From Chitinophagaceae bacterium (GTDB taxonomy: Bacteria; Bacteroidota; Bacteroidia; Chitinophagales; UBA10324), in assembly GCA_947469485.1 (NCBI GenBank), contig CANIPU010000006.1, positions 1-64,000 of the forward strand: 64,000 nucleotides of DNA, in the 5' to 3' direction. The notes beneath the pieces are model-generated. The model was not told the origin of the DNA. It saw nothing but the letters and a program-made list of their open reading frames with translations, and ran no database searches. A program made the position numbers and the translations under genes. Positions 1 through 64,000 of the stretch are shown here, in pieces; the stretch's first letter is position 1; each line of letters starts with the position of its first letter.

Positions 1-244
1 AAAGGGTAGTAGCTTTCATATTCTTACCAGTCCCCAATGTTATAATTAGCGCATCTGCGTTTTGGATTGAATTTAATAGGTCAGCTTTATTAGTTGCATC
101 ACCAAGTATCATATTTAACGATTTTTTCTCTTCTATATCAATTTCAGATCGAGAAAGGGTCGTTATCGAATGATTTCTATTTAATCCTCTTTTTACTGTT
201 TCTAATCCTATTCCAGCCGAGGCTCCTATGATTGTTATATTCAT
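1..244 (-). CDS. NAD(P)-binding Rossmann-fold protein, N-terminal part (cut by window edge)
   Basis: The reading frame starts with ATG at 244 and stays open to the left edge, so only the first 81 codons are present. It begins MNITIIGASAGIG, a glycine-rich dinucleotide-binding loop directly after the first beta strand, followed by a second strand ending LSRSEID and, later, GDATNKADLL and ALIITLGTG. This arrangement is that of atypical short-chain dehydrogenases of the NmrA/NAD(P)H-binding type; substrate and reaction cannot be told from the fragment. It is the first gene of the third cassette and lies about 40 bases after the cassette core at 285, with no room for a separate promoter of any length. 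Confidence 0.7.
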   Translation of the reverse strand, partial: MNITIIGASAGIGLETVKRGLNRNHSITTLSRSEIDIEEKKSLNMILGDATNKADLLNSIQNADALIITLGTGKNMKATTL

Positions 245-280
245 TTTGCTTTTTTATTGATTTCTATTTTGAGCTGACCG

Positions 281-357
281 CTAACGTTTTGCGTGTAGGC
301 GATGTTGCCTTGTGTTGCGCCTGCGGCAAGGCAATATTGCTTACACGCTGTTATAGG
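281..357 (-). repeat. attC-like recombination site 1
   Basis: Imperfect palindrome with arms 291-312 and 327-348 (22 bases each, 19 identical on comparison of one arm with the reverse complement of the other, the three differences being G/A transitions) and a 14-base loop. Outside the arms lie CTAACGTTTT on the left and TGTTATAGG on the right. On the minus strand the site follows the stop codon of the 368-859 gene and ends in GCAAAAC then GTTAGCGG, the start of the next cassette. The outer parts match site 2; the arms do not. Confidence 0.72.
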
Positions 358-367
358 TAGCCAAATT

Positions 368-859
368 TCACCCTACAGCTCTTATACAGTCTACATCTGG
401 ATTGTATTGAATTTGCAAATCATTATTCTTCCATATGGCCTTGCAGCTTTTCAATCTTTCACTTCCACCTTGATTATAATGATATCCAAGAAAATTTTCA
501 ATTAAATCATCTACCATAACTATTTCGCCCTCCTTAATGTCATTGGGTATAATATAAGCAGCATCTTGGGGAAAATCATAATTATGATATTGATATGTCC
601 AATCCTGTACTATTTCATAATCGTCCGAATAACCTCTGTCATCTCTGAAGTCGAAAATTTTAGATTCCTTGCCAGACTTCTTGTTTCTCACTATACAGTA
701 TTTGCCTTTAACCGCTGAAAATGGCTCAACTTTCCTAATAATTAATTTAGTTCCATTTGCGATTGCGTTATCAATACTTTTTTGGCCACGTATAGTTTTA
801 ATTTTTCGAAGATTTTCCTGTCTTTTATTAATGCTTTTCCAAAAATTCCAAAATGCCAT
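368..859 (-). CDS. Hypothetical protein of cassette B, 163 aa
   Basis: I do not recognise this protein. It has no signal peptide or membrane segment. The N-terminus is basic (MAFWNFWKSINKRQENLRK), the middle holds a KGKYCIVRNKKSGKESKIFDFRDDRG stretch broken into two probable beta hairpins, and the C-terminal third is rich in N and D. ATG at 859 lies one base after the stop of the 80-residue gene upstream, so the two are almost certainly co-translated. The stop is 10 bases before the attC-like core, the usual position of a cassette gene. Cassette genes without known homologues are common in integrons, so no function is offered. Confidence 0.6.
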   Translation of the reverse strand: MAFWNFWKSINKRQENLRKIKTIRGQKSIDNAIANGTKLIIRKVEPFSAVKGKYCIVRNKKSGKESKIFDFRDDRGYSDDYEIVQDWTYQYHNYDFPQDAAYIIPNDIKEGEIVMVDDLIENFLGYHYNQGGSERLKSCKAIWKNNDLQIQYNPDVDCIRAVG

Positions 860-860
860 A

Positions 861-1103
861 TTACACTATTTTTGTGTTAATTTTTATACAAGTTTCGGGT
901 TTCTTATTTAATAGAAAAAGGACCTCATCGTCAGACAAAAATTCAACATCTAGAACTGACTTATTACAATGGCTACAAATTCTTTCTAGATCGTTATTGC
1001 CTGGCTCCATTTTTCCCCAATCAACTCCAATTTGGCATTGCATTTTCTTGACAAATACTCCTTTGTCTGTATAAAGCTCTTTTGTCTCAATTTTATATTT
1101 CAT
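861..1103 (-). CDS. Small Cys-containing protein of cassette B, 80 aa
   Basis: First gene of cassette B, starting at ATG 1103, 25 bases after the cassette core. It is soluble. Cysteines at about residues 23, 43, 46 and 72 include a CSHCNKSVLD segment followed by FLSDDEVLFLLNKKPETC. The pattern CxxCxxxVxD, then a helix, then Cys recalls a short N-terminal metal- or disulfide-bearing module I know from Bacteroidota secreted proteins, but the resemblance is loose and there is no export signal here. It overlaps functionally with the next gene only by context: one base separates stop and start, suggesting a two-gene unit. Confidence 0.55.
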   Translation of the reverse strand: MKYKIETKELYTDKGVFVKKMQCQIGVDWGKMEPGNNDLERICSHCNKSVLDVEFLSDDEVLFLLNKKPETCIKINTKIV

Positions 1104-1121
1104 CTATTTTTCTTTTGGTTA

Positions 1122-1253
1122 CCTATAACGTTTTGCAGCTAAAAGAAGTTGGCGGTTTTTACCGAAATACTTTTGCGGAGAAGAATTTTTCATTAACCAC
1201 AAATCTTTCTGCGGAGCACAATGCCGCCAATTTCTTTTAGGTGCTGTTATGGG
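1122..1253 (-). repeat. attC-like recombination site 2
   Basis: Imperfect palindrome with arms 1135-1155 and 1224-1244 (21 bases, 19 matching) separated by 68 bases that contain a near-direct repeat (TTTTGCGGAG at 1171, TTTCTGCGGAG around 1206). Outside are CCTATAACGTTTT on the left and TGTTATGGG on the right. The shared TAACGTTTTGC and GCTGTTAT with unrelated arms, and the position right after the stop codon of the 1259-3046 gene on the minus strand, match site 1. Confidence 0.72.
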
Positions 1254-3181
1254 ATGGGCTATTGAAGCACGATTTTTCTTATGTCAATTGTGTTTCCTTG
1301 TGGGTCAATAATGTGAACAAAATAAAGTCCGTTTCCTCCCCACGCTGTCAAGTTCAAATAATCACTTTGCTGAGTAATACTTGTCTGAAATACCTGCTGC
1401 CCGAGCGAATTTTCAATTTTCAATTGATAACCATTCATGACATTAAAGTTTCCATAGTCAATTGTGATATGGTCGTTTGTTGGATTGGGAAACACTTTTA
1501 TTGTGTTTGAATTAGTCGGTGGGTTAAGGGACGTAATTGTCGTATTTATAATCAATGTGTCTGTAACAGTTATAAACGTTGTATCAGTTATTGTTGCTAT
1601 ACATGTGTCTGCAATATTAATTATTGCGATGTTTGAAGTATCTATGCAGTTTCCAGAGGTCGTAATAACTCTAATTGGTTGGTTACACTCGGATAGTTGA
1701 ACGTCCGCAATATTTAATGTTGAAGTGTTTGTTCCTGAATAGTTTCCAAAATCAATCAATGTTTGGAAACCTTGTCCCAAATCACTTTGCCAAACATAGC
1801 TTGGGTTAGGGTCGGATGTCGTTGTGTTGAAAGTTGCAGTGCTTCCAGTTTGCAATTGGTTGTTTGATTGTGATATTATAAGGTTATTGGCACAGTTAAC
1901 CGCGTTTCCTGCTCCTATTATACGTGCAATATTATTTCTGGCAGCTCCATTGTAAGAAGTGAAATCACCGCCAATAATAATTTTTCCATCACTTTGAATT
2001 GAGATAGTTACTACACCATTGGTCGTTCCTGTTCCCGGATTGAAGCTTGTATCCAGCGTTCCGTCTGAATTCAGCCGGGCTATTCTATTTCTCGGAGTTT
2101 GATTGTAAGAAGTGAAAAAACCGCCAATAATAATTTTTCCATCGCTTTGAATTGAAGAAGTCTCTATACTATGGTTTGCTCCCGTTCCAGGATTAAATGT
2201 GATATCCAGCGTCCCATCGGTATTAAGGCGTGCAATGCGATTTATCGTATCTCCATTGAATAAAGTAAAAGTACCACCAATAATAATTTTTCCATCATAT
2301 TGAATGGAAGTACTGTAAACGTAATTGTCAATCCCTATTCCAGGATTAAATGTAGCATCCAATGTTCCATCAGTATTAAGGCGAGCAATTTTATTTATTC
2401 CGATTCCATTATAAGACGTGAAATGACCGCCAATAACAATTTTCCCATCACTTTGAACGGAGTTTGTAGCAACATAATCATTCGCTCCTATTCCCGGGTC
2501 AAAAGTGGCATCAAGTGTTCCGTCATTATTTAATCGGGCAATTCTATTCCTTGTATTTCCATTGTATGAAGTGAATTGGCCATTAATAATAATTTTTCCA
2601 TCACTTTGAATCGAACTGGACCTGATTTGATTGTCTCCTCCTGTACCCGAGTTAAAGCTAGTATCCAATGTTCCATCAGTATTTAATCGGGCAATTCTAT
2701 TCCTTACAGTTCCATTGTAAGAACTGAACTGACCTGTAATAATAATTTTTCCATCACTTTGAATTGTAAGATCATTAATAGTTCCGTTAGCTCCTGTCCC
2801 CGGGTTGAAGCTTGTATCTAGCGATCCGTCAGTATTTAGGCGGGCAATTCGATTTATGGAAGTTCCGTTGTATGAAGTGAATACACCGCCAATCATAATT
2901 TTTCCATCACTTTGAATAGAAGTGGTTTGAACAAATGTATTTGCTCCTGTCCCTATGTTAAAGGTATTATCGATATTGCCGTCTTGAGCTAAAACTTTAG
3001 CTGCTAAGGCTATTGTAGAGAACATTGTTATCAAGATATTTTTCATTTCGTTTAAAATTAAAATTATTTTGCTTCCTTTTTTTAGAGATTTATGCAGTTT
3101 TATATTATAAAAATTGTAATCAAACGTTTTTTTAGAGGTGCTTGTTGGTCATTTAAGTGTGAAACTAAGCCTTTCCCATAA
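1129..3181 (-). mobile_element. Gene cassette A (large T9SS protein)
   Basis: On the minus strand it starts at the attI-like junction with GTTATGGG (3182 down to 3175), carries the 595-residue gene and ends in attC-like site 2. The end just before the arms is CCCATAAC (complement of 1246-1253), complementary to its own start at all 8 positions, whereas the facing core in the array, GTTATAGG, has a mismatch. At about 2.05 kb it is long for an integron cassette. Confidence 0.65.
1259..3046 (-). CDS. Delta-60 repeat beta-propeller protein with T9SS sorting domain, 595 aa
   Basis: Secreted protein. Residues 1-20 form a signal peptide (ITMFSTIALAAKVLAQ), then about seven tandem copies of a unit near 50 residues follow, each with the pattern QSDGKIIIGGxFTSYNG...RIARLNxDGTLDTSFNPGTGA. 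This is the delta-60 repeat, which is predicted to form a beta propeller. A short Ig/PKD-like part (about 380-480) leads to a C-terminal domain of some 80 residues beginning IKVFPNPTNDHI and ending IRKIVLQ, the type A T9SS sorting signal, so it should cross the outer membrane and be released or anchored. It is the only gene of cassette A. Binding partner unknown. Confidence 0.88.
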   Translation of the reverse strand: MKNILITMFSTIALAAKVLAQDGNIDNTFNIGTGANTFVQTTSIQSDGKIMIGGVFTSYNGTSINRIARLNTDGSLDTSFNPGTGANGTINDLTIQSDGKIIITGQFSSYNGTVRNRIARLNTDGTLDTSFNSGTGGDNQIRSSSIQSDGKIIINGQFTSYNGNTRNRIARLNNDGTLDATFDPGIGANDYVATNSVQSDGKIVIGGHFTSYNGIGINKIARLNTDGTLDATFNPGIGIDNYVYSTSIQYDGKIIIGGTFTLFNGDTINRIARLNTDGTLDITFNPGTGANHSIETSSIQSDGKIIIGGFFTSYNQTPRNRIARLNSDGTLDTSFNPGTGTTNGVVTISIQSDGKIIIGGDFTSYNGAARNNIARIIGAGNAVNCANNLIISQSNNQLQTGSTATFNTTTSDPNPSYVWQSDLGQGFQTLIDFGNYSGTNTSTLNIADVQLSECNQPIRVITTSGNCIDTSNIAIINIADTCIATITDTTFITVTDTLIINTTITSLNPPTNSNTIKVFPNPTNDHITIDYGNFNVMNGYQLKIENSLGQQVFQTSITQQSDYLNLTAWGGNGLYFVHIIDPQGNTIDIRKIVLQ

Positions 3182-3200
3182 CTTGTATATAGCGGCAACT
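3175..3200 (-). other. attI-like junction between integrase and first cassette
   Basis: On the minus strand the sequence ATACAA is followed by GTTATGGG (3182 down to 3175), the start core of cassette A. To its right, towards the integrase terminator, the palindromic arms seen in the two attC-like sites are missing, as expected of an attI rather than an attC. The assignment rests on position and on the 8-base match to the cassette end. Confidence 0.5.
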
Positions 3201-3208
3201 AAAATAAT

Positions 3209-3256
3209 AAAAACTTCCTCCTATATACATGAAACTATAGATAGGAGGAAGTTTTT
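3209..3256 (-). terminator. Rho-independent terminator of the cassette integrase
   Basis: Perfect 16-base inverted repeat (3209-3224 and 3241-3256) with a 16-base loop, two bases beyond the integrase stop codon. The arms end in five A/T pairs, so it would work in both directions and isolate the integrase transcript from the cassettes. Confidence 0.85.
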
Positions 3257-3258
3257 GG

Positions 3259-4407
3259 TTAAGTATTGTTTCCTCCTATTTTTATACTGAGTTTGTCTAA
3301 TGGGCTGGTTATTTTGTTGATTGATTTTTGACTTACATGGGTATATATTTCGGTAGTGCGGCTGCTTTTATGACCCAATAGTTCTTGTATGTAGCGTAAA
3401 TCGGTTCCCGATTCGAGTAGATGAGTGGCATAGCTATGGCGTAGCATGTGGAGGTTTACTTGTTTTTTTATTCCTGCTTTTTCGCATGCTTTTTTTAATA
3501 CGAGTCCTAAACTGCGTTCGCTGTATTGTTCTCCGTTTTGACCTTCGAACAGATATTCTTTGGGTTTATAGTATTTATAATATTCTTGCAACATAATTAA
3601 TACGGTTTCGCTTAAAGGGGTGATTCTATCTTTACCCCCTTTTGATTTAAGTACACTTAGCTGCATTCTTTTGCTATCTATATGGCTAATTTTCATATTT
3701 AATAATTCGCTGCGACGAAGTCCTGCAGAATAGATAAGGCTTAGCATGCATTTATGTTTTATATTATCTAATGCATTAATAATGGCAGCTACTTCTTCTG
3801 TTGCAAGTACTTTGGGAAGTGGATTATATTTTTTGGGTCTGTGTATTATATCTATTTTGATTTGTGTGTTTTCAATTTTGGCAAAGAATAGTTTTATGGC
3901 ATTTACTATTTGGTTTTGATAGGATGCCGATAGTTTATGCTCTAGAATGTAATTGTTGTTGAATAGTATAATATCGTTGTTGTCTATTTGATTGATGGGT
4001 TTATGAGCATAGTATTTTAAGAATGTTTGTAGTGCTTCGGAATATGTTTTAACTGTATTGGGGCTATATCTTTTTGAGAGTAACCATTGTTTATATTTTT
4101 CAATTTTAGCAATAGCCTCGGTGGTTAATCTAGAAGCAGGTATTAAGGCTGGAGGAATTTTATTAGCAGTTTGATTGATGACTGGAGTTGGTACTAAGGG
4201 TTTAGGATTTGATAGTTGAAATCTAATTCTGTTTTCGGGTGTATCGGGTATGTGCCAAGCCGATAATGTAGTACTCCATTTTGCATCTGCTATTTTTTTG
4301 ATGCGCTGGTTTAGTTGGGCTGAGTTTGGGAAGTGGATGGCAATTCGATTGGAGCCTTTATGCTTTATGGGTTCTGCTTTCCATTTTACAGTTAGTGTAC
4401 TATCCAT
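3259..4407 (-). CDS. Tyrosine recombinase (XerC/D-like), putative cassette integrase, 382 aa
   Basis: Site-specific recombinase that cuts and rejoins DNA through a catalytic tyrosine. About 80 N-terminal residues form an extra domain (LTVKWKAEPIKHKGSNRI...WSTTLSAWHIP), then a SAM-like core-binding domain (about 100-190), then the catalytic domain with Arg in SAGLRRSELLNM, Lys in LKSKGGKDRI, HMLRHSYATHLLESG, ELLGHKSSRTTEIYTHV containing the second His and the Tyr. No long insertion separates the Lys strand from the HxxR box, unlike classical IntI. I prefer ATG 4407 (MDSTLTVKW) over the upstream ATG at 4476, since the extra 23 residues look unrelated to the domain. The array of cassettes lies downstream in the same direction. 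Confidence 0.9.
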   Translation of the reverse strand: MDSTLTVKWKAEPIKHKGSNRIAIHFPNSAQLNQRIKKIADAKWSTTLSAWHIPDTPENRIRFQLSNPKPLVPTPVINQTANKIPPALIPASRLTTEAIAKIEKYKQWLLSKRYSPNTVKTYSEALQTFLKYYAHKPINQIDNNDIILFNNNYILEHKLSASYQNQIVNAIKLFFAKIENTQIKIDIIHRPKKYNPLPKVLATEEVAAIINALDNIKHKCMLSLIYSAGLRRSELLNMKISHIDSKRMQLSVLKSKGGKDRITPLSETVLIMLQEYYKYYKPKEYLFEGQNGEQYSERSLGLVLKKACEKAGIKKQVNLHMLRHSYATHLLESGTDLRYIQELLGHKSSRTTEIYTHVSQKSINKITSPLDKLSIKIGGNNT

Positions 4408-4723
4408 TTTTACTTTATTAATAGTTGATAAATATAATATGAATTCTATCGCGGTGTTTCTGAAAAAAGAGGACACTGAGCGAGATGAATAGCCTAGCTC
4501 AGATTAACACTGCAAGGGAGGGAATATTACACGGGGTTTGCGAATGGCCTAACCCCGCTGGAACCACACATATTGATATCATAGAAAAACCGGGAGGTGA
4601 TTCTTCATTCTTCAATTATTATAGTGTGTCAATTAATAAAATAAACTCGGAACCGATAAAGCATTAAAGTTAAAGGGGGGTGACTACAACAGTCTTATAC
4701 ATACAACAATACTTATTAATAAT
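4408..4723. other. Intergenic region upstream of the cassette integrase
   Basis: No convincing gene. A 60-codon frame at 4485-4667 (+) has no recognisable features and I do not call it. A hairpin is visible with stem CGGGGTT at 4532-4538 and AACCCCG at 4551-4557, unusually GC-rich for this area. The promoter of the integrase should lie here, but I see no clear TAnnTTTG element. Confidence 0.5.
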
Positions 4724-5158
4724 TCAGTTCACCGGTTTCTCAAAAGGCTTCATGATTTTACCTGACTGAACATCATCACCGTTTCCGCCAAAATGATTCC
4801 ATTCACCTTTACGCCACTTGCCGTTTTTAAATTTAAAGGCATAGATTAAGTAGCTACCATAAAAGTCAACAAACTGTTTTCCATTATGGGTGTGAGTGCA
4901 GGTGAAATGCAAAGAAAGGGTATCATATTCCTGAAAGTCCAGTTCAACATCAAAGCAATTTCCATTGTTTAATAATTTCCGTAAAGTGCTTTCATTAAGT
5001 CGCTCCATCTTTTCTCCGATATAAGCCGGAGGCATTATTGTGCCAAGCATACTTGCTTCAATACCATTTGGTCTATTTAAAATCCAATAGTGTTTAAGTG
5101 TTTCTACAATCTCTGTTTTACAGGAACATAGTTTTAGTTTATCTGATACTTTACACAT
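4724..5158 (-). CDS. Hypothetical protein, 144 aa
   Basis: I do not recognise this soluble protein. It starts MCKVSDKLKLCSCKTEI, with three cysteines in the first 14 residues (C2, C11, C13) that could bind a metal, though the remaining residues show only two more cysteines and no clear motif. The C-terminal half alternates short beta strands with aromatic residues (FVDFYGSYLIYAFKFKNGKW, then GEWNHFGGNGDD), like a small beta-sheet domain. ATG at 5158 is the only good start. It stands alone between the cassette integrase and a gene-poor stretch, transcribed leftwards, with no visible terminator or promoter. Confidence 0.6.
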   Translation of the reverse strand: MCKVSDKLKLCSCKTEIVETLKHYWILNRPNGIEASMLGTIMPPAYIGEKMERLNESTLRKLLNNGNCFDVELDFQEYDTLSLHFTCTHTHNGKQFVDFYGSYLIYAFKFKNGKWRKGEWNHFGGNGDDVQSGKIMKPFEKPVN

Positions 5159-6213
5159 TGCAGAAATTGAATTTAATAAGTCAGTTTAAAGAAAATTCTT
5201 AGTATATATCAAAAATGAATTTATTAAATAACTTCCATGAAGTAATAATTTTATTCTGAAGTCACTTCAATGCAACACCATCGCAAGCGTGAGTAGGAAG
5301 GTGTTGGATGCAACAGGATGGGGGTAGGTTTATGCAGGGCAACACGCTCCACAGGGTTGAGTGGTACAGGCGGTGTGGTTTAAGCAGAAATATTTTTTAT
5401 AAAAAACAATTTTCTTTTGACTATTAATTCTTATCAATGCTCATCAATCCCTATCAATGGTTATCAATTCGTTTTGAAGTGAAAATATTGAAATTGAAAA
5501 TGAATTATTGGAATTCATAGGCATTTAAACATTTTAAAATCTCAACATTTCAAAAAGTTAAAAAGTGAAATGTCTGAAACTGACAGTTGAGGGAGATGAG
5601 GTCGTGGTGAAGGTGTTGCGTGTATTGCAGAACTTGCGGATATACGCACATAGCATACCTGCATTGATGTTTTACTATTTCAAATTACCAGTGCATGAGT
5701 CAAATGAAATTCTTATAGTAAAATATTCAGCTGGTTTCTTCAGAATGATTGCGAGTTCAAATTTTATTTTAGAATAAGACATGAATTAAAATGATTCAAT
5801 GAGGTACTGGTGCGCAAAAAAAGAAACAGCCACCAGAAGTAATAAAAGGGTGCAATGATCTGATAAGCTTATATGCAACTGGCGACGCCGGAATAATCGG
5901 CATCAGTTTTAATTTTATTGAATCAGCAGCCGATACTGTTATAAATGAATTTGTACTAACCTTTCACTTTATTTATACTGAATGGAATAACGCTTATTCT
6001 ATGTGGTGATGAATATATCAGAATCGATATTTGAACAGTTTCAATGTCTGTAACTTGACTAAATGATATTCTTATACTTAAGGCACCATTCCAAATGATG
6101 ACATTCTTATAACCAGAATGAATAAGGCTAATGACAGTGAAAATAATATCAATAGCGGTTATAGCTGACGATCGGTACAGATTGGAATAATATTTTGAAA
6201 TTGATTGGGTTAC
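5159..6213. other. Gene-poor 1-kb stretch, probably inside or beside a mobile element
   Basis: No gene I can support. A GC-richer part (about 5270-5395) holds an inverted repeat CAACACC (5273-5279) and GGTGTTG (5300-5306). It is followed by the 10-bp repeat array listed separately. A 70-codon frame at 5565-5777 (+) and an open frame without start codon at 5803-6009 (+) show no family features; the latter could be the remnant of a gene. Confidence 0.5.
5421..5470. repeat. Tandem 10-bp repeat around TATCAAT
   Basis: Four consecutive 10-base units at 5431, 5441, 5451 and 5461 (TTATCAATGC, TCATCAATCC, CTATCAATGG, TTATCAATTC) share the core ATCAAT; the ten bases before them (CTATTAATTC) are a degenerate fifth unit. 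The exact 10-base spacing puts every core on the same face of the helix, as in arrays bound by a protein: iterons, recombinase arm sites or operators. Confidence 0.75.
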
Positions 6214-6546
6214 TTACTGGCCTTCTTCCTTGTCAGCGGCATCGTTTTTATTATAAGTAAGCAGATTTGTAAGATTGAAAATCATTACGCGCTGGTCTGC
6301 CAGTTCATCCGTTATAGTTGATATGCTTTCATCATGCAGATTCTGGGTATGAACAATAATGTTTTGCATTTGCGATTTTTGTATTTGTCTGAGAATTGAA
6401 ATGGTTACAATAGCTCCAACAATAACGATGGTACCTGTTATCACGACCGATTGCCAGTCTATTTGTCCCGGGGGTGGTGGCGCACTGATAGTAGGGTTGC
6501 CGAAAAGTTCTTGCATATTGCTGGATCTGAAATTTGAATTTGTCAT
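6214..6546 (-). CDS. Small single-pass membrane protein, 110 aa
   Basis: Unrecognised protein with one membrane segment at about residues 32-54 (WQSVVITGTIVIVGAIVTISIL). About 30 residues with a proline run (APPPPGQ) precede it, and a helical tail of some 55 residues rich in Gln, Asp and Glu follows. Its ATG overlaps the stop of the zinc-ribbon gene upstream by four bases (ATGA at 6543-6546), so the two are translationally coupled. The small membrane protein encoded at 6999-7196 is of similar build. Its role in the element is unknown; holin-like or membrane-effector roles are possible but there is no direct support for either. Confidence 0.6.
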   Translation of the reverse strand: MTNSNFRSSNMQELFGNPTISAPPPPGQIDWQSVVITGTIVIVGAIVTISILRQIQKSQMQNIIVHTQNLHDESISTITDELADQRVMIFNLTNLLTYNKNDAADKEEGQ

Positions 6547-6974
6547 AGGTTGTTTTTTTTATGAATTATGAAAAAATTATTATCCTCTGGATGGAGTTCA
6601 AGTCCGAACTCATAAAACCAGCGAATAGGTTTGCCGGTGACCAAATTCGTTTCTTGTTGCACACAAAGACTGATGTCGATTTCTTCGTGCTGAATTATGA
6701 ATTTATAGACCTGACAGTATTCATTTTCTACATATTTTCTATACAGTTTACCGAGTAATTTGTCGTAAGCCCGCAACTGTTTTTCAGGGAGAAATTTTGT
6801 TCGGTTCTTTTCTCTGCGGATGTCATTGTTTGCATCGACACCGCATGGCGTGCAGCACCACTCTTGGCGCGCATCGTGTGGAATATAATTTCTGCCGTGC
6901 ATGCAGTTTGGATTTTTGCATATTCGTTGCTGGTAGGTTCTACCCGATCTAAATTTGTGAGTACAAGTTGCCAT
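6543..6974 (-). CDS. Zinc-ribbon-like small protein, 143 aa
   Basis: Soluble protein whose N-terminal 60 residues carry RICKNPNCMHGRNYIPHDAR followed by EWCCTPCGVDANND and a basic RREKNRTK. The order C-x4-C, about 18 residues, C-C-x2-C, then a basic Asn-rich helix is that of small zinc-ribbon proteins often seen in phages and mobile elements of Bacteroidota. The C-terminal part (about 70-143) is unrecognised, with a predicted mix of helix and strands. It overlaps the following membrane-protein gene by four bases. Nucleic-acid binding is likely for the N-terminus; the whole function is unknown. Confidence 0.6.
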   Translation of the reverse strand: MATCTHKFRSGRTYQQRICKNPNCMHGRNYIPHDARQEWCCTPCGVDANNDIRREKNRTKFLPEKQLRAYDKLLGKLYRKYVENEYCQVYKFIIQHEEIDISLCVQQETNLVTGKPIRWFYEFGLELHPEDNNFFIIHKKNNL

Positions 6975-6998
6975 AGTTTTTGTTTTTCACTGTTACAA

Positions 6999-7196
6999 TT
7001 ACATTATTATGGCCCTGTTCATTTGTTTATACTGAAAAATGGTACCGGCAGCAATTCTGAATACGATACCTGCGAGGTATAGAACTGTCAGTGCTCCGGT
7101 TACAATCAGTATAACTTTAATGACCGGGTCTTTTGAAATTCGAATGATTGTGTCTTTAACGATGCTTTCGTTTTTGTTGGTGTTTTTATTTTCCAT
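6999..7196 (-). CDS. Small single-pass membrane protein, 65 aa
   Basis: Starting at ATG 7196 (MENKNTNKNESIV) the protein has a polar N-terminus, one hydrophobic stretch (VIKVILIVTGALTVLYLAGI) and a short basic tail. The frame can be extended upstream to 7271, but those 25 residues are basic and low-complexity, so the internal ATG is preferred. It is the second small single-TM protein of the element (compare 6214-6546). Function unknown. Confidence 0.5.
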   Translation of the reverse strand: MENKNTNKNESIVKDTIIRISKDPVIKVILIVTGALTVLYLAGIVFRIAAGTIFQYKQMNRAIIM

Positions 7197-7317
7197 GTTT
7201 TTCGTTTTTTGATTGTGTGATTTAAAAATTTGGATTCGTGATTTTAGATTGTTTGGATGTTCACTGGTCATTTTTGAGTTTCACTTGTAGGCGCTCAATG
7301 AGTGATTAGAAAAGTGG

Positions 7318-7599
7318 CTATCTTTTTTTCCTGCTGTCAGCGAGTGCGCTTTCAAGTTCAGATTTCCGATAGAAAATTCGCGAGCCGATGTAGTGGAATG
7401 GAATGCGCCCTGATTTTTTCCAGGTATTAATAGTGCGTGTGGTGACATGAAGGAAATCAGCGGCTTCATCTATTTTCAGTAACTCTTCTGTAATAGGGGA
7501 TGCGGTATTCTTACTGGAATATTCCTTGAATTTTTTATCGATGATATCTGATTGCAGGTTTTCGAATTCCTCCACTGTTAGTTGAAAAAGATGTTTCAT
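7318..7599 (-). CDS. Excisionase-like helix-turn-helix protein, 93 aa
   Basis: Residues about 40-90 form a winged helix-turn-helix of the HTH_17/excisionase type: LLKIDEAADFLHVTTRTINTWKKSGRIPFHYIGSRIFYRKSELESAL split into the usual helix pair, wing and final helix. Such proteins bind DNA and, beside tyrosine integrases, act as directionality factors or activate element genes. The N-terminal 35 residues are helical and may dimerise. It sits between the small unknown genes and the integrase module, in the same direction, 125 bases after the stop of the RteC-like gene. Confidence 0.8.
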   Translation of the reverse strand: MKHLFQLTVEEFENLQSDIIDKKFKEYSSKNTASPITEELLKIDEAADFLHVTTRTINTWKKSGRIPFHYIGSRIFYRKSELESALADSRKKR

Positions 7600-7724
7600 T
7601 ACGATTGATTTACAGGGCGTAAAACAACCTCTTCTATTAGAGCAAAATAAGGATTTACCCCCGAAAACATGTCCCGACCTGTCCCGATTAGGACATGTCA
7701 GGACGGAACAAAAGATTTTAAAAT

Positions 7725-8618
7725 TTAAGAACAGAGCTGTTCAAATCGTGCATAATATTCTGATCCAGATTTTATCCGCCGGTCGGAATTATTTGGTTTA
7801 AAATCTTCCAGGATAGAATGTAATGATCCGTCAGTATTTGTACCTTCTTTAATGAAATCAAAAGATGAATTTATTGATTCCGCCAAAAATTGTTTTGAGC
7901 AGTTAAATTTTTTATGGTCAAGCAACATATAAAAAAGTGAAGTGCAGATATTTTTATTTCCATTCCATGAAATTTTTGCTGTCATTTCTTCACTTCGGAG
8001 AAATTTTTCCAGATGGGGCTTGAAAAATTCATTAACCAATTTAGTTTCCTCAATTAACATATAAATAATTGCATCACTCAGTTTTTTATCAGCGCAAATA
8101 ATTTTCTCGCGCTTAGTATCTGTGGCCCCTTTATTTGTTTCTAAAGTAGTTGGTGCGATTTCATTTGTATCGCCAACTATTGGGTTACTTGTTTCTTCCT
8201 GAACTTTAATTTCAATTTGTTCTTTTGGTAGCGCAAGTATTTTTTCGTCTATTTTTTTTAATTCCGGTTCAAGAATGATGTTATTCAATTCTTCGAAATA
8301 GGAAATTTCAATTTTATTTTTTTTAATCTTCGCTTCTGTGATATTGAAATCGTTCTTTTCAATTTCATTCAACAGATATTCTTTTTTCCTTTTCAGATCA
8401 TCGATTTTTTTTAACTCGGAAGCAACTTCAAGAAAGTATCTATGTTGCTGTGTTGTTCTTCCTGCTGCATCCTGACGATTATGTTCATCAATTTTCTTCC
8501 ACGATTTCCAGATATCATCTCCAAGTTTTTTAAATTTATTTGCATCCGCAGCTATTTGTTCAGGTGATTTGAAATCAGCGGGAAGAAGATTATTTTTTTT
8601 AGCATCTGTGTTTTCCAT
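7725..8618 (-). CDS. RteC-like accessory protein of the integrative element, 297 aa
   Basis: The first two thirds are charged and helical, with a likely coiled coil at about residues 65-135 (ELKKIDDLKRKKEYLLNEIEK). The C-terminal 110 residues carry KISWNGNKNICTSLFYMLLD followed by an Asn/Ser-rich helix and a SLHSILEDFKP end. That W-x-G-x-K...LFYxL pattern resembles the C-terminal domain of RteC and related proteins that regulate excision of Bacteroides conjugative transposons. The match is by eye and partial. I take ATG 8618 (MENTDAKK); the two codons upstream begin with TTG. The gene starts ten bases after the integrase stop, so both are one transcript. Confidence 0.5.
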   Translation of the reverse strand: MENTDAKKNNLLPADFKSPEQIAADANKFKKLGDDIWKSWKKIDEHNRQDAAGRTTQQHRYFLEVASELKKIDDLKRKKEYLLNEIEKNDFNITEAKIKKNKIEISYFEELNNIILEPELKKIDEKILALPKEQIEIKVQEETSNPIVGDTNEIAPTTLETNKGATDTKREKIICADKKLSDAIIYMLIEETKLVNEFFKPHLEKFLRSEEMTAKISWNGNKNICTSLFYMLLDHKKFNCSKQFLAESINSSFDFIKEGTNTDGSLHSILEDFKPNNSDRRIKSGSEYYARFEQLCS

Positions 8619-8628
8619 AATCAATTAT

Positions 8629-9963
8629 TTATTTGAAGAATGCATTTTGTGAAAGTCTGTTTGCAGTTTCATCCTTGGTCAGCCTGATGTATTTTAAAAA
8701 GTTGCTTTCCTTTTTGTGACCGGAAATTTTCATGATGTCGATCGGAGGGATTTCAGCAAGATACATATTGGTAATTCCTGTCCGTCGCGCCGTGTGAGAT
8801 TTGATCAATTCATATTTCGGAACTGTTCTTCGCGCTTTAATACCACCTCTTGTTTCTTCAATCTCTACCAGTTCTGTTATACCTGCTTCTTTTCCTAAAT
8901 CTTTTATGGTCTCATTTAATTTTTGCTCCTGCACAACAGGAGGGCGATAGTTATATTTTTTCAACAGTACTTCGAGTTGACTGTTAATCGGAATTAAAAC
9001 TACCTCTTCAGTTTTTTTCTGAATGAGCTTCAATATCCTGATGCCTCTGGAAGTTGTGGTGATATTTTCGGGTTTGATGTTTTTATAATCAGAAACCCGT
9101 TGTGCAGTGTAACAGCCTATTAAAAAAACATCCCGACACAATTCCTGTGATTTTTTGTTATCCAGTTTAAGTTTCAACAATGCATTCACTTCATCATCAC
9201 TAAGGTAAATGTGTTCGGTGTTTTCATTAAAGACTTTGAATTTCCGGTAGGCGGGGTTTTGATGGAGCCCTTCTTCCTCTGCACTGCGCATGATTTTTTT
9301 TAATCGTGTCACATGTTTGCCGATGGTGTTCGGCGAATATTTTTTTGCTGTCATGAAATTTACAAATCGGGTGTAACACTCGTGTGTAACATCTTTGAAA
9401 TTTATTTCCCGACGATTATCTTTTTGAAATAAATTCCAGACGGATTGAAAGGTCAGATAATTTTTTACCGAACCATGACTGAATACTTTACCATTTGCAG
9501 TCAGACGCTGTGCATTTTTTATCTGCTGAATATATTTTTCAAGGTAATCATATAGATGAATGGAGTTTTCAATGGGTGAAACTTCCGGGTCATTTTTATT
9601 TTTTTTCAAATTCACTCTATTCAATTTTTCATCTAGCAGCAATTTGAATTCATCAGCGTTCATCTGCTTATTATTAAATTGAAAATTATTCATAATAATT
9701 TTTGCAGCGGATTCTATGTCACTTAAATTTTTATTGATGAGACTGAAAGTGGTCTGCTCTTCCATACTCAATCCCGATAACAATAATTTATTTTTCGTGA
9801 TTCGTCCAGACTCAGAATCAAAATAGTTCGGACTTATTTTTTCTCCTGTTCCATACACCAACCGACCACCTGATTTAAAATCTTTGTGATAGATAATCAT
9901 GCGGACAGAAGTGGGTTTGTTTTCTGTGATCGATTTTAACCGGAAAGTAATTTTGTTTTCCAT
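8629..9963 (-). CDS. Phage-type tyrosine integrase, 444 aa
   Basis: Integrase of the Bacteroidota mobile-element type. The N-terminal about 100 residues are an arm-binding domain (ITFRLKSITENKPTSVRMII...GRLVYGTGEKISPNYF), residues about 140-240 the SAM-like core-binding domain (YLEKYIQQIKN to KKYSPNTIGKHVTRLKKIM), and the rest the catalytic domain: Arg in GCYTAQRVSDYKN, HTARRTG, then SGHKKESNFLKYIRL with the final His and Tyr. Length is normal. It leads the candidate element; ATG 9963 is followed upstream by a palindrome (9991-10019) that may be its operator. It is unrelated in detail to the cassette integrase at 3259. Confidence 0.92.
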   Translation of the reverse strand: MENKITFRLKSITENKPTSVRMIIYHKDFKSGGRLVYGTGEKISPNYFDSESGRITKNKLLLSGLSMEEQTTFSLINKNLSDIESAAKIIMNNFQFNNKQMNADEFKLLLDEKLNRVNLKKNKNDPEVSPIENSIHLYDYLEKYIQQIKNAQRLTANGKVFSHGSVKNYLTFQSVWNLFQKDNRREINFKDVTHECYTRFVNFMTAKKYSPNTIGKHVTRLKKIMRSAEEEGLHQNPAYRKFKVFNENTEHIYLSDDEVNALLKLKLDNKKSQELCRDVFLIGCYTAQRVSDYKNIKPENITTTSRGIRILKLIQKKTEEVVLIPINSQLEVLLKKYNYRPPVVQEQKLNETIKDLGKEAGITELVEIEETRGGIKARRTVPKYELIKSHTARRTGITNMYLAEIPPIDIMKISGHKKESNFLKYIRLTKDETANRLSQNAFFK

Positions 9964-9990
9964 CCTTGAAATTTTTTAATTGTATAATGA

Positions 9991-10019
9991 AAAAAAAGTG
10001 AATTTTAATTCGCTTTTTT
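9991..10019. promoter_or_regulatory. Palindrome upstream of the integrase
   Basis: AAGTGAATT and AATTCGCTT form a nine-base inverted repeat with one G/T-type mismatch, flanked by A and T runs, 28 bases ahead of the integrase start codon. It could be an operator or a weak bidirectional terminator. Confidence 0.4.
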
Positions 10020-10199
10020 AGTGACCACAAATATAGTCAAAATTTGATTTCCGGGTGCGGTGCGGGGTGCGGTATTTGCTTCATTTCGGAACATTTGACA
10101 TCATATAGATTCATATTATAATATGAAAAATACCTTAAAAATTCAAAATAACGAATAAAATTGTGAAATAAGACGAAGTGGCATGAAAGCCGTTGCCAC

Positions 10200-10212
10200 G
10201 CTTCCGACCTCA
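10200..10212 (+). repeat. 13-bp direct repeat, left copy
   Basis: GCTTCCGACCTCA, identical to 19733-19745 and in the same orientation; the next bases (TCACAC against CACAAA) also agree if one base is skipped. The pair encloses the nos gene cluster. Confidence 0.7.
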
Positions 10213-10223
10213 TCACACTTTTT

Positions 10224-10260
10224 AAAACCCTTGATTGCTAACGCTTTCAAGGGTTTTTTT
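10224..10260. terminator. Rho-independent terminator
   Basis: Eleven-base stem (10224-10234 with 10247-10257) followed by a T run on the + strand. The run of A on the other side lets it also end the leftward transcript of the regulator gene at 10344. Confidence 0.75.
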
Positions 10261-10343
10261 GCAGGTGTGGTGTTATTTAATTTCTTCTGAAAATGGAATG
10301 GTAATGTTGGAGTGCTGTAAAAAAGATAATTAAACGCAGTTAT

Positions 10344-11066
10344 TTATTTCCAAAAATCTGGAAATCCCTCTATCAGGGATAAAATTTTTTTATCACTTTT
10401 AATACTGATATTTTTTTCAATCGTTTGAATAATTCCTTCCTTTTTCATTTGAGAAATAGTTCGGATAATTTCTTCAATTGATGCGCCAGTCATATCCGCT
10501 AATTCCTGACGGCTAAGTACAGCATCAAGTACTTTTTTTTTACCAATAGTTTTTTCACCAAATACCCGTCGGATATTAAGTAGTGCTTCAGCTAATCGTT
10601 GTTTTACTGTAATTTCTGAAAATGAGCGGAGTTTGTATTCTGAACGCTTTAATTCTTCACCCAAAAAAAATAATAATTCATTGAACAAAGGCGGATTGTT
10701 ATTCAATGCATCAATAAAATCTGACATTGGAATATATCCAATTAGCGCATCTTCTATTGCAGATGCACTTGCCGGATAAATTTTTTCGTAATTAAATCCT
10801 CTGTGACCAACAATATCGCCAACGCTTGCTAGGCGGGTAATGTGCACTTTGCCACCAGGACTATTTAAAAATATTTTAACTTTTCCTGAATATATAAAGT
10901 AAACACCGGTTACAGGATTCCCTTCATTGAAAAGTATTTGACCTTTTTTATATAATGAAACTACTTTTCGTTTTTCAATTATAAGTTTCCATTCAGGACT
11001 TACAAATCGTTGAATCATACATGATTTGATTGTACAGGAAGAGCAAACTGGAATTTCGTAATTCAT
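10344..11066 (-). CDS. FNR/CRP-family transcription regulator, 240 aa
   Basis: Residues about 25-145 form the cyclic-nucleotide-like sensor barrel (GQILFNEGNPVTGVYFIYSGKVKIF in two strands, GDIVGHRG), followed by a long dimer helix and a winged helix-turn-helix (LSRQELADMTGASIEEIIRTISQMKKEGII). The N-terminus holds CSSCTIKSC, cysteines 8, 11 and 16, like the iron-sulfur binding N-terminus of FNR. I see no fourth cysteine in the rest, so an Asp or His ligand, as known for some FNRs, or no cluster at all, must be considered. Its neighbours are the nos genes, with an FNR-type box at 11813, so it probably turns on N2O respiration at low oxygen. Confidence 0.88.
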   Translation of the reverse strand: MNYEIPVCSSCTIKSCMIQRFVSPEWKLIIEKRKVVSLYKKGQILFNEGNPVTGVYFIYSGKVKIFLNSPGGKVHITRLASVGDIVGHRGFNYEKIYPASASAIEDALIGYIPMSDFIDALNNNPPLFNELLFFLGEELKRSEYKLRSFSEITVKQRLAEALLNIRRVFGEKTIGKKKVLDAVLSRQELADMTGASIEEIIRTISQMKKEGIIQTIEKNISIKSDKKILSLIEGFPDFWK

Positions 11067-11078
11067 AATAAAAAAAAT

Positions 11079-11119
11079 CGCCAGAGAAACTTCCTTTTGG
11101 AATTGGAATTTCTCCGGCG
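11079..11119 (-). terminator. Terminator of the fasciclin gene
   Basis: Stem 11079-11094 with 11105-11119 containing one bulge, followed in leftward direction by a run of seven or eight T. It lies between the fasciclin gene stop (11141) and the regulator start (11066), so the two are separate transcripts. Confidence 0.8.
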
Positions 11120-11140
11120 AAAGTATTTAACTTTTACAAT

Positions 11141-11710
11141 TTACTTAGACGGAGGCACAACAACTGCATCTACAACATGTACCCAACCATTAGAGGCGCG
11201 CACAGATCCAAGAATCTTTGCGCCATCAATATAAGTTGCACCATCTTTTATATGAAATGTAACATTTGTTCCATCAACCATACCCATTGTTTGACCATCC
11301 TGAAAGAAAGAAGCATCCAGTGCTGATGTCATTACATGGTGCTGCAAAATTGCCTGCAACTTGGCTTTGTTTTCTGGTTTCAATAAATCGTCAACCGTTC
11401 CTTTTGGTAATAAATCAAAAGCAGCATTTGTTGGAGCAAATACTGTAAAAGGGCCTGCGTTCGAAAGCGCATCTACCAACTCAGCTGCTTTTACCGCAGC
11501 TACAAGAGTTGTGTGATCTTTTGAACCAACAGCAACTCCTACAACATTGGGTTGCGACTCATCATCTTTTACCCCCGATTGCCCTGTTAGTGGGGCATCT
11601 GTTGATTCTGTTGTTGCTGCACTGCTGTTTTCGTTTTCTGAGTTGCAGGATGAAAATCCAATCCATGACAATGCTCCTGTAATTGTGAAGAGAAAGAAAA
11701 ATTTTTTCAT
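11141..11710 (-). CDS. Fasciclin (FAS1) domain lipoprotein, 189 aa
   Basis: A lipoprotein signal (TGALSWIGFSSC) puts the protein on the periplasmic or outer membrane. After a Ser/Thr/Asn-rich linker, residues about 55-187 form one FAS1 domain: TLVAAVKAAELVDALSNAG, FTVFAPTNAAFDLLP, LQAILQHHVM and the closing ASNGWVHVVDAVVVPP. FAS1 domains mediate adhesion or protein contacts. It is divergent from the cytochrome and nosZ genes and shares their intergenic region with the FNR-type box, so it may be co-regulated. FAS1 lipoproteins beside nos genes are something I would call a context-based association only. Confidence 0.9.
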   Translation of the reverse strand: MKKFFFLFTITGALSWIGFSSCNSENENSSAATTESTDAPLTGQSGVKDDESQPNVVGVAVGSKDHTTLVAAVKAAELVDALSNAGPFTVFAPTNAAFDLLPKGTVDDLLKPENKAKLQAILQHHVMTSALDASFFQDGQTMGMVDGTNVTFHIKDGATYIDGAKILGSVRASNGWVHVVDAVVVPPSK

Positions 11711-11778
11711 TTTATTTATTTTTTTTGAGTTTTAAATTTAATTTGATTTAATTATTTATCAGTGATAATTCTTTTACG

Positions 11779-11795
11779 CTGTAAAAGTGTTACAG
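11779..11795. promoter_or_regulatory. Palindrome CTGTAA-N5-TTACAG
   Basis: Perfect six-base half sites with five bases between, in the divergent region between the fasciclin and cytochrome genes and 17 bases from the FNR-type box. Probably a second operator; the binding protein is unknown. Confidence 0.45.
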
Positions 11796-11812
11796 TATGT
11801 ATATTTCATAAT

Positions 11813-11826
11813 ATGATGTAAATCAT
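11813..11826. promoter_or_regulatory. FNR/CRP-type box ATGAT-GTAA-ATCAT
   Basis: Perfect five-base half sites with four bases between, the geometry of the FNR consensus TTGATnnnnATCAA, one base off in each half. Its centre is 111 bases from the cytochrome start and 110 from the fasciclin start, so it can serve either side. The FNR-type regulator is encoded next door. Confidence 0.6.
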
Positions 11827-11930
11827 AATATAAACTGATTATTATCATTTAAATAAATTGTGCCCGCAATCACCTTTGATGCGTAAAAAATGATTTCTAA
11901 TTATTCCTCATCCCCAAAAAATAAAATTCT

Positions 11931-12404
11931 ATGAAAAAATTAATCCTGCCAGCAATTGCAATTGGACTATTGTTCTGGGCTGCTTGTTCAAGTCCGGCAA
12001 AAGAAGAAGGAAGCGGCGAAGCTCCTGAATCAATGGTGCCTGATGAAGTTGATAAAAATATTGATGAAAAAGGCGTTGGAAAATTTACGAATGTCGAACT
12101 AACGCATCCATTAAATCAAGATTGGGTTAAAGAAGGAGAGAGCGTTTCAAATATGAAATGTATTTCATGTCACAAATTAACTGATGAAAAATTAGTAGGA
12201 CCTGGTTGGAAAGGTGTAACAACCCGTCGCAAACCAGAGTGGATAATGAATTTCGTTACTAATACAGAAGAGATGATTGATAAAAGCCCCGAAGCACAAA
12301 AAATGCTCGAGGTGTGTTTAACCAGAATGCCAAATCAAAATTTAAGTGATCACGATGCCAGAGTTGTATTAGAGTTTTTACGAAACAACGATGGTGAAAA
12401 ATAA
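11931..12404 (+). CDS. Monohaem cytochrome c lipoprotein of the nos cluster, 157 aa
   Basis: Lipoprotein signal (IGLLFWAACSS) then an acidic linker and a class I cytochrome c domain. Haem attaches at CISCH (about residue 80), followed by KLTDEKLVGPGWKGV; the distal Met is probably in CLTRMPNQNLSD. The closing helix HDARVVLEFLRNND is typical. Such small cytochromes lead clade II nos clusters and are thought to pass electrons to NosZ. It is 33 bases ahead of nosZ and surely in the same transcript, downstream of the FNR-type box. Confidence 0.92.
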   Translation: MKKLILPAIAIGLLFWAACSSPAKEEGSGEAPESMVPDEVDKNIDEKGVGKFTNVELTHPLNQDWVKEGESVSNMKCISCHKLTDEKLVGPGWKGVTTRRKPEWIMNFVTNTEEMIDKSPEAQKMLEVCLTRMPNQNLSDHDARVVLEFLRNNDGEK

Positions 12405-12437
12405 AATTTAACCCCAATTTTAAAACCAATAAAAAAT

Positions 12438-14411
12438 ATGAAAAAATTAATGTTCATCCCTCTTGCGATTATCGTTTTCGCAATAGCAATTTCAGGATGT
12501 AAATCTCACAACACTCAATCAGCTGTTTCCGGTGATGCTGCTTCAAAAGTGTATGTTGCTCCGGGTAAGTATGATGAGTTCTATAATTTTGTGTCGGGTG
12601 GTTTCAGCGGGCAAATGGCTGTGTATGGTTTACCATCGGGCCGGTTGTTTCGTGTAATTCCTGTTTTTTCTGCCGACCCACAAAGCGGTTATGGATTTAC
12701 TGAAGAAACAAAAGCAATGTTAAATACAAGCCATGGATATATTCCTTGGGATGACCTTCACCATATTGCTCTTTCAACAACAAAAGGAATTCATGATGGT
12801 CGTTGGGCTTTTGGAAATGGTAATAACACACCCAGAGTAGCCCGCATAAGCATGAAAACTTTTGATACCGAAGAAATTATTGAGTTGCCTAACAGTAATG
12901 GAAACCACTCTTCGCCTTTTATTACTGAGAATACTGAATATGCTGTTGCAGGTACTAGATTTTCTATTCCTATGGATGATAACAATGATGTGCCGATTGA
13001 ATCATATAAACAAAACTTCCATTCAACTGCGAGTTTTATAAAAATTGAACCTGAAACAGGTCATATGAGCATTGCTTTTCAGGTTATGTTGCCTGGGGTT
13101 AATCTTGATTTATCAAGAGCAGGTAAAGGCCCGAGCCATGATTGGTTTTTCTTTTCATGTTATAATTCTGAACAAGCAAATACTTTGTTAGAAGTAAATG
13201 CATCTCAAAAAGATAAAGATTTTATTGTTGCTGTAAATTGGAAAAAAGCTGAAGAATATGCCGCGCAGAATAAAGGAAAGAAAATGGCTGTAAAATATGC
13301 TCATAACACTTATGATGAAGCGACCCATTCAGCAACTACTGAATATGGAACAGAAGTTCAGGTCTTGGATCCGGCAAATTGCCCTGGTATGGTTTACTTA
13401 ATGCCATGTCCGAAATCTCCACATGGTTGTGATGTTAACCCAACCGGCGAATACATTGTTGGAAGCGGAAAATTAGCCGCAGTGATTCCTGTTTTCTCAT
13501 TTGAAAAAATGCAGAAAGCAATTGCCGATAATAATTTTGACGGAGATTATAGTGGAATATCAGTATTAAAGTATGATGCAGTATTGCACGGTGAAGTTCA
13601 AAAACCAGGCCTTGGTCCTTTACATACTGAATTTGATGCTGATGGTAATGCTTACACTTCATTCTTTGTTTCTTCTGAAATTGTAAAATGGAATGTTAAA
13701 GATTTAAAGGTTATTGACAGAATTCCAACATACTATTCAATTGGTCACTTATGTGTTCCTGGCGGTTGTACTGCTAAGCCTTGGGGCAAGTATGTGATTG
13801 CATACAATAAAATCACAAAGGATCGCTACCTTCCAACTGGTCCTGAGTTAAATCAATCAGCACAGCTTTATGATATAAGCGGTGAAAAAATGAAATTGCT
13901 TCTTGATTTTCCAACTATTGGAGAGCCGCATTATGCCGAAGCAATTCCTGCAGATTTGATAATGAAAAACAGCAAGAAATTCTATAAGATAGAAGAGAAT
14001 TCAAATCAATATGTTACAAAGAGCGAAAAGGATGCAAAAGTGGTTCGTACAGGAAACAGAGTTGATGTTTACATGACTGCAATTCGTTCTCACTTAGCTC
14101 CTGATAATATTGAAGGTGTTCGCCTAGGTGATGAAGTGTATTTCCATGTAACTAATCTTGAACAAGATTGGGATGTGCCACATGGATTTGCTGTAAAAGG
14201 TGCTCAGAATTCTGAGGCGTTGATTATGCCTGGTGTAACCCGCACAATTAAATATGTTCCGAATAAAGTAGGAGTCATAGCGTTCTATTGCACTGATTTT
14301 TGCTCAGCACTGCATCAGGAAATGCAAGGATACATAAGAGTTTCACCAGCAGGCTCAAATGTTCCTTTGACTTTTTCATTAGGTAAAAATCCGGTGGTTT
14401 CCACCAAATAA
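12438..14411 (+). CDS. nosZ: Nitrous oxide reductase, Sec-exported lipoprotein type (clade II), 657 aa
   Basis: Reduces N2O to N2. The signal peptide has no twin-arginine motif and ends in a lipobox (FAIAISGCKS), so this is a Sec-dependent, lipid-anchored NosZ as in clade II. The N-terminal seven-bladed propeller carries the CuZ histidines in DDLHHIAL, SHDWFF, SPHGCDVNP, GPLHTEFD, IGHLCVPGG and GEPHYAEAI. The C-terminal cupredoxin domain has the CuA ligands in VPHGF and FYCTDFCSALHQEMQGYI. Length is normal for the clade. The cytochrome gene precedes it and two terminators follow. All expected copper ligands seem present, so the enzyme should be active. Confidence 0.98.
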   Translation: MKKLMFIPLAIIVFAIAISGCKSHNTQSAVSGDAASKVYVAPGKYDEFYNFVSGGFSGQMAVYGLPSGRLFRVIPVFSADPQSGYGFTEETKAMLNTSHGYIPWDDLHHIALSTTKGIHDGRWAFGNGNNTPRVARISMKTFDTEEIIELPNSNGNHSSPFITENTEYAVAGTRFSIPMDDNNDVPIESYKQNFHSTASFIKIEPETGHMSIAFQVMLPGVNLDLSRAGKGPSHDWFFFSCYNSEQANTLLEVNASQKDKDFIVAVNWKKAEEYAAQNKGKKMAVKYAHNTYDEATHSATTEYGTEVQVLDPANCPGMVYLMPCPKSPHGCDVNPTGEYIVGSGKLAAVIPVFSFEKMQKAIADNNFDGDYSGISVLKYDAVLHGEVQKPGLGPLHTEFDADGNAYTSFFVSSEIVKWNVKDLKVIDRIPTYYSIGHLCVPGGCTAKPWGKYVIAYNKITKDRYLPTGPELNQSAQLYDISGEKMKLLLDFPTIGEPHYAEAIPADLIMKNSKKFYKIEENSNQYVTKSEKDAKVVRTGNRVDVYMTAIRSHLAPDNIEGVRLGDEVYFHVTNLEQDWDVPHGFAVKGAQNSEALIMPGVTRTIKYVPNKVGVIAFYCTDFCSALHQEMQGYIRVSPAGSNVPLTFSLGKNPVVSTK

Positions 14412-14472
14412 TAAGTAGTTAAGAAATTCCACTGGCAGAAGGGGATCTGCCAACAATCAGGATGGTGGATAG

Positions 14473-14506
14473 CTGTCCGCCTTTAATAGGGCGGACAGTT
14501 TTTTTT
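14473..14506 (+). terminator. Terminator after nosZ
   Basis: Nine-base GC-rich stem (CTGTCCGCC with GGCGGACAG at 14490-14498), seven- to eight-base loop, and a run of eight T. It should end most cytochrome-nosZ transcripts and keep accessory gene levels lower. Confidence 0.9.
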
Positions 14507-14529
14507 AGTGCCTATCTTTATAGGGGTAT

Positions 14530-14575
14530 ACTCCTGACATTATGAAAATATTTTTTTGCAAATCAGGAGTTTTTT
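14530..14575 (+). terminator. Second hairpin with T run ahead of the nos accessory genes
   Basis: ACTCCTGA (14530-14537) pairs with TCAGGAGT (14563-14570) and six T follow. It lies 24 bases before the start of the NosL fusion gene. A second terminator in tandem or an attenuator in the leader of the accessory operon are both possible. Confidence 0.55.
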
Positions 14576-14599
14576 AAAATTTTCAAATTCAATTTCAAA

Positions 14600-15628
14600 A
14601 TGAGCATAAATATTAAAGCCCATAAATTATCTGTTATAAATAGGATTTTATTGGCAATCGGAACACTCGCAATGATTGCAGTTTACTTTGTTCCTTTATG
14701 GCAAATTCAATTGTGGGCTCCGCAATATCCTGAAGGTTTAATTATGTATATATGGCATAACAATATTGATGGCGATGTAAATACAATTAATGGATTGAAC
14801 CACTACATCGGGATGAAATTAATTAAAGTAGAAATGTTTCCTGAATTTAAAATACTAGGTATACTTATAGCAATATACATTGCCTGGGGATTGTTAGTTT
14901 CAATTACAGGATCTTATAAATTATTAGTGTCTTATATTATTGGAGATATAGTTTTTGTTATTGCAGCTATGGCTGATTTCTTTCGTTGGGGTTATGATTA
15001 TGGACACAATCTTGATTCACACGCGGCTATTCAAGTACCCGGTATGTCATATCAGCCACCAGTAATTGGCTACAAAGTTTTATTAAATTTTGAGGCTTAC
15101 AGTGGTCCGTATATAGGAGGCTGGATTGTAGTAGGAGCAGGTGCAATAGCTGTTTTAATTTTATTTTTTGAATGGATGAAGCGAAAAAAACATAAAAGTA
15201 AATTGCCTCATGTTTTTAGTTTAGTTGGAATATTCATGCTTGTATCATTTTCATCTTGTTCCCAAGTGGTTGAACCTATTAAAATCGGCGTTGATAATTG
15301 TAATTTTTGTCAGATGACTATAATGAAAAATACCAATGGTTCTGAAATTATAACTAATAAAGGAAAGATATATAAGTTTGATGACCACGGATGCATGAGA
15401 GATTTCATCGCAGATAAAAAAGTTTCTGTAAATGATATCTCAAAAATTTATTTTAATGATTATGAATCAGGAATTCTAATGGAATCGACTTTAATTACTT
15501 TGGTGAAAAATGAAGCGTTCAGAACTCCAATGAATTGGAATATTATTGCTGTGAAAAATGAAAATGCAAATAAATATCTTTTAAAAAAGGGAAGTTCCAT
15601 TGTTGATATAAAGGAATGGTTAAAATAA
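14600..15628 (+). CDS. Fusion of a four-TM membrane domain with NosL-like copper chaperone, 342 aa
   Basis: Residues 1-205 hold four membrane helices (INRILLAIGTLAMIAVYFV, ILGILIAIYIAWGLLVS, YIIGDIVFVIAAMADFF, GGWIVVGAGAIAVLILFF). Then comes a fifth hydrophobic stretch ending in a lipobox-like SFSSCSQ, and a NosL domain (about 230-342) with DNCNFCQMTIMK and DDHGCMRDF. NosL delivers copper to NosZ. In related clusters the membrane protein and NosL are separate genes, and here the former NosL signal seems to remain inside the fusion. The gene overlaps nosD by 13 bases. Confidence 0.85.
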   Translation: MSINIKAHKLSVINRILLAIGTLAMIAVYFVPLWQIQLWAPQYPEGLIMYIWHNNIDGDVNTINGLNHYIGMKLIKVEMFPEFKILGILIAIYIAWGLLVSITGSYKLLVSYIIGDIVFVIAAMADFFRWGYDYGHNLDSHAAIQVPGMSYQPPVIGYKVLLNFEAYSGPYIGGWIVVGAGAIAVLILFFEWMKRKKHKSKLPHVFSLVGIFMLVSFSSCSQVVEPIKIGVDNCNFCQMTIMKNTNGSEIITNKGKIYKFDDHGCMRDFIADKKVSVNDISKIYFNDYESGILMESTLITLVKNEAFRTPMNWNIIAVKNENANKYLLKKGSSIVDIKEWLK

Positions 15629-16887
15629 AAGGGGCGTTTTTTTTAATATTTATTTTTACGCTGATTTGCTTTCAGTCTGAAGGAAAACAATTTATTGTTT
15701 CGAAAACAAGCCACGAATTTTCATCAATAAAAAATGCACTTTTAAAAATTTCGGCTGGAGATACAATTTTTGTTTTATCCGGCATCTATCATGAATATGG
15801 TTTGGTAATTAAAGTTCCAATTACATTAATTGGAAATAATTTTCCTGTTGTTGATGGAGACTCACATGGACAGATTTTTTCAATTGAGTCTGATAGTGTT
15901 ACTGTTTCAGGTTTTGTAATTCAAAACACCGGCTTTTCAGCAATGAATGATTGGGCCGGAATACGAACCCAAAATGTATCTGTTATTACTATTGAGGGAA
16001 ATAAATTCCTGAATTGTTGTTATGCAATTTTTTTAGCAGGAAGTAAGTATTGTAAGGTAGCCAACAACATTATTAAGGGGAACCCGGCTAATCAGCAACT
16101 TGCAGGTAATGGAATTCATTGTTGGCAAAGTATTAATTGCGAAATCTACAATAATGAAATAGCAGGCCAACGCGATGGGATTTATTTTGAATTTGTTCAG
16201 GGCTCAACTATTTCGAATAACCACAGTTATGAAAATATGCGATACGGTTTGCACTTTATGTTTAATGATAATAACCGTTTTGTGGAGAATCTTTTTGAAA
16301 ATAATGGTTCTGGAGTAGCGGTTATGTTCAGTAAAAATATAACCATGTTAAATAATGTTTATCGAAATAACTGGGGCGCAAGTGCTTATGGTTTGCTGTT
16401 GAAAGAAATAAATGACAGCTATGTATTATATAATCATTTTGAAAAAAACACAGCCGCAGTTTATATGGAGGGCTGTAATCGAATAGTTTTTACAAGAAAT
16501 GATTTTTTACAAAATGGCTGGGCAATCAGAGTGCAAGCCAGTTGTATGAATAACACAATAGCTTGTAATAATTTTTTAGGAAACACTTTTGATATTGCAA
16601 CAAATGGTTCGCTTTCATTAAATATTTATTCAGGAAATTATTGGGAGCAATATGAAGGATATGATTTAAATAAAAACGGAATAGGAGATATTCCATTTAG
16701 ACCTGTAAGTGTGTTTAGCATGTTTAGTGAGAATATGCCTGAAAGTATGGTAATGATGCGAAGTTTTTGTGTAACATTGCTCGATAAGATTGAAAAAGTA
16801 GTTCCGGGTGTAATTCCTGAAGACTTGATTGACAATTCCCCAATGATGAAAAAAATAAACAATGCTTATCCGGGTAAAGGAACTTAG
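15616..16887 (+). CDS. nosD: NosD, periplasmic copper-site maturation protein, 423 aa
   Basis: Signal peptide (FFLIFIFTLICFQSEG) followed by a parallel beta-helix of the NosD/CASH type, with repeated units such as ISNNHSYENMRYGLHFMF, NRFVENLFENNGSGVAVMF and NITMLNNVYRNNWG. The domain ends near residue 360 with NYWEQYEGYDLNKNGIGDIPFRP broken by the usual DxNxxGIGD loop. NosD works with the NosFY transporter in assembling the CuZ centre of NosZ. It overlaps the NosL fusion gene (13 bases) and nosF (26 bases), so the accessory genes form one tight operon. Confidence 0.95.
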   Translation: MVKIKGAFFLIFIFTLICFQSEGKQFIVSKTSHEFSSIKNALLKISAGDTIFVLSGIYHEYGLVIKVPITLIGNNFPVVDGDSHGQIFSIESDSVTVSGFVIQNTGFSAMNDWAGIRTQNVSVITIEGNKFLNCCYAIFLAGSKYCKVANNIIKGNPANQQLAGNGIHCWQSINCEIYNNEIAGQRDGIYFEFVQGSTISNNHSYENMRYGLHFMFNDNNRFVENLFENNGSGVAVMFSKNITMLNNVYRNNWGASAYGLLLKEINDSYVLYNHFEKNTAAVYMEGCNRIVFTRNDFLQNGWAIRVQASCMNNTIACNNFLGNTFDIATNGSLSLNIYSGNYWEQYEGYDLNKNGIGDIPFRPVSVFSMFSENMPESMVMMRSFCVTLLDKIEKVVPGVIPEDLIDNSPMMKKINNAYPGKGT

Positions 16888-17578
16888 TAAATCATTCAGA
16901 AAATTAAATGTGCTGAAAAGTGTTTCGGTATCCTTTGAAGCAAATCAATGTGTTGCCATAATTGGACCTAATGGTTCAGGCAAAACCACATTTATTAAAT
17001 CTGTGCTTGGAATGGTGATTCCTGATGGAGGAGAAATAATTGTTAATGAAAAGAACATTAAAAATAATTTTCAATATCGAGAGGGTATTGGTTATATGCC
17101 CCAGATAGGAAAGTATCCTGAGAACACTACTATTGGCCAGCTTTTCGGTATGATAAAGGATATTAGAAAGCAAAATGAAATAGCGTTGGATGAAGAATTG
17201 ATTGAGGCATTTCACCTTCCTGAATTATACAATAAAAGAATGCGGACTCTTTCGGGGGGAACTAGGCAAAAAGTAAGTGCCGCACTTTCTTTTTTATTTA
17301 ATCCTCAGATTATAATTCTGGATGAACCTACTGCAGGATTAGATCCCCTAAGTGCTGAAATTCTGAAAGATAAAATTCAACAGGAGCGGAAAAAAAACAA
17401 GCTCATACTAATTACTTCACACATTATGAACGATCTCGATGAATTGAGTTCTCATGTAATGTTTATGTTGGATGGTAATCTCAAGTTTTTTAAAACAATG
17501 GAAGAATTAAAAACAGAAACCGGAGAGGACAGGCTTGGAAAGGCAATGGCTAAGCTTATGAAAGAACAATCAAATTGA
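16862..17578 (+). CDS. nosF: NosF, ABC transporter ATP-binding protein, 238 aa
   Basis: Walker A GPNGSGKTT (residues about 35-43), Q-loop near YMPQIGKYPE, signature LSGGTRQKVSAALSF, Walker B IIILDEPTAGLDP and the switch His in ITSHIMND. ATPase of the NosDFY machine that supports CuZ assembly in the periplasm. Its start lies inside the end of nosD (26-base overlap), and it ends 10 bases before nosY. Length is slightly below the usual 300 because it lacks a C-terminal extension, which is normal for the clade II form. Confidence 0.95.
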   Translation: MLIRVKELSKSFRKLNVLKSVSVSFEANQCVAIIGPNGSGKTTFIKSVLGMVIPDGGEIIVNEKNIKNNFQYREGIGYMPQIGKYPENTTIGQLFGMIKDIRKQNEIALDEELIEAFHLPELYNKRMRTLSGGTRQKVSAALSFLFNPQIIILDEPTAGLDPLSAEILKDKIQQERKKNKLILITSHIMNDLDELSSHVMFMLDGNLKFFKTMEELKTETGEDRLGKAMAKLMKEQSN

Positions 17579-17588
17579 AAGGCAAAGT

Positions 17589-18353
17589 ATGAAATTGGTT
17601 AAGTATATTCTTTTTGATCTGGTCCGTAGCAGGTTTGTTTTATTTTATTTCTTGCTTCTTTTGCTTTTCACCGGAACATTTGTTTTGTTGCAGGATGATG
17701 TATCAAAGGTTCAATTGAGTTTGTTGAACATTATCATTTTAGTTATTCCTTTGGTTAGTGTAATATTCGCAACAATTCATTGGTATAATTCATCTGAATT
17801 TATTGAAGTATTGCTGGCACAGCCTATCAGCCGGAAACGAATTTTTATTAGCGAGTTTATCGCATTGAGTTTAGCAGTAGGAGGCGCTTTTCTTTTAGCA
17901 ACTGGAATTCCATTGCTTATTTTTTATCCAGATACTGTTTCATTATTGTTAATGATTGGAGGATTTTTTCTTACAATCATATTTATTGCTTTAGCTTTTT
18001 GGTCAGCGGTTTTTACAAGAGATAAGGCAAAAGGAATAGGATTGAGTTTGGTGTTCTGGTTGTACTTCTCACTTATATATGATGGGTTGATATTAATGAT
18101 CATGTTCAACTTCAGTGATTATCCAATTGATAAAATTGTTGTTGCATTGCTTTCATTAAACCCCGTTGATGTTACACGAGTGATGATTTTGATGAAAATG
18201 GAAATGAGTGCTATGCTTGGATATAGCGGGGCTGTTTTTACAGATTTTATTGGAAGCAATGTGGGCATGATCTATTCAGTTGTTCTTCTTTTAATATGGT
18301 CAATTATCCCTTTTTTATGGGCGCTAAGAAAATTTTCAAAAAAAGATTTGTAG
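17589..18353 (+). CDS. nosY: NosY, ABC transporter permease, 254 aa
   Basis: Six predicted membrane helices: residues about 15-32, 46-66, 89-110, 115-140, 155-175 and 222-245. ABC-2 type permease partner of NosF; the cytoplasmic loop LAQPISRKRIFISEF (about 78-92) is the usual coupling segment of this family. Spacing to nosF is 10 bases and to the next gene only three bases, so it is translated as part of the same operon. Confidence 0.92.
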   Translation: MKLVKYILFDLVRSRFVLFYFLLLLLFTGTFVLLQDDVSKVQLSLLNIIILVIPLVSVIFATIHWYNSSEFIEVLLAQPISRKRIFISEFIALSLAVGGAFLLATGIPLLIFYPDTVSLLLMIGGFFLTIIFIALAFWSAVFTRDKAKGIGLSLVFWLYFSLIYDGLILMIMFNFSDYPIDKIVVALLSLNPVDVTRVMILMKMEMSAMLGYSGAVFTDFIGSNVGMIYSVVLLLIWSIIPFLWALRKFSKKDL

Positions 18354-18356
18354 AAG

Positions 18357-19592
18357 ATGATAGAAAGTGTTTTTAGAAAGAGGTTTTTAATAGCATTATT
18401 TAATTTTTTAATTGTCGCAGCTGTAGGAACATTGCTTCGGTTTGTATTTGTTCATGAAGTTGAAATCGTTGCTGAATATAAAAATGTGCTTCATGCACAT
18501 TCACATGTAGCAATAATGGGTTGGGTGTTTATGGCTTTGTTTGGCTCATTATTATTTGCATTTACGCCAGATGCCTCAAATAGAAAATTGTATCATGTTT
18601 TGTTTTGGATCAATCAAATCAATTGCTTGGTACTTATCGTAAATTTCTGGATTCATGGATATGATATTGTTAGCATTGTTCTTTCGTCAATTTATATTTT
18701 AATAACATATATTTTCTCAGTTAATATTTTGATAGATTTAAAGAATTCAAATGCAAGCAGTATAGCAAAAATGCTGTTAAAATTCAGCTTGTTCTTTTTA
18801 GTAATTTCTACAATCGGAATATTGGCATTAGGTCCTGTTCTAATGACTTTACATGGCACTGAAAAAGTAATTTGGTATTATCTGCTTGTTCAATTCTATA
18901 TTCATTTTCAATATAATGGCTGGTTTATTTTCGGATGTTTAGCTCTTTTTTTTAGTTTTTATAAAAATAATTCCACTGAAAATAAAGTGGTTTTGTATCC
19001 GGTTTATGGAATAGCTTTTGCAACAATTACTACTTATTGTCTAAGTATATTTTGGGGTTTTCCTGCGTATCACATTTTTCTTAACATCTCTGTTGCTTCA
19101 GGCTTTGTACAATTATTTTTTACTATTCAATTGTTTCGATTAAACAAAAACATTGTTAAAGAAATATTTTATAAATTAAAATCAGGTGTTAAAGCGCTTT
19201 TTATAATTTCTTTTTCAGCTCTGATCATAAAGCAATTACTTCAGGTAATTCTTATTTACCCTGAAATGGCGCATGCATCATTTGTATTAAGAAATTATGT
19301 AATTGCATATCTGCATTTAACTTTTCTTGGTGTAACAACAATTTTTTTACTTGGATATGCTTGGCAGAATAATGCATTATTAATTCAATCAAAAGTTGCA
19401 AAAATTGTAATTGGAATAATTGTTTGTTCTGTTTTTTCAATTGAATTGCTTCTTTCAATAATGGGAAGTTTATCGTGGGCAGGCATAAGTTCAGGAGCAA
19501 TATTTTATCAATTAGTTTTTGTTTTTTCTTTAGCAATTGTTCTGTGTTTACTAATTATCCTCGTTAAGAACTTGAAGAAAAAGTTTAGTTAA
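18357..19592 (+). CDS. Polytopic membrane protein with His motifs, last gene of the nos operon, 411 aa
   Basis: About 12 membrane helices cover nearly the whole protein. Two histidine-rich motifs sit at helix ends: NVLHAHSHVAIMGWVFMALFG (about residues 44-63) and QFYIHFQYNGWFIFG (about 180-194); another His-rich spot is YLHLTFLG near 320. The number of helices and the paired HxH/H motifs recall membrane subunits of haem-copper oxidases or NorB-like proteins, which suggests haem or quinone binding, but I cannot show homology. It is three bases after nosY. NosR, the usual electron donor in clade I, is missing here, so a role in electron supply to NosZ is an attractive inference. Confidence 0.75.
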   Translation: MIESVFRKRFLIALFNFLIVAAVGTLLRFVFVHEVEIVAEYKNVLHAHSHVAIMGWVFMALFGSLLFAFTPDASNRKLYHVLFWINQINCLVLIVNFWIHGYDIVSIVLSSIYILITYIFSVNILIDLKNSNASSIAKMLLKFSLFFLVISTIGILALGPVLMTLHGTEKVIWYYLLVQFYIHFQYNGWFIFGCLALFFSFYKNNSTENKVVLYPVYGIAFATITTYCLSIFWGFPAYHIFLNISVASGFVQLFFTIQLFRLNKNIVKEIFYKLKSGVKALFIISFSALIIKQLLQVILIYPEMAHASFVLRNYVIAYLHLTFLGVTTIFLLGYAWQNNALLIQSKVAKIVIGIIVCSVFSIELLLSIMGSLSWAGISSGAIFYQLVFVFSLAIVLCLLIILVKNLKKKFS

Positions 19593-19696
19593 TAATGATT
19601 TAAACTTTTTGGATAAAACTTTACAAAAGTCAATAAGTTAATTAATTAAAATTCCCTGTTGAAGTGTAAGTACACGATTGCCTTGTAATTAAATTA

Positions 19697-19704
19697 TAAT
19701 TTTG
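19697..19704 (+). promoter_or_regulatory. Promoter -7 element TAATTTTG
   Basis: Matches the Bacteroidota -7 consensus TAnnTTTG and lies about seven bases before the first stem of the candidate small RNA. A TTG around 19677 could be part of the -33 element. Confidence 0.45.
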
Positions 19705-19732
19705 ATAAACTGAGGAGCGAAAAATAATTAGT

Positions 19733-19745
19733 GCTTCCGACCTCA
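19733..19745 (+). repeat. 13-bp direct repeat, right copy
   Basis: GCTTCCGACCTCA, identical and co-oriented with 10200-10212. Lies 141 bases after the last nos gene. Confidence 0.7.
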
Positions 19746-19750
19746 CACAA

Positions 19751-19783
19751 AGGCGCTTGGAATATAATCGGGCGCCTTTTTTT
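19751..19783 (+). terminator. Rho-independent terminator
   Basis: AGGCGC (19751-19756) pairs with GCGCCT (19772-19777), 15-base loop, then a run of seven T. It follows the nos operon and the candidate small RNA and precedes the response regulator. Confidence 0.8.
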
Positions 19784-19844
19784 ATTTCATATTTTAGGCA
19801 TCCTAAAAGCGGTTAGCTTTGTCGAAATAAACAGAACTGAAAAA

Positions 19845-21194
19845 ATGGCTAGCAAAGTTCTTGTAGTTGATGATGAACCGGATGTGGAGAGTTTATTCCG
19901 CCAGTTTTTTCGTAGTCAAATTAAAAAAGACGAATTAACATTTGTATTTGCAGAGAATGGAAGTGTCGCACTCGACAAATTAAAGGTTTATCCTGATATT
20001 GATGTAGTATTCACTGATATTAATATGCCGGTAATGGATGGGTTAACTTTTTTAGAAAAGAAAAAGGAAAACAATCACTTACAAAAAACTGTGGTGATTT
20101 CTGCCTATGGAGATATGCAGAATATTCGAACTGCCATGAATCGAGGAGCATTTGATTTTATTACAAAGCCTATAACTTTTGAAGACCTTCAACTCACCTT
20201 GGTCAAATCCATTGAAGAAATGGAATTATTAAAAAAAGGAATTGAAGCACAGAAGAGTTTGATTCAGTCGCAACACGAAAAGGAAATTGCTCTTATAGAA
20301 AAGGCAGAAGCACAACAGCAGGCAATGCAAAGTTTACAGGAAAAAGAAAAATTAATTCTTTTTCAAAATGAATTGCTTGAATCGCAAGTAGCAGAGAGAA
20401 CCAAGGAGGTATTATATCAAAAGGAATTACTTGAAATAAAAAACAAAGAGATTATGGATTCCATTCACTATGCAAATAGTTTGCAAAAAGCAATTCTTCC
20501 ACCTGAGAACGAGTTGCGAACATTATTTCCTCAAAGTTTTATTTTTTTTAAACCAAAGGACATTATTTCTGGAGACTTTTATTGGTTCAATTCTAAAGCA
20601 GATAAAATAATTGTAGTTGCTGCAGATTGCACAGGCCATGGAGTGGCAGGCGCACTTATGAGCGTTTTGGGCACTTCATTATTAAATCAAATTGTCAACG
20701 AGAAGGGAATAACAGTTCCAGATCAGATTTTAAAAAAACTGAATAATTCGGTCATCAATTCATTGAACAAATCAGAAGCTGATGCTCATGCTGGAATGGA
20801 TGTTGCCATTTGTTCAATGGACTTAAAAAGCATGAAGTTGGAATTTTCCGGAGCAAAACGACCAATTTTGATACTCAGAAAAGGAGAACTGTTACAGTAT
20901 ACAGGAGATAAATTTTCAATTGGCAGTCAGTATTGGGATAATGAAACATTTACACTTCATTCCATTTCAATTTTAACTGGCGATTCAATTTATCTTTTTT
21001 CTGATGGATTTGTAGATCAGTTTGGAGGAGAAAACGGAAAAAAAATAATGACAAGCAATTTCAAAGAATTATTAATTTCTATTCAAAATAATAAAATGCG
21101 AGAACAAGGAATTTTATTAAATGAATATTTTGAAAGTTGGAAAGGAAAGAATGAACAGGTGGACGATGTGATGGTTATTGGAATAAAAATTTGA
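19845..21194 (+). CDS. Response regulator with PP2C-type (SpoIIE) phosphatase output, 449 aa
   Basis: Residues 1-125 are a receiver domain (KVLVVDDEPDVESLF, phosphorylatable Asp in VFTDINMPVMDG, Thr/Ser in VVISAYGD, Lys in FITKPI). A coiled coil follows (about 130-220, rich in EKAEAQQQ and QKELLEIKN), then a PP2C-like SpoIIE phosphatase domain with GDFYWF, ADCTGHGVAGALMSVLG and a final VDDVMVIGIKI. Such proteins control partner-switching through anti-sigma antagonists or other phosphoproteins. The frame is open upstream to 19731, but those codons overlap the terminator and the protein clearly starts at ATG 19845 (MASKVLVVDD). Confidence 0.93.
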   Translation: MASKVLVVDDEPDVESLFRQFFRSQIKKDELTFVFAENGSVALDKLKVYPDIDVVFTDINMPVMDGLTFLEKKKENNHLQKTVVISAYGDMQNIRTAMNRGAFDFITKPITFEDLQLTLVKSIEEMELLKKGIEAQKSLIQSQHEKEIALIEKAEAQQQAMQSLQEKEKLILFQNELLESQVAERTKEVLYQKELLEIKNKEIMDSIHYANSLQKAILPPENELRTLFPQSFIFFKPKDIISGDFYWFNSKADKIIVVAADCTGHGVAGALMSVLGTSLLNQIVNEKGITVPDQILKKLNNSVINSLNKSEADAHAGMDVAICSMDLKSMKLEFSGAKRPILILRKGELLQYTGDKFSIGSQYWDNETFTLHSISILTGDSIYLFSDGFVDQFGGENGKKIMTSNFKELLISIQNNKMREQGILLNEYFESWKGKNEQVDDVMVIGIKI

Positions 21195-21250
21195 AAACAA
21201 TTCCATTCTTCTTATATCAGAAGTTTAGTGTATTTAAAATTAATAAGTAT

Positions 21251-21334
21251 TTATTTCACTCTCTTTTGCGCTTTAATCATTACCGTAGTAATAACTAAAA
21301 TTAAAGCAGAGAGTGTAAAAATTGCGGTTGACAT
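21251..21334 (-). CDS. Possible 27-residue membrane peptide
   Basis: ATG at 21334 opens a frame for MSTAIFTLSALILVITTVMI followed by KAQKRVK, a single membrane helix with a positively charged end, as in many genuine small membrane proteins. It lies alone in the 285-base gap between the phosphatase and the aldo/keto reductase. The composition is suggestive but the size makes chance possible. Confidence 0.35.
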   Translation of the reverse strand: MSTAIFTLSALILVITTVMIKAQKRVK

Positions 21335-21480
21335 AAAATTGTTTTCGTAAAAGTAATTTCATCGTTTGTTGTGAACCGTTAATAAAAACTTGGTTTCAAA
21401 CAAAGCAAAATTATTTGTATCGTTTAAAATACAAGCTGTTACAAATCATTTCATTCATTAGGTTTGAAAAAAAAATTATA

Positions 21481-22467
21481 ATGAACTATCGAAAATTGGG
21501 AAAATCTGGCTTGCAGGTAAGTGAATTATCATTTGGCTCATGGTTAAACTTTGCAAAACTCGGAAGCAACGATTCAATGGAAAAATGCATGAAGTATGCT
21601 TATGAAAATGGTGTGAATTTTTTTGATAATGCGGAAGGCTATGTTTATGGCAAGTCAGAAGAATTAATGGGTAAAATTCTGCAGAAGATGAAATGGTCAC
21701 GCGATACATATCTTGTAAGCAGCAAGGTTTTTTTTGGTACAGGTGGAAAGCTTCCAAATCAAACAGGCTTAAGTCGAAAACATGTATTTGAAGCTTGTCA
21801 CGGAGCATTAAAAAGATTAAAAGTCGATTATCTCGATTTATACTACTGCCATAGACCGGATGTAAATACACCAATTGAAGAAACCGTATGGACCATGAAT
21901 CAGCTTGCCTTACAGGGAAAAATTTTATACTGGGGAACAAGTGAGTGGAGTGCAAAACAAATTACTGAAGCTCATACAATTGCCTCAAAACTAAATCTGC
22001 TCGCACCAACAATGGAACAGCCACAATACAATATGTTTCATCGCGAGCGGTTTGAAAAAGAATATCAAAAATTATATTCTGATTTTGGAATGGGAACTAC
22101 CATCTGGTCACCACTTGCTTCAGGTGTGCTTACCGGAAAATATATTGACGGAGTTCCAAAAAATTCACGACTTGGATTAAAAGGATTAGAGTGGCTGAAA
22201 GAAAGTGCATTAGGAGATGCTGGAAAATTAGATAAGGTGAAAAAACTTTTTGCACTTGCCGTGAAACTGGATATTCCACTCAGCAATCTTGCATTTGCCT
22301 GGTGTTTAAAAAATCCAAATGTCAGCACGGTCATTGTTGGTGCAACAAAATTGGAGCAACTGAAAGATAATTTAAAATCATTGGAGAAGATGGATTTTTT
22401 AACTGATGAGGTTATGAAAGAAATTGAAAAGATTCTAAGTAATAAACCAAAAATTGCAACAGCATAA
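21481..22467 (+). CDS. Aldo/keto reductase (Kv-beta-like), 328 aa
   Basis: NADPH-dependent oxidoreductase of the aldo/keto reductase fold. It shows MNYRKLGKSGLQVSELSFGSW, the catalytic Asp-Tyr pair in FFDNAEGYVYGKSEE, Lys in VSSKVFF, His in LDLYYCHRPD, and the nucleotide-binding end VIVGATKLEQLKDNL. The sequence is of the potassium-channel beta-subunit subgroup (FGTGGKLPNQTGLSRKH). Substrate unknown; reduction of small aldehydes is usual. The frame is open upstream to 21415, but ATG 21481 begins the conserved domain. It lies 45 bases ahead of the lipid kinase gene and may share its transcript. Confidence 0.92.
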   Translation: MNYRKLGKSGLQVSELSFGSWLNFAKLGSNDSMEKCMKYAYENGVNFFDNAEGYVYGKSEELMGKILQKMKWSRDTYLVSSKVFFGTGGKLPNQTGLSRKHVFEACHGALKRLKVDYLDLYYCHRPDVNTPIEETVWTMNQLALQGKILYWGTSEWSAKQITEAHTIASKLNLLAPTMEQPQYNMFHRERFEKEYQKLYSDFGMGTTIWSPLASGVLTGKYIDGVPKNSRLGLKGLEWLKESALGDAGKLDKVKKLFALAVKLDIPLSNLAFAWCLKNPNVSTVIVGATKLEQLKDNLKSLEKMDFLTDEVMKEIEKILSNKPKIATA

Positions 22468-22512
22468 ATTTCCAGATTAAGGGAATATTTTAATTCAAAT
22501 ATTATTACCAGA

Positions 22513-23442
22513 ATGATAAAAGAAAATTCATTTGCATTTATTCTTAATCCTGTTTCTTCAGGTGGAAAGTCTCTGAAATTCTGGAAAACTTTTGAGCCTT
22601 TGCTTCATAAGCATAAGATAGATTTTACATTCAGGCAAACAAAAAATTCAGGCGATGCAATTCTATTAACATATGAACTGATTCAGGAGGGATATAAAAA
22701 AATTATTGCTGTTGGTGGAGATGGAACTTTACATCAGGTTGCTAATGGAATTTTATTACAAGAGAATATTTCTTCAAAAGAAATCAGCTTAGGTTTAATT
22801 CCAATGGGAACAGGAAATGATTTTGCAAATTTTTGGAAATTGCCAAATCAAAATGATCAAATCATTCATCTTCTTCAAAACAATAAAACTGTTTTACAGG
22901 ATGCCATTAAAGTTAGTTTTCTCACTCAAAAGAAGACTGCATACATCATAAGTATGGGTGGATGCGGTTTCGATTCTCATGTTGCCGTTAAAGCGCATTA
23001 TCAAAAAATGAAGGGTAATGGCGGCAAGTTGGTTTATCTGCGCTGTCTTGCCACATCTTTGTTCAGTTATAAAGCACAGCAGGTAAGTGTAATAGAGGAT
23101 GGAAGCGAATTGACCGGAAAGATATTTTCTGTTGCCATCGGAAATAATCATAGCAATGGCGGAGGAATAAAGCAATGCCCTGATGCAACTATGAATGATG
23201 GAAAATTAAATATCACAGTCATCAGCGATATTTCAATTCCACAAATTCTATTTAACCTTAAAGGACTATTCACGGGAAGTTTTACTAAACATCATAAAGT
23301 GAAAACCTTTTCAGGTACAAATGCGATAATAAAATGCGACGGAGAAAATATTCTGGAACTTGATGGTGAACCGTACTATAATCTTCCTGCTGAAGTCACA
23401 ATAATTCCTTCTTGTTTAAAGGTGTTGCTACCTCTTAATTAA
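22513..23442 (+). CDS. Diacylglycerol/lipid kinase family protein (YegS/DagK-like), 309 aa
   Basis: Phosphorylates a membrane lipid. The catalytic domain starts FAFILNPVSSGGKSLKFW, with VGGDGTLHQVANGI as the phosphate loop and IPMGTGNDFANFW as the third glycine box. The C-terminal beta domain has IGNNHSNGGGIKQCPDATMNDGKLN cut by the usual loop and a LDGEPY motif. Length is normal. The protein is cytoplasmic and peripheral. Its stop overlaps the end of the convergent HhH gene by eight bases. Confidence 0.92.
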   Translation: MIKENSFAFILNPVSSGGKSLKFWKTFEPLLHKHKIDFTFRQTKNSGDAILLTYELIQEGYKKIIAVGGDGTLHQVANGILLQENISSKEISLGLIPMGTGNDFANFWKLPNQNDQIIHLLQNNKTVLQDAIKVSFLTQKKTAYIISMGGCGFDSHVAVKAHYQKMKGNGGKLVYLRCLATSLFSYKAQQVSVIEDGSELTGKIFSVAIGNNHSNGGGIKQCPDATMNDGKLNITVISDISIPQILFNLKGLFTGSFTKHHKVKTFSGTNAIIKCDGENILELDGEPYYNLPAEVTIIPSCLKVLLPLN

Positions 23443-24388
23443 CAATCAGATAGGGTTTTAATTTATTGAATTCCTTTTCAGTAAAACAATCTGCATTTTT
23501 TAAATCATCAACTTTTAGAAATGCGCCATGTTGGTTTCTGAAATTTGCAATTATCACAGCTTGTTTTGAACTGATATAAGGATGTGCATTTAATTCATCC
23601 TTGGTTGTGGTGTTCAGATTTATTTTTTTAATAGTGTTTATACAATCATTTTCACAAAGAATTTTTGATTTTATAGATTCAAAAGTTTCTGGCTTCAAAC
23701 CATATACTTCTGCTATTTGATCAGTCGAATAAAATCCGCCAAGTGCGTTTTTGTAATTAAGAATTTTAGATGTCAGATATGGACCAATCCCGGGTAATTT
23801 GACCCATTCAATCGAATCAGCAACATTAATATCTAATGAATTCGGTTGGAAGGCTGTATATGTTTTCGAAAAAGATTGAATTTTTTCAGGAGATGGATTA
23901 TTTATAACAATGAAACTTTTTAATCGATTAAAATCTTCTTCTGAAAGATTATAAATCTTTTTAAAATCATAGGGTGAATGAAATTTCCCTCCTTTCTTTC
24001 GATAATTAAGAATGCTATTTATAGTTCTAACAGGTAAGCCAAGTTTTTCAAATTCATTTTCTGATAAAGTATTTGGGTCAAATGAAAAAAGCTGAACAAT
24101 TTTTTTTCCTGGAATTACAGAATCATATTTTACAGTTGTTGCAATATCTTTTTGAATGATTTCTTCAGCGGCAATTTCGCCTTCTTCTTGGTATTTGTTT
24201 TGCGAGGCATAAAATTTTTTAACATCTTCTTTAAACGAATTGTTTTCTACTTTTTCTTCAGTACTAAACAGAATTAACAGCTGAGGTGAAATTGTAAATA
24301 AAACTATTATTACCGATAAAATAAGTAATGCTCGCTTGTCCCTTTTACTAAAAGTGAAATATTCTTTTGCGGTTCGTTTTAATGACAT
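23435..24388 (-). CDS. ComEA-like helix-hairpin-helix protein with membrane anchor, 317 aa
   Basis: One membrane helix near the N-terminus (ALLILSVIIVLFTISPQLLILF) anchors the protein, and three helix-hairpin-helix units follow at about 105-165, 195-250 and 265-317: LSENEFEKLGLPVRTINSIL, VKLPGIGPYLTSKILNYK and LNAHPYISSKQAVIIANF. Each is the DNA-binding repeat of ComEA-type competence proteins; Bacteroidota commonly carry this triple form. DNA binding outside the inner membrane is likely; a role in uptake is an inference. ATG 24388 (MSLKRT) is preferred over the TTG two codons upstream. Overlaps the lipid-kinase gene end by eight bases. Confidence 0.88.
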   Translation of the reverse strand: MSLKRTAKEYFTFSKRDKRALLILSVIIVLFTISPQLLILFSTEEKVENNSFKEDVKKFYASQNKYQEEGEIAAEEIIQKDIATTVKYDSVIPGKKIVQLFSFDPNTLSENEFEKLGLPVRTINSILNYRKKGGKFHSPYDFKKIYNLSEEDFNRLKSFIVINNPSPEKIQSFSKTYTAFQPNSLDINVADSIEWVKLPGIGPYLTSKILNYKNALGGFYSTDQIAEVYGLKPETFESIKSKILCENDCINTIKKINLNTTTKDELNAHPYISSKQAVIIANFRNQHGAFLKVDDLKNADCFTEKEFNKLKPYLIVN

Positions 24389-24433
24389 ACGCAATTAATT
24401 CTATTGATATAAAAATAATAGAATATATATAAA

Positions 24434-24469
24434 AAAGAAAGGCTCCGGTTCCGGAGCCTTTCTTTTTTT
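24434..24469 (-). terminator. Terminator of the 1729-residue protein gene
   Basis: Perfect stem GGCTCCGG/CCGGAGCC (24441-24448 and 24451-24458) extended by A/T pairs to about 15 bases, with a two-base loop and T runs on both sides. Confidence 0.88.
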
Positions 24470-24486
24470 ATTATTTAAGAAATGAA

Positions 24487-27400
24487 TTATTTCGACACAA
24501 CTATTTTTGTGAAGGTTTCATAATCGCCTTTCTTAATTCTCACATTGTATAACCCATCTTCTACAGATGAAGGCAACTGAATCAAGTTGTTCAATTTTCC
24601 TTCATTCAATGTTAGAAGTTCAGAATAAACAACCTGACCAAGTACATTATAAACATCAACGCTGATTGCAGATGATGAAAGGTCATAAGAGTTCAAGTCA
24701 ATGGTAAATTGTCCTTCATTCGGATTTGGATAAAGAGCAACATCAACCATTTGAGCAACTTGTTCATCAGACATTTCTTCAATACGGCAAGTAGTTACAT
24801 TAATCATTGTTAAAGGTGTAAATCTTAATGTTCCGCATGAGTCAGTAATAGCTACTCTGTATGGACCATTGGTGGTAACTAAATAAGAAGTATTAGTTGC
24901 ACCACTGATTGGAGTAGTTCCTTTAACCCATTGGTAGTTCAGATTTGAAGCAGTAACACTTGAAGTTAATAAAACTGTGTTATTGATACATGCACCTATT
25001 ATTAATGTTGGGTTCGGGAAGTTTATCATAGTATAATATACAGAGTCTTTAGTAGAGCATCCTCCACCAACTACATCTGTAACTTTTACTTTGTACTTAA
25101 ATGTTCCTGACCATGTAGGAGTGTAACTGTTAGTAGTTGCTCCAGGAATTGTAAATGGTCCGCGCTTCCATAAGTAGGTATAACCCGGATCGTATGGAGT
25201 AGTTAACGGAACAGCTTGTCCAAAGCAAACAGTAACCGGACCAGCAGGGGAAATATCTGCAACCGGATTTTCAACTGTAACTGTTTGAGTTGAAGTAATA
25301 CAACCAAGAACAGTGTAAACAATACTATAAGGACCACCAACACCTGCAGTTGCAGGATTAAAGATGTTTCCTACAACACCAGGACCACTGAATGTTCCTC
25401 CTGCAGTTGCAGGAACAAGAGTAACAGCAGAAGCATTAGGGCAATATCTTGCATTTAAAGTAGTGAAAGATGCATCTATAACTCCAGGATCAGAAAGAAT
25501 AATATCCGTTGAACCAACAGTTCCGCTATAGCCATCTAATTGAACATAGTATGTATGACCAGGAGTCAAGCAATCACTATATACATAAGACGAGAAAATA
25601 GAACCGCCATGAGTTGCATAATCAGGATCATCATCATTTGCAGCAATTAAGGTTGCACCGCCAGTTAATATAGCATTGCAATCAGCAGCGTCCCATATTG
25701 CGAGTTGAGTATCAAAACCAGGAGAATTAATTGTAATTCTGCCAGAAGCAGGGGCATCGAAAATAAACCATAGAGTATTTTCAGCAGTATTTGCGAAAGG
25801 ACACCAGCTATCATTAGCCTCGCAATCAGTTCCAGGAGGAGTTGGTTCACTTGGATTTGCAGTAGCAGAACTATTATCATATGGACCATTCGACCCAATC
25901 GCTAAAGATAAAGCACCACATGGCTCATCATTTGGCGGAGGTGGAACGCATGTAATTTCTAATTGGAAATCACCGGTAGCCACATTGTAGCCGTTAACAA
26001 GAATGTAATAATTTGTTCCAAGAACTGTAGGAAATGATACTTGAGATTGTGTTCCACAGAAATCATCATTACCATCAACGCAAGTTAGTGTTGAACAATC
26101 TCCTGAGTAAACATTGATTTTACTGTCAAAAGATGTTCCATTACACATAGAAGCGGTAACAACTGAACCATCTCCTGCAAACATGTACCAAACACCAGGA
26201 GCTTCAGGTGTAGTTCCGCAGAATGTTGCATTTGCATCAGTAGTTGCATAAAGTGTAGAACCTGTAACAACATCACCACAATTTACAACTTCAGCGTACT
26301 GACAGCTGTCGTTTGCAGGTGGTGGAACTGCAGCTCCACATGTAAGAATAGCAGTATAGTTTGATTTTGATCCGCCACAAGGGTATCCGTTGAATGCATT
26401 TGGGGCTACAAATGCCCAATAAGTACCTGCAGGTAAATTTGCACCGGCAGATGTTGTGTCGCATTCCAAAGTTCCTTGAGAGAACACTAAGAATACCGGA
26501 GCACCACAACCAAGAGATGCATCAACAAAACCAACCAATCTTGGGAATCCAGAATTTACAGTAAATACAACATTTGATGGCGAAGCAATTGTAAATTCAT
26601 ACCAATCAGTATCACGAAGATTATTATCTGCGAATGAAGTACCGCAAACAGTATCACCACAAGCAATAGGTTCGTATGTTGGAACAGCCATGTTACAACC
26701 ACCATTTGCATCGGTGCCACAAACCTCATTTTCCTGTAGAGCAGTTGCCGATGGGCAAACTACGCAAGGAGCTGGAGGATCGAATACACAAATTTCAAAA
26801 GTAGTTGTTGCAGGAGGTGTGAAACCATAGTCGTAAACTCCAATGAAATAAGTCTGACCAATAGTTAATCCGGTTAATTCCTGAGATTCAATTCCACCTT
26901 GAAAAAATGAATTGTCAATGCAAGCAACAGAGTTTCCACCACAAGCATCAAAAACTTCAACCACCGCATCAAAGCTTGCCGAAGGAGTTACCTGAACCAC
27001 AGCACTTGTTCCGGTTGCAACAAAACTATACCACACATCATCTTCACCAAAACCTCCTGAACAACCTAAACCTGATTGAATAACGGCACCGGCAACATCT
27101 CCTGCAGTTGGTTGGCAAGATGGGTTTTGAATAATTACAGTAGCATCAGAACATATATCATTTGGGATACTTGGTGGAGGATTTGGAGCACATACATATG
27201 TAACATATGTATTTTTTCCGCTTCCACAAGGGTAGCCATCAAACGAAGGATTATAAGGAACAATGGCATAAATCCAGGTTCCAGCTGCAAGGAAACTCGT
27301 AATACTTAATGTATCACATTCGTTTGCAGTATTAACAAATTGGTCAAATTGAGTAATTGGACAAACTGCATTTGGTCCAATGTATCCCATAGTACAAGGG

Positions 27401-29676
27401 AATTGAGTAATTGCAACAAAAGTATAGATACCAGGTGTTGAAATATCAACTGTAAACCAATCAGTATCTCTTGTTCCTGCTGACATCCAAGCACTTCCGC
27501 AAATGGTATCTCCACAAGCAATTGGTTCAAAGAAAGGAACCGGCATGTTACAACCACCATTTACATCGCTACCACAAACTTCATTTTCCTGAAGATAAGA
27601 TGGAGAACAAGTAAGGATACATGGAGGAGTACAAACAACATCAATTGTGAAATCACCAGTAGCGCCATTGTAACCATTCACTAAAATGTAATAGTTAACG
27701 CCAATCTGAGCAACAAATGAAACCTGTGATTGTAATGCGCAGAAATCATCGTTACCGCCAACACAAACAAGGTTGTTACAATCTCCTGAGTAAACATTTA
27801 TTTTAGTATCCCAGGTTGTACCTGTACATGTTGATATAAAGGTATTTGAACCATCACCAACTAATGTATACCAAACACCGGGAGCGGTTAACCCAGGACC
27901 ACATGCTGGGGCAATATCATCAATAGCACCAATAGTTGTTCCAGTTACAACATCACCACAAACAAGCGTGATTGCATCTGTACAAAAATCATTTAGAAGA
28001 GTTGAAGGAGGTCCATCAAACACACACACATCAAAAGTTGTAGTTGCAGGAACTGTAGCAAAAATATCGTACACTCTAACATAATAAGTTTGCCCAATTG
28101 TTAAAGGTGCTAAAGTTGATGTAGCAACTCCACCAGTACCTGAACCTTGAATACAAGCTAATTGATTTCCGCCACAAGCATCAAAAACTTCAGCTACAGG
28201 ATAGAAACTTGCTGAACCTGTTACCTGAACTGTTACAACATTTGTTGTTGCAACAAATTGATACCATACATCATCTTCTGCAGTTCCAACACAAGCTGCA
28301 CCACTCTGAATAAACGCACCCGCAACATCCCCGGCTGTAGGAACACAAGTGGTGTTTTGAGTTATAACTGTAGCATCAGTACAAGCATCATTGGCAACAG
28401 TTGGAGGAGGAGTTGGAGCACATACATATGTTAAATAATTATTTTTTCCACTTCCACATGCATAACCATTAAATACCGTAGGTGAAATAAAATAAACCCA
28501 TGTACCTGCAGTTAAATATGCTGTTAAACTTAATGAATCGCATTCATTTGGAGAAGTTACATAATCAGTAAATGCAGTAATCGGACAAGCCGCGTTTGGT
28601 CCGATATATCCCATTTGTGCCGTAAACATGGTTTTAGCATAAATAGTATATACACCAGGAACAGTTACATCAAAAGTAAACCAATCAGTATCACGAATAT
28701 TTCCATCAGCCCAGCTTGTTCCGCAAATTGTGTCACCACAATTTATTGGTTCAAAAAACGGAACAGGCATATTACAACCGCCATTTACATCAGAACCGCA
28801 AGCTTCAGCTTCAGGAATTGATGTTGCAGGACAATCAAAACACAATGTGTTCCAGTAAAATGAAAATGAATAATCACTTGAATCAGTAGCACTGCAAAAA
28901 GTTGAAACCTGAAATTCGTATTGAGTTGCAGGAGTTAACCCAGCAACTGAAAGCATAGTAGTAGGAGCAGTAACAACAGTTGGTATAGCCCATGTTGGAA
29001 CAGTAGCAGGGTCTGAAGATTTTTTATATCGCACCTTATATTCAATTGCTGAAACATCTCCGGTCCAGTTTAAATCAGCAGTAGTAGTTGTAGAATTGGT
29101 TACATTTAATGCTGTTGAGAATGGACAAGTTGGTCCAGGTTGAACATTGACAGAGTAATCTTCTGTTTCACCATAGAACGAACCATTTGCATTACATGGT
29201 TCCGGTGTAATATTATATGACATCATTACTCGCATGCGGGTAATGCCAAGTGTTGCTCCTGATGGAACATTTACAGTTCCTGAATATGAACCTCCACCGT
29301 CATTTGTAAGAAAATTTGACTCACCGACATCAGTTAATATTCCATTCTGATCCCAATCAATAAAAACACCGACCTGGTCACCAGCGTAGAAAGGAGGACC
29401 AACGATCACTGTAATTGGATAATTAAGACCAGCAAAAACATCTGTAAATGTTGATGTGAAATCTTCATACTGTGTAGCACCGGCACATCCGCTTCCGTAA
29501 TTTATTGAAGCAACAGATACATTACTAATGAATTCATCGCAAGCTCCGAATCCATAAGTAGGAGTACAATATTGCGCATTTGAATTCGTGTACGCAAACA
29601 CGGTTGTTAAAAACAGCATGCAAAAAATTAATTTGCTCCAGACTGTTTTTTTAGGGGGTTTGAAAAAATTTTCCAT
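24487..29676 (-). CDS. Giant secreted repeat protein with GEVED, FN3 and T9SS sorting domains, 1729 aa
   Basis: Signal peptide (about 14-34, FCMLFLTTVFAYTNSNAQ), a GEVED domain (about 60-180; VGVFIDWDQNGILTDVGES, GETEDYSVNV), one fibronectin III domain (about 185-275), then a mosaic of Cys-rich units. One unit beginning NGGCNMPVP and containing CGDTICGTSW occurs three times (near residues 290, 700 and 990). A second (TVAGDVAG-type, DDVWYQFVATT) occurs twice and a third (CGDVVTGTT...GDFTIDV) twice. The C-terminal 90 residues (VALYPNPNEGQFTIDL to KIVVSK) are a T9SS type A sorting signal. Probably a cell-surface adhesin or matrix protein; ligands unknown. Transcribed alone, with its own terminator. 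Confidence 0.9.
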   Translation of the reverse strand: MENFFKPPKKTVWSKLIFCMLFLTTVFAYTNSNAQYCTPTYGFGACDEFISNVSVASINYGSGCAGATQYEDFTSTFTDVFAGLNYPITVIVGPPFYAGDQVGVFIDWDQNGILTDVGESNFLTNDGGGSYSGTVNVPSGATLGITRMRVMMSYNITPEPCNANGSFYGETEDYSVNVQPGPTCPFSTALNVTNSTTTTADLNWTGDVSAIEYKVRYKKSSDPATVPTWAIPTVVTAPTTMLSVAGLTPATQYEFQVSTFCSATDSSDYSFSFYWNTLCFDCPATSIPEAEACGSDVNGGCNMPVPFFEPINCGDTICGTSWADGNIRDTDWFTFDVTVPGVYTIYAKTMFTAQMGYIGPNAACPITAFTDYVTSPNECDSLSLTAYLTAGTWVYFISPTVFNGYACGSGKNNYLTYVCAPTPPPTVANDACTDATVITQNTTCVPTAGDVAGAFIQSGAACVGTAEDDVWYQFVATTNVVTVQVTGSASFYPVAEVFDACGGNQLACIQGSGTGGVATSTLAPLTIGQTYYVRVYDIFATVPATTTFDVCVFDGPPSTLLNDFCTDAITLVCGDVVTGTTIGAIDDIAPACGPGLTAPGVWYTLVGDGSNTFISTCTGTTWDTKINVYSGDCNNLVCVGGNDDFCALQSQVSFVAQIGVNYYILVNGYNGATGDFTIDVVCTPPCILTCSPSYLQENEVCGSDVNGGCNMPVPFFEPIACGDTICGSAWMSAGTRDTDWFTVDISTPGIYTFVAITQFPCTMGYIGPNAVCPITQFDQFVNTANECDTLSITSFLAAGTWIYAIVPYNPSFDGYPCGSGKNTYVTYVCAPNPPPSIPNDICSDATVIIQNPSCQPTAGDVAGAVIQSGLGCSGGFGEDDVWYSFVATGTSAVVQVTPSASFDAVVEVFDACGGNSVACIDNSFFQGGIESQELTGLTIGQTYFIGVYDYGFTPPATTTFEICVFDPPAPCVVCPSATALQENEVCGTDANGGCNMAVPTYEPIACGDTVCGTSFADNNLRDTDWYEFTIASPSNVVFTVNSGFPRLVGFVDASLGCGAPVFLVFSQGTLECDTTSAGANLPAGTYWAFVAPNAFNGYPCGGSKSNYTAILTCGAAVPPPANDSCQYAEVVNCGDVVTGSTLYATTDANATFCGTTPEAPGVWYMFAGDGSVVTASMCNGTSFDSKINVYSGDCSTLTCVDGNDDFCGTQSQVSFPTVLGTNYYILVNGYNVATGDFQLEITCVPPPPNDEPCGALSLAIGSNGPYDNSSATANPSEPTPPGTDCEANDSWCPFANTAENTLWFIFDAPASGRITINSPGFDTQLAIWDAADCNAILTGGATLIAANDDDPDYATHGGSIFSSYVYSDCLTPGHTYYVQLDGYSGTVGSTDIILSDPGVIDASFTTLNARYCPNASAVTLVPATAGGTFSGPGVVGNIFNPATAGVGGPYSIVYTVLGCITSTQTVTVENPVADISPAGPVTVCFGQAVPLTTPYDPGYTYLWKRGPFTIPGATTNSYTPTWSGTFKYKVKVTDVVGGGCSTKDSVYYTMINFPNPTLIIGACINNTVLLTSSVTASNLNYQWVKGTTPISGATNTSYLVTTNGPYRVAITDSCGTLRFTPLTMINVTTCRIEEMSDEQVAQMVDVALYPNPNEGQFTIDLNSYDLSSSAISVDVYNVLGQVVYSELLTLNEGKLNNLIQLPSSVEDGLYNVRIKKGDYETFTKIVVSK

Positions 29677-29738
29677 AAAGGTTTGGTTTGGTTTTAAATT
29701 GTAACTTGGGATAAAGAGAGTTAAATTATTCTGATTTT

Positions 29739-29787
29739 CAAATGATTTAGATAAAATAATTGAAAATTATTTTATCTAAATCATTTG
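29739..29787. other. Perfect 23-bp inverted repeat, 3-base loop
   Basis: Arms 29739-29761 and 29765-29787 are perfectly complementary and very AT-rich. It lies between the stop of the 147-residue gene (29810) and the start of the giant gene (29676), both leftward. It may terminate the upstream transcript, though it lacks a clear T run after a GC stem, or shape the giant gene leader. Confidence 0.8.
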
Positions 29788-29809
29788 GAAGAATGGTAAT
29801 TCTGACAGA

Positions 29810-30253
29810 TTAAAACAAAGGCCTGCCAATGATTTCACGAAATGGCCATGGAATAGAAGCCAGCATTATCAATAATGATAACAGAAAATAAATTGATCCT
29901 TTTGAAAACCTTGACGAATCTGTTTTTGCTTTTTTCACCATCACTCTTCCAATGTGAACGAATGCAATAGCAATTATCATCATTGCGATATGTTCCATTC
30001 CCCAGAATCGGCTGAAAGTGTCCTTCATATCGATATGAAAGCCCGAGGTTATTGGGCTAATAAAATAAAGAACTAATCCAACTACCAATTGAATATCCAT
30101 TGCGATTGAATAAAACAAACTGATTTTATTTTCGGAAGCAGTAAAAGATTTTTTCCCAAGCCATCCGCTTAAATATTTTATTACTGTAATGATTGCAAGA
30201 ATTAATACCACCCATCTTAAATAGGAATGTGTTTTTAAAAAAGCTTCGTACAT
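29810..30253 (-). CDS. Four-TM membrane protein, 147 aa
   Basis: Four membrane helices: residues about 12-30 (LRWVVLILAIITVIKYLSG), 46-66 (FYSIAMDIQLVVGLVLYFI), 88-107 (MEHIAMMIIAIAFVHIGRVM) and 122-139. Histidines at the helix ends (KTHSYLRW, GMEHIAMM, FVHIGR) could bind haem, as in small cytochrome b-like proteins, but this is not certain. I know the family only as uncharacterised in Bacteroidota. It is 10 bases after the E2 gene stop and on the same strand, so it is in the same operon, though a functional link is not obvious. Confidence 0.7.
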   Translation of the reverse strand: MYEAFLKTHSYLRWVVLILAIITVIKYLSGWLGKKSFTASENKISLFYSIAMDIQLVVGLVLYFISPITSGFHIDMKDTFSRFWGMEHIAMMIIAIAFVHIGRVMVKKAKTDSSRFSKGSIYFLLSLLIMLASIPWPFREIIGRPLF

Positions 30254-30263
30254 AAGTTTGTTT

Positions 30264-31574
30264 TTAGTAAGCTCGGTTTAAATCATATTGTTCTAAATAA
30301 TCTGCAACTTTCCTCAGGAATGAACCTCCTAATGCTCCATCAACAATTCTATGATCGTAAGAAAGAGATAAGAACATCATGTGTCGAATGGCAATCACAT
30401 CTCCCTGTGGGGTTTCCAATACAACCGGTTTTTTCTTTATTGCTCCGGTTGCCATGATAGCAACTTGTGGTTGATTGATAATCGGGGTACCCATCAGGTT
30501 ACCGAAAGTGCCGACATTGGTAACAGTAAATGTTCCACCTTCAATTTCAGTCGGTTTCAGCTGACCTTTGCGTGCGCGATTGGCCAAATCATTAACTTCC
30601 TTGGTAATACCGATTAAATTTTTCGTGTCTGCATTTTTTATAACGGGCACAATTAAATTTCCGCTTGGAAGCGCAGCAGCCATTCCGATATTTATATCTT
30701 TCTTGCGAATTATTTGAGTACCGTTCAATGAAGAATTCACTAAAGGAAAATCTTTTATCGCTTTCACAATTGCTTCAATAAATAATGGAGTGAAGGTTAT
30801 TTTTTCGCTTTCGCGCTTTTCAAAATCTTTTTTCACCCGCTCTCTCCACAAAACCAAATTTGTAACATCTGCTTCAACAAATGAAGTTACATGTGCACTT
30901 GTACGCTTGCTCATCACCATATGATCGGCTATGAGTTTGCGCATTCGATCCATTTCTATAATTTCAACATTACCTGAAACAGAAACAGACGGAATACTTA
31001 CAGGTTCCTCAACTTCAGTTGGTTTCATTGGAGATGGAAATCCCCCTGATCCACCGCCTGATTTTTTTTCCTGAATATGATTCAGAATATCCTTTTTAGT
31101 CACGCGGTTTTCTAATCCGGTTCCGGCAATTGCTTCTAATTCACTCATGCTGATGCCTTCGCTTCTTGCAATATTCAAAACGAGCGGAGAATAAAAACGC
31201 GAACCATTGCTGTGTCCGTTTGTTGCAGTTTGTGAAACTGTAATAGCAGGAGCAGTTTGAACTGCAGTTGCTGTTTTTTGTATCGGCGTAACAGAAGGTG
31301 CAGAAACAGGAGGAGCAGATTTTGCAGCAGCAGTAACGGTTGAAATAATAGCAATTGGTTTATTTACTGCAATCACATCACCTACTTTATAAAGAATTTT
31401 CGATAGTGTGCCAGCAAAAGGGGACGGCACTTCACTGTCCACTTTATCGGTTGCAATTTCCAAAACAGCTTCATCCAGCTCCACTTTTTCGCCTTCGTTC
31501 TTCAGCCATTTAAGAATAGTTGCTTCTGTAATGCTTTCGCCCATCTTGGGCATAATGAGTTCCACTTCAGTCAT
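30264..31574 (-). CDS. 2-oxoacid dehydrogenase complex E2 (dihydrolipoyl acyltransferase), 436 aa
   Basis: Core enzyme that takes acyl groups from E1 to CoA. Residues 1-76 are a lipoyl domain with the lipoylated Lys in EIATDKVDSEVPSPF. An Ala/Pro/Thr-rich linker follows, then the peripheral subunit-binding domain (about 128-170, YSPLVLNIARSEGISMSEL, RVTKKDIL), a second linker, and the catalytic domain (about 200-436) with the active-site SLSYDHRIVDGALGG. Whether it serves pyruvate, 2-oxoglutarate or branched-chain oxoacids cannot be decided from the sequence alone; MDRMRKLIADHMVMSKRTSA fits the branched-chain type best. E1 and E3 genes are not adjacent. Confidence 0.92.
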   Translation of the reverse strand: MTEVELIMPKMGESITEATILKWLKNEGEKVELDEAVLEIATDKVDSEVPSPFAGTLSKILYKVGDVIAVNKPIAIISTVTAAAKSAPPVSAPSVTPIQKTATAVQTAPAITVSQTATNGHSNGSRFYSPLVLNIARSEGISMSELEAIAGTGLENRVTKKDILNHIQEKKSGGGSGGFPSPMKPTEVEEPVSIPSVSVSGNVEIIEMDRMRKLIADHMVMSKRTSAHVTSFVEADVTNLVLWRERVKKDFEKRESEKITFTPLFIEAIVKAIKDFPLVNSSLNGTQIIRKKDINIGMAAALPSGNLIVPVIKNADTKNLIGITKEVNDLANRARKGQLKPTEIEGGTFTVTNVGTFGNLMGTPIINQPQVAIMATGAIKKKPVVLETPQGDVIAIRHMMFLSLSYDHRIVDGALGGSFLRKVADYLEQYDLNRAY

Positions 31575-31633
31575 TGTAATTTTTTTCTGCCGCGAAAATA
31601 AGAATCAAAATTTGTTTGGAAATTTTATGTTGG

Positions 31634-32884
31634 TTAATATTCCAATTTGCCAAGTATTTCCATTCGTAACATATTCAATGCAGCCACGCAAGTCATTTCA
31701 ATATTCTGAATTCGATTGCGATGAAAGAAAAATTTCTTAGCAATAATTTCTTTTTCAGTCGCGAGTGCAATCCAAACTGTTCCAACAGGTTTATCGGGAG
31801 TGCCGCCATTGGGTCCTGCAATTCCACTTACAGCGATTGCATATGTAGTTTTAAATTTTTGTTTTACACCTACCACCATTTCTCGTACAGTTTCTTCACT
31901 CACAGCTCCATTTTGTAAGAGTGTTTCGTGATTCACACCGAGAAAATTTTCTTTCGCATCGTAACTGTAAGTAATGAGAGAGCCATCAAAGTAAGAGGAA
32001 CTTCCGGAAATAGAAGTCAGCTTGTGTGCAATGTATCCGCCGGTGCAACTTTCTGCGAGTGCGATATTTGCATTTCTTTCTTTCAGCATTTTTCCAACTA
32101 CACTTTCCAATGGTTCATCGTCGTATCCAAAAGTATAATTACCAATGATTGGAATGAGTTTGCTTTCCTGTTCGGCAATTTCTTTTTTCAATTTCGATTC
32201 ATCGGTTCCGGTTGCAGTGATTCGCAAACGCAACTGATTTAATGCTGGCAGGTAAGCAAATCGAAAATGCGATGGAAGATTTTCTTCCCATTCTTTTATT
32301 AACTCGGCGAGAAATGATTCTCCTATTCCGCAAGTCATAATCGTACGATGAATAATAATAGGAAATGAAAAAGCTTTTTTTAGTCGAGGAATAATTTCTT
32401 CAGTCAGCATTGTTTTCATTTCATACGGAACACCTGGCATCGAAACAAAAACTTTTTTCTCCTGTTGAAACCACATGCCGGGCGCTGTTCCGTTTTTATT
32501 TTTTATCACAGTGCAATTATCTGGTACTTCGGCTTGCTTCAGATTTGTTTCGAGCATCGGACGATTGAGTCGTGTGAAAAATCCTTTAACATCACTTAAC
32601 ACTTCTTCATTCACCATCAACTTCGCACCGAAATATTTACACAAAACATTTTTTGTGATGTCATCTTTTGTTGGACCAAGTCCACCGGTGATTAAAATAA
32701 TATCAGCAACTTGTTTTGCCTGATCAAAAGCGCGCAAAATATCTTCTTCACGATCGCCGACACTAATGCGCGAATGAATGCGCACGCCAAGCTTACTCAT
32801 TTCCTGGCCAATGAATGCAGAGTTTGTATCCACCACCTGACCGATTAAAAGTTCATCACCAATTGTTACAATGCAGCAGTTCAT
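31634..32884 (-). CDS. cinA: CinA family protein (competence/damage-inducible), 416 aa
   Basis: N-terminal MoCF-type domain (about 1-170): IGDELLIGQVVDTNSAFI, then ITGGLGPTKDDITK and SMPGVPYEMKTM. C-terminal CinA amidase domain (about 255-412): LAESCTGGYIAHKLT, YSYDAKENFLGV and AVSGIAGPNGGTPDKPVGTVW. The two-domain form is usual. CinA proteins hydrolyse ADP-ribose and deamidate nicotinamide mononucleotide in NAD salvage. Together with the E2 gene it forms a leftward pair, 59 bases apart. It is divergent from the thiolase gene. Confidence 0.93.
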   Translation of the reverse strand: MNCCIVTIGDELLIGQVVDTNSAFIGQEMSKLGVRIHSRISVGDREEDILRAFDQAKQVADIILITGGLGPTKDDITKNVLCKYFGAKLMVNEEVLSDVKGFFTRLNRPMLETNLKQAEVPDNCTVIKNKNGTAPGMWFQQEKKVFVSMPGVPYEMKTMLTEEIIPRLKKAFSFPIIIHRTIMTCGIGESFLAELIKEWEENLPSHFRFAYLPALNQLRLRITATGTDESKLKKEIAEQESKLIPIIGNYTFGYDDEPLESVVGKMLKERNANIALAESCTGGYIAHKLTSISGSSSYFDGSLITYSYDAKENFLGVNHETLLQNGAVSEETVREMVVGVKQKFKTTYAIAVSGIAGPNGGTPDKPVGTVWIALATEKEIIAKKFFFHRNRIQNIEMTCVAALNMLRMEILGKLEY

Positions 32885-33085
32885 AAATAATTTTCAGTCG
32901 ATAAAGGTAATAGCGCTATTCATTCATTAAATAGAAAGCGGCATTTTCATTGAACTATCCACACAAACTGTTCGTTAAATTTTTCTAAGTAATAAATTAA
33001 TACGATTTGCCCGTTTAATTTTGAGAAGTTAAGAATCGGCAAGCAGTTTTTCATTTTTATCTTTTAATTTTTAGTTCAACAAAAA

Positions 33086-34261
33086 ATGCAGGAAGCATAT
33101 ATAGTAGCAGGACTCCGCACCGCAGTGGGCAAGGCGAAGAAAGGCGGTTTTCGTTTCACACGCCCTGATGACTTGGCAGTAGAAACCATTCGCCAGTTGC
33201 TTGCAACTCTTCCGCAACTTGAGCCACAGCATGTAGATGATTTAATTGTAGGCAATGCAGTGCCAGAGGCTGAACAAGGTTTGCAAATCGGAAGAATGAT
33301 TGCAGTTCGCGCACTTCCAATGAATGTTCCGGGTATGACAGTGAACAGATATTGTGCATCGGGTTTGGAAACAATTGCAATTGCCACTGCAAAAATTCGT
33401 GCAGGTATGGCAGATTGTATCATTGCCGGCGGAACAGAAAGCATGTCGCTCGTGCCGACTGTCGGATGGAAAACAGTTCCGAATTACACCGTGTCGAAAT
33501 CAACTCCCGAATATTATCTTGGTATGGGACTCACAGCCGAAGCTGTGGCGAACGAATACAATGTGAGCCGCGAAGACCAGGATATTTTTTCTTATCAATC
33601 ACACAAGAAAGCAATCGCCGCCATCACCAACGGATATTTCAAAAACCAGATTGCGCCCATAACGGTGGAAGATGTAACAGTCAATGCAAAAAGCAAGCGC
33701 GAAACAAAATCATTTATAGTTGACACTGACGAAGGTCCGCGCGCCGATACTTCGCTTGAAGTGCTGAGCAAATTAAAACCGGTGTTCGCTGCAAAAGGAA
33801 GTGTAACAGCCGGCAACTCTTCGCAAACTTCCGACGGAGCTGCATTTACTATTGTAATGAGCGAGCGCATGTGCAAGCATTACAATATAAAACCATTGGC
33901 GCGTTTAGTTGGTTGCGCAAGTGCGGGAGTGCATCCGCGCATTATGGGAGTTGGCCCAGTTGAAGCAGTACCTATTGCACTCAAGCAGGCAGGATTAAAA
34001 CTGAAAGACATTGACCTCATTGAATTGAACGAAGCATTCGCCTCACAAGCCATTGCAGTGGTTCGCACACTCGGAATGAATCCTGACTTGGTGAATGTGA
34101 ACGGCGGCGCCATCGCACTCGGCCATCCACTCGGTTGTTCAGGCGCAAAGCTTACTATTCAACTCATTCACGAATTAAACCGCCGCGGAAAAAAGCGCGG
34201 AATAGTAACAGCATGTGTTGGAGGCGGACAGGGAATTGCTGGAGTGATTGAGGTGATGTAG
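33086..34261 (+). CDS. Acetyl-CoA acyltransferase (thiolase), 391 aa
   Basis: Last step of fatty-acid beta-oxidation, or acetoacetyl-CoA synthesis in reverse. Catalytic Cys in NRYCASGLETIAIA (about residue 91), His in GGAIALGHPLGCSGA and the second Cys in TACVGGGQGIAG. Length and motifs are those of the degradative thiolase. GC content looks higher than in nearby genes. Acyl-CoA dehydrogenase follows 77 bases downstream on the same strand, so they are likely co-transcribed. Substrate chain length cannot be told. Confidence 0.95.
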   Translation: MQEAYIVAGLRTAVGKAKKGGFRFTRPDDLAVETIRQLLATLPQLEPQHVDDLIVGNAVPEAEQGLQIGRMIAVRALPMNVPGMTVNRYCASGLETIAIATAKIRAGMADCIIAGGTESMSLVPTVGWKTVPNYTVSKSTPEYYLGMGLTAEAVANEYNVSREDQDIFSYQSHKKAIAAITNGYFKNQIAPITVEDVTVNAKSKRETKSFIVDTDEGPRADTSLEVLSKLKPVFAAKGSVTAGNSSQTSDGAAFTIVMSERMCKHYNIKPLARLVGCASAGVHPRIMGVGPVEAVPIALKQAGLKLKDIDLIELNEAFASQAIAVVRTLGMNPDLVNVNGGAIALGHPLGCSGAKLTIQLIHELNRRGKKRGIVTACVGGGQGIAGVIEVM

Positions 34262-34338
34262 ATAGTGAATAATGAAAAACTAAAAGTGAAAAATTTTTTT
34301 CGGAAGAAAGGATAAAATAAATTCAAAGAACAATTATC

Positions 34339-36123
34339 ATGGCTGAAACACTCACAAAACAAGCACTCAAAGGCGGTGAATTCTTAATCAGAGAATCTTC
34401 ATCGGCTGATACTTTTATTCCTGAAGAGTTCAACGAAGAACAGAAGATGATGGCGCAGATGGCGGAAGACTTCATCAACAACGATGTACTTCCTGTTAAC
34501 GAACAACTCGATCATCAAGAAGAAGGACTGATGATTAAGCTGATGAATAACGCAGGCGAACTCGGTTTGCTTGGTGCTACTATACCTGAAGAGTACGGGG
34601 GCTTCGGAAAAGATTTCATCACAGGAACATTGCTCACCGAAAAAATAGGAGCAGGTGGTTCGTTCGCTGTTGCATGTGCGGCACATACCGGAATCGGTAC
34701 TCTTCCCATTTTGTATTTCGGAAATGCTGAGCAACGGAAAAAATACATTCCGAAACTTGCAAGCGGAGAAATGAAAGCAGCTTACTGTTTAACCGAACCC
34801 GGAAGTGGGAGTGATGCGCTCGCTGCAAAAACAAATGCAAAACTTTCTGCTGATGGAAAACATTATTTACTTAACGGACAAAAGATGTGGATCACAAATG
34901 GTGGATTTGCTGATGTATTTGTTGTATTCGCAAAAATTGATGGAGAAAAATTTACAGGCTTTATTGTTGAGGCAAACAGTGAAGGATTAACTCGAGGAGA
35001 AGAAGAAAAGAAAATGGGAATTAAGGGTTCTTCCACACGCCAAATATTTTTTCAGGATGTGAAAGTGCCTGTAGAAAACCTATTGGGTGAAATTGGAAAA
35101 GGTCACCTGATAGCATTTAACATATTAAATATCGGACGGTTGAAATTGTGTGCTGCAGCAATGGGTGCTACAAAAAGAATGGCGACAATTTCAGTTGAAT
35201 ACGCTACCCAACGCGAACAATTCAAACATAAAATTTCTGACTTTGGCGCCATAAAATATAAGCTGGCTGAACAGGCAATTAAAATATTTACGGTTGAAAG
35301 TGCAATGTATCGCGCTTCTAAACAAATAGAAGAAAAGGCTCATGATCTTATTGAATCAGGATTGGAATATCCGAAAGCATTAATGGGTGCTGCTGAAGAA
35401 TTTGCGATTGAATGTGCAATACTCAAGGTGTATGGCAGTGAAATGCTGGATTATGTTGTAGACGAAGCTGTGCAGATTCACGGAGGATTGGGTTTCTCTG
35501 AAGAATATACTCCTGCCCGAGCTTACCGCGATTCACGCATCAACAGAATATTCGAAGGGACAAACGAAATCAATCGCTTACTCACAGTTGACATGTTGCT
35601 CAAGCGCGCACTGAAAGGTCAGCTGGATTTAATGACTCCGGCAATGAGCATTCAAAAAGAATTAATGAGCATTCCGGATTTCAGTTCAGAAGACGAAGCG
35701 CCTTATGCTTCTCAACGCAAACAGATTTCCAACATGAAGAAGGGAATTCTGATGGTGGCAGGAGCTGCCGTACAAAAACTGATGATGGCATTGGAGAGCG
35801 AACAGGAATTGCTGATGAATGTTGCCAATATGATTTCTGAAACATACTTGTGCGAGTCGTTATTACTTCGCGTAATGAAGATGAATGAAACCGGAATTGC
35901 TACCGCCGAACACAACGACATACTCAATGTAAACTTCCATGATGCTGCCGACCGCTTTCACTTCGAAGGTAGAAATGCACTCGCCACTTTTGCTGAAGGA
36001 GATGAACTGCGAATGATGCTGCTCGGATTAAAACGATTTTCAAAAACCGAAATCATTAATACAAAAGATTGCAGAAGAAGAATTGCAGCTAAATTGATTG
36101 ACGCGAATAAATATTGCTTCTGA
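34339..36123 (+). CDS. Acyl-CoA dehydrogenase with C-terminal extension (VLCAD-like), 594 aa
   Basis: Oxidises acyl-CoA to enoyl-CoA with FAD. The N-terminal domain is at about 30-140, FAD and substrate motifs are CLTEPGSGSDALA and MWITNGGFAD, and RIFEGTNEINR near residue 415 holds the probable catalytic Glu. Residues about 430-594 are an extra helical domain as in very-long-chain dehydrogenases, which associates with membranes in mitochondria. It follows the thiolase gene. Electron transfer flavoprotein genes are not in this window. Confidence 0.95.
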   Translation: MAETLTKQALKGGEFLIRESSSADTFIPEEFNEEQKMMAQMAEDFINNDVLPVNEQLDHQEEGLMIKLMNNAGELGLLGATIPEEYGGFGKDFITGTLLTEKIGAGGSFAVACAAHTGIGTLPILYFGNAEQRKKYIPKLASGEMKAAYCLTEPGSGSDALAAKTNAKLSADGKHYLLNGQKMWITNGGFADVFVVFAKIDGEKFTGFIVEANSEGLTRGEEEKKMGIKGSSTRQIFFQDVKVPVENLLGEIGKGHLIAFNILNIGRLKLCAAAMGATKRMATISVEYATQREQFKHKISDFGAIKYKLAEQAIKIFTVESAMYRASKQIEEKAHDLIESGLEYPKALMGAAEEFAIECAILKVYGSEMLDYVVDEAVQIHGGLGFSEEYTPARAYRDSRINRIFEGTNEINRLLTVDMLLKRALKGQLDLMTPAMSIQKELMSIPDFSSEDEAPYASQRKQISNMKKGILMVAGAAVQKLMMALESEQELLMNVANMISETYLCESLLLRVMKMNETGIATAEHNDILNVNFHDAADRFHFEGRNALATFAEGDELRMMLLGLKRFSKTEIINTKDCRRRIAAKLIDANKYCF

Positions 36124-36217
36124 TTAATTATTTTTTATAATCGAGAAAATAAATTATCACCTGCTAAACTTTAAGGCATTGTCTTTGTCTTAAAATCGAA
36201 CACAAATAAATTAAATC

Positions 36218-36790
36218 ATGAAAAAGAAAATTCTTACAGCAGTTGTTGCACTTTCAGTAGTTGCCAGTTCATCTGTTGCACAAACAAAAACTCTTTCTGC
36301 TCCGAGCAAGACAGAAACAACTGCTCCTAAAACCACAAGCAGTCCAACAACTACACAAACAGACCCTACTGATCCAACCAGTCAGATGAAGCCTAAACCA
36401 GGAGCTTCGCAGATGGTAACACCACCAGATGCGGTTGTTTTAAAGTTTAAATCAATTTACCCTTCTGTTCAGGGAGTGAAATGGCTGCAGAATAAGCAAA
36501 CTAATTATGTGGCAATGTTTAAAAATAACGGAGTTGAAAGCCGTTCGGTTTTTAAAACAGACGGCACATTGGTAAGAGAAGCAAAAACTATTCAACAAAG
36601 TGCTTTGCCTCCACTGGTGAGTTCATACCTGACACAAAATTTCGAAGGAAAAACTCCTAAGAAATTTGAAGAGATGAAAGAAGCCGGTGGCGCAGTGATA
36701 TATATTATAAAGTATGATGATAAACTGGTTCGTTTGAATAGCGAAGGCAAAGAGGTAAAACAGCCGGATGATTTGGAAAACAATAAATAG
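36218..36790 (+). CDS. Secreted PepSY-like (DUF2874) protein, 190 aa
   Basis: Signal peptide (ILTAVVALSVVASSSVAQ), then a low-complexity Thr/Ser/Pro linker (to about residue 70). The rest is a domain with VLKFKSIYPSVQGVKWLQN, YVAMFKNNGVESRSVF and a second half of the same build (FEEMKEAGGAVIYIIKYDD). This is the PepSY-like beta-lactamase-inhibitor-like fold common in Bacteroidota; its role is not known, though binding to a periplasmic partner is usual. A second protein of this kind is encoded at 59659. A bidirectional terminator follows. Confidence 0.8.
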   Translation: MKKKILTAVVALSVVASSSVAQTKTLSAPSKTETTAPKTTSSPTTTQTDPTDPTSQMKPKPGASQMVTPPDAVVLKFKSIYPSVQGVKWLQNKQTNYVAMFKNNGVESRSVFKTDGTLVREAKTIQQSALPPLVSSYLTQNFEGKTPKKFEEMKEAGGAVIYIIKYDDKLVRLNSEGKEVKQPDDLENNK

Positions 36791-36807
36791 CTTTTAATTA
36801 AAAAGAG

Positions 36808-36841
36808 AAAAAAGTCCTCTGATATATCAGGGGACTTTTTT
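36808..36841. terminator. Bidirectional terminator
   Basis: Sixteen-base stem (36808-36823 with 36826-36841, one mismatch) with A and T runs on both sides, placed between convergent genes, the last bases touching the stop of the 36841 gene. Confidence 0.85.
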
Positions 36842-37323
36842 TATTCGGGCTTTGGAGTGTTGTTGCCTCCATCTAAAACATATTTCCACGAACCATCTTT
36901 TTGTTTTTTCCATTCAGTAAAATAATTTCCGTAGTAGGTGGTGTCGCCATTTTCTGTCGGGGTTTTGTATTCCCAGTTTCCGAAACTGTAACCAAGGTCG
37001 CCGGATAAACCCACATCAACTTTTATTGGTTTCCACGAAATAACACTTTCGCCATTTTCCTTTCCGGCTGATTTTTCTATCAGCTTTTCAATTCCGTAAA
37101 CAGGATTTTCTCCATCATTTAATTTGATCACTTCCGAATCTGCAAATGCAACCAACGCTATTGCAAATCCGTTTTCAATGGAATAAACGCAAAACAATGA
37201 ATCTGTTTTTTTGATTTCTGATTTTGCTTTTTCCATTTCTTCTTTTGAAAAACTATTTTGATTCGTACAACTGAAGATTAATACTGAAGAAATAATAGTG
37301 TAAAGAATGAAATTGATTTTCAT
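36841..37323 (-). CDS. Lipoprotein with NTF2-like (DUF4440) domain, 160 aa
   Basis: Lipoprotein signal (YTIISSVLIFSCTNQN). The rest is an NTF2-like fold: a helix EKAKSEIKKTDSLFCVYSIE, then GFAIALVAFADSEVIKLNDG and the beta sheet WKPIKVDVGLSGDLGYSFG and YFTEWKKQKDGSWKYVLDGG. DUF4440 proteins are small ligand-binding or enzyme-like domains of unknown specific function. The gene is transcribed alone; a terminator (37373) separates it from the peptide transporter. Confidence 0.78.
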   Translation of the reverse strand: MKINFILYTIISSVLIFSCTNQNSFSKEEMEKAKSEIKKTDSLFCVYSIENGFAIALVAFADSEVIKLNDGENPVYGIEKLIEKSAGKENGESVISWKPIKVDVGLSGDLGYSFGNWEYKTPTENGDTTYYGNYFTEWKKQKDGSWKYVLDGGNNTPKPE

Positions 37324-37372
37324 GTCAGTTATTTTTTTCGAAAGATAATTTTATTCACCGACACGAAATAAA

Positions 37373-37404
37373 AAAAGCCGCTCCGATGTATCGGAGCGGC
37401 TTTT
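37373..37404 (-). terminator. Terminator of the peptide transporter gene
   Basis: Perfect 15-base stem (37373-37387 with 37390-37404), GC-rich with terminal A/T pairs, two-base loop, 20 bases after the transporter stop. Confidence 0.88.
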
Positions 37405-37423
37405 AAAATTTTATTTCAAAAAA

Positions 37424-39193
37424 TTATTTCACTCCATGCATTCTCTTCACCAACCATCTGTACATAGAAAGTAAAATAATGGATGCCGTTCCACTTAAAA
37501 CGATGAACACACAGAAGAAAATAAACAGATTATTAATTTCTACTCCTAAGAAGGATGGAATTTTTGCTCCTGCTTCAGCCGGAGATTCACCTGCACCCGG
37601 AGGAATCAACGCTGAAAGTGTTCCCGTAAATTTATTGGCTGCAGCATTTGCTAAAAACCAAGTGCCCATCAACAACGATGACAAACGAATCGGAGCTAAT
37701 TTACTTACCATACTCAATCCTATTGGCGATAAACACAGTTCACCCATGGTGTGAACGATGTACAAAGCAAACAACCAAAACATCGCAATTTTAGTGGATG
37801 CATCAACTCCGTGAACTGCGTAAGCAATAATCACATAACCTAACGCAACCAATGCTAATCCCATTGCCATTTTTATTGGAGACGATGGTTCCATATTCAC
37901 TTTTGCAAGCTTTCCCCAAATCACGGTAAACACCGGTGCCAATAAAATAATCGCTAATGGATTTATAGATTGAAACCAGGTAGCCGGAAATTCATCCATA
38001 TGGAAATCATTGATTTTCCCCATGAATGTAAGTGCCGCAACTATTGCGATAGTAATTCCCTGCACACTCATAATTACTGTTTTACTCCACTCAAAAAACC
38101 AACCAAATGCTTTTCCTAAGAAGAATAATAGCAGCGCTGCAGCACCCAGGATAAAATATTTATTTACTGTAAGACTAATAGCACGGTCAACTTGTGAGTC
38201 AGCAAAAAGTGTGAGCGAGGCACCAGCCTGTTCGAAACACGCCCAGAAGAAGATGACAAAAAATGCAAGAATAAAAATTACAATTATTCGCTCACGCTCA
38301 TCCTTATTCAGTGTTTTATTGCTTAGTAAAATGATGGGCATAATAATCATCGAAGCATAAATCAGGTACGCAATCAAATCAATTTCAGAAATTGTGTGCG
38401 CCATTGAATTAACATCAGCAACAGCAGCAGATCCAAAAATGGTGGAGACAATAAATTTGAAATTCAGTAATGCAAAAATGAAAGCTATTGAACCAAATAT
38501 CACTCCGTAGGTTTGCATATCCATTTTTGCTTTCGGCATTCCAATCGGTGTGCCGTCTGGGTCTTTCAAGTGTTTATTTTTCAGAATTTCAAATGAAATA
38601 GTACTCACTACCATTCCAATTGCTGCTGCTAAAAAACCATAACGATAGTCGTGAATGGAGTTGTTAAGTACTGCAAGTGTTCCACAGACCAATGGAGAAA
38701 AGAAAGCACCCATATTTATTCCCATGTAGAAAATTGTAAAAGCACCATCAATTCTTGAATCGCCTTTCGGATACAACTGACCTACCATGGTTGAAATATT
38801 CGGTTTGAAAAAACCATTGCCGATAATGAGCAATGTTAACCCTGCCCACATAAACGACATGGCTGATGCACTTTGTGCACCTTCAATAACTGCACTGCCG
38901 CTCATAAACATTAAAAACTGTCCGCAAGCCATCATTATTCCACCAACCAAAATACTTCTTCTGTTCCCCCAGAATTTATCGGCTATGTATCCGCCTAACA
39001 AAGGAGTGAGGTAAACCAATCCGGTGTAGCTGCCATAAATATTTGATGCCAGTGCCTTGTCAATGAACAATGCCTTAGTCATAAACAGAATGAAAATGGC
39101 GCGCATTCCATAGTAGCTGAATCGTTCCCACATTTCGGTGAAGAATAATAAGTACAATCCGCGTGGATGAGAATTTGAATTTGTATTGCTCAT
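37424..39193 (-). CDS. POT-family proton-dependent oligopeptide transporter, 589 aa
   Basis: Major facilitator of the PTR2/POT family. The N-terminal FTEMWERFSYYGMRAI motif (ExxERFxYYG, proton and peptide binding), GNGFFKPNISTMVGQLY and FSPLVCGTL identify it; about 14 membrane helices are predicted, the usual number for bacterial POTs. It imports di- and tripeptides with protons across the inner membrane. The dipeptidyl peptidase IV gene lies upstream on the same strand, 80 bases away, which fits periplasmic release of dipeptides followed by uptake. Confidence 0.96.
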   Translation of the reverse strand: MSNTNSNSHPRGLYLLFFTEMWERFSYYGMRAIFILFMTKALFIDKALASNIYGSYTGLVYLTPLLGGYIADKFWGNRRSILVGGIMMACGQFLMFMSGSAVIEGAQSASAMSFMWAGLTLLIIGNGFFKPNISTMVGQLYPKGDSRIDGAFTIFYMGINMGAFFSPLVCGTLAVLNNSIHDYRYGFLAAAIGMVVSTISFEILKNKHLKDPDGTPIGMPKAKMDMQTYGVIFGSIAFIFALLNFKFIVSTIFGSAAVADVNSMAHTISEIDLIAYLIYASMIIMPIILLSNKTLNKDERERIIVIFILAFFVIFFWACFEQAGASLTLFADSQVDRAISLTVNKYFILGAAALLLFFLGKAFGWFFEWSKTVIMSVQGITIAIVAALTFMGKINDFHMDEFPATWFQSINPLAIILLAPVFTVIWGKLAKVNMEPSSPIKMAMGLALVALGYVIIAYAVHGVDASTKIAMFWLFALYIVHTMGELCLSPIGLSMVSKLAPIRLSSLLMGTWFLANAAANKFTGTLSALIPPGAGESPAEAGAKIPSFLGVEINNLFIFFCVFIVLSGTASIILLSMYRWLVKRMHGVK

Positions 39194-39273
39194 AGTTGAT
39201 GAGTTATGTTTTAAATTTTTGTTCAGTGATAAAAGTAAAAAAAGTATTCAGCCTTCCTAATTGTAAATATTTT

Positions 39274-41457
39274 TTACAGATTATTAAAAGTCCATTCATA
39301 CATCTGCGTAAATAAATAAGCTCTGGTGTTTCCACCTGAAATTCCGTGGTTCTTATCTGGGAAAGTCATTTGTGTAAACACCACATTGTTTTTATACAAT
39401 GCCTTTAACATTTCTGCAGTGTTCTGATAATGCACATTGTCATCAGCTAAACCAGCAACCAATAAAAGTTTTCCGCGAATGTTTGCAGCTGAACTCAATG
39501 GTGCAATTTTATCGTAACCATCTTTATTTTCTTTTGGTGTGCGCATGTATCGTTCAGTGTATATGCTGTCGTAAAATTTCCAGTTGGTAACGGGTGCAAC
39601 TGAAACAGCTGATTTAAAAATATCGGGATAATTGCCGATACACATCAATGCCATAAATCCGCCATAACTCCACCCCATCATTCCTATTCTTGTTGCATCA
39701 ACATATGAAAGAGTTCCAAGAAATTTGGCAGCTGCAGCCTGATCCATAGTTTCAATTTTTCCTAACTGCAGGTAGGTGGTTTTTTCAAATTCTTCACCGC
39801 GTGCTCCTGTACCTCTGTTGTCGACACATGCTACAATGTATCCGTGCTGTGCCAGGTAATTAAAATCCATTGTGCCGAATGCATCATAACTATCCAATAC
39901 CTGCTGACTCCCAGGTCCACCATAACAAGTCATGAACACCGGATATTTTTTATTGGCTTTAAATCCTGTGGGCTTTATAATCCATCCATTTAACTCACTT
40001 CCATCATCCAATTTGAAAGTGAAAAATTCTTTTTTACTCAATTGATAATCTGCAATCATTTTTTTGAAAGCGGAATTGTCTTCTAACACTTTTACTACGG
40101 TACCATCTGATTTACAAATTGAATAATCTGGCGCAGTGTTCGCGTCACTGTGGTTACGCAAAAAATAAGTGAAAGTGCTGTTGAATGAGGCATTATTTGT
40201 TCCGGCATCATTTGTTAATTTCTTTTTATCAGCCCCATTCAATTTAATTGAATACACATATCTTCTCAAAGGAGATTCTTCAGCGCTCTGGTAATAAATC
40301 AATCCGTTTTTTTCATCTACACCATAAAAGGAAGTGACATCCCATTTACCTGTTGTTACCTGTGTTTTTATTTTTCCATCAAGTCCATATATATAAATGT
40401 GATTGTAACCATCTTGCTGCGATGTCCAGATAAATTGTTGGTTGCCGTTTAAGAAAGTTAGGTTGTCATGAATGTTAATGTATTTTTTATTCTCCTCTGT
40501 CATCATCACTGTTGTGTTTCCGTTAGATGCATTTGCAAGTAATAACTCCAATTTATTCTGAAGACGATTCATTCTGAAAATGCAAAGTGTATTAGCATCA
40601 TTTGTCCATTTAATGCGTGGAATATATTGGTCTTGCTCCGCACCTATATCAGCTTTAACAGTTGTTCCTGATTGGATATTGTATAAATATATTTCTACAA
40701 CAGAATTTTTCTCTCCTGCTTTAGGGTACTTGTAAGTATAATTCTCAGGATATAAATTATTATAAAACTGAACTGTGTATTCCGGAACGATGCTCTCATC
40801 AAATCGATAGAATGCTAAATTATTTCCATCCAGGCTCCATTGAAATGCCTGAACAAATCCAAACTCTTCTTCATAAACCCAATCACAAATACCATTTATG
40901 ACGAAATTCTTTTTTCCATCTCTGGTTATCTGTAATTCATTTCCACTTTCAATGTCCTTTACAAAAAGATTGTTATCACGAACAAAAGCGACTTTATTAC
41001 CAGCAGGTGAAAAGGCAGGGCTTGATTGTTTTCCATTTAAACTCAGTGGTGCAAGTGTTTTCTTTTTTAAATCATAGATATAATAAAAGGCCGTTGAACT
41101 GCGGCGATATATTTTCTCGTTTTTTGTTGGAATTAAAATATGTTCCTGATTTTTATCGAATGAAAAACTTCCAAGTGAAAAATATTTTGCTGAATCAGAA
41201 GGAACATCACGACTTACGGTAAAAACTGAATCAGTTTTCGCAGCAGTTTTATAGTCGTAAACATAAATTGCTGGTTTTCCGGTTGCATCCATATCAACTC
41301 TTGCATAATGTTCGCCATCATTTAGTGGAGTAAACCCATCAATACTTGATGGAACAAAATCATAGTTCTGCCAAATGTCTTCAATTACAATTTTTTTTTG
41401 AGCGGTCGATGAAAAAAACACAATGGAGAGTAAAATAGAAGCAATAATTTTTTGCAT
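39274..41457 (-). CDS. Dipeptidyl peptidase IV (S9B serine peptidase), 727 aa
   Basis: Releases X-Pro or X-Ala dipeptides from peptides. Signal peptide (IASILLSIVFFSSTAQ), an N-terminal beta propeller (about 30-480) with the substrate-gripping WVYEEEFG glutamates, and the catalytic alpha/beta-hydrolase with Ser in GWSYGGFM, Asp in AGLADDNVHYQN and His in FPDKNHGISGG. Periplasmic or outer-membrane facing. Sits before the peptide transporter on the same strand and may be part of the same transcript. Confidence 0.95.
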   Translation of the reverse strand: MQKIIASILLSIVFFSSTAQKKIVIEDIWQNYDFVPSSIDGFTPLNDGEHYARVDMDATGKPAIYVYDYKTAAKTDSVFTVSRDVPSDSAKYFSLGSFSFDKNQEHILIPTKNEKIYRRSSTAFYYIYDLKKKTLAPLSLNGKQSSPAFSPAGNKVAFVRDNNLFVKDIESGNELQITRDGKKNFVINGICDWVYEEEFGFVQAFQWSLDGNNLAFYRFDESIVPEYTVQFYNNLYPENYTYKYPKAGEKNSVVEIYLYNIQSGTTVKADIGAEQDQYIPRIKWTNDANTLCIFRMNRLQNKLELLLANASNGNTTVMMTEENKKYINIHDNLTFLNGNQQFIWTSQQDGYNHIYIYGLDGKIKTQVTTGKWDVTSFYGVDEKNGLIYYQSAEESPLRRYVYSIKLNGADKKKLTNDAGTNNASFNSTFTYFLRNHSDANTAPDYSICKSDGTVVKVLEDNSAFKKMIADYQLSKKEFFTFKLDDGSELNGWIIKPTGFKANKKYPVFMTCYGGPGSQQVLDSYDAFGTMDFNYLAQHGYIVACVDNRGTGARGEEFEKTTYLQLGKIETMDQAAAAKFLGTLSYVDATRIGMMGWSYGGFMALMCIGNYPDIFKSAVSVAPVTNWKFYDSIYTERYMRTPKENKDGYDKIAPLSSAANIRGKLLLVAGLADDNVHYQNTAEMLKALYKNNVVFTQMTFPDKNHGISGGNTRAYLFTQMYEWTFNNL

Positions 41458-41531
41458 GTAGATTTTCTTTATTGAACAAATATAAAAGTATGCGACCCCG
41501 AATCAATTAAAAGTAAGTTTGTTAAAATAAA

Positions 41532-41561
41532 AAACCCTTCAACATATTTGTTAAAGGGTTT
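41532..41561 (-). terminator. Terminator after purC
   Basis: AAACCCTT (41532-41539) pairs with AAGGGTTT (41554-41561), 14-base loop, A/T-rich flanks. Weak but placed 23 bases beyond the purC stop. Confidence 0.6.
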
Positions 41562-41584
41562 GTGATTAGATTTTTTTAATTTAA

Positions 41585-42547
41585 TTAATCTTGAGTAACC
41601 ATAACATTGGTTTCAATCCATTCATTAATATTTTTTTTAATTCTCTCATCTGGATTTGAAGAAATATCGGGTTGAAATTTATTACCGGTAATTTTTTCAA
41701 ATAACTCTATATATCGTGTAGTAACTGTATTTACAAAATCATCAGGCATTTCAGGAATTTGTTGTCCTTCTTTTCCCATAAAATTATTTGCTATTAACCA
41801 TTCACGAACAAACTCTTTTGATAATTGCTTTTGCGGCTCGCACTTTCTTTGTTTTTCTTCATATCCTTCTGAGTAAAAATAACGACTGCTGTCAGGTGTA
41901 TGAATTTCATCAATCAATAAAATTTTTCCATCAGCTTTTCCAAACTCATACTTCGTATCAACCAATATTAACCCTCTGCGATTGGCCTCTTCACTTCCAA
42001 ATTTAAAAAGAGCACGAGTGTAATTTTCTAATTGTATATAATCACTTTCATTTACCAATCGGCTTTTGATTATTTCTTCTCTTGATATATCAAGGTCATG
42101 CCCTTCATCAGCTTTGGTAGTTGGTGTAATTATTGGCTCAGGAAATTTATCATTTTCCTTCATCCCCTCAGGCATTGGCACGCCACATATTAAGCGTTTG
42201 CCAAGTTTGTATTCACGCGCTGCATGGCCGGTTAAATACCCGCGAATCACCATCTCAACTTTAAAGGGTTCGCACATTTTTCCGATAGCCACATTTGCAT
42301 CCGGAGTTGCTAGCAACCAATTAGGAACAATATTTTTTGTGAGATTTAAAAAATGAGTTGCAACTTGATTCAGAACCTGTCCCTTACATGGAATTGGTTT
42401 AGGAAGTATAACATCAAAAGCACTGATACGGTCACTTGCTACCATTACTAGAAATTTACTATCGATGGTATATACATCGCGAACCTTTCCGCGATAAAAT
42501 TTTGTTTGTTTAGGAAATTTAAAATCTGTTTGATAAATAGCGCTCAT
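41585..42547 (-). CDS. purC: Phosphoribosylaminoimidazole-succinocarboxamide synthase, 320 aa
   Basis: Joins CAIR and aspartate in purine synthesis. Motifs: [13 protein letters not shown] (ATP site), [21 protein letters not shown] split by the usual turn, [32 protein letters not shown] and the C-terminal [27 protein letters not shown] broken into its two strands. At 320 residues it is the long form. Transcribed alone, with the weak terminator at 41532. No other pur gene nearby. Confidence 0.97.
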
Positions 42548-42651
42548 TGAAAATGAAATTGTGGCGCAAACTTAATTGCTGAAAGCAGTTTTTAATGCTC
42601 CAACAATTAAGTGTTAGCTATTTGTTGATAGTTTTATTTTTGAAAGAAAAT

Positions 42652-43110
42652 TCAGGGTAACACCGTGATAGTAGGTGTTGTCAAAACATTACTATAATGA
42701 TTTGCCCGGTCGCGAATCTGAATTTCAAACACAGCGCTTTCAGAAGTTGACGAGTTATTTTGAAGTATGGTATTATTTAAAACAAGAGGAATATTTCCTT
42801 TAATTGAAACACTTGTATTTAATGGACTGAGTGGTTGCAAGTGAAAAGGAATAGTAACCGGAAATCTTTTATCTGTAACAAAAACGGTCATTGAATCGGC
42901 ATCTGAAAATCCTAAATCGCCATCACCATCAGTATAACTTATTGTAAAAACAATTGAATCTAATAAAGCATGAACCGAAGTTGGCGTAACGCTTACCAAC
43001 TCAATTACAGGAGTAATGCTTGCTTTTGGAATGGGGTCATTGCTTTTATCTTTTTTACAAGCAGAAATAATTGTGAGACTAATTATGCAAAAGAATCTTA
43101 CGCGTTTCAT
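42652..43110 (-). CDS. Lipoprotein, last gene of the DUF1549/DUF1501-like operon, 152 aa
   Basis: Starting at ATG 43110 the protein has a lipobox (FCIISLTIISACKKD); the upstream extension of the frame would put extra residues before the signal and is rejected. The rest is a beta-rich domain with IELVSVTPTSVHALLDSIVF and a DGDGDLGFSDADS acidic loop of the kind that binds calcium in T9SS-linked Ig-like domains, then EIQIRDRANHYSN. I see no enzyme motif. It follows the cytochrome-like lipoprotein gene by 20 bases. Confidence 0.75.
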   Translation of the reverse strand: MKRVRFFCIISLTIISACKKDKSNDPIPKASITPVIELVSVTPTSVHALLDSIVFTISYTDGDGDLGFSDADSMTVFVTDKRFPVTIPFHLQPLSPLNTSVSIKGNIPLVLNNTILQNNSSTSESAVFEIQIRDRANHYSNVLTTPTITVLP

Positions 43111-43130
43111 TTTTTTTATTTTAAAGCGGA

Positions 43131-44078
43131 TTACTGTATTTTGAATGAACAAAATAGTTGAACATATGTTGGTGCTGTTCCCGAAGGAATTTCAGTAGGA
43201 GTGGAGTGCTGTCCATCCTGAACATAGGCTCTTATGTAAACAATATCGCCAATGTTCCATTGTGAAGTATTAACGGTATAATGTAAAAAATAGGGAGCAG
43301 GTCCCCATCCCCAACCTGGGGCATAAAACGGACTGATTTCAACTGTCATTGGATTTGCTACAGCATTGTCAAAATTATTCGGATCAGTACTAAATTTAAT
43401 TTTGTTATATGTAAATAGAGGAGGGAGTGTAATGTCATCGTACAAGCCCATCCAGATTGTAATATCTGAATTTGCCGGAGCATAAAATGGATAATAAGAA
43501 GCTGTTCCTCTTATTGAATCAATTCGTTGGTTGCCACTATTCGGAAGGTATGCAACCAATCCAAAAAAGGCTGGTTCGGTATTCGCCTGATTCATTTCGT
43601 TACCAAAAATGTCTTTTGCCCCGGAGTTTATCCAATTCGTAATCATTTTTATTTGTGATTTAGGCAAAGTATCATACAAAGGCATTCTTCCAAGTACTGC
43701 ATCATCAGTAGTAATTCTTTCATGCAACCAGCTTAATGTGGTATCATGCGGCACAACACGATATGTAAAAGCTGAATCAGCATTATTTTTTTTAACGGGG
43801 GCAAATACTAATGTGTAATATGAACTTTGAACAGTCCTGAAGTCGGGTTCAAAATTACCATCATGACAACCCGGTACTGCGCATTTTACACTGATTATGT
43901 ATTTATGTATACCAAGAAATGTATTGGAATCAATTGGTACATCAGGAATTCCATTGTCATCATAATTTATAGTGTCGTAAGGATTATCTCCAATAGTTCC
44001 CTGCAAAGTGGTACCAGTTTTTTTACAGGAAAATATAATAGAAACACAACCAAAAAGAATCAGAATTTTTTTAACCAT
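43131..44078 (-). CDS. Lipoprotein with atypical CX4CH haem-like motif, 315 aa
   Basis: Lipoprotein signal (LFGCVSIIFSCKKTG). Residues about 60-150 resemble the planctomycete-type cytochrome c domain: HKYIISVKCAVPGCHDGNFEPDF has two cysteines and a histidine spaced CX4CH instead of CX2CH; later RMPLYDTLPKSQIKMITNWINSGA is the usual Met-to-helix end of that domain, with Met possibly as ligand. The C-terminal part (about 165-315) is a beta-sandwich-like region. Haem binding is plausible but untested, since CX4CH needs an unusual lyase tolerance. It is gene four of a five-gene operon. Confidence 0.75.
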   Translation of the reverse strand: MVKKILILFGCVSIIFSCKKTGTTLQGTIGDNPYDTINYDDNGIPDVPIDSNTFLGIHKYIISVKCAVPGCHDGNFEPDFRTVQSSYYTLVFAPVKKNNADSAFTYRVVPHDTTLSWLHERITTDDAVLGRMPLYDTLPKSQIKMITNWINSGAKDIFGNEMNQANTEPAFFGLVAYLPNSGNQRIDSIRGTASYYPFYAPANSDITIWMGLYDDITLPPLFTYNKIKFSTDPNNFDNAVANPMTVEISPFYAPGWGWGPAPYFLHYTVNTSQWNIGDIVYIRAYVQDGQHSTPTEIPSGTAPTYVQLFCSFKIQ

Positions 44079-44138
44079 TATTTTCTTTTTTCAGTTTTCA
44101 ATGACTAGTTACTAAATAAGTTGATACATTTTTTGTTT

Positions 44139-45470
44139 CTAAATAAATGCTTGAGTTAAAACCTGACCTGGCAACATACCACTCGGAATCTGATCGTAAA
44201 AGCCAAGTATGTGAGCAATGGTTGGAACAATATCAATTGTTTGACCAACCGGATTTCCTGCGCTTCCCAACGATAAGTTCTGATTTACTTTATTCGGAGG
44301 CCCAACGATTAAGGCAAAAACGCGACGGGAATTTGCATCGGAAGTGTGATCAAAAGCACGCAATCCATTTGCGTCATAAACATTATTTGGTAAATCATTT
44401 CTGCCGTGATCAGGCATGCAAATCATTATTGTATCATTTTGTAATACAGGATCATTTTGAATTTTATTCCATAACCATCCTACACCATAATCTGCTTTAT
44501 GCATATTTCTCAAATACCCTGTGAAATCAGAATGGCAGGTATCTAAATTGAAAGTATTAATTACCGTTAACTCAGGATGAAAATTCTTCAGAACCTCCCA
44601 TGTATATTGAATATTGATAAGGTCGCCGGTCATTTCATAAGTGGGAATTCCATTTGGTAATGGAAAATCCACTGTTCCGTTTTGTGTTCTGTTTAAAACA
44701 TCCTTCATGAAAGCATGTATTGCTTCTTTATCTGTTGAATTATTAATTATTCCGGGAAGATCAGAAGCTGATTTATCAAAGTTGCTATCAAAGAAATTTT
44801 TAATGGAATTCAGTCGGCCAACATCATCTGGCTGAAGAGTCAGACCATTATTTAAATAATCCAAACCAATATTTCCGAATGTAGAATAAGGCCTGAAATA
44901 ATTAGCTCCGTACATAGGACCATACATTCCATGCTTGCTATAATTCAATGCAGGATAGGGACCTAAACCTTCACTCATCCACCAAGCATTGATTGCACTT
45001 TTTGCAGGGTCATTGTGGCGACGATAATATTCAAACACAGTTGGAAAATCGGGGTTGATTGCAAGATTGGTTCCTACATCAGTATAGTTTCCTGTAATGG
45101 CGGCTGTGTGACCGTTGTAATGACCGGTAGGGCCTTGTGCATATTCCAACTCTTTAAAAAATGTCCCCTGAGATGCAAGTGATGAACCTTGAATTGGATT
45201 CCACGGTGTATAAAGCAGATTGCTGCTTGGCATTGCTCCTGAAAACATATTTGGCATAATGTTTCCCGAATTAGCACCTTGATAAGTTAAGTATGCCTGA
45301 TCAACTGATTCCTGATGCCGTACACCACCGGCAAACAAAACCAGAACAACATGATTCACTATTCTATCACCTGCGGCGGCAAACAACCTTCCACTTGGTA
45401 AAATATATGGAGCGAAAAAAGTTCCTGCTGTTGCTAAGCCTGCTTTTTTAATAAATGATCTGCGCTTCAT
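44139..45470 (-). CDS. Tat-exported DUF1501-like / alkaline-phosphatase-fold protein, 443 aa
   Basis: A twin-arginine signal (MKRRSFIKKAGLATAGTFFA) marks Tat export. The body resembles DUF1501 proteins, which have an alkaline-phosphatase/sulfatase-like fold: VNHVVLVLFAGGVRHQESVD near the start, GPTGHYNGHTAAITGNYTD in the middle and MICMPDHGRNDLPNNVYDANG followed by AFDHTSD near the end, with Asp and His that could hold metals. DUF1501 genes typically lie beside DUF1549/DUF1553 genes in Planctomycetes, and a DUF1549-like gene is two genes upstream here. Substrate unknown. Confidence 0.75.
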   Translation of the reverse strand: MKRRSFIKKAGLATAGTFFAPYILPSGRLFAAAGDRIVNHVVLVLFAGGVRHQESVDQAYLTYQGANSGNIMPNMFSGAMPSSNLLYTPWNPIQGSSLASQGTFFKELEYAQGPTGHYNGHTAAITGNYTDVGTNLAINPDFPTVFEYYRRHNDPAKSAINAWWMSEGLGPYPALNYSKHGMYGPMYGANYFRPYSTFGNIGLDYLNNGLTLQPDDVGRLNSIKNFFDSNFDKSASDLPGIINNSTDKEAIHAFMKDVLNRTQNGTVDFPLPNGIPTYEMTGDLINIQYTWEVLKNFHPELTVINTFNLDTCHSDFTGYLRNMHKADYGVGWLWNKIQNDPVLQNDTIMICMPDHGRNDLPNNVYDANGLRAFDHTSDANSRRVFALIVGPPNKVNQNLSLGSAGNPVGQTIDIVPTIAHILGFYDQIPSGMLPGQVLTQAFI

Positions 45471-45485
45471 ATTTATTTGTAAGGT

Positions 45486-45992
45486 TTAGTAAAACATGTA
45501 TTCATTTGAAAGTGCAAAGGCAGCATAAACTATTTCAGGAGTGATATTACTGTCATTCTGAATCAGGTTTTTTAAATATATTTTTTCGTATTCAGTTGGA
45601 TTTCTTAAGTAAAACCTTTGATATGTTGAAGTAATAAATGCATTAAGATCAGCCTGCATTTGGGTTTGTGTTGGAATAGAAATTCCTGGAAGTGTTAGAA
45701 ACCGTTCAAGTATTAATTGGTTAGCAAGCCCTTTGTCTCCGATACTGAGAATGGCTTCGCCAATATTATTTAAATCAGAACCTGGAATATTTTGATTAAA
45801 CAAATCAGAAAATAAAATGCTGATGTATTGTAAGCTGCTCTTCTGTTTGTTTTTTTCAGCATTGCTTGTGTAAAGAGTAACAGGGGTAACTTCATAATAC
45901 ACATTGTCATAAACATTTTGTTTCAACACTTCTTTCTTACACGAAGAAAAAATGATGGTTGAAAAAAAAACAAGAAGAAAAATATTTTTCAT
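45486..45992 (-). CDS. Lipoprotein, 168 aa, of the DUF1549/DUF1501-like operon
   Basis: Lipobox (FSTIIFSSCKKEV). The remaining 145 residues are helical. The end, QRFYLRNPTEYEKIYLKNLI and PEIVYAAFALSNEYMFY, resembles the end of the protein encoded next upstream (LQYLLRNPTSGEMGLETQ, KLVSTDEYAGF), so the two may share a domain. The RxPTxxE pattern is also found in DUF1549 proteins. Spacing to the neighbours is 15 and 19 bases, so it is part of the operon. Function unknown. Confidence 0.7.
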   Translation of the reverse strand: MKNIFLLVFFSTIIFSSCKKEVLKQNVYDNVYYEVTPVTLYTSNAEKNKQKSSLQYISILFSDLFNQNIPGSDLNNIGEAILSIGDKGLANQLILERFLTLPGISIPTQTQMQADLNAFITSTYQRFYLRNPTEYEKIYLKNLIQNDSNITPEIVYAAFALSNEYMFY

Positions 45993-46011
45993 TTTTAAGT
46001 TTTCATTTTAT

Positions 46012-46920
46012 TTAAAACCCTGCATATTCATCAGTACTTACTAATTTCTTTATCATCGTTTTCCAATCAAGACTGGTGTTTAGCAATTGTGTTTCCAACC
46101 CCATTTCTCCGCTCGTCGGGTTTCTTAATAAATATTGCAGATAACATTTTCTAATAAACCCTTCAATAAACTCAGGAGAATTTACCATAATTATTTCATA
46201 ATCGCCTTTACTGGTTCCGCTCTGATCGAATAAAGTTGTTGATGCCCCATCAACCATTGAGCCGGCGTATTGAAGTTCTGAAGTAGTTGGGGCGCGCAGA
46301 AATAAATCGTCAAAGCTTCCTTTTACAAAATTCTCAGTACCCATATTAACCTGATCATAGAAATAATTATCTAAAAAGCGCCGATAAAACTCACGGATGG
46401 AAATGGAGCTGTTCTTTAAATCATCAACACATGTATTTAAATTGTTAAAACGAAGAAGTTCTGCATAGTAATAAGGCAGATTTTGAGTATAACCATTAAT
46501 TGAATCATAATAAATGAAAGTATAAAACTGAGTTATTTCATCATTTATATCAACGGTATCAATTCCATTGGTCATATCAGCGCTTGTTAAATCAAATAAA
46601 CGGTTGTAGAAATCGCTATTGGTCAACAATTGATCAGCTATTACACCTCGTGAAGTTGCACTTAAATTATTTGATTTTAAGTATGTGAAATGGTCATCCA
46701 GTTCGACAGTGGTAGGTTGTCGGCCAATAAGATCAACATATAATTTATTGATGTAAAGTTTAATCTGTAACTCAGAAATACCATTATATGGAGGGGGTTC
46801 ATTACCCGTTATTGTAGTATCAAGATGATTATCTATAAGTAACGGATCTTTTTTACAGGAAGAAAAAAAGATGGCTGAACTTAAAGTAAAAATGAAGGCG
46901 AGATAAAGTATCCTATGCAT
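46012..46920 (-). CDS. DUF1549-like lipoprotein, first gene of the operon, 302 aa
   Basis: Lipobox (LSSAIFFSSCKKDPL). At about residue 50 begins ELQIKLYINKLYVDLIGRQPTTVE, close to the signature that opens DUF1549 (short helix, L-D-L-x-G-R-x-P-T-x-x-E). The whole is helical, with repeated RxPT/S motifs near 72, 210 and 270. It lacks a visible cytochrome domain, which here is a separate gene (43131). In Planctomycetes DUF1549, DUF1553 and DUF1501 proteins occur together; their function is not established. The gene starts the operon, 68 bases after the MerR gene stop on the same strand. Confidence 0.7.
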   Translation of the reverse strand: MHRILYLAFIFTLSSAIFFSSCKKDPLLIDNHLDTTITGNEPPPYNGISELQIKLYINKLYVDLIGRQPTTVELDDHFTYLKSNNLSATSRGVIADQLLTNSDFYNRLFDLTSADMTNGIDTVDINDEITQFYTFIYYDSINGYTQNLPYYYAELLRFNNLNTCVDDLKNSSISIREFYRRFLDNYFYDQVNMGTENFVKGSFDDLFLRAPTTSELQYAGSMVDGASTTLFDQSGTSKGDYEIIMVNSPEFIEGFIRKCYLQYLLRNPTSGEMGLETQLLNTSLDWKTMIKKLVSTDEYAGF

Positions 46921-46988
46921 GCAGTTCGTTAAGACGAAAGTGATTGAAAAAAGTTTAATTTGTAAAGAACGAAAATTTCTAAATGGTA

Positions 46989-47423
46989 TTATTCCGATTT
47001 GGCAGGATCGATGAAAGTTATTACAGTTTGTTGTAAAACATTTTCTTCAGGCAAATTAAAATTCGGTTTACTCTTTTCACCTGTTTGATCTAATTGCAAT
47101 TTCATTTGGGTGAGAAATGATTTTATGTTTTCCAGCGAATTAACGATTTTCATTCGCTCTTGTAACTCATCACGATTCTCCCGCAACTTAATTTTTGCCC
47201 CTTCAATTGTGTATCCTCTTTCTTTAATAAGTTCCTTTATTATTCTTATATTCTCAACATCTTTCTTAGTGAAAAATCGATCTCCTTTCGCATTTTTTTT
47301 CGGCATAAGAATGTCGAATTCATTTTCCCAGTAGCGAACATTCGATACATTCAAATCGAACATGGCAGCCACTTCGCCAATTGTGTAATAAACCTTTTCG
47401 GGTTGTTTCTCTTCATCCAACAT
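46989..47423 (-). CDS. MerR-family transcription regulator, 144 aa
   Basis: Residues 8-80 are a MerR winged helix-turn-helix: VYYTIGEVAAMFDLNVSNVRYW, ENEFDILMPKKNAKGDRFFT and DVENIRIIKELIKERGYTIE. A short coiled-coil dimer helix follows (about 85-115) and the tail has no metal- or drug-binding cysteines, so the ligand is unknown. This short MerR form is common in Bacteroidota. It lies upstream of the DUF1549-like operon on the same strand, and divergent from the gene at 47590. Confidence 0.88.
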   Translation of the reverse strand: MLDEEKQPEKVYYTIGEVAAMFDLNVSNVRYWENEFDILMPKKNAKGDRFFTKKDVENIRIIKELIKERGYTIEGAKIKLRENRDELQERMKIVNSLENIKSFLTQMKLQLDQTGEKSKPNFNLPEENVLQQTVITFIDPAKSE

Positions 47424-47574
47424 GCTGAAAAAATAAAACTGTAATTTGGATTAACAAATAGTTTTTTAGCAAAGGAATTAACATTGACAGTATTTTGTGG
47501 ACATTCAAAATTCAATTTGGTGAATTTTTATAAAATATGTTCGCATATCTTCTCGTTTATTTTATTTCAACAGA

Positions 47575-47582
47575 TACTTTTG
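47575..47582 (+). promoter_or_regulatory. Promoter -7 element TACTTTTG
   Basis: Matches TAnnTTTG and ends seven bases before the ATG of the 125-residue lipoprotein gene, which would make the transcript almost leaderless. Confidence 0.4.
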
Positions 47583-47589
47583 TAAAATC

Positions 47590-47967
47590 ATGAAAAAAAA
47601 TTTCATCCTGCTTTTTACTGTTCTTTTTTTTTCCTGCAATTCACATGAAAAAACGGAAGGTGATTCGAATTACAATACCTCTTTAGAAAAAATTCAGAAC
47701 GGAATGACTTTCGAAGAAGTTGAATCTGTTACCGGATTATCATACAAGGTGGAAGACCTTGGAAAATCAGAAACTGAAGCAGGCGATACCTCACACCTGA
47801 TTCAATGGCTTTTCGGAACCAATCAATCTATAATGTTTACGAATGGAAAAGTTTCAGGGGTTGAATTGAATATTAGAGCTACTCAGGAAAGAATTCAACA
47901 TATTATCGATAGTGCAAAGGCATCTGGTGGTGAAAATGGAAATGCAATTATTCAACCCCAGCGATAA
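47590..47967 (+). CDS. Small lipoprotein, SmpA/OmlA-like, 125 aa
   Basis: Lipobox (LFTVLFFSCNSHE). The core LEKIQNGMTFEEVESVTGLS, then HLIQWLFGTNQSIMFTNGKV, has the order helix with xGMTxxEV, then paired strands, of the SmpA/OmlA (BamE-like) fold. Whether it is a BamE homologue or another small lipoprotein of that fold cannot be decided. It lies three bases upstream of the oxidase gene, so both are translated together. Outer- or periplasmic-membrane location is likely. Confidence 0.72.
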   Translation: MKKNFILLFTVLFFSCNSHEKTEGDSNYNTSLEKIQNGMTFEEVESVTGLSYKVEDLGKSETEAGDTSHLIQWLFGTNQSIMFTNGKVSGVELNIRATQERIQHIIDSAKASGGENGNAIIQPQR

Positions 47968-47970
47968 TAT

Positions 47971-49383
47971 ATGAGTTTGAATTTTGGTGTTATTTCAGAA
48001 GAAATTATTGCTGAATTAAAGACAGTTATAGGGAAAGAATTTGTACTTGCTGATGAAGAAAACAAACTTCATTATGGTCATGATGAAACCGAAGATTTAG
48101 TTTTTAAACCAGGAGTTATTGTTCGACCATCTAGTACAAGTGAAGTAAGTGCAGTGATGAAATTATGTTTCGATAGAAATATTCCTGTAACTCCCCGAGG
48201 TGCCGGAACAGGTTTAAGTGGTGGTGCGCTTCCTGTTTTTGGAGGTGTGCTGCTTTCGATGGACCGATTCAATAAAATTATTTTTATTGATGAAGAAAAT
48301 TTTCAGGTAACTGTTGAGCCTGGAGTAATTACAGAAGTTTTACAGAACACGGTGAAAGAAAAGGGTTTATTTTATCCGCCTGACCCGGCGAGTAAAGGTT
48401 CGTGTTTCATTGGCGGAAACATTGCTGAAAATTCAGGCGGACCAAAAGCAGTGAAATATGGAGTTGTGAAAGATTATGTATTGAATCTCGAAATGGTTTT
48501 GCCAAACGGTGAAATCATCTGGACCGGAGCAAATGTGCTAAAGAATGCGACAGGTTATAATCTGACTCAACTTATTGTTGGCAGTGAAGGTACTCTCGGT
48601 ATTGCAACAAAAATTGTATTGCGATTAATTCCACATCCTACTAATGATGTATTGATGCTTGCACCATTTTCTTCAGCAGAAAAAGCTTGCGAAGCAGTAA
48701 ATGCAATTTTCAGAGCCGGAGTTTCTCCATCTGGATTGGAGTTTATGGAGCGCGATGCAATTGAGTGGGCAGCAAAACACATTGGTGAAACAAATTTGCC
48801 AGTAAACGAAAACATTGAAGCGCACCTGTTAATTGAAGTTGATGGAAATGACATGGATGCGCTGTATCGCGATGCCGAAAAAATTACTGAAGTGTTACAA
48901 CAGTTCCATTGCGGTGAAATTTTGTTTGCTGATACTGCACAGCAAAAATCAGATTTGTGGAAACTGCGCAGAAGTGTTGCCGAAGCTGTGAAAATGAATT
49001 CCGTTTATAAAGAAGAAGATACTGTGGTACCTCGCGCAAAATTGCCGCAGTTATTGAAAGGAGTAAAAACTATCAGCAAAAATTTCGGATTCAAATCAGT
49101 TTGTTATGGTCACGCCGGTGATGGCAACTTGCATGTAAATATCATCAAAGGAAATCTGACTGATGATGAATGGAATAACAATATCACTGAAGGCATTCGC
49201 GAAATTTTTAAACTTGTAATTGAACTCGGAGGGACACTTTCCGGTGAACATGGAATTGGGTTTGTACAAAAACCATATATGGAAATTGCATTCAACAAAA
49301 CACAACTTCAATTAATGAAGGATATCAAAAAAGTTTTCGACCCGAAAGGCATAATGAATCCGGGCAAAATATTTGCAGACTAA
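47971..49383 (+). CDS. FAD-linked oxidase, glycolate oxidase GlcD / D-lactate dehydrogenase family, 470 aa
   Basis: FAD-binding type 4 domain at about 35-215: VRPSSTSEVSAVMKLCFDR, PVTPRGAGTGLSGGALPVFG, GGNIAENSGGPKAVKYGV and GSEGTLGIATKI. The FAD-oxidase C-terminal domain (about 215-465) ends with the metal and substrate histidines in VCYGHAGDGNLHVNI and SGEHGIGFVQ. It oxidises a 2-hydroxy acid such as D-lactate or glycolate, passing electrons to quinone or cytochrome. The partner subunits GlcE and GlcF are not next to it, which favours a single-subunit D-lactate dehydrogenase role. Confidence 0.93.
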   Translation: MSLNFGVISEEIIAELKTVIGKEFVLADEENKLHYGHDETEDLVFKPGVIVRPSSTSEVSAVMKLCFDRNIPVTPRGAGTGLSGGALPVFGGVLLSMDRFNKIIFIDEENFQVTVEPGVITEVLQNTVKEKGLFYPPDPASKGSCFIGGNIAENSGGPKAVKYGVVKDYVLNLEMVLPNGEIIWTGANVLKNATGYNLTQLIVGSEGTLGIATKIVLRLIPHPTNDVLMLAPFSSAEKACEAVNAIFRAGVSPSGLEFMERDAIEWAAKHIGETNLPVNENIEAHLLIEVDGNDMDALYRDAEKITEVLQQFHCGEILFADTAQQKSDLWKLRRSVAEAVKMNSVYKEEDTVVPRAKLPQLLKGVKTISKNFGFKSVCYGHAGDGNLHVNIIKGNLTDDEWNNNITEGIREIFKLVIELGGTLSGEHGIGFVQKPYMEIAFNKTQLQLMKDIKKVFDPKGIMNPGKIFAD

Positions 49384-49392
49384 ATTCGCATC

Positions 49393-49968
49393 ATGAAAAA
49401 AATAATAATTCTTTTTCTCTCCGTTTTATTTTCAATCAATTTGTTTGCTCAAAGCGACAATAGTTTAAAAGACACGCCATGGTTGGCCAAGCAACGGTTT
49501 TACCTGGGTGGAACAGGTGGATTGAGTTTCGGACAAGTCACCTATGTTGAAGTGGCGCCACTTGTTGGTTATAAATTAACAGACCGGTTTTCAATTGGTA
49601 TCAATCCAAAATATACTTACATTCATTATAAGTATACAAATAACGGACAGTATAGCACTCCTGATTATGAAACTCATATTTGGGGAGGAAGTTTTTTTGC
49701 GCGTTACTTTATTCTTGACAATGTGTTTCTGAGTGGAGAATATGAATTGAATAACTATGAAGCACTTGTTGTACTACCCAATTTTGCAGGATACGAAGTT
49801 AGAAGAATTACTGTAGGCTCTTTATTACTTGGCGGAGGATATTTTCAACGATTTGGCAATGGAGGTTCTGGGTTATCAATACAGGTTTTATACGATGTAT
49901 TGCAAAATCCATACTCTCCATATTATGGTATACCGGTTATCAGAGCAGGCGCAGTATTTGGATTTTAA
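49393..49968 (+). CDS. Outer-membrane beta-barrel protein, 191 aa
   Basis: Signal peptide (IILFLSVLFSINLFAQ) then about eight amphipathic strands with aromatic belts, such as FYLGGTGGLSFGQVTYVEV, YKLTDRFSIGINPKYTYI, HIWGGSFFARYFIL and the closing IPVIRAGAVFGF that ends in Phe, the usual C-terminal residue of barrel proteins. Small eight-stranded barrel of unknown role. It starts nine bases after the oxidase gene, likely in the same transcript. Confidence 0.82.
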   Translation: MKKIIILFLSVLFSINLFAQSDNSLKDTPWLAKQRFYLGGTGGLSFGQVTYVEVAPLVGYKLTDRFSIGINPKYTYIHYKYTNNGQYSTPDYETHIWGGSFFARYFILDNVFLSGEYELNNYEALVVLPNFAGYEVRRITVGSLLLGGGYFQRFGNGGSGLSIQVLYDVLQNPYSPYYGIPVIRAGAVFGF

Positions 49969-50052
49969 AAAAAACATTGTCAGCAACATTTTTATAAATC
50001 ATTTTTTAGCATAGTTTTTATAAATATTTTTAGAAGCTATAAAAGCTTCAAA

Positions 50053-51816
50053 ATGGAATTAAAGAGAATATTTGACATACCTGCTTATCAGAAAGAAAAA
50101 TACCCTAAAAGTGATGCCCTCAATGCAAAAGAAAATGGTTTGTGGCGCGCATACAATATTGATGAATGCATTAACAACATCAACCATGTAAGTTTTGCAC
50201 TGCTCGCTTCAGGAATAAAAAAGGACGATAAAATTTCTATAATCAGCAACAATCGTCCCGAGTGGAATTTTGTTGATTTCGGAGCTATGCAGGTTGGCGC
50301 AGTGAATGTTCCGGTGTATCCAACCATTACCGAAGAAGATTATGTTTTTATTTTCAATGATGCGGAAGTGAAAATGGTTTTTGTGAGCAGCGAAGAATTG
50401 TTTCTGAAAATTCAGAACATTAAAAACAGAATTCCTTCATTGAAAGAAGTGTTCACATTCAATCAGGTGAAAGGCGCTTCACACTTTTCTGAATTCATGG
50501 AGCGAGGCAAAAACGGAAGTGTAACTGAATTGGAAAAAATAAAAAGTGAAATCACTTCAGATGATATTTCAACAATCATTTATACAAGCGGCACAACAGG
50601 ATTTCCGAAAGGAGTAATGCTTTCGCACTGGAATGTTTTGTCGGATGTGATTGCTGCAAAACCATTAATGCCTGTTGGTGAAAAAGATAAGGCGCTGAGT
50701 TTTCTTCCGCTTAATCACTCGTTCGAAAAAATGATTTCGTACTTGTATTTGTGTTACGGCATTTCAATTTATTATGCTGAAAGCATGGATACCATCGGCG
50801 ATAACCTGCGAGAAGTGAAGCCGCAAATAATGACTTGTGTTCCACGGCTGCTCGAAAAAGTTTATGAAAAAATTTTATCCAAAGGGCAAGAGCAAAAAGG
50901 AATAAAACGCGCACTTTTTTTCTGGGCACTATCGCTCGGTGAAAGATGGGACAATCAAAAATCAAATGGAATTTTTTATCACATACAGCTGGCAATAGCA
51001 AATAAATTGGTATTCAGCAAGTGGCGTGCAGCACTCGGTGGTCAATTAAAATGTGTTGTTACCGGTGCAGCTCCTATGCAGCATAAATTACTTAGGATTT
51101 TTACTGCAGCAAAAATCACCATTATGGAAGGATACGGATTAACCGAAACTTCGCCTGCAATTTCCGTAAGTCGATTTAATCTGGATGAAAATGTTATTGG
51201 CTGCGTTGGACCAGCTATTCCCGGAGTTGAAATTAAAATAGCTGAAGACGGAGAAATACTCTGCCGCGGAGCCATTGTGATGAAAGGTTATTACAAGCGC
51301 CCTGATTTAACTGCTGAAGTAATTGACAAAGATGGTTGGTTGCACACAGGCGATATTGGAGAATTGGTGAATGGAAAATTCTTAAAAATCACTGATCGCA
51401 AAAAGGAACTCTTTAAAACTTCGGGCGGAAAATATGTGGCACCTCAACCAATAGAAAATAAATTCAAGGAAGAAATGTTGATTGAACAAATGATGGTTGT
51501 AGGAGCATCCCGAAAATTTCCTGCTGCACTAATTGTTCCTGCTGCAAATAACTTGAAAGTGTGGTGTGGGCAGCATGGAATTAATTTCACAAATACCAGC
51601 GAGGTAATTCGCAATGAAGCAGTAAAGAAAAAATTTGAACAAATAGTGGAGGAAAACAATAAACTTTTCGGCCACAGCGAACAGATAAAGAAATTTACTC
51701 TTGTACCGAATGAATGGACTATTGCTGATGGAGAATTAACACCAACTTTAAAATTGAAAAGAAAAATTATTGAAAAGAAATTTGAGAAAGAAATAGAAGC
51801 AATGTATTCAGAATAG
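50053..51816 (+). CDS. Long-chain acyl-CoA ligase (AMP-binding), 587 aa
   Basis: Activates fatty acids with ATP and CoA. AMP-binding motifs: IIYTSGTTGFPKGVMLSHWN (about residues 172-191), MEGYGLTETSP, and GWLHTGDIGELV with ITDRKKELFKTSGGKYVAP carrying the catalytic Lys at the end. The N-terminal part (RAYNIDECINN, ALLASGIKKDDKISIISNNR) and the length are those of the FadD/long-chain type. It lies 44 bases before the fadN-like gene on the same strand, so fatty acid activation and oxidation are linked here, apart from the thiolase and dehydrogenase at 33-36 kb. Confidence 0.94.
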   Translation: MELKRIFDIPAYQKEKYPKSDALNAKENGLWRAYNIDECINNINHVSFALLASGIKKDDKISIISNNRPEWNFVDFGAMQVGAVNVPVYPTITEEDYVFIFNDAEVKMVFVSSEELFLKIQNIKNRIPSLKEVFTFNQVKGASHFSEFMERGKNGSVTELEKIKSEITSDDISTIIYTSGTTGFPKGVMLSHWNVLSDVIAAKPLMPVGEKDKALSFLPLNHSFEKMISYLYLCYGISIYYAESMDTIGDNLREVKPQIMTCVPRLLEKVYEKILSKGQEQKGIKRALFFWALSLGERWDNQKSNGIFYHIQLAIANKLVFSKWRAALGGQLKCVVTGAAPMQHKLLRIFTAAKITIMEGYGLTETSPAISVSRFNLDENVIGCVGPAIPGVEIKIAEDGEILCRGAIVMKGYYKRPDLTAEVIDKDGWLHTGDIGELVNGKFLKITDRKKELFKTSGGKYVAPQPIENKFKEEMLIEQMMVVGASRKFPAALIVPAANNLKVWCGQHGINFTNTSEVIRNEAVKKKFEQIVEENNKLFGHSEQIKKFTLVPNEWTIADGELTPTLKLKRKIIEKKFEKEIEAMYSE

Positions 51817-51860
51817 CAGACGGATTAATTATAAGTATTAAGCAGAAAGATGAAATACAA

Positions 51861-54263
51861 ATGAACAGAACTATAAAAAATATCGCCATTTTAGGAAGTG
51901 GAGTTATGGGAAGTAGAATCGCTTGTCACTTTGCAAATATTGGAGTGCAGGTATTGTTGATGGATATTGTTCCGAAGGAACTCACACCCGAAGAGATAGC
52001 AAAAAAATTAACGCTCGAACATCCCGCAGTAAAAAACAGAATTGTAAATGCCGCTTTACAATCAACTCTGAAAAGCAATCCTTCTCCCATTTTCAAAAAA
52101 GAATTCGCCTCTCGCATCCGCACCGGAAATTTCACCGACAACATGAAAGAAATTTCTTCCTTCGATTGGGTGATGGAAGTAGTGGTCGAAAACCTCGACA
52201 TCAAGAAAAAGATTTTCGAAGAAGTTGAAAAATACCGCAAGCCCGGAACACTAATCACTTCCAACACTTCATCAATTCCTATTCACCTGATGAGCGAAGG
52301 GCGAAGCGATGATTTCAAAAAACATTTCTGCGGCACACACTTCTTCAATCCGCCACGCTATCTGCGATTACTCGAAATCATTCCCACTCCGGATACTGAT
52401 AAAAGTGTAATTGATTTCTTAATGAACTATGGCGATTTGTTTCTCGGCAAACAAACCGTTTTGTGTAAAGACACACCCGCATTCATTGCAAATCGGGTAG
52501 GAGTATTTGCCATCATGCGTATTTTTCAATTGATGCAGGAACTTGATTTAAATGTCGATCAGATTGATTCACTTACAGGCCCAATCATTGGTCGCCCTAA
52601 ATCAGCCACCTTCCGCACAAGCGATGTTGTAGGTTTAGATACACTCGTAAAAGTTGCGCGCTTTGTTCATGATTCATGCCCTGATGATGAGGCTCGTGCA
52701 GCATTTGCCATTCCCGATTACCTCGAACAAATGGTGAAGAACAATTGGCTCGGCGATAAAACCGGACAAGGTTTTTACAAAAAGACAAAAGATGCAAATG
52801 GTAAAACCGAAATTCTTACACTCAATTTAAAAACGCTCGAGTACCAGCCGAAAACAAAAACAAAATATTCAACCATTGATGCCGCACGCGCTACTGATGA
52901 TTTAAAAGAACGCTTGCGCATTGTTATGAAGGGCAACGATAAAGCTGCAGAGTTTTATCGCAAATTGTTTTATTCCCTCTTCGCTTATGTGAGTAATCGG
53001 ATTCCTGAAATTGCCGATGAAATTTTTCGTGTCGACGATGCACTCTGTGCCGGCTTCGGTTGGGACATCGGACCATTTGCTACCTGGGATGCAGTCGGTT
53101 TAACTGATAGTGTGGCGGCAATGCAAAAAGAAAATTTCAAAGTAGCCGGCTGGGTAACTGAACTGGTTAATAGCGGTGAAAAATCTTTTTTCAAAATCAG
53201 CAATGGCAGAAAGCTCTGCTACGATATTCAAACAAAAACATTCAAACCAATTCCCGGTACCGAAGCATTTATCATTCTCGAAAACTATTCTGATAAAATT
53301 GTTTGGAAAAACTCTGGAACACGCTTGCTCGACATCGGCGACGGAGTTCTCAACCTCGAGTTCCGCACCAAAATGAACAGTATTGGCAGCGAAGTGCTCG
53401 AAGCCGTGCACAAGAGTATTGACATTGCCGAAAAAGATTTCCGCGGACTCGTTATCGGAAACGACGGAGCCAACTTCAGCGCCGGCGCCAACCTCGCCAT
53501 GATGCTCATGCTCGCCATCGACCAGGAATACGACGAGCTCGAATTTGCCGCGCGCATATTTCAAAACACCAGCATGCGCATCCGCTATTCAGGCATACCA
53601 GTAGTTGTCGCTCCACACCACCTCACACTCGGTGGCGGATGCGAGTTCACGCTCCATGCCGATACAGTAGTTGCCGGCGCCGAAACTTATATCGGGCTTG
53701 TAGAATTCGGAATCGGAATCATTCCCGCAGGCGGCGGCAGCAAAGAGATGACCCTGCGCGCCAGCGATGCCTATGCCGAAGGCGAAATCGAATTTCCCGA
53801 ATTACAAAAACGCTACATGAGCATTGCCACCGCCAAGGTCGCCACCTCGGCAGCCGAAGCATTTGATATGGATATATTAAAACACGGTCGCGACCATATC
53901 GTGCTCAATCAAAGCCGCCTCATCGCCGAAGCAAAAAATGCCGTGCTTGCCCTCAGCCATGCCGGCTACACCATGCCCGCGCAGCGCACCAACATCACAG
54001 TGCTCGGTCGCTCGGGGCTCGGCGCATTTTACACCGGCATCAATGCCATGCTCACCGGCGGTTACATCAGCGCCCACGACAAACTCGTATCCGAAAAACT
54101 CGCCTTCGTCATGTGCGGCGGCGATTTAACTTCTCCGCAACAAGTAAGCGAACAATATTTACTTGACCTCGAGCGCGAAGCATTCCTCTCCCTCGTCACC
54201 ACAAAAAAAACAATGGAGCGAATCAAGTTCACCCTCGAAACAGGGAAGCCGTTGAGGAATTAA
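51861..54263 (+). CDS. 3-hydroxyacyl-CoA dehydrogenase / enoyl-CoA hydratase fusion (FadN-like), 800 aa
   Basis: Performs two steps of beta-oxidation. Residues about 5-200 are the NAD-binding dehydrogenase domain (IAILGSGVMGSRIACHFANI), followed by two C-terminal 3HCDH domains (about 205-420) with HFFNPPRYLRLLEIIP near 165. From about 490 on is the crotonase-type hydratase: GLVIGNDGANFSAGANLAMM, LGGGCEFTLHADTVV and GLVEFGIGIIPAGGGSKEM. Dehydrogenase first and hydratase second is the FadN order, opposite to FadB. The base composition changes inside the gene: the last third is strongly GC-rich (65 percent in the 60 bases from 53461, counted by hand), the start is AT-rich like the neighbours. 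Confidence 0.93.
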   Translation: MNRTIKNIAILGSGVMGSRIACHFANIGVQVLLMDIVPKELTPEEIAKKLTLEHPAVKNRIVNAALQSTLKSNPSPIFKKEFASRIRTGNFTDNMKEISSFDWVMEVVVENLDIKKKIFEEVEKYRKPGTLITSNTSSIPIHLMSEGRSDDFKKHFCGTHFFNPPRYLRLLEIIPTPDTDKSVIDFLMNYGDLFLGKQTVLCKDTPAFIANRVGVFAIMRIFQLMQELDLNVDQIDSLTGPIIGRPKSATFRTSDVVGLDTLVKVARFVHDSCPDDEARAAFAIPDYLEQMVKNNWLGDKTGQGFYKKTKDANGKTEILTLNLKTLEYQPKTKTKYSTIDAARATDDLKERLRIVMKGNDKAAEFYRKLFYSLFAYVSNRIPEIADEIFRVDDALCAGFGWDIGPFATWDAVGLTDSVAAMQKENFKVAGWVTELVNSGEKSFFKISNGRKLCYDIQTKTFKPIPGTEAFIILENYSDKIVWKNSGTRLLDIGDGVLNLEFRTKMNSIGSEVLEAVHKSIDIAEKDFRGLVIGNDGANFSAGANLAMMLMLAIDQEYDELEFAARIFQNTSMRIRYSGIPVVVAPHHLTLGGGCEFTLHADTVVAGAETYIGLVEFGIGIIPAGGGSKEMTLRASDAYAEGEIEFPELQKRYMSIATAKVATSAAEAFDMDILKHGRDHIVLNQSRLIAEAKNAVLALSHAGYTMPAQRTNITVLGRSGLGAFYTGINAMLTGGYISAHDKLVSEKLAFVMCGGDLTSPQQVSEQYLLDLEREAFLSLVTTKKTMERIKFTLETGKPLRN

Positions 54264-54305
54264 GTTTGATGATGAATTCGTTTATCTTACCAATATAAAT
54301 TTTTT

Positions 54306-55847
54306 ATGAAGAAAATATTTACCTCTCTTCTTCTTATTTTCTCTCTCTCGTTTTGTAAAGCGCAGTGGGTAACTATACCTGATGCGAATTTTGTTTCGTG
54401 GCTTAATGCTAACGGTTATTCTTCTTGCATGAATGGGAATTTGATGGATACTACATGTGCTCAGATTGTGAATGCAACTTCAGTTGACTGTAGTGGTTAT
54501 GGTATTCAAAGTATAAATGGAATTCAATATTTTAATTCATTGATTTATTTAATTTGTCCTGATAATGATATCTCTTATTTGCCTTATTTATCAAACAACT
54601 TAAGTTATTTAAATTGTTCGAATAACTCAATATCAAGTTTATCTCCACTTCCTAATACGATGACCTTTCTGGATTGCTCAATTAATATTATAAGTGGTAG
54701 CCTACAATCGTTTAGTAATACTCTTCAGTATCTTGATTGCTCAAATAATTTATTCACAAGTTTACCGAATCTTTCAAATTCATTAATTACATTTAATTGT
54801 TGCGTTAATCAATTAGATAATTTGCCACTGTTGCCTAATTCTTTAACCAATCTTGAATGTTGTTACAATCAATTGACAAGTTTGCCTCTTCTCCCAAATT
54901 CTCTACAATCCTTAAATTGTTCTTATAATCAAATTTCAAGTTTACCAATTCTTCCAGTTTCATTAGAGAGCTTAGATTGTAGTGGGAATCAATTAACGAA
55001 TTTACCTCTGCTACCATCATCAGTATACTCACTCGCTTGTAGTTCTAATCTTATTACTGTTTTACCAACTTTATCGGATTCGATGACTAGTTTAAATTGC
55101 AATAACAATTTAATTGAATCAATCCAAAATTTTCCTGATTCATTATACTATCTTGATTGCTCAAATAATTCTTTAGATAGCCTTCCTTTATTTAAAGGTA
55201 ATATACAATACATTGCTTGCGGTGAAAACCAATTAACAATATTGCCTCCGCTTCCAACAAAACTACATCAACTTTATTGTGAGAATAATTTCTTAGATTC
55301 CTTACCAATTATTCCTTCTATTTTGACTTATTTGGATTGTAGTTGGAATGGATTAAGTAGTTTGCCACCATTACCACAGTATGATCTTTGGTTATTAAAA
55401 GTGAATAATAATCCGCAATTAAATTGTTTTCCGCATCTTGAACATTTTGATGGCACTTGGTCTTTGTTTGATATTTCGAATACGGGTATAACATGTTTCC
55501 CCAATACAATACAACATTCAGGGGCAATTCCAGCTATTGATACTTTTCCTATTTGTAATATTGATTCTTGTAATTATTTTGATAATGTTGAGCTTCTGAG
55601 CAATCAGTCTATTTCCATTTATCCCAACCCCGCCACCGATAAACTAACCCTCGAAATACCAAGCGCAATTTCTCTCCATCAAATTGAAATTACTGATGCT
55701 CTTGGTAGAGTAGTTCAAAGTATTAAGTGGAAAGTTCAAAGCCATATCACAACAATTTCTGTTTCTGATTTCCCTTCCGGAGTTTATTTTATAAAAGTTC
55801 AACTTCAAGATGGCAGTGCAACAATCAGGAAATTTGTGAAGGAATGA
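54306..55847 (+). CDS. Secreted cysteine-ladder leucine-rich-repeat protein with T9SS domain, 513 aa
   Basis: Signal peptide (IFTSLLLIFSLSFCKA), an N-terminal cap, then about 14 repeats of 20-22 residues (about 75-365) of the pattern LPxLPxSLxxLxCSxNxLxx, for example LPLLPNSLTNLECCYNQLTS. Each carries a Cys at the same position, so the Cys would line up inside the solenoid. The C-terminal domain (about 430-513) begins ISIYPNPATDKLTLEI and ends TIRKFVKE, the T9SS type A signal. The Pro-rich LPxLPxSL form resembles bacterial NEL/YopM-like LRRs. Cell surface or secreted; ligand unknown. Confidence 0.88.
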   Translation: MKKIFTSLLLIFSLSFCKAQWVTIPDANFVSWLNANGYSSCMNGNLMDTTCAQIVNATSVDCSGYGIQSINGIQYFNSLIYLICPDNDISYLPYLSNNLSYLNCSNNSISSLSPLPNTMTFLDCSINIISGSLQSFSNTLQYLDCSNNLFTSLPNLSNSLITFNCCVNQLDNLPLLPNSLTNLECCYNQLTSLPLLPNSLQSLNCSYNQISSLPILPVSLESLDCSGNQLTNLPLLPSSVYSLACSSNLITVLPTLSDSMTSLNCNNNLIESIQNFPDSLYYLDCSNNSLDSLPLFKGNIQYIACGENQLTILPPLPTKLHQLYCENNFLDSLPIIPSILTYLDCSWNGLSSLPPLPQYDLWLLKVNNNPQLNCFPHLEHFDGTWSLFDISNTGITCFPNTIQHSGAIPAIDTFPICNIDSCNYFDNVELLSNQSISIYPNPATDKLTLEIPSAISLHQIEITDALGRVVQSIKWKVQSHITTISVSDFPSGVYFIKVQLQDGSATIRKFVKE

Positions 55848-55984
55848 TTAACAAATCTCATTTAGAATCAAATCGGCGATTCTTAGTGATTTTTAATTTA
55901 ATGAAAACCTGAAAGAAATTATTAATCATTTCTTTTCCATTAATCTTTGATTGTTATTTTTACAGCGAAAAGAAATTTAAACAA

Positions 55985-56077
55985 ATGAAAAAAGCACTTT
56001 GGGTTTTTGCAGCCATACTTGGTTTCGTCATTATAATGACCATCACTTTTCAACAACTTGACTACAACGGTAGCTAG
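55985..56077 (+). CDS. Possible 30-residue membrane peptide
   Basis: ATG 55985 opens MKKALWVFAAILGFVIIM followed by TITFQQLDYNGS and TAG. A basic start and one membrane helix fit either a small membrane protein or a very short signal peptide. It lies 39 bases before the S51 peptidase gene in the same direction. It is too short for other evidence. Confidence 0.4.
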   Translation: MKKALWVFAAILGFVIIMTITFQQLDYNGS

Positions 56078-56115
56078 TTAAATATTCATTTATCCGTATT
56101 AATTCTGATCATTTT

Positions 56116-56850
56116 GTGCGCACAATCGTTGCCATTGGCGGTGGCAGTATTTTCGAAGGCGCCACCCGAACAATTGATGAACATATTGTAAAATTAACCG
56201 GGAAGAAAAACCCCCGTGTTTTATTCATTCCTACTGCATCAGGCGATGATCCTTTGTATTGGGAAAATTTTCAAAAGATTTATGGAGATAAATTAGGTTG
56301 CAGACCTGAAGTTTTATTTCTGCTGAATCGGAAAGTTTCGAAAAAAGAAATTCACGACAAAATTGAAAGAGCCGACATTATTTATGTAGGCGGTGGAAAT
56401 ACATTAAAGATGATGCGCCGCTGGCGTTTATTAGGCGTAGATATTTTACTGAAAAAGGCATGGAATAATGGAACCATTATGGCCGGAACAAGTGCCGGAG
56501 CAATCTGTTGGTTTCAATTCGGGCATAGCGATTCAATGGCCTACTATCACCCTGAAAAATGGGAGCACATACGGGTAAAAGGTTTAGGTTTAATTAACAC
56601 CATTTATTGTCCGCATTTCCTTAAAGAAAAAAGGGATGCGCATTTCAGAAAAATGATTTCAAAGAAAGGAGGCGTTGGAATTGCTTGCGATGATTGTTCT
56701 GCAATTGAAATCAGAAATACTGATTCATATAAAATATTGAGTAGTAAGAAAGGAGCAAATTCATTCAGAATTTATAAAAAAAATGGAAAAATTGTTCAGG
56801 AAATAATTGAAATATCAAAGGAGTTTAAACCAATATCAGAGATTATTTAA
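56116..56850 (+). CDS. Peptidase S51 family (cyanophycinase / peptidase E-like), 244 aa
   Basis: Serine peptidase with the class I glutamine-amidotransferase-like fold. Seen: RTIVAIGGGSIF at the start, VLFIPTASGDDP, IYVGGGNTLKMMRR (oxyanion loop), the nucleophile Ser in GTSAGAICWF and His in YCPHFLKEKRD. Family members cleave cyanophycin or dipeptides with N-terminal Asp; which one this is cannot be told. The start is GTG at 56116: no in-frame ATG precedes it and the conserved strand begins right there. A terminator follows between this and the convergent gene. Confidence 0.88.
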   Translation: MRTIVAIGGGSIFEGATRTIDEHIVKLTGKKNPRVLFIPTASGDDPLYWENFQKIYGDKLGCRPEVLFLLNRKVSKKEIHDKIERADIIYVGGGNTLKMMRRWRLLGVDILLKKAWNNGTIMAGTSAGAICWFQFGHSDSMAYYHPEKWEHIRVKGLGLINTIYCPHFLKEKRDAHFRKMISKKGGVGIACDDCSAIEIRNTDSYKILSSKKGANSFRIYKKNGKIVQEIIEISKEFKPISEII

Positions 56851-56861
56851 GCGTAAAAACA

Positions 56862-56891
56862 AAAACGGCCCGGAAATATCCGAGCCGTTTT
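56862..56891. terminator. Bidirectional terminator
   Basis: AAAACGGC (56862-56869) pairs with GCCGTTTT (56884-56891), and inner CGGA with TCCG, around an AATA loop. It lies between convergent genes ending at 56850 and 56912. Confidence 0.8.
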
Positions 56892-56911
56892 GTTAAAATT
56901 AATTTCAACTC

Positions 56912-57466
56912 TTACCACTCATCTTTTTTAACCTTTACACTTGGTTGTTCCAATCTCGATTTTAGTGAATTGGCAATATTCGTCAGGTTTTCATCAACAG
57001 AAGTTAATGTGGCAAAATGATCTTCAGCAGCGGGGTCATTTTCATCAAAATACTTTTCAACCGGAATACTGGTAGCACTTTGAATTAAAACCTTTGTGAT
57101 TTCATATTTATACCGGCCTTCCTTGAATTGAACAGTTAAATTATATAGAATTCTTTCACCGGTTTGTTGCGTTCCGTTTTTCAAGGTCTTTTTTGCATCA
57201 AATTTTCCTTTACAAACAATTTTCATATTTACTGAATCCTGAACCTGTAAAACAGAACTCGGAATCGGATAAAATTCCTTTACCCACATAATGGTTCGAG
57301 CATACATTTCTTTCTGGCTGATTCCTGTAGCATCCACCACGCCGGAATAACTTACCATATTAGTTTCGGCATCTAATGGTAAAACAGGAGCAACAGGCTT
57401 GTTTTTTTGAGCAAAAACAAATGATGGAAGAACAAACAGCAGAGCAATGAGGTTGATTTTTTTCAT
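56912..57466 (-). CDS. Secreted DUF4468-like protein, 184 aa
   Basis: Signal peptide (LIALLFVLPSFVFAQ). The core LDAETNMVSYSGVVDATGISQ, KEMYARTIMWVKEFY, then two strands ending YNLTVQFKEGRYKYEI, is the TBP-like fold of DUF4468, a Bacteroidota periplasmic domain of unknown function. The final 35 residues are a helix. Transcribed towards the peptidase gene; divergent from gyrB, with 203 bases between the two starts. Confidence 0.8.
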   Translation of the reverse strand: MKKINLIALLFVLPSFVFAQKNKPVAPVLPLDAETNMVSYSGVVDATGISQKEMYARTIMWVKEFYPIPSSVLQVQDSVNMKIVCKGKFDAKKTLKNGTQQTGERILYNLTVQFKEGRYKYEITKVLIQSATSIPVEKYFDENDPAAEDHFATLTSVDENLTNIANSLKSRLEQPSVKVKKDEW

Positions 57467-57624
57467 TATTTTTTTAAATTTTTTTAAGGCTTAGTATTAA
57501 GAATCGTGCCACCAAAAATGTGTTAGGAGTTCCGTTTTTTTTCACCAAACTTTTCAACAATCAAAGTGAATAAATAAACCGTTTTTATTAATGAGTTTAA
57601 TTCGTTTTATCAGCAATGAAAAAC

Positions 57625-57632
57625 TATCTTTG
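57625..57632 (+). promoter_or_regulatory. Promoter -7 element TATCTTTG of gyrB
   Basis: Exact TAnnTTTG match, 37 bases ahead of the gyrB ATG. A TTTTAT at 57605 is the only candidate for the -33 part. Confidence 0.6.
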
Positions 57633-57669
57633 AACACCTTAAAAAAAATCAGTTTTTAACCATAAAATC

Positions 57670-59634
57670 ATGTTAGAAGAGACAATTTTGGAAAAGAAAA
57701 AATCACAAGAATATACAGCAGAGAACATTCAGGTTCTTGAAGGATTAGAGGCAGTTCGTATGCGCCCTGCCATGTACATTGGCGATATTGGTTTTCGCGG
57801 GTTGCATCACTTAGTTTATGAGGTAGTTGACAATTCCATTGACGAAGCGTTGGCAGGATATTGCAAAAATATTTTCGTCACAATAAATGAAGACAATTCA
57901 ATTACTGTTTTGGATGATGGTCGTGGAATTCCAACCGGACACCATAAAAAAGAAAATAAAAGTGCCCTTGAAGTAGTAATGACTGTTCTTCATGCGGGCG
58001 GAAAATTTGATAAAGACACTTATAAAGTTTCAGGAGGATTGCATGGTGTTGGTGTGAGTTGTGTGAATGCACTTTCATCGCATCTGACTGTTCGTGTTTT
58101 TCGTGATGGAAAAGAATGGATGCAGGAATATGAAATAGGTAAGCCATTGTATCCGGTAAAAGTTGTTGGCGATGCTGATAAAACAGGAACCGAAGTAACT
58201 TTTGTACCTGATGGTTCTATATTCAAAATTCTGGAATACAAGTACGACACTATTGCAACCCGTATGCGCGAGTTGTCGTTTCTGAATCGTGGAATTGCAA
58301 TTACTCTTTCTGATAAAAGAAATATTGATGAGAACGGAACTGTTTTCAGCGAGCGTTTCTATTCTGAATTGGGGTTGAAAGAATTTGTAAAATATCTGGA
58401 CGGTACTCGTGAAGCCATGAACGCTGAGCCGATTTACATGGAAGGCACAAAGGACAATGTGATTGTGGAAGTCGCGATGCAATACAACACCGGATATACT
58501 GAGAATGTGTTTTCGTATGTAAACAACATCAACACCATTGAAGGCGGAACTCATATTGCTGGTTTTCGTCGTGCCATTACCCGCGTGTTTAAATCGTATG
58601 CCGATAAGAATAAATTATTAGAGAAATTAAATTTCGAAGTAACCGGCGATGATTTTCGTGAAGGTTTAACCGCTGTTGTTTCTGCTAAAGTTCCTGAACC
58701 ACAATTTGAAGGTCAAACAAAATCAAAACTTGGTAACTCCGAAGTAACAGGTATAGTTGATTCTGTTGTCAGCGATTTTCTCACTCACTTTCTCGAAGAA
58801 AATCCGAAGGAAGCGAAGATGATGGTGAACAAAGTGATTCTTTCCGCTACCGCGCGAAATGCTGCGCGCAAAGCGAGAGAATTGGTTCAACGCAAAAACG
58901 GAATGGCTGGTAGCGGATTGCCCGGTAAACTTGCCGACTGTTCAAACAACGATGCTTCTCAATGTGAAATTTATTTAGTCGAAGGAGATTCGGCGGGCGG
59001 TACTGCTAAGCAAGGCCGCAACCGTGCGTTCCAGGCGATACTTCCGTTGCGCGGAAAAATTCTGAATGTGGAAAAAGCGATGGAGCACAAGATTTACGAT
59101 AACGAGGAAATAAAAAATATTTTCACGGCCCTTGGTGTGAGCATAGGAACTAAGGAAGATGACAAAGCATTGAACATTGATAAGCTGCGCTACCATAAAA
59201 TTATTATCATGACGGATGCCGATGTGGATGGTAGCCACATCACTACTTTGATTCTTACTTTCTTTTTCCGCTACATGAAATTATTGATTGAGCGCGGACA
59301 TATTTATATCGCTTCACCGCCACTTTACTTGGTGAAGAAAGGAAAGGAACAAGAATATTGCTGGAATGATGATGACCGCAAAGCCGCCGTTGCCCGAATT
59401 GGAGGAGGAAAAGATGATTCAGTTGGCATTCAGCGATACAAGGGTCTTGGAGAAATGAACGCAGAACAATTATGGTCAACCACTATGAACCCGGAAACAC
59501 GCACATTGAAACAGGTTTCTATTGAAAGCGCTGCTGAGTCTGACCATATATTCTCAATGCTGATGGGCGATGATGTGCCACCACGCAGAGAATTTATTGA
59601 GAAGCATGCGAAATATGCTAAGCTTGATATTTAA
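57670..59634 (+). CDS. gyrB: DNA gyrase subunit B, 654 aa
   Basis: ATPase subunit of DNA gyrase. GHKL ATPase motifs: RMRPAMYIGDIGFRGLHHLV, VDNSIDEALAGYC, VLDDGRGIPTGHHK and SGGLHGVGVSCVNALS. The transducer domain is in the middle, then the TOPRIM domain with YLVEGDSAGGTAKQGRNR, ILPLRGKILNVEKA and IMTDADVDGSHI, and the C-terminal IQRYKGLGEMNAEQLW box. Length 654 matches the short Bacteroidota form. Absence of any parE-specific feature and the usual 644-660 residue length make gyrB the better name. It has its own promoter element at 57625. gyrA is not nearby. Confidence 0.97.
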   Translation: MLEETILEKKKSQEYTAENIQVLEGLEAVRMRPAMYIGDIGFRGLHHLVYEVVDNSIDEALAGYCKNIFVTINEDNSITVLDDGRGIPTGHHKKENKSALEVVMTVLHAGGKFDKDTYKVSGGLHGVGVSCVNALSSHLTVRVFRDGKEWMQEYEIGKPLYPVKVVGDADKTGTEVTFVPDGSIFKILEYKYDTIATRMRELSFLNRGIAITLSDKRNIDENGTVFSERFYSELGLKEFVKYLDGTREAMNAEPIYMEGTKDNVIVEVAMQYNTGYTENVFSYVNNINTIEGGTHIAGFRRAITRVFKSYADKNKLLEKLNFEVTGDDFREGLTAVVSAKVPEPQFEGQTKSKLGNSEVTGIVDSVVSDFLTHFLEENPKEAKMMVNKVILSATARNAARKARELVQRKNGMAGSGLPGKLADCSNNDASQCEIYLVEGDSAGGTAKQGRNRAFQAILPLRGKILNVEKAMEHKIYDNEEIKNIFTALGVSIGTKEDDKALNIDKLRYHKIIIMTDADVDGSHITTLILTFFFRYMKLLIERGHIYIASPPLYLVKKGKEQEYCWNDDDRKAAVARIGGGKDDSVGIQRYKGLGEMNAEQLWSTTMNPETRTLKQVSIESAAESDHIFSMLMGDDVPPRREFIEKHAKYAKLDI

Positions 59635-59658
59635 TTAATTAAAAACTAAAATTTAAAA

Positions 59659-60129
59659 GTGAAAAATTATTTATCGCTGAAGAAGGTATGTATTTTGTTT
59701 TTCATTTTTAATTTTTCATTTCTAATTTCCTTTGCCCAACTTCCTATTGACAATAAGTTGATTCCAACAAATGTGAAAGAGAATTTCGCCAAAAAATTTC
59801 CTGCAGCTGGAGCAGTTGTATGGATTCAGCCGGGCCCCGGATTTTTGGAGACAACTTTTTCGCAGGATAAACATTCTGTTACTGTTATGTATGCAATGGC
59901 TATGGGCGATTGGATTAGTACTGATACTAAACTGAAAGCTGAAGAATTTCCTGCTGCTGCAATTACATACCTCACTTCAAATATTTCAGGAGGAAAAATT
60001 ACCGGCTACTATAAATCAGAAACCAAGAAAGGAATTGAATATTATTCCTTAGAAAAAAACACAGGTAAACTTTTCACTTACTCGTTTGATGCCGATGGAT
60101 ATTTTGTGAGTAAGGTGGAGGAGGAATAA
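59659..60129 (+). CDS. Secreted PepSY-like (DUF2874) protein, 156 aa
   Basis: Signal peptide (LFFIFNFSFLISFAQ) and the same fold as the 36218 protein: VKENFAKKFPAAGAVVWIQP in the first half, then TYLTSNISGGKITGYYKSET and TGKLFTYSFDADGYFVSK. Periplasmic domain of unknown function. The start is GTG at 59659, since the signal peptide begins there and the next in-frame start would remove it. Twenty-four bases after gyrB, so it may be part of the gyrB transcript. Confidence 0.78.
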   Translation: MKNYLSLKKVCILFFIFNFSFLISFAQLPIDNKLIPTNVKENFAKKFPAAGAVVWIQPGPGFLETTFSQDKHSVTVMYAMAMGDWISTDTKLKAEEFPAAAITYLTSNISGGKITGYYKSETKKGIEYYSLEKNTGKLFTYSFDADGYFVSKVEEE

Positions 60130-60168
60130 AAAAATATTTTTACAAGCAAGCTATCAGTTGGTATTAAC

Positions 60169-60651
60169 CTATTGTTTCTTCCCGAAATAATGTTGGTAGG
60201 AACTAAAAGCAAGGCTAGCTCTGTTATGACTATAATAAACACTATCAATTGCCGGAAAATACTGGAGGTATGCAAAATCAATATCATAAACAGATTCTAT
60301 GTCAACATGATAAGAAAAATATTTTGGTTCAGAATCAGAAGGAGCATAGGCTAATCGGTAACCATCACACAGAAGAGTATCATAAAGCCCCCCTTTATAA
60401 ATTGTAAAATTAGTAGTATTGGAATTGTAAATAGGGGGGTCTGGAAGATAATGAGAGTATGTTTGTTTTGTTCCATAGTAATTACCTGTTACGAATAAAG
60501 TATGGTCGACATACAAACAACTTCCATCATCTATTCTCACAAAACTATTAAAGTTAGTGGCTCTGCTATCAGAGCACCCCTTCTTTTCACAAGCCTCCAT
60601 TGAAATTCCTAAAACCAGAATAGCTACTAAATAAAGTTTTATGAATTTCAT
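60169..60651 (-). CDS. Lipoprotein with Cys-rich N-terminal motif, 160 aa
   Basis: Starting at ATG 60651 the lipobox (VLGISMEACEKKG) is well placed; the longer frame from 60711 adds 20 residues that look unrelated. Just after the lipobox comes GCSDSRATNFNSFVRIDDGS then CLY, a form of the GCxDxxAxNYxxxAxxDDGSC motif that repeats in many Bacteroidota surface proteins. The rest is beta-rich with many Tyr and no enzyme motif. It lies convergent with the PepSY gene and divergent from the Kir gene. Confidence 0.72.
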   Translation of the reverse strand: MKFIKLYLVAILVLGISMEACEKKGCSDSRATNFNSFVRIDDGSCLYVDHTLFVTGNYYGTKQTYSHYLPDPPIYNSNTTNFTIYKGGLYDTLLCDGYRLAYAPSDSEPKYFSYHVDIESVYDIDFAYLQYFPAIDSVYYSHNRASLAFSSYQHYFGKKQ

Positions 60652-60751
60652 TTTGAAAATTCTATTTTCTGTGAAAGTAAATGTAGATTTTTTATAGATT
60701 AAGAAGTACATAAAATCTTAAATAATCTTAATTCTAAAATATCTTTACCTC

Positions 60752-61747
60752 ATGAGCAAAAAATCATCTACTCAAAATCAAAAAGAAATTACCGACAGCG
60801 GGTTTAGCAACAATGCACAACGCAATCGTGCTATTAATGATAATGGAGAATTCAATGTAAAAAATTTCGGACTTCCGTTTTTCAGGTCTTATGATATTTA
60901 TAATGTGCTTATAACCATGCCATGGCTTAAGTTCAGCATAATGGTATTCATCGGTTTTTTAATTATCAATTCATTATTCGCCACCATTTATTTTTTCATT
61001 GGCGCCAATTATTTTCCGGGTATGGATACAACATCACAGGCAACAAAATGTCTCGATGCATTTTTCTTCAGCGCACAAACACTCACAACAGTTGGTTACG
61101 GAAGAATAAGTCCCATGGGTTTTTGGGCTAGCTCAGTTGCAGCAATTGAATCATTGGTTGGGCTATTATCGTTTGCGCTTGCAACGGGTTTGTTATATGG
61201 GCGCTTTAGCCGGCCACAAGCAAAAATTATTAATAGTGCCATAGCGCTTATGGCACCTTATAAAATAACCCAGCGGGGATTAATGTTTCGGATTGCAAAT
61301 ATTCGACGCAATATTCTGAATGAAGTAGAGGTATCAGTTACTATATCGTTAATGAATGATGAACCTGCAGGCCTTATCAGAAGATTTTATCCGATGGAAC
61401 TGGAAACAAAAATGATTCGCTTCTTTCCATTATCATGGACCATCGTACACCCGATAAATGAAAAAAGTCCGATTTACGGATGGGCATAAGAAGATTTAGA
61501 AAAGGCAGATGTTGAAATTTTAGTTTTTATTAAGGCTTATGACGAAACTTTTTCGCAGCATGTTCATACTCGTTTCTCTTATCGACATGATGAAATAATA
61601 TGGGGGGCAAAATTTATCCGCAACTTCGAAATCAATCAATCAGTGGGATACACTCATCACTATCTTGATCGAATTTCTGATTTTGAACATGCGGAGTTGC
61701 CGGAATTAGTTACAACCGCTGATACTCAAATTGCGGATATCCTTTAA
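60752..61747 (+). pseudogene. Kir-type potassium channel interrupted by an in-frame stop
   Basis: The first frame (60752-61489, 245 codons) encodes an inward-rectifier K channel: two membrane helices, the selectivity filter TTVGYGR, and the start of the cytoplasmic IRK domain, ending SPIYGWA then TAA. The same frame is open again right after the stop for 85 codons (EDLEKADVEILVFIKAYDET, FSYRHDEIIWGAKFIRNFEI) and matches the missing rest of the IRK domain, up to the TAA at 61745. So only one codon separates this from an intact channel. It is a nonsense mutation, a sequencing error, or read-through. The 3' end overlaps the convergent HmuY-like gene by 38 bases. Confidence 0.85.
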
Positions 61748-62765
61748 TACCCTGGTCGTTATAAAAACCAATGAAGTGCAGTTTCCAGTAATAGCCTGAA
61801 TTATCTTTTATAATGTAATTTTTTGAAGGATCAACAACATACAATGATGAAGATTGATAATCGATATGCTTCCAATCATATCCAATCGCATCTCTGTTAG
61901 ATCTGTAAGTTAAATTTTTTGCAAAGTTGTAATCAATATCCGCGAAGTCTGAAGTTGAATCACTCGCTACACTATAACCATTTGGATTTAATAAAACACC
62001 TGTAACAATGTATGGAACCAGATTTCCGTTCTGATAAAAATCGTAATGATAACGCGTAAACAGCAAATCCCATTTTGGTTTTATTGGTTCAGGATAAACT
62101 ACTTTATTTCCATGTTGAATACTAAAGTAGGTATAAGCATAAGCAGGTTCCTTCGACATAACAATTTCATGTAAATCACTATTGTCGAGATTGGCATATT
62201 TAAATTTGTACTCGTATTGATTTACAGTTTGGAAAACAATTTTTTTAAATCTTTCAGCCGAATTTAAACTGGGGCCAAGGTCAACCAGAAAAACACCAAT
62301 AGCCTCTTCAGTTTGTTCAATTTTTCCTGAAGCAGAATTATAAGCAACACCTTTTACTTCAGATGGATCGGCGGGATTAGTATTTACCCAATCACCAATT
62401 GCCGTTGAATCTTTATTCCAACTGCTTGCATCCCATCTCCATTTTGATCCGATGGTATCAGTTATAAAATTGAAATTGGAACTATTGGTTCTGGAAACTA
62501 AAACCTGATTTCCACTATTAATCCAAATATGGAAACCGTTAAATGAAGTTTCGAATGCAAGATCCCAGCTACCATGTTCGCTTATAAAAGTGTCTTTTGT
62601 TGCAAGTTTAAAATATACTTGATTTATATAGTCGGGCCCCATTCCAACTTGAGACACCTGAACTTCACCTGGCGGAGGTAATACGACTGCATCATCTTTT
62701 TTAAAGCAAGATGACAATAGAACTGAAACAGATAAAAAAACAATTAATCGAACACGCAAAATCAT
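61710..62765 (-). CDS. HmuY-like lipoprotein, 351 aa
   Basis: Lipobox (VSVLLSSCFKKDD) and a body matching the HmuY family of haem-binding outer-membrane lipoproteins: IHGSWDLAFETSFNGFHIW, repeated WD-type ends such as KPKWDLLFTRYHYDF, and NPNGYSVASDST. HmuY proteins pass haem to a TonB receptor; here the receptor gene lies just upstream. ATG 62765 (MILRVRL) is preferred over the TTG three codons upstream. It is probably translated in one unit with the receptor, whose stop is 18 bases ahead. Confidence 0.82.
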   Translation of the reverse strand: MILRVRLIVFLSVSVLLSSCFKKDDAVVLPPPGEVQVSQVGMGPDYINQVYFKLATKDTFISEHGSWDLAFETSFNGFHIWINSGNQVLVSRTNSSNFNFITDTIGSKWRWDASSWNKDSTAIGDWVNTNPADPSEVKGVAYNSASGKIEQTEEAIGVFLVDLGPSLNSAERFKKIVFQTVNQYEYKFKYANLDNSDLHEIVMSKEPAYAYTYFSIQHGNKVVYPEPIKPKWDLLFTRYHYDFYQNGNLVPYIVTGVLLNPNGYSVASDSTSDFADIDYNFAKNLTYRSNRDAIGYDWKHIDYQSSSLYVVDPSKNYIIKDNSGYYWKLHFIGFYNDQGIKGYPQFEYQRL

Positions 62766-62783
62766 TGAAAGCAAAATTAAGGT

Positions 62784-64000
62784 CTATTGTTTAAAAAATT
62801 TTAGTACAAGTTTTAATGAAGCAAATCTTCCTGTACCGGTAGGTACTAATCCACTATTATCTGAATGCACACCTCCAATAACATTGCTGTTTATGTTTAT
62901 GACATTTAATAAATTTTTTCCGGCCACAGAAATTGAAAGTCGTTTCTTCCAGAAAGTTTTTGATATTCCGGCTTCAAGCATTGTATAAGAATCAATCTGG
63001 GTTTGATAAATATTGGAACTGTCGTCAATTGCATAACCAAGTGTTGTGCCTGTTACTTTCAATTGCATAGTTGTTTTCAAATTCAGTTTTTTCCATTCAT
63101 AACCAATCTGCCCGTTCCATTCAGGTGAATATGAAAACTGAGGAATGCTCTTGTCTGTAATTGAAAGAGAATTAAATAAACCGGTTAGTGAAAATCCACT
63201 TGCAAAATCAAATGACTGGAATTGATAGTCAGCTTCAATTGATCCAACTGCAGTCTTATAATTTTCAATATTTATGTATGAATAAAGAAGTTGAGAAGAA
63301 TTAGTTAAAGCGAGAGTGATAATATTATGAATATCGTTATAGGAAAATGCACCTTTTAATTTAACAGTTGACTGGTCAATTTTTTTTGAATATGTACCTG
63401 AAAATAAAATATGATGCGAGTCTTCTGTCTTCAAATCAGGGTTACCCTGAATGTTATGATTGACATCAACAAAATATAAATCCATTTCTTTTAATGATGG
63501 TGCTCTGAATCCACGCGAATAACTTAAACGAATTGCCCATTTATTATCAGGATTGTAAACAAAGTTTAAGGAAGGAATAATTGGTTCTGCATAGCGAGTA
63601 TTATAACCATATCGAATAGCTGGCCTTAAAATGAGTTTATTAAATTTCCATTGCAGACTACCAAAAACAGCATAATCTTCAATTGATTGATTATGATCAA
63701 CTAATTTTTGTCCATGTGCATTTTCGAAATTGATATCATAACCGGCTATGTAACTGAAGTTATTTGTTGAAAGCACTTTACTTATACTTCCACGAAAAGC
63801 ATAAGCAGTAAACAAACTAGTATCCTGCATACTTGAAACCGGAATTAATTCCTGCGTTAGCAAAACCAGATCTTTACGATATGTATTTCTGATTCGGCTG
63901 TAATTTGAATACGCATTTGTAAAATCAAGTTTAAGGTTATGTGTAAGGCGAACAGATTGAAGCAAGGTTACATTCCATCGGTCAGTTAAATAATATTCGT
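62784..64000 (-). CDS. TonB-dependent receptor, C-terminal part (cut by right edge)
   Basis: The frame is open to the right edge, so the N-terminal plug, signal and start are not in the window; about 405 residues of barrel are seen. Features: alternating amphipathic strands with LRPAIRYGYNTRYAEPI, NKWAIRLSYSRGFRAPSLKEM (a typical TonB receptor motif), DLYFVDVNHNIQGNPDLKTED, and a final strand ending in FASLKLVLKFF. It carries a substrate across the outer membrane; the HmuY-like partner downstream suggests haem or another iron compound. Confidence 0.92.
   Translation of the reverse strand, partial: EYYLTDRWNVTLLQSVRLTHNLKLDFTNAYSNYSRIRNTYRKDLVLLTQELIPVSSMQDTSLFTAYAFRGSISKVLSTNNFSYIAGYDINFENAHGQKLVDHNQSIEDYAVFGSLQWKFNKLILRPAIRYGYNTRYAEPIIPSLNFVYNPDNKWAIRLSYSRGFRAPSLKEMDLYFVDVNHNIQGNPDLKTEDSHHILFSGTYSKKIDQSTVKLKGAFSYNDIHNIITLALTNSSQLLYSYINIENYKTAVGSIEADYQFQSFDFASGFSLTGLFNSLSITDKSIPQFSYSPEWNGQIGYEWKKLNLKTTMQLKVTGTTLGYAIDDSSNIYQTQIDSYTMLEAGISKTFWKKRLSISVAGKNLLNVININSNVIGGVHSDNSGLVPTGTGRFASLKLVLKFFKQ

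Follow-up and report, generated by a model that had tools for sequence, protein, structure and literature searches.

In haem-copper oxidases (HCOs), transmembrane helices 2 and 10 (TM2 and TM10) bind a low-spin haem between them, TM10 also carries a high-spin haem through its H-x-H motif, and TM6 and TM7 bind CuB or FeB; the third pore is empty in ordinary HCOs. NnrS (PF05940) is a membrane protein of the NO response in Proteobacteria. Ric (TIGR03652) is a protein that repairs NO damage, and dnrN corresponds to it. According to PMC1274295, nnrS and dnrN are co-regulated in Proteobacteria by NsrR-type, NO-responsive regulators. Among the membrane proteins linked to N2O reduction, NosR is the quinol-side donor of clade I systems and NosB is a polytopic protein of clade II clusters, with motifs given in PMC9697520. 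Rrf2 genes are enriched beside clade II nos clusters and some nos scaffolds carry dnrN and nnrS, according to PMC6264515. The Bacteroidota are important clade II N2O reducers in which NO handling and electron supply to NosZ are little known.

Here, a Bacteroidota nos operon is described that ends with a gene for a 411-aa membrane protein with a predicted HCO fold. No description of its family was found in a literature search that reached few subscription papers.

Results

The nos operon and its last gene

The window, by which we mean the whole analysed stretch of 64,000 nt, contains an operon in the order cytochrome c, nosZ (clade II), nosB-nosL fusion, nosD, nosF, nosY and the gene of interest (Table 1). 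The stop codon of nosY ends at 18353 and thereby leaves a gap of three bases, as the first-pass annotation had stated in assigning the gene to the operon. This spacing is kept in two genomes of the same genus (L002 and L003), in which the protein is 73-74% identical to the 411-aa protein. Twelve helices and the HAHSH and HFQYNGW motifs had also been proposed and are borne out: the model has 12 membrane helices, some broken into two pieces, and the motifs occupy residues 46-50 and 183-189. NosR had been noted as missing, and the stretch from 10344 to 21194 indeed encodes none. The ORF adjoins neither Rrf2 nor Nor genes, its neighbours being nos genes only.

Table 1. Features of the nos operon and of its last gene, with positions in the window
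Feature	Position	Strand	Remarks
Crp/Fnr-family regulator	10344..11066	-	
Perfect 17-bp palindrome, CTTTTAC-GCT-GTAAAAG	11771..11787	+	Upstream of operon
Two tandem FNR-type palindromes, TGAT-N4-ATCA	11814..11847	+	Starts 11814 and 11836, 22 bp apart; upstream of operon
Single-haem c-type cytochrome	11931..12404	+	Lipoprotein-like leader and CISCH, from sequence
nosZ, clade II, Sec-dependent	12438..14411	+	TIGR04246, 910.8 bits (cut-off 625)
NosB-NosL fusion	14600..15628	+	NosL domain C-terminal; NosB motifs LNHYIGM and YGHN N-terminal
nosD	15616..16887	+	TIGR04247, 390.8 bits (cut-off 300)
nosF-type ABC ATPase	16862..17578	+	
nosY-type ABC-2 permease	17589..18353	+	PF12679
12-TM protein, predicted HCO subunit-I fold, 411 aa	18357..19592	+	ATG 18357, stop 19590-19592
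HAHSH, residues 46-50, TM2 start	18492..18506	+	H48 and H50 His in 98/98 rows with a residue
HFQYNGW, residues 183-189, TM6	18903..18923	+	H183 His in 100/100
H320, TM10	19314..19316	+	In register with TM10 low-spin haem ligand; His in 100/100

Like NosR, the 411-aa protein is a membrane protein linked to nos genes, but it has no Cys clusters (Cys 90, 194, 228, 357 and 397 only), no flavin domain was found in it, and its predicted fold is that of HCOs. Like NosB it is a polytopic membrane protein of a nos cluster; the NosB motifs, however, sit in another gene (14600-15628), fused to NosL. A lipoprotein-like motif separates the two halves of this fusion, and PMC9697520 already reports NosB-NosL fusions from some flavobacteria and Dyadobacter.

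Two tandem FNR-type palindromes and a perfect 17-bp palindrome precede the operon. An FNR-type pair with the same 22-bp spacing is also present in the family loci L043, L034, L112 and L124, and the 17-bp palindrome is conserved in one of the two same-genus genomes checked. Over the whole 64,000-nt window, FNR-like motifs number 5 against 3.1 expected, which is not significant, and only their pairing in the promoter is notable. The Crp/Fnr-family protein encoded at 10344-11066 is a candidate regulator that could read the FNR-type boxes.

About 2 kb from the nos operon, the minus strand encodes a tyrosine integrase (8629-9963) that includes a SAM-like domain (PF13102, PF00589). Of six genomes of the genus, three have nosZ together with the HCO-fold family gene and the other three have neither. 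In view of the nearby integrase and this joint presence and absence, the nos operon may be mobile. Divergent from the operon lies a gene for a fasciclin-domain lipoprotein (11141-11710, minus strand), relatives of which lie close to the family gene in 6 of the 80 best loci out of 422.

Predicted fold and putative cofactor ligands

The AlphaFold2 model of the 411-aa protein, made from 21 relatives, has a mean pLDDT of 88.7 and a pTM of 0.91. All 20 Foldseek matches at E <=0.001 are HCO subunit I, with CcoN, the catalytic subunit of cbb3 oxidases, ranked first (E 7e-7, TM-score 0.70-0.75). In a structural aligner, Z was 34.6 for CcoN (396 residues, rmsd 3.2), 34.3 and 33.2 for NorB and about 30 for mitochondrial-type subunit I, far above the best Z of about 14 that the aligner quotes as background for helical proteins. 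All HCO superpositions covered 385-402 of the 411 residues at 3.0-3.6 Å, and the modelled protein is an HCO subunit-I fold over its whole length. The first-pass annotation had proposed structure prediction and comparison with NorB and CcoN as a check, and these two are the best structural matches. At the sequence level, the sole Pfam match of the protein was PF00115 (COX1), at 21.4 bits and so below the cut-off of 34.8, and COX1 matched 2 of 21 family members at E up to 1. The protein matched no NCBIfam family, and neither its own sequence nor a profile found a match among PDB sequences.

The TM1-3 profile best matches TM9-11 of HCOs and not TM1-3 (about 40 versus 18 in Nor), which might suggest a circular permutation but is no proof of one. 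Cross-matches of this kind also occur between true HCOs (Nor TM9-11 scores 39.7 against CcoN TM1-3 and 40.7 against TM9-11), and permuted whole-length profiles are barely better than unpermuted ones (Nor 46.0 versus 41.4, local; CcoN 32.4 versus 31.5; CtaD 21.3 versus 21.2), with nearly all rotations alike. Furthermore, TM10 of the family ranks first against TM10 of HCOs, and the unpermuted fold fits the full length. An internal three-fold repetition explains the cross-match between TM1-3 and TM9-11 equally well.

The conserved histidines H48 on TM2 and H320 on TM10 are, by their presence and register, placed to hold a low-spin haem. Profile scans against Nor, CcoN and CtaD each ranked first the alignment that puts H320 on the low-spin ligand of TM10. 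For the segment of TM2 that contains H48-x-H50, the first-ranked partner in the same three proteins was the TM10 H-x-H, His on His; the top three in CcoN also included the true TM2, where H48 falls on the haem ligand. H46 is His in 93 of the 98 rows with a residue there, and such conservation of the motif histidines (Table 1) shows that the two motifs are not chance occurrences. Residue 113 is His in 72 of 100 relatives and Tyr in the 411-aa protein. We infer that a low-spin haem b would lie between H48 and H320, and that H46 and H50 of TM2 together with H183 of TM6 could form a second haem or metal site in the third pore. The earlier description of the His motifs as lying at helix ends fits HAHSH, at the start of TM2, and fails for H183, which is in the middle of its helix (167-199). 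The likeness to haem-copper oxidases that it drew from these motifs agrees with the structural matches and with histidines that are well placed in the sequence for haem ligation, and its suggestion of haem binding is probably right as well.

The classical catalytic site is missing. The first His of the TM10 H-x-H, which is the high-spin haem ligand, is absent, position 318 being Phe in 55 and Tyr in 45 of 100 relatives. The CuB/FeB His-His of TM7 is also absent: no His is conserved in columns 200-300 (best 17/100), and any HH at 200-262 occurs in only 8 of 100 family rows. Because both the TM7 His-His and the TM10 high-spin ligand are missing, the family is, as judged from its ligand positions, neither an oxidase nor a classical NO reductase. 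It shares with CcoN the 12-TM fold over the whole length and conserved His on TM2, TM6 and TM10, but identity is 9-11%, these ligands are lost, and TM2 has an extra H-x-H. With NorB/qNor it shares the fold and an N/E-G four residues past the TM6 His (H-x3-[N/E]-G), and the TM2-TM6-TM10 His spacing is 135 and 137 residues compared to 134 and 140-142 in NorB/qNor (L059). Of the FeB site of these enzymes, however, only the TM6 His is kept; the TM6 Glu is Asn in 98 of 100 and the TM7 pair is absent.

A phylum-wide search revealed a divergent branch of the family (E about 1e-18 to 1e-34), which retains HAHSH and the TM10 His. In all 12 of its 12 members the TM6 His is one helical turn up and Glu replaces the Asn of the main branch on TM6. 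The fold is unchanged in the model of this subfamily (pLDDT 89.7; Z 33.6 to CcoN), for which the ligand profile scan is weaker and not always first-ranked.

Distribution and gene neighbourhoods

Co-occurrence was analysed in 296 genomes drawn evenly from the phylum, in which the family was found in 62, nosZ in 100, Ric in 123, Nor in 39 and NirK in 64. Genomes with the family differ from those without it in the presence of Ric (56/62 versus 67/234), nosZ (49/62 versus 51/234), NirK (31/62 versus 33/234) and Nor (16/62 versus 23/234), contrasts that are inflated by relatedness among the genomes, so that their P values serve as a rough guide at best. With nosZ held constant, Ric accompanies the family in 44/49 versus 35/51 nosZ-positive and in 12/13 versus 32/183 nosZ-negative genomes; with Ric held constant, the corresponding figures for nosZ are 44/56 versus 35/67 (Ric-positive) and 5/6 versus 16/167 (Ric-negative). 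The family gene is at most 10 kb from nosZ in 35 of 49 genomes and at most 5 kb from Ric in 28 of 56. A nearer sample of 99 genomes held the family in 21, nosZ in 27 and both in 19.

Homologues are found mostly in genomes with nosZ, in keeping with the expectation of the first-pass annotation, but its proposal of a role specific to N2O respiration is not supported. As many as 51 of 100 nosZ genomes are without the family, and 13 of 62 family genomes are without nosZ, 12 of these 13 carrying Ric; the family is therefore not tied specifically to N2O reduction. Six of the 62 family genomes are without Ric, and G140 and G244 have the family and none of nosZ, Nor and NirK, G244 being without Ric as well. 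No sign of mutual replacement between Nor and the family is seen, the family being present in 12 of 22 NirK+Nor+ and 19 of 42 NirK+Nor- genomes. The genome of the 411-aa protein has nosZ, carries Ric on another contig (C3) and gave no NirK or Nor match.

Gene neighbourhoods were compared in named genomes for the best 80 of 422 loci by likeness to the query, a choice that leans to close relatives; 79 of the 80 were counted, L096 being omitted because its expected strand showed no ORF of the family. Among these best-ranked loci, nos, Ric, Rrf2, Nor or NirK genes lie within flanks of up to about 8 kb in 70 of 79; short contigs account for several of the remaining nine. In the same selection (best 80 of 422), 24 of 79 loci have Ric immediately upstream in the same orientation, a c-type cytochrome related to that of the operon immediately precedes the family gene in 13 and immediately follows it in 3, and in nos-free loci the family gene is found beside Ric, Rrf2, NirK or Nor. 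Many flavobacterial loci have the family gene beside Ric without such a cytochrome c, and in many loci it adjoins Rrf2 or Crp/Fnr genes; the Rrf2 neighbour tested scores below the NsrR cut-off. Flavobacterium and Pontibacter carry the family in simple gene clusters. On a plasmid of Tunicatimonas pelagia the order is Rrf2, ric, family gene, cytochrome c and nosZ, with nosD, ABC genes and a truncated haemoglobin close by, and the family gene is annotated in this record as a hypothetical protein.

Context labels change 27 times on the tree among 77 rows, which is fewer than in shuffles (mean 42.6), and the context of the family gene is therefore partly inherited and partly reshuffled. The 411-aa protein is on a long branch (2.0) and its placement in the tree is unsure. 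L054, L080 and L082 were left out of the tree for over-long ORFs, and L008, which has an in-frame TGA near the C terminus, was left out of A1 and A2, the latter comprising 66 of 100 aligned rows.

Discussion

The explanation that we favour, with moderate confidence, is that the 411-aa protein represents an undescribed, Bacteroidota-centred HCO-fold family without a binuclear centre, and that it is an NnrS-like haem protein of the NO response which has been recruited into a nos operon. This reading is based on the gene company of the family, which resembles the pattern of NnrS, a protein co-regulated with dnrN: both are polytopic, and the company is similar in that it includes DnrN/Ric, NirK, Nor and nos genes. 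The resemblance appears to be one of analogy with no detectable homology. PF05940 did not match the 411-aa protein or 21 family members, the family profile against one NnrS gave P 0.19, a weak test given the single sequence, and NnrS was detected in none of 118 sampled genomes of the phylum with a model that does match on pSymA, the positive control. A 452-aa protein (L197:25274-26632) is encoded near NnrS in the denitrification region of pSymA, between DUF2249 genes; it has no Pfam match, and a single-sequence comparison, again a weak test, found no relation to the family.

As an NO-response protein, the family member would bind or slowly turn over NO at the membrane, and such capture would spare Fe-S and iron pools as well as the copper enzyme NosZ. 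In the source organism, which has nosZ and Ric and gave no NirK or Nor match, its task would be to shield the N2O reductase from NO that others produce. Against this it must be noted that in the source genome the nos link is the direct one, that the pairing with a c-type cytochrome in 13 of 79 loci (best 80 of 422) also fits electron transfer, and that the association with nosZ persists within Ric-positive genomes. A further-reaching version, possible and in our judgement rather doubtful, would make the family a third functional lineage of the HCO fold with re-sited cofactors, in which TM2 gained a TM10-type H-x-H, the TM2-TM10 pore is filled by one haem and the TM2-TM6 pore by another haem or a metal, the whole serving as the NO-handling counterpart of NnrS in Bacteroidota. 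The family is widespread and offers a specific candidate for the membrane component still missing from the NO response of Bacteroidota. Its existence also suggests that the oxidase fold has been put to a use other than reducing O2 or NO at the classical site.

The last place in the nos operon and the neighbouring cytochrome c, upstream in 13 and downstream in 3 of 79 loci (best 80 of 422), would also suit the role put forward in the first-pass annotation, that of a di-haem b protein carrying electrons from quinol through the operon cytochrome c to NosZ in place of NosR; two stacked bis-His sites could serve transmembrane electron flow. We consider this unlikely, because half of the N2O reducers lack the family, which would not be expected of an obligatory donor. 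Family genomes without nosZ and the many flavobacterial loci with Ric and no such cytochrome c point in the same direction, and no quinol site was identified in the 411-aa protein. That the family is instead a new type of true NO reductase, or of enzyme that scavenges NO, with a non-canonical metal site of H46, H50 and H183 next to the haem, we regard as more unlikely still. The HCO fold, the co-occurrence with NirK and the NorB-like spacing on TM6, with Glu in the whole divergent subfamily, are what such an enzyme might display, but neither the TM7 His-His nor the TM10 high-spin ligand is there, and the family does not replace Nor.

Regulatory and maturation roles are of low probability. A membrane sensor of NO or O2 signalling to a regulator would be consistent with the Rrf2 or Crp/Fnr genes that adjoin the family in many loci, and the first-pass annotation had named a sensor as its alternative to the electron donor. 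Yet no signalling domain is fused to the protein and no regulator partner is constant across loci, and we rate this role as improbable. Least probable of all is an assembly factor handling copper or haem for NosZ, NirK or Nor: the gene does sit here with the maturation genes for NosB-L, NosD, NosF and NosY, and the start of TM2 is His-rich, but half of the nosZ genomes do without the family, and G140 and G244 have it with none of the three enzymes that it would serve.

A separate, oddly built COX1-like ORF of 440 aa was encountered in G034 (C2:198366-198980), where two weak COX1 matches cover profile ranges 40-174 and 281-411 on overlapping DNA, and a Ric gene is located about 1.6 kb away.
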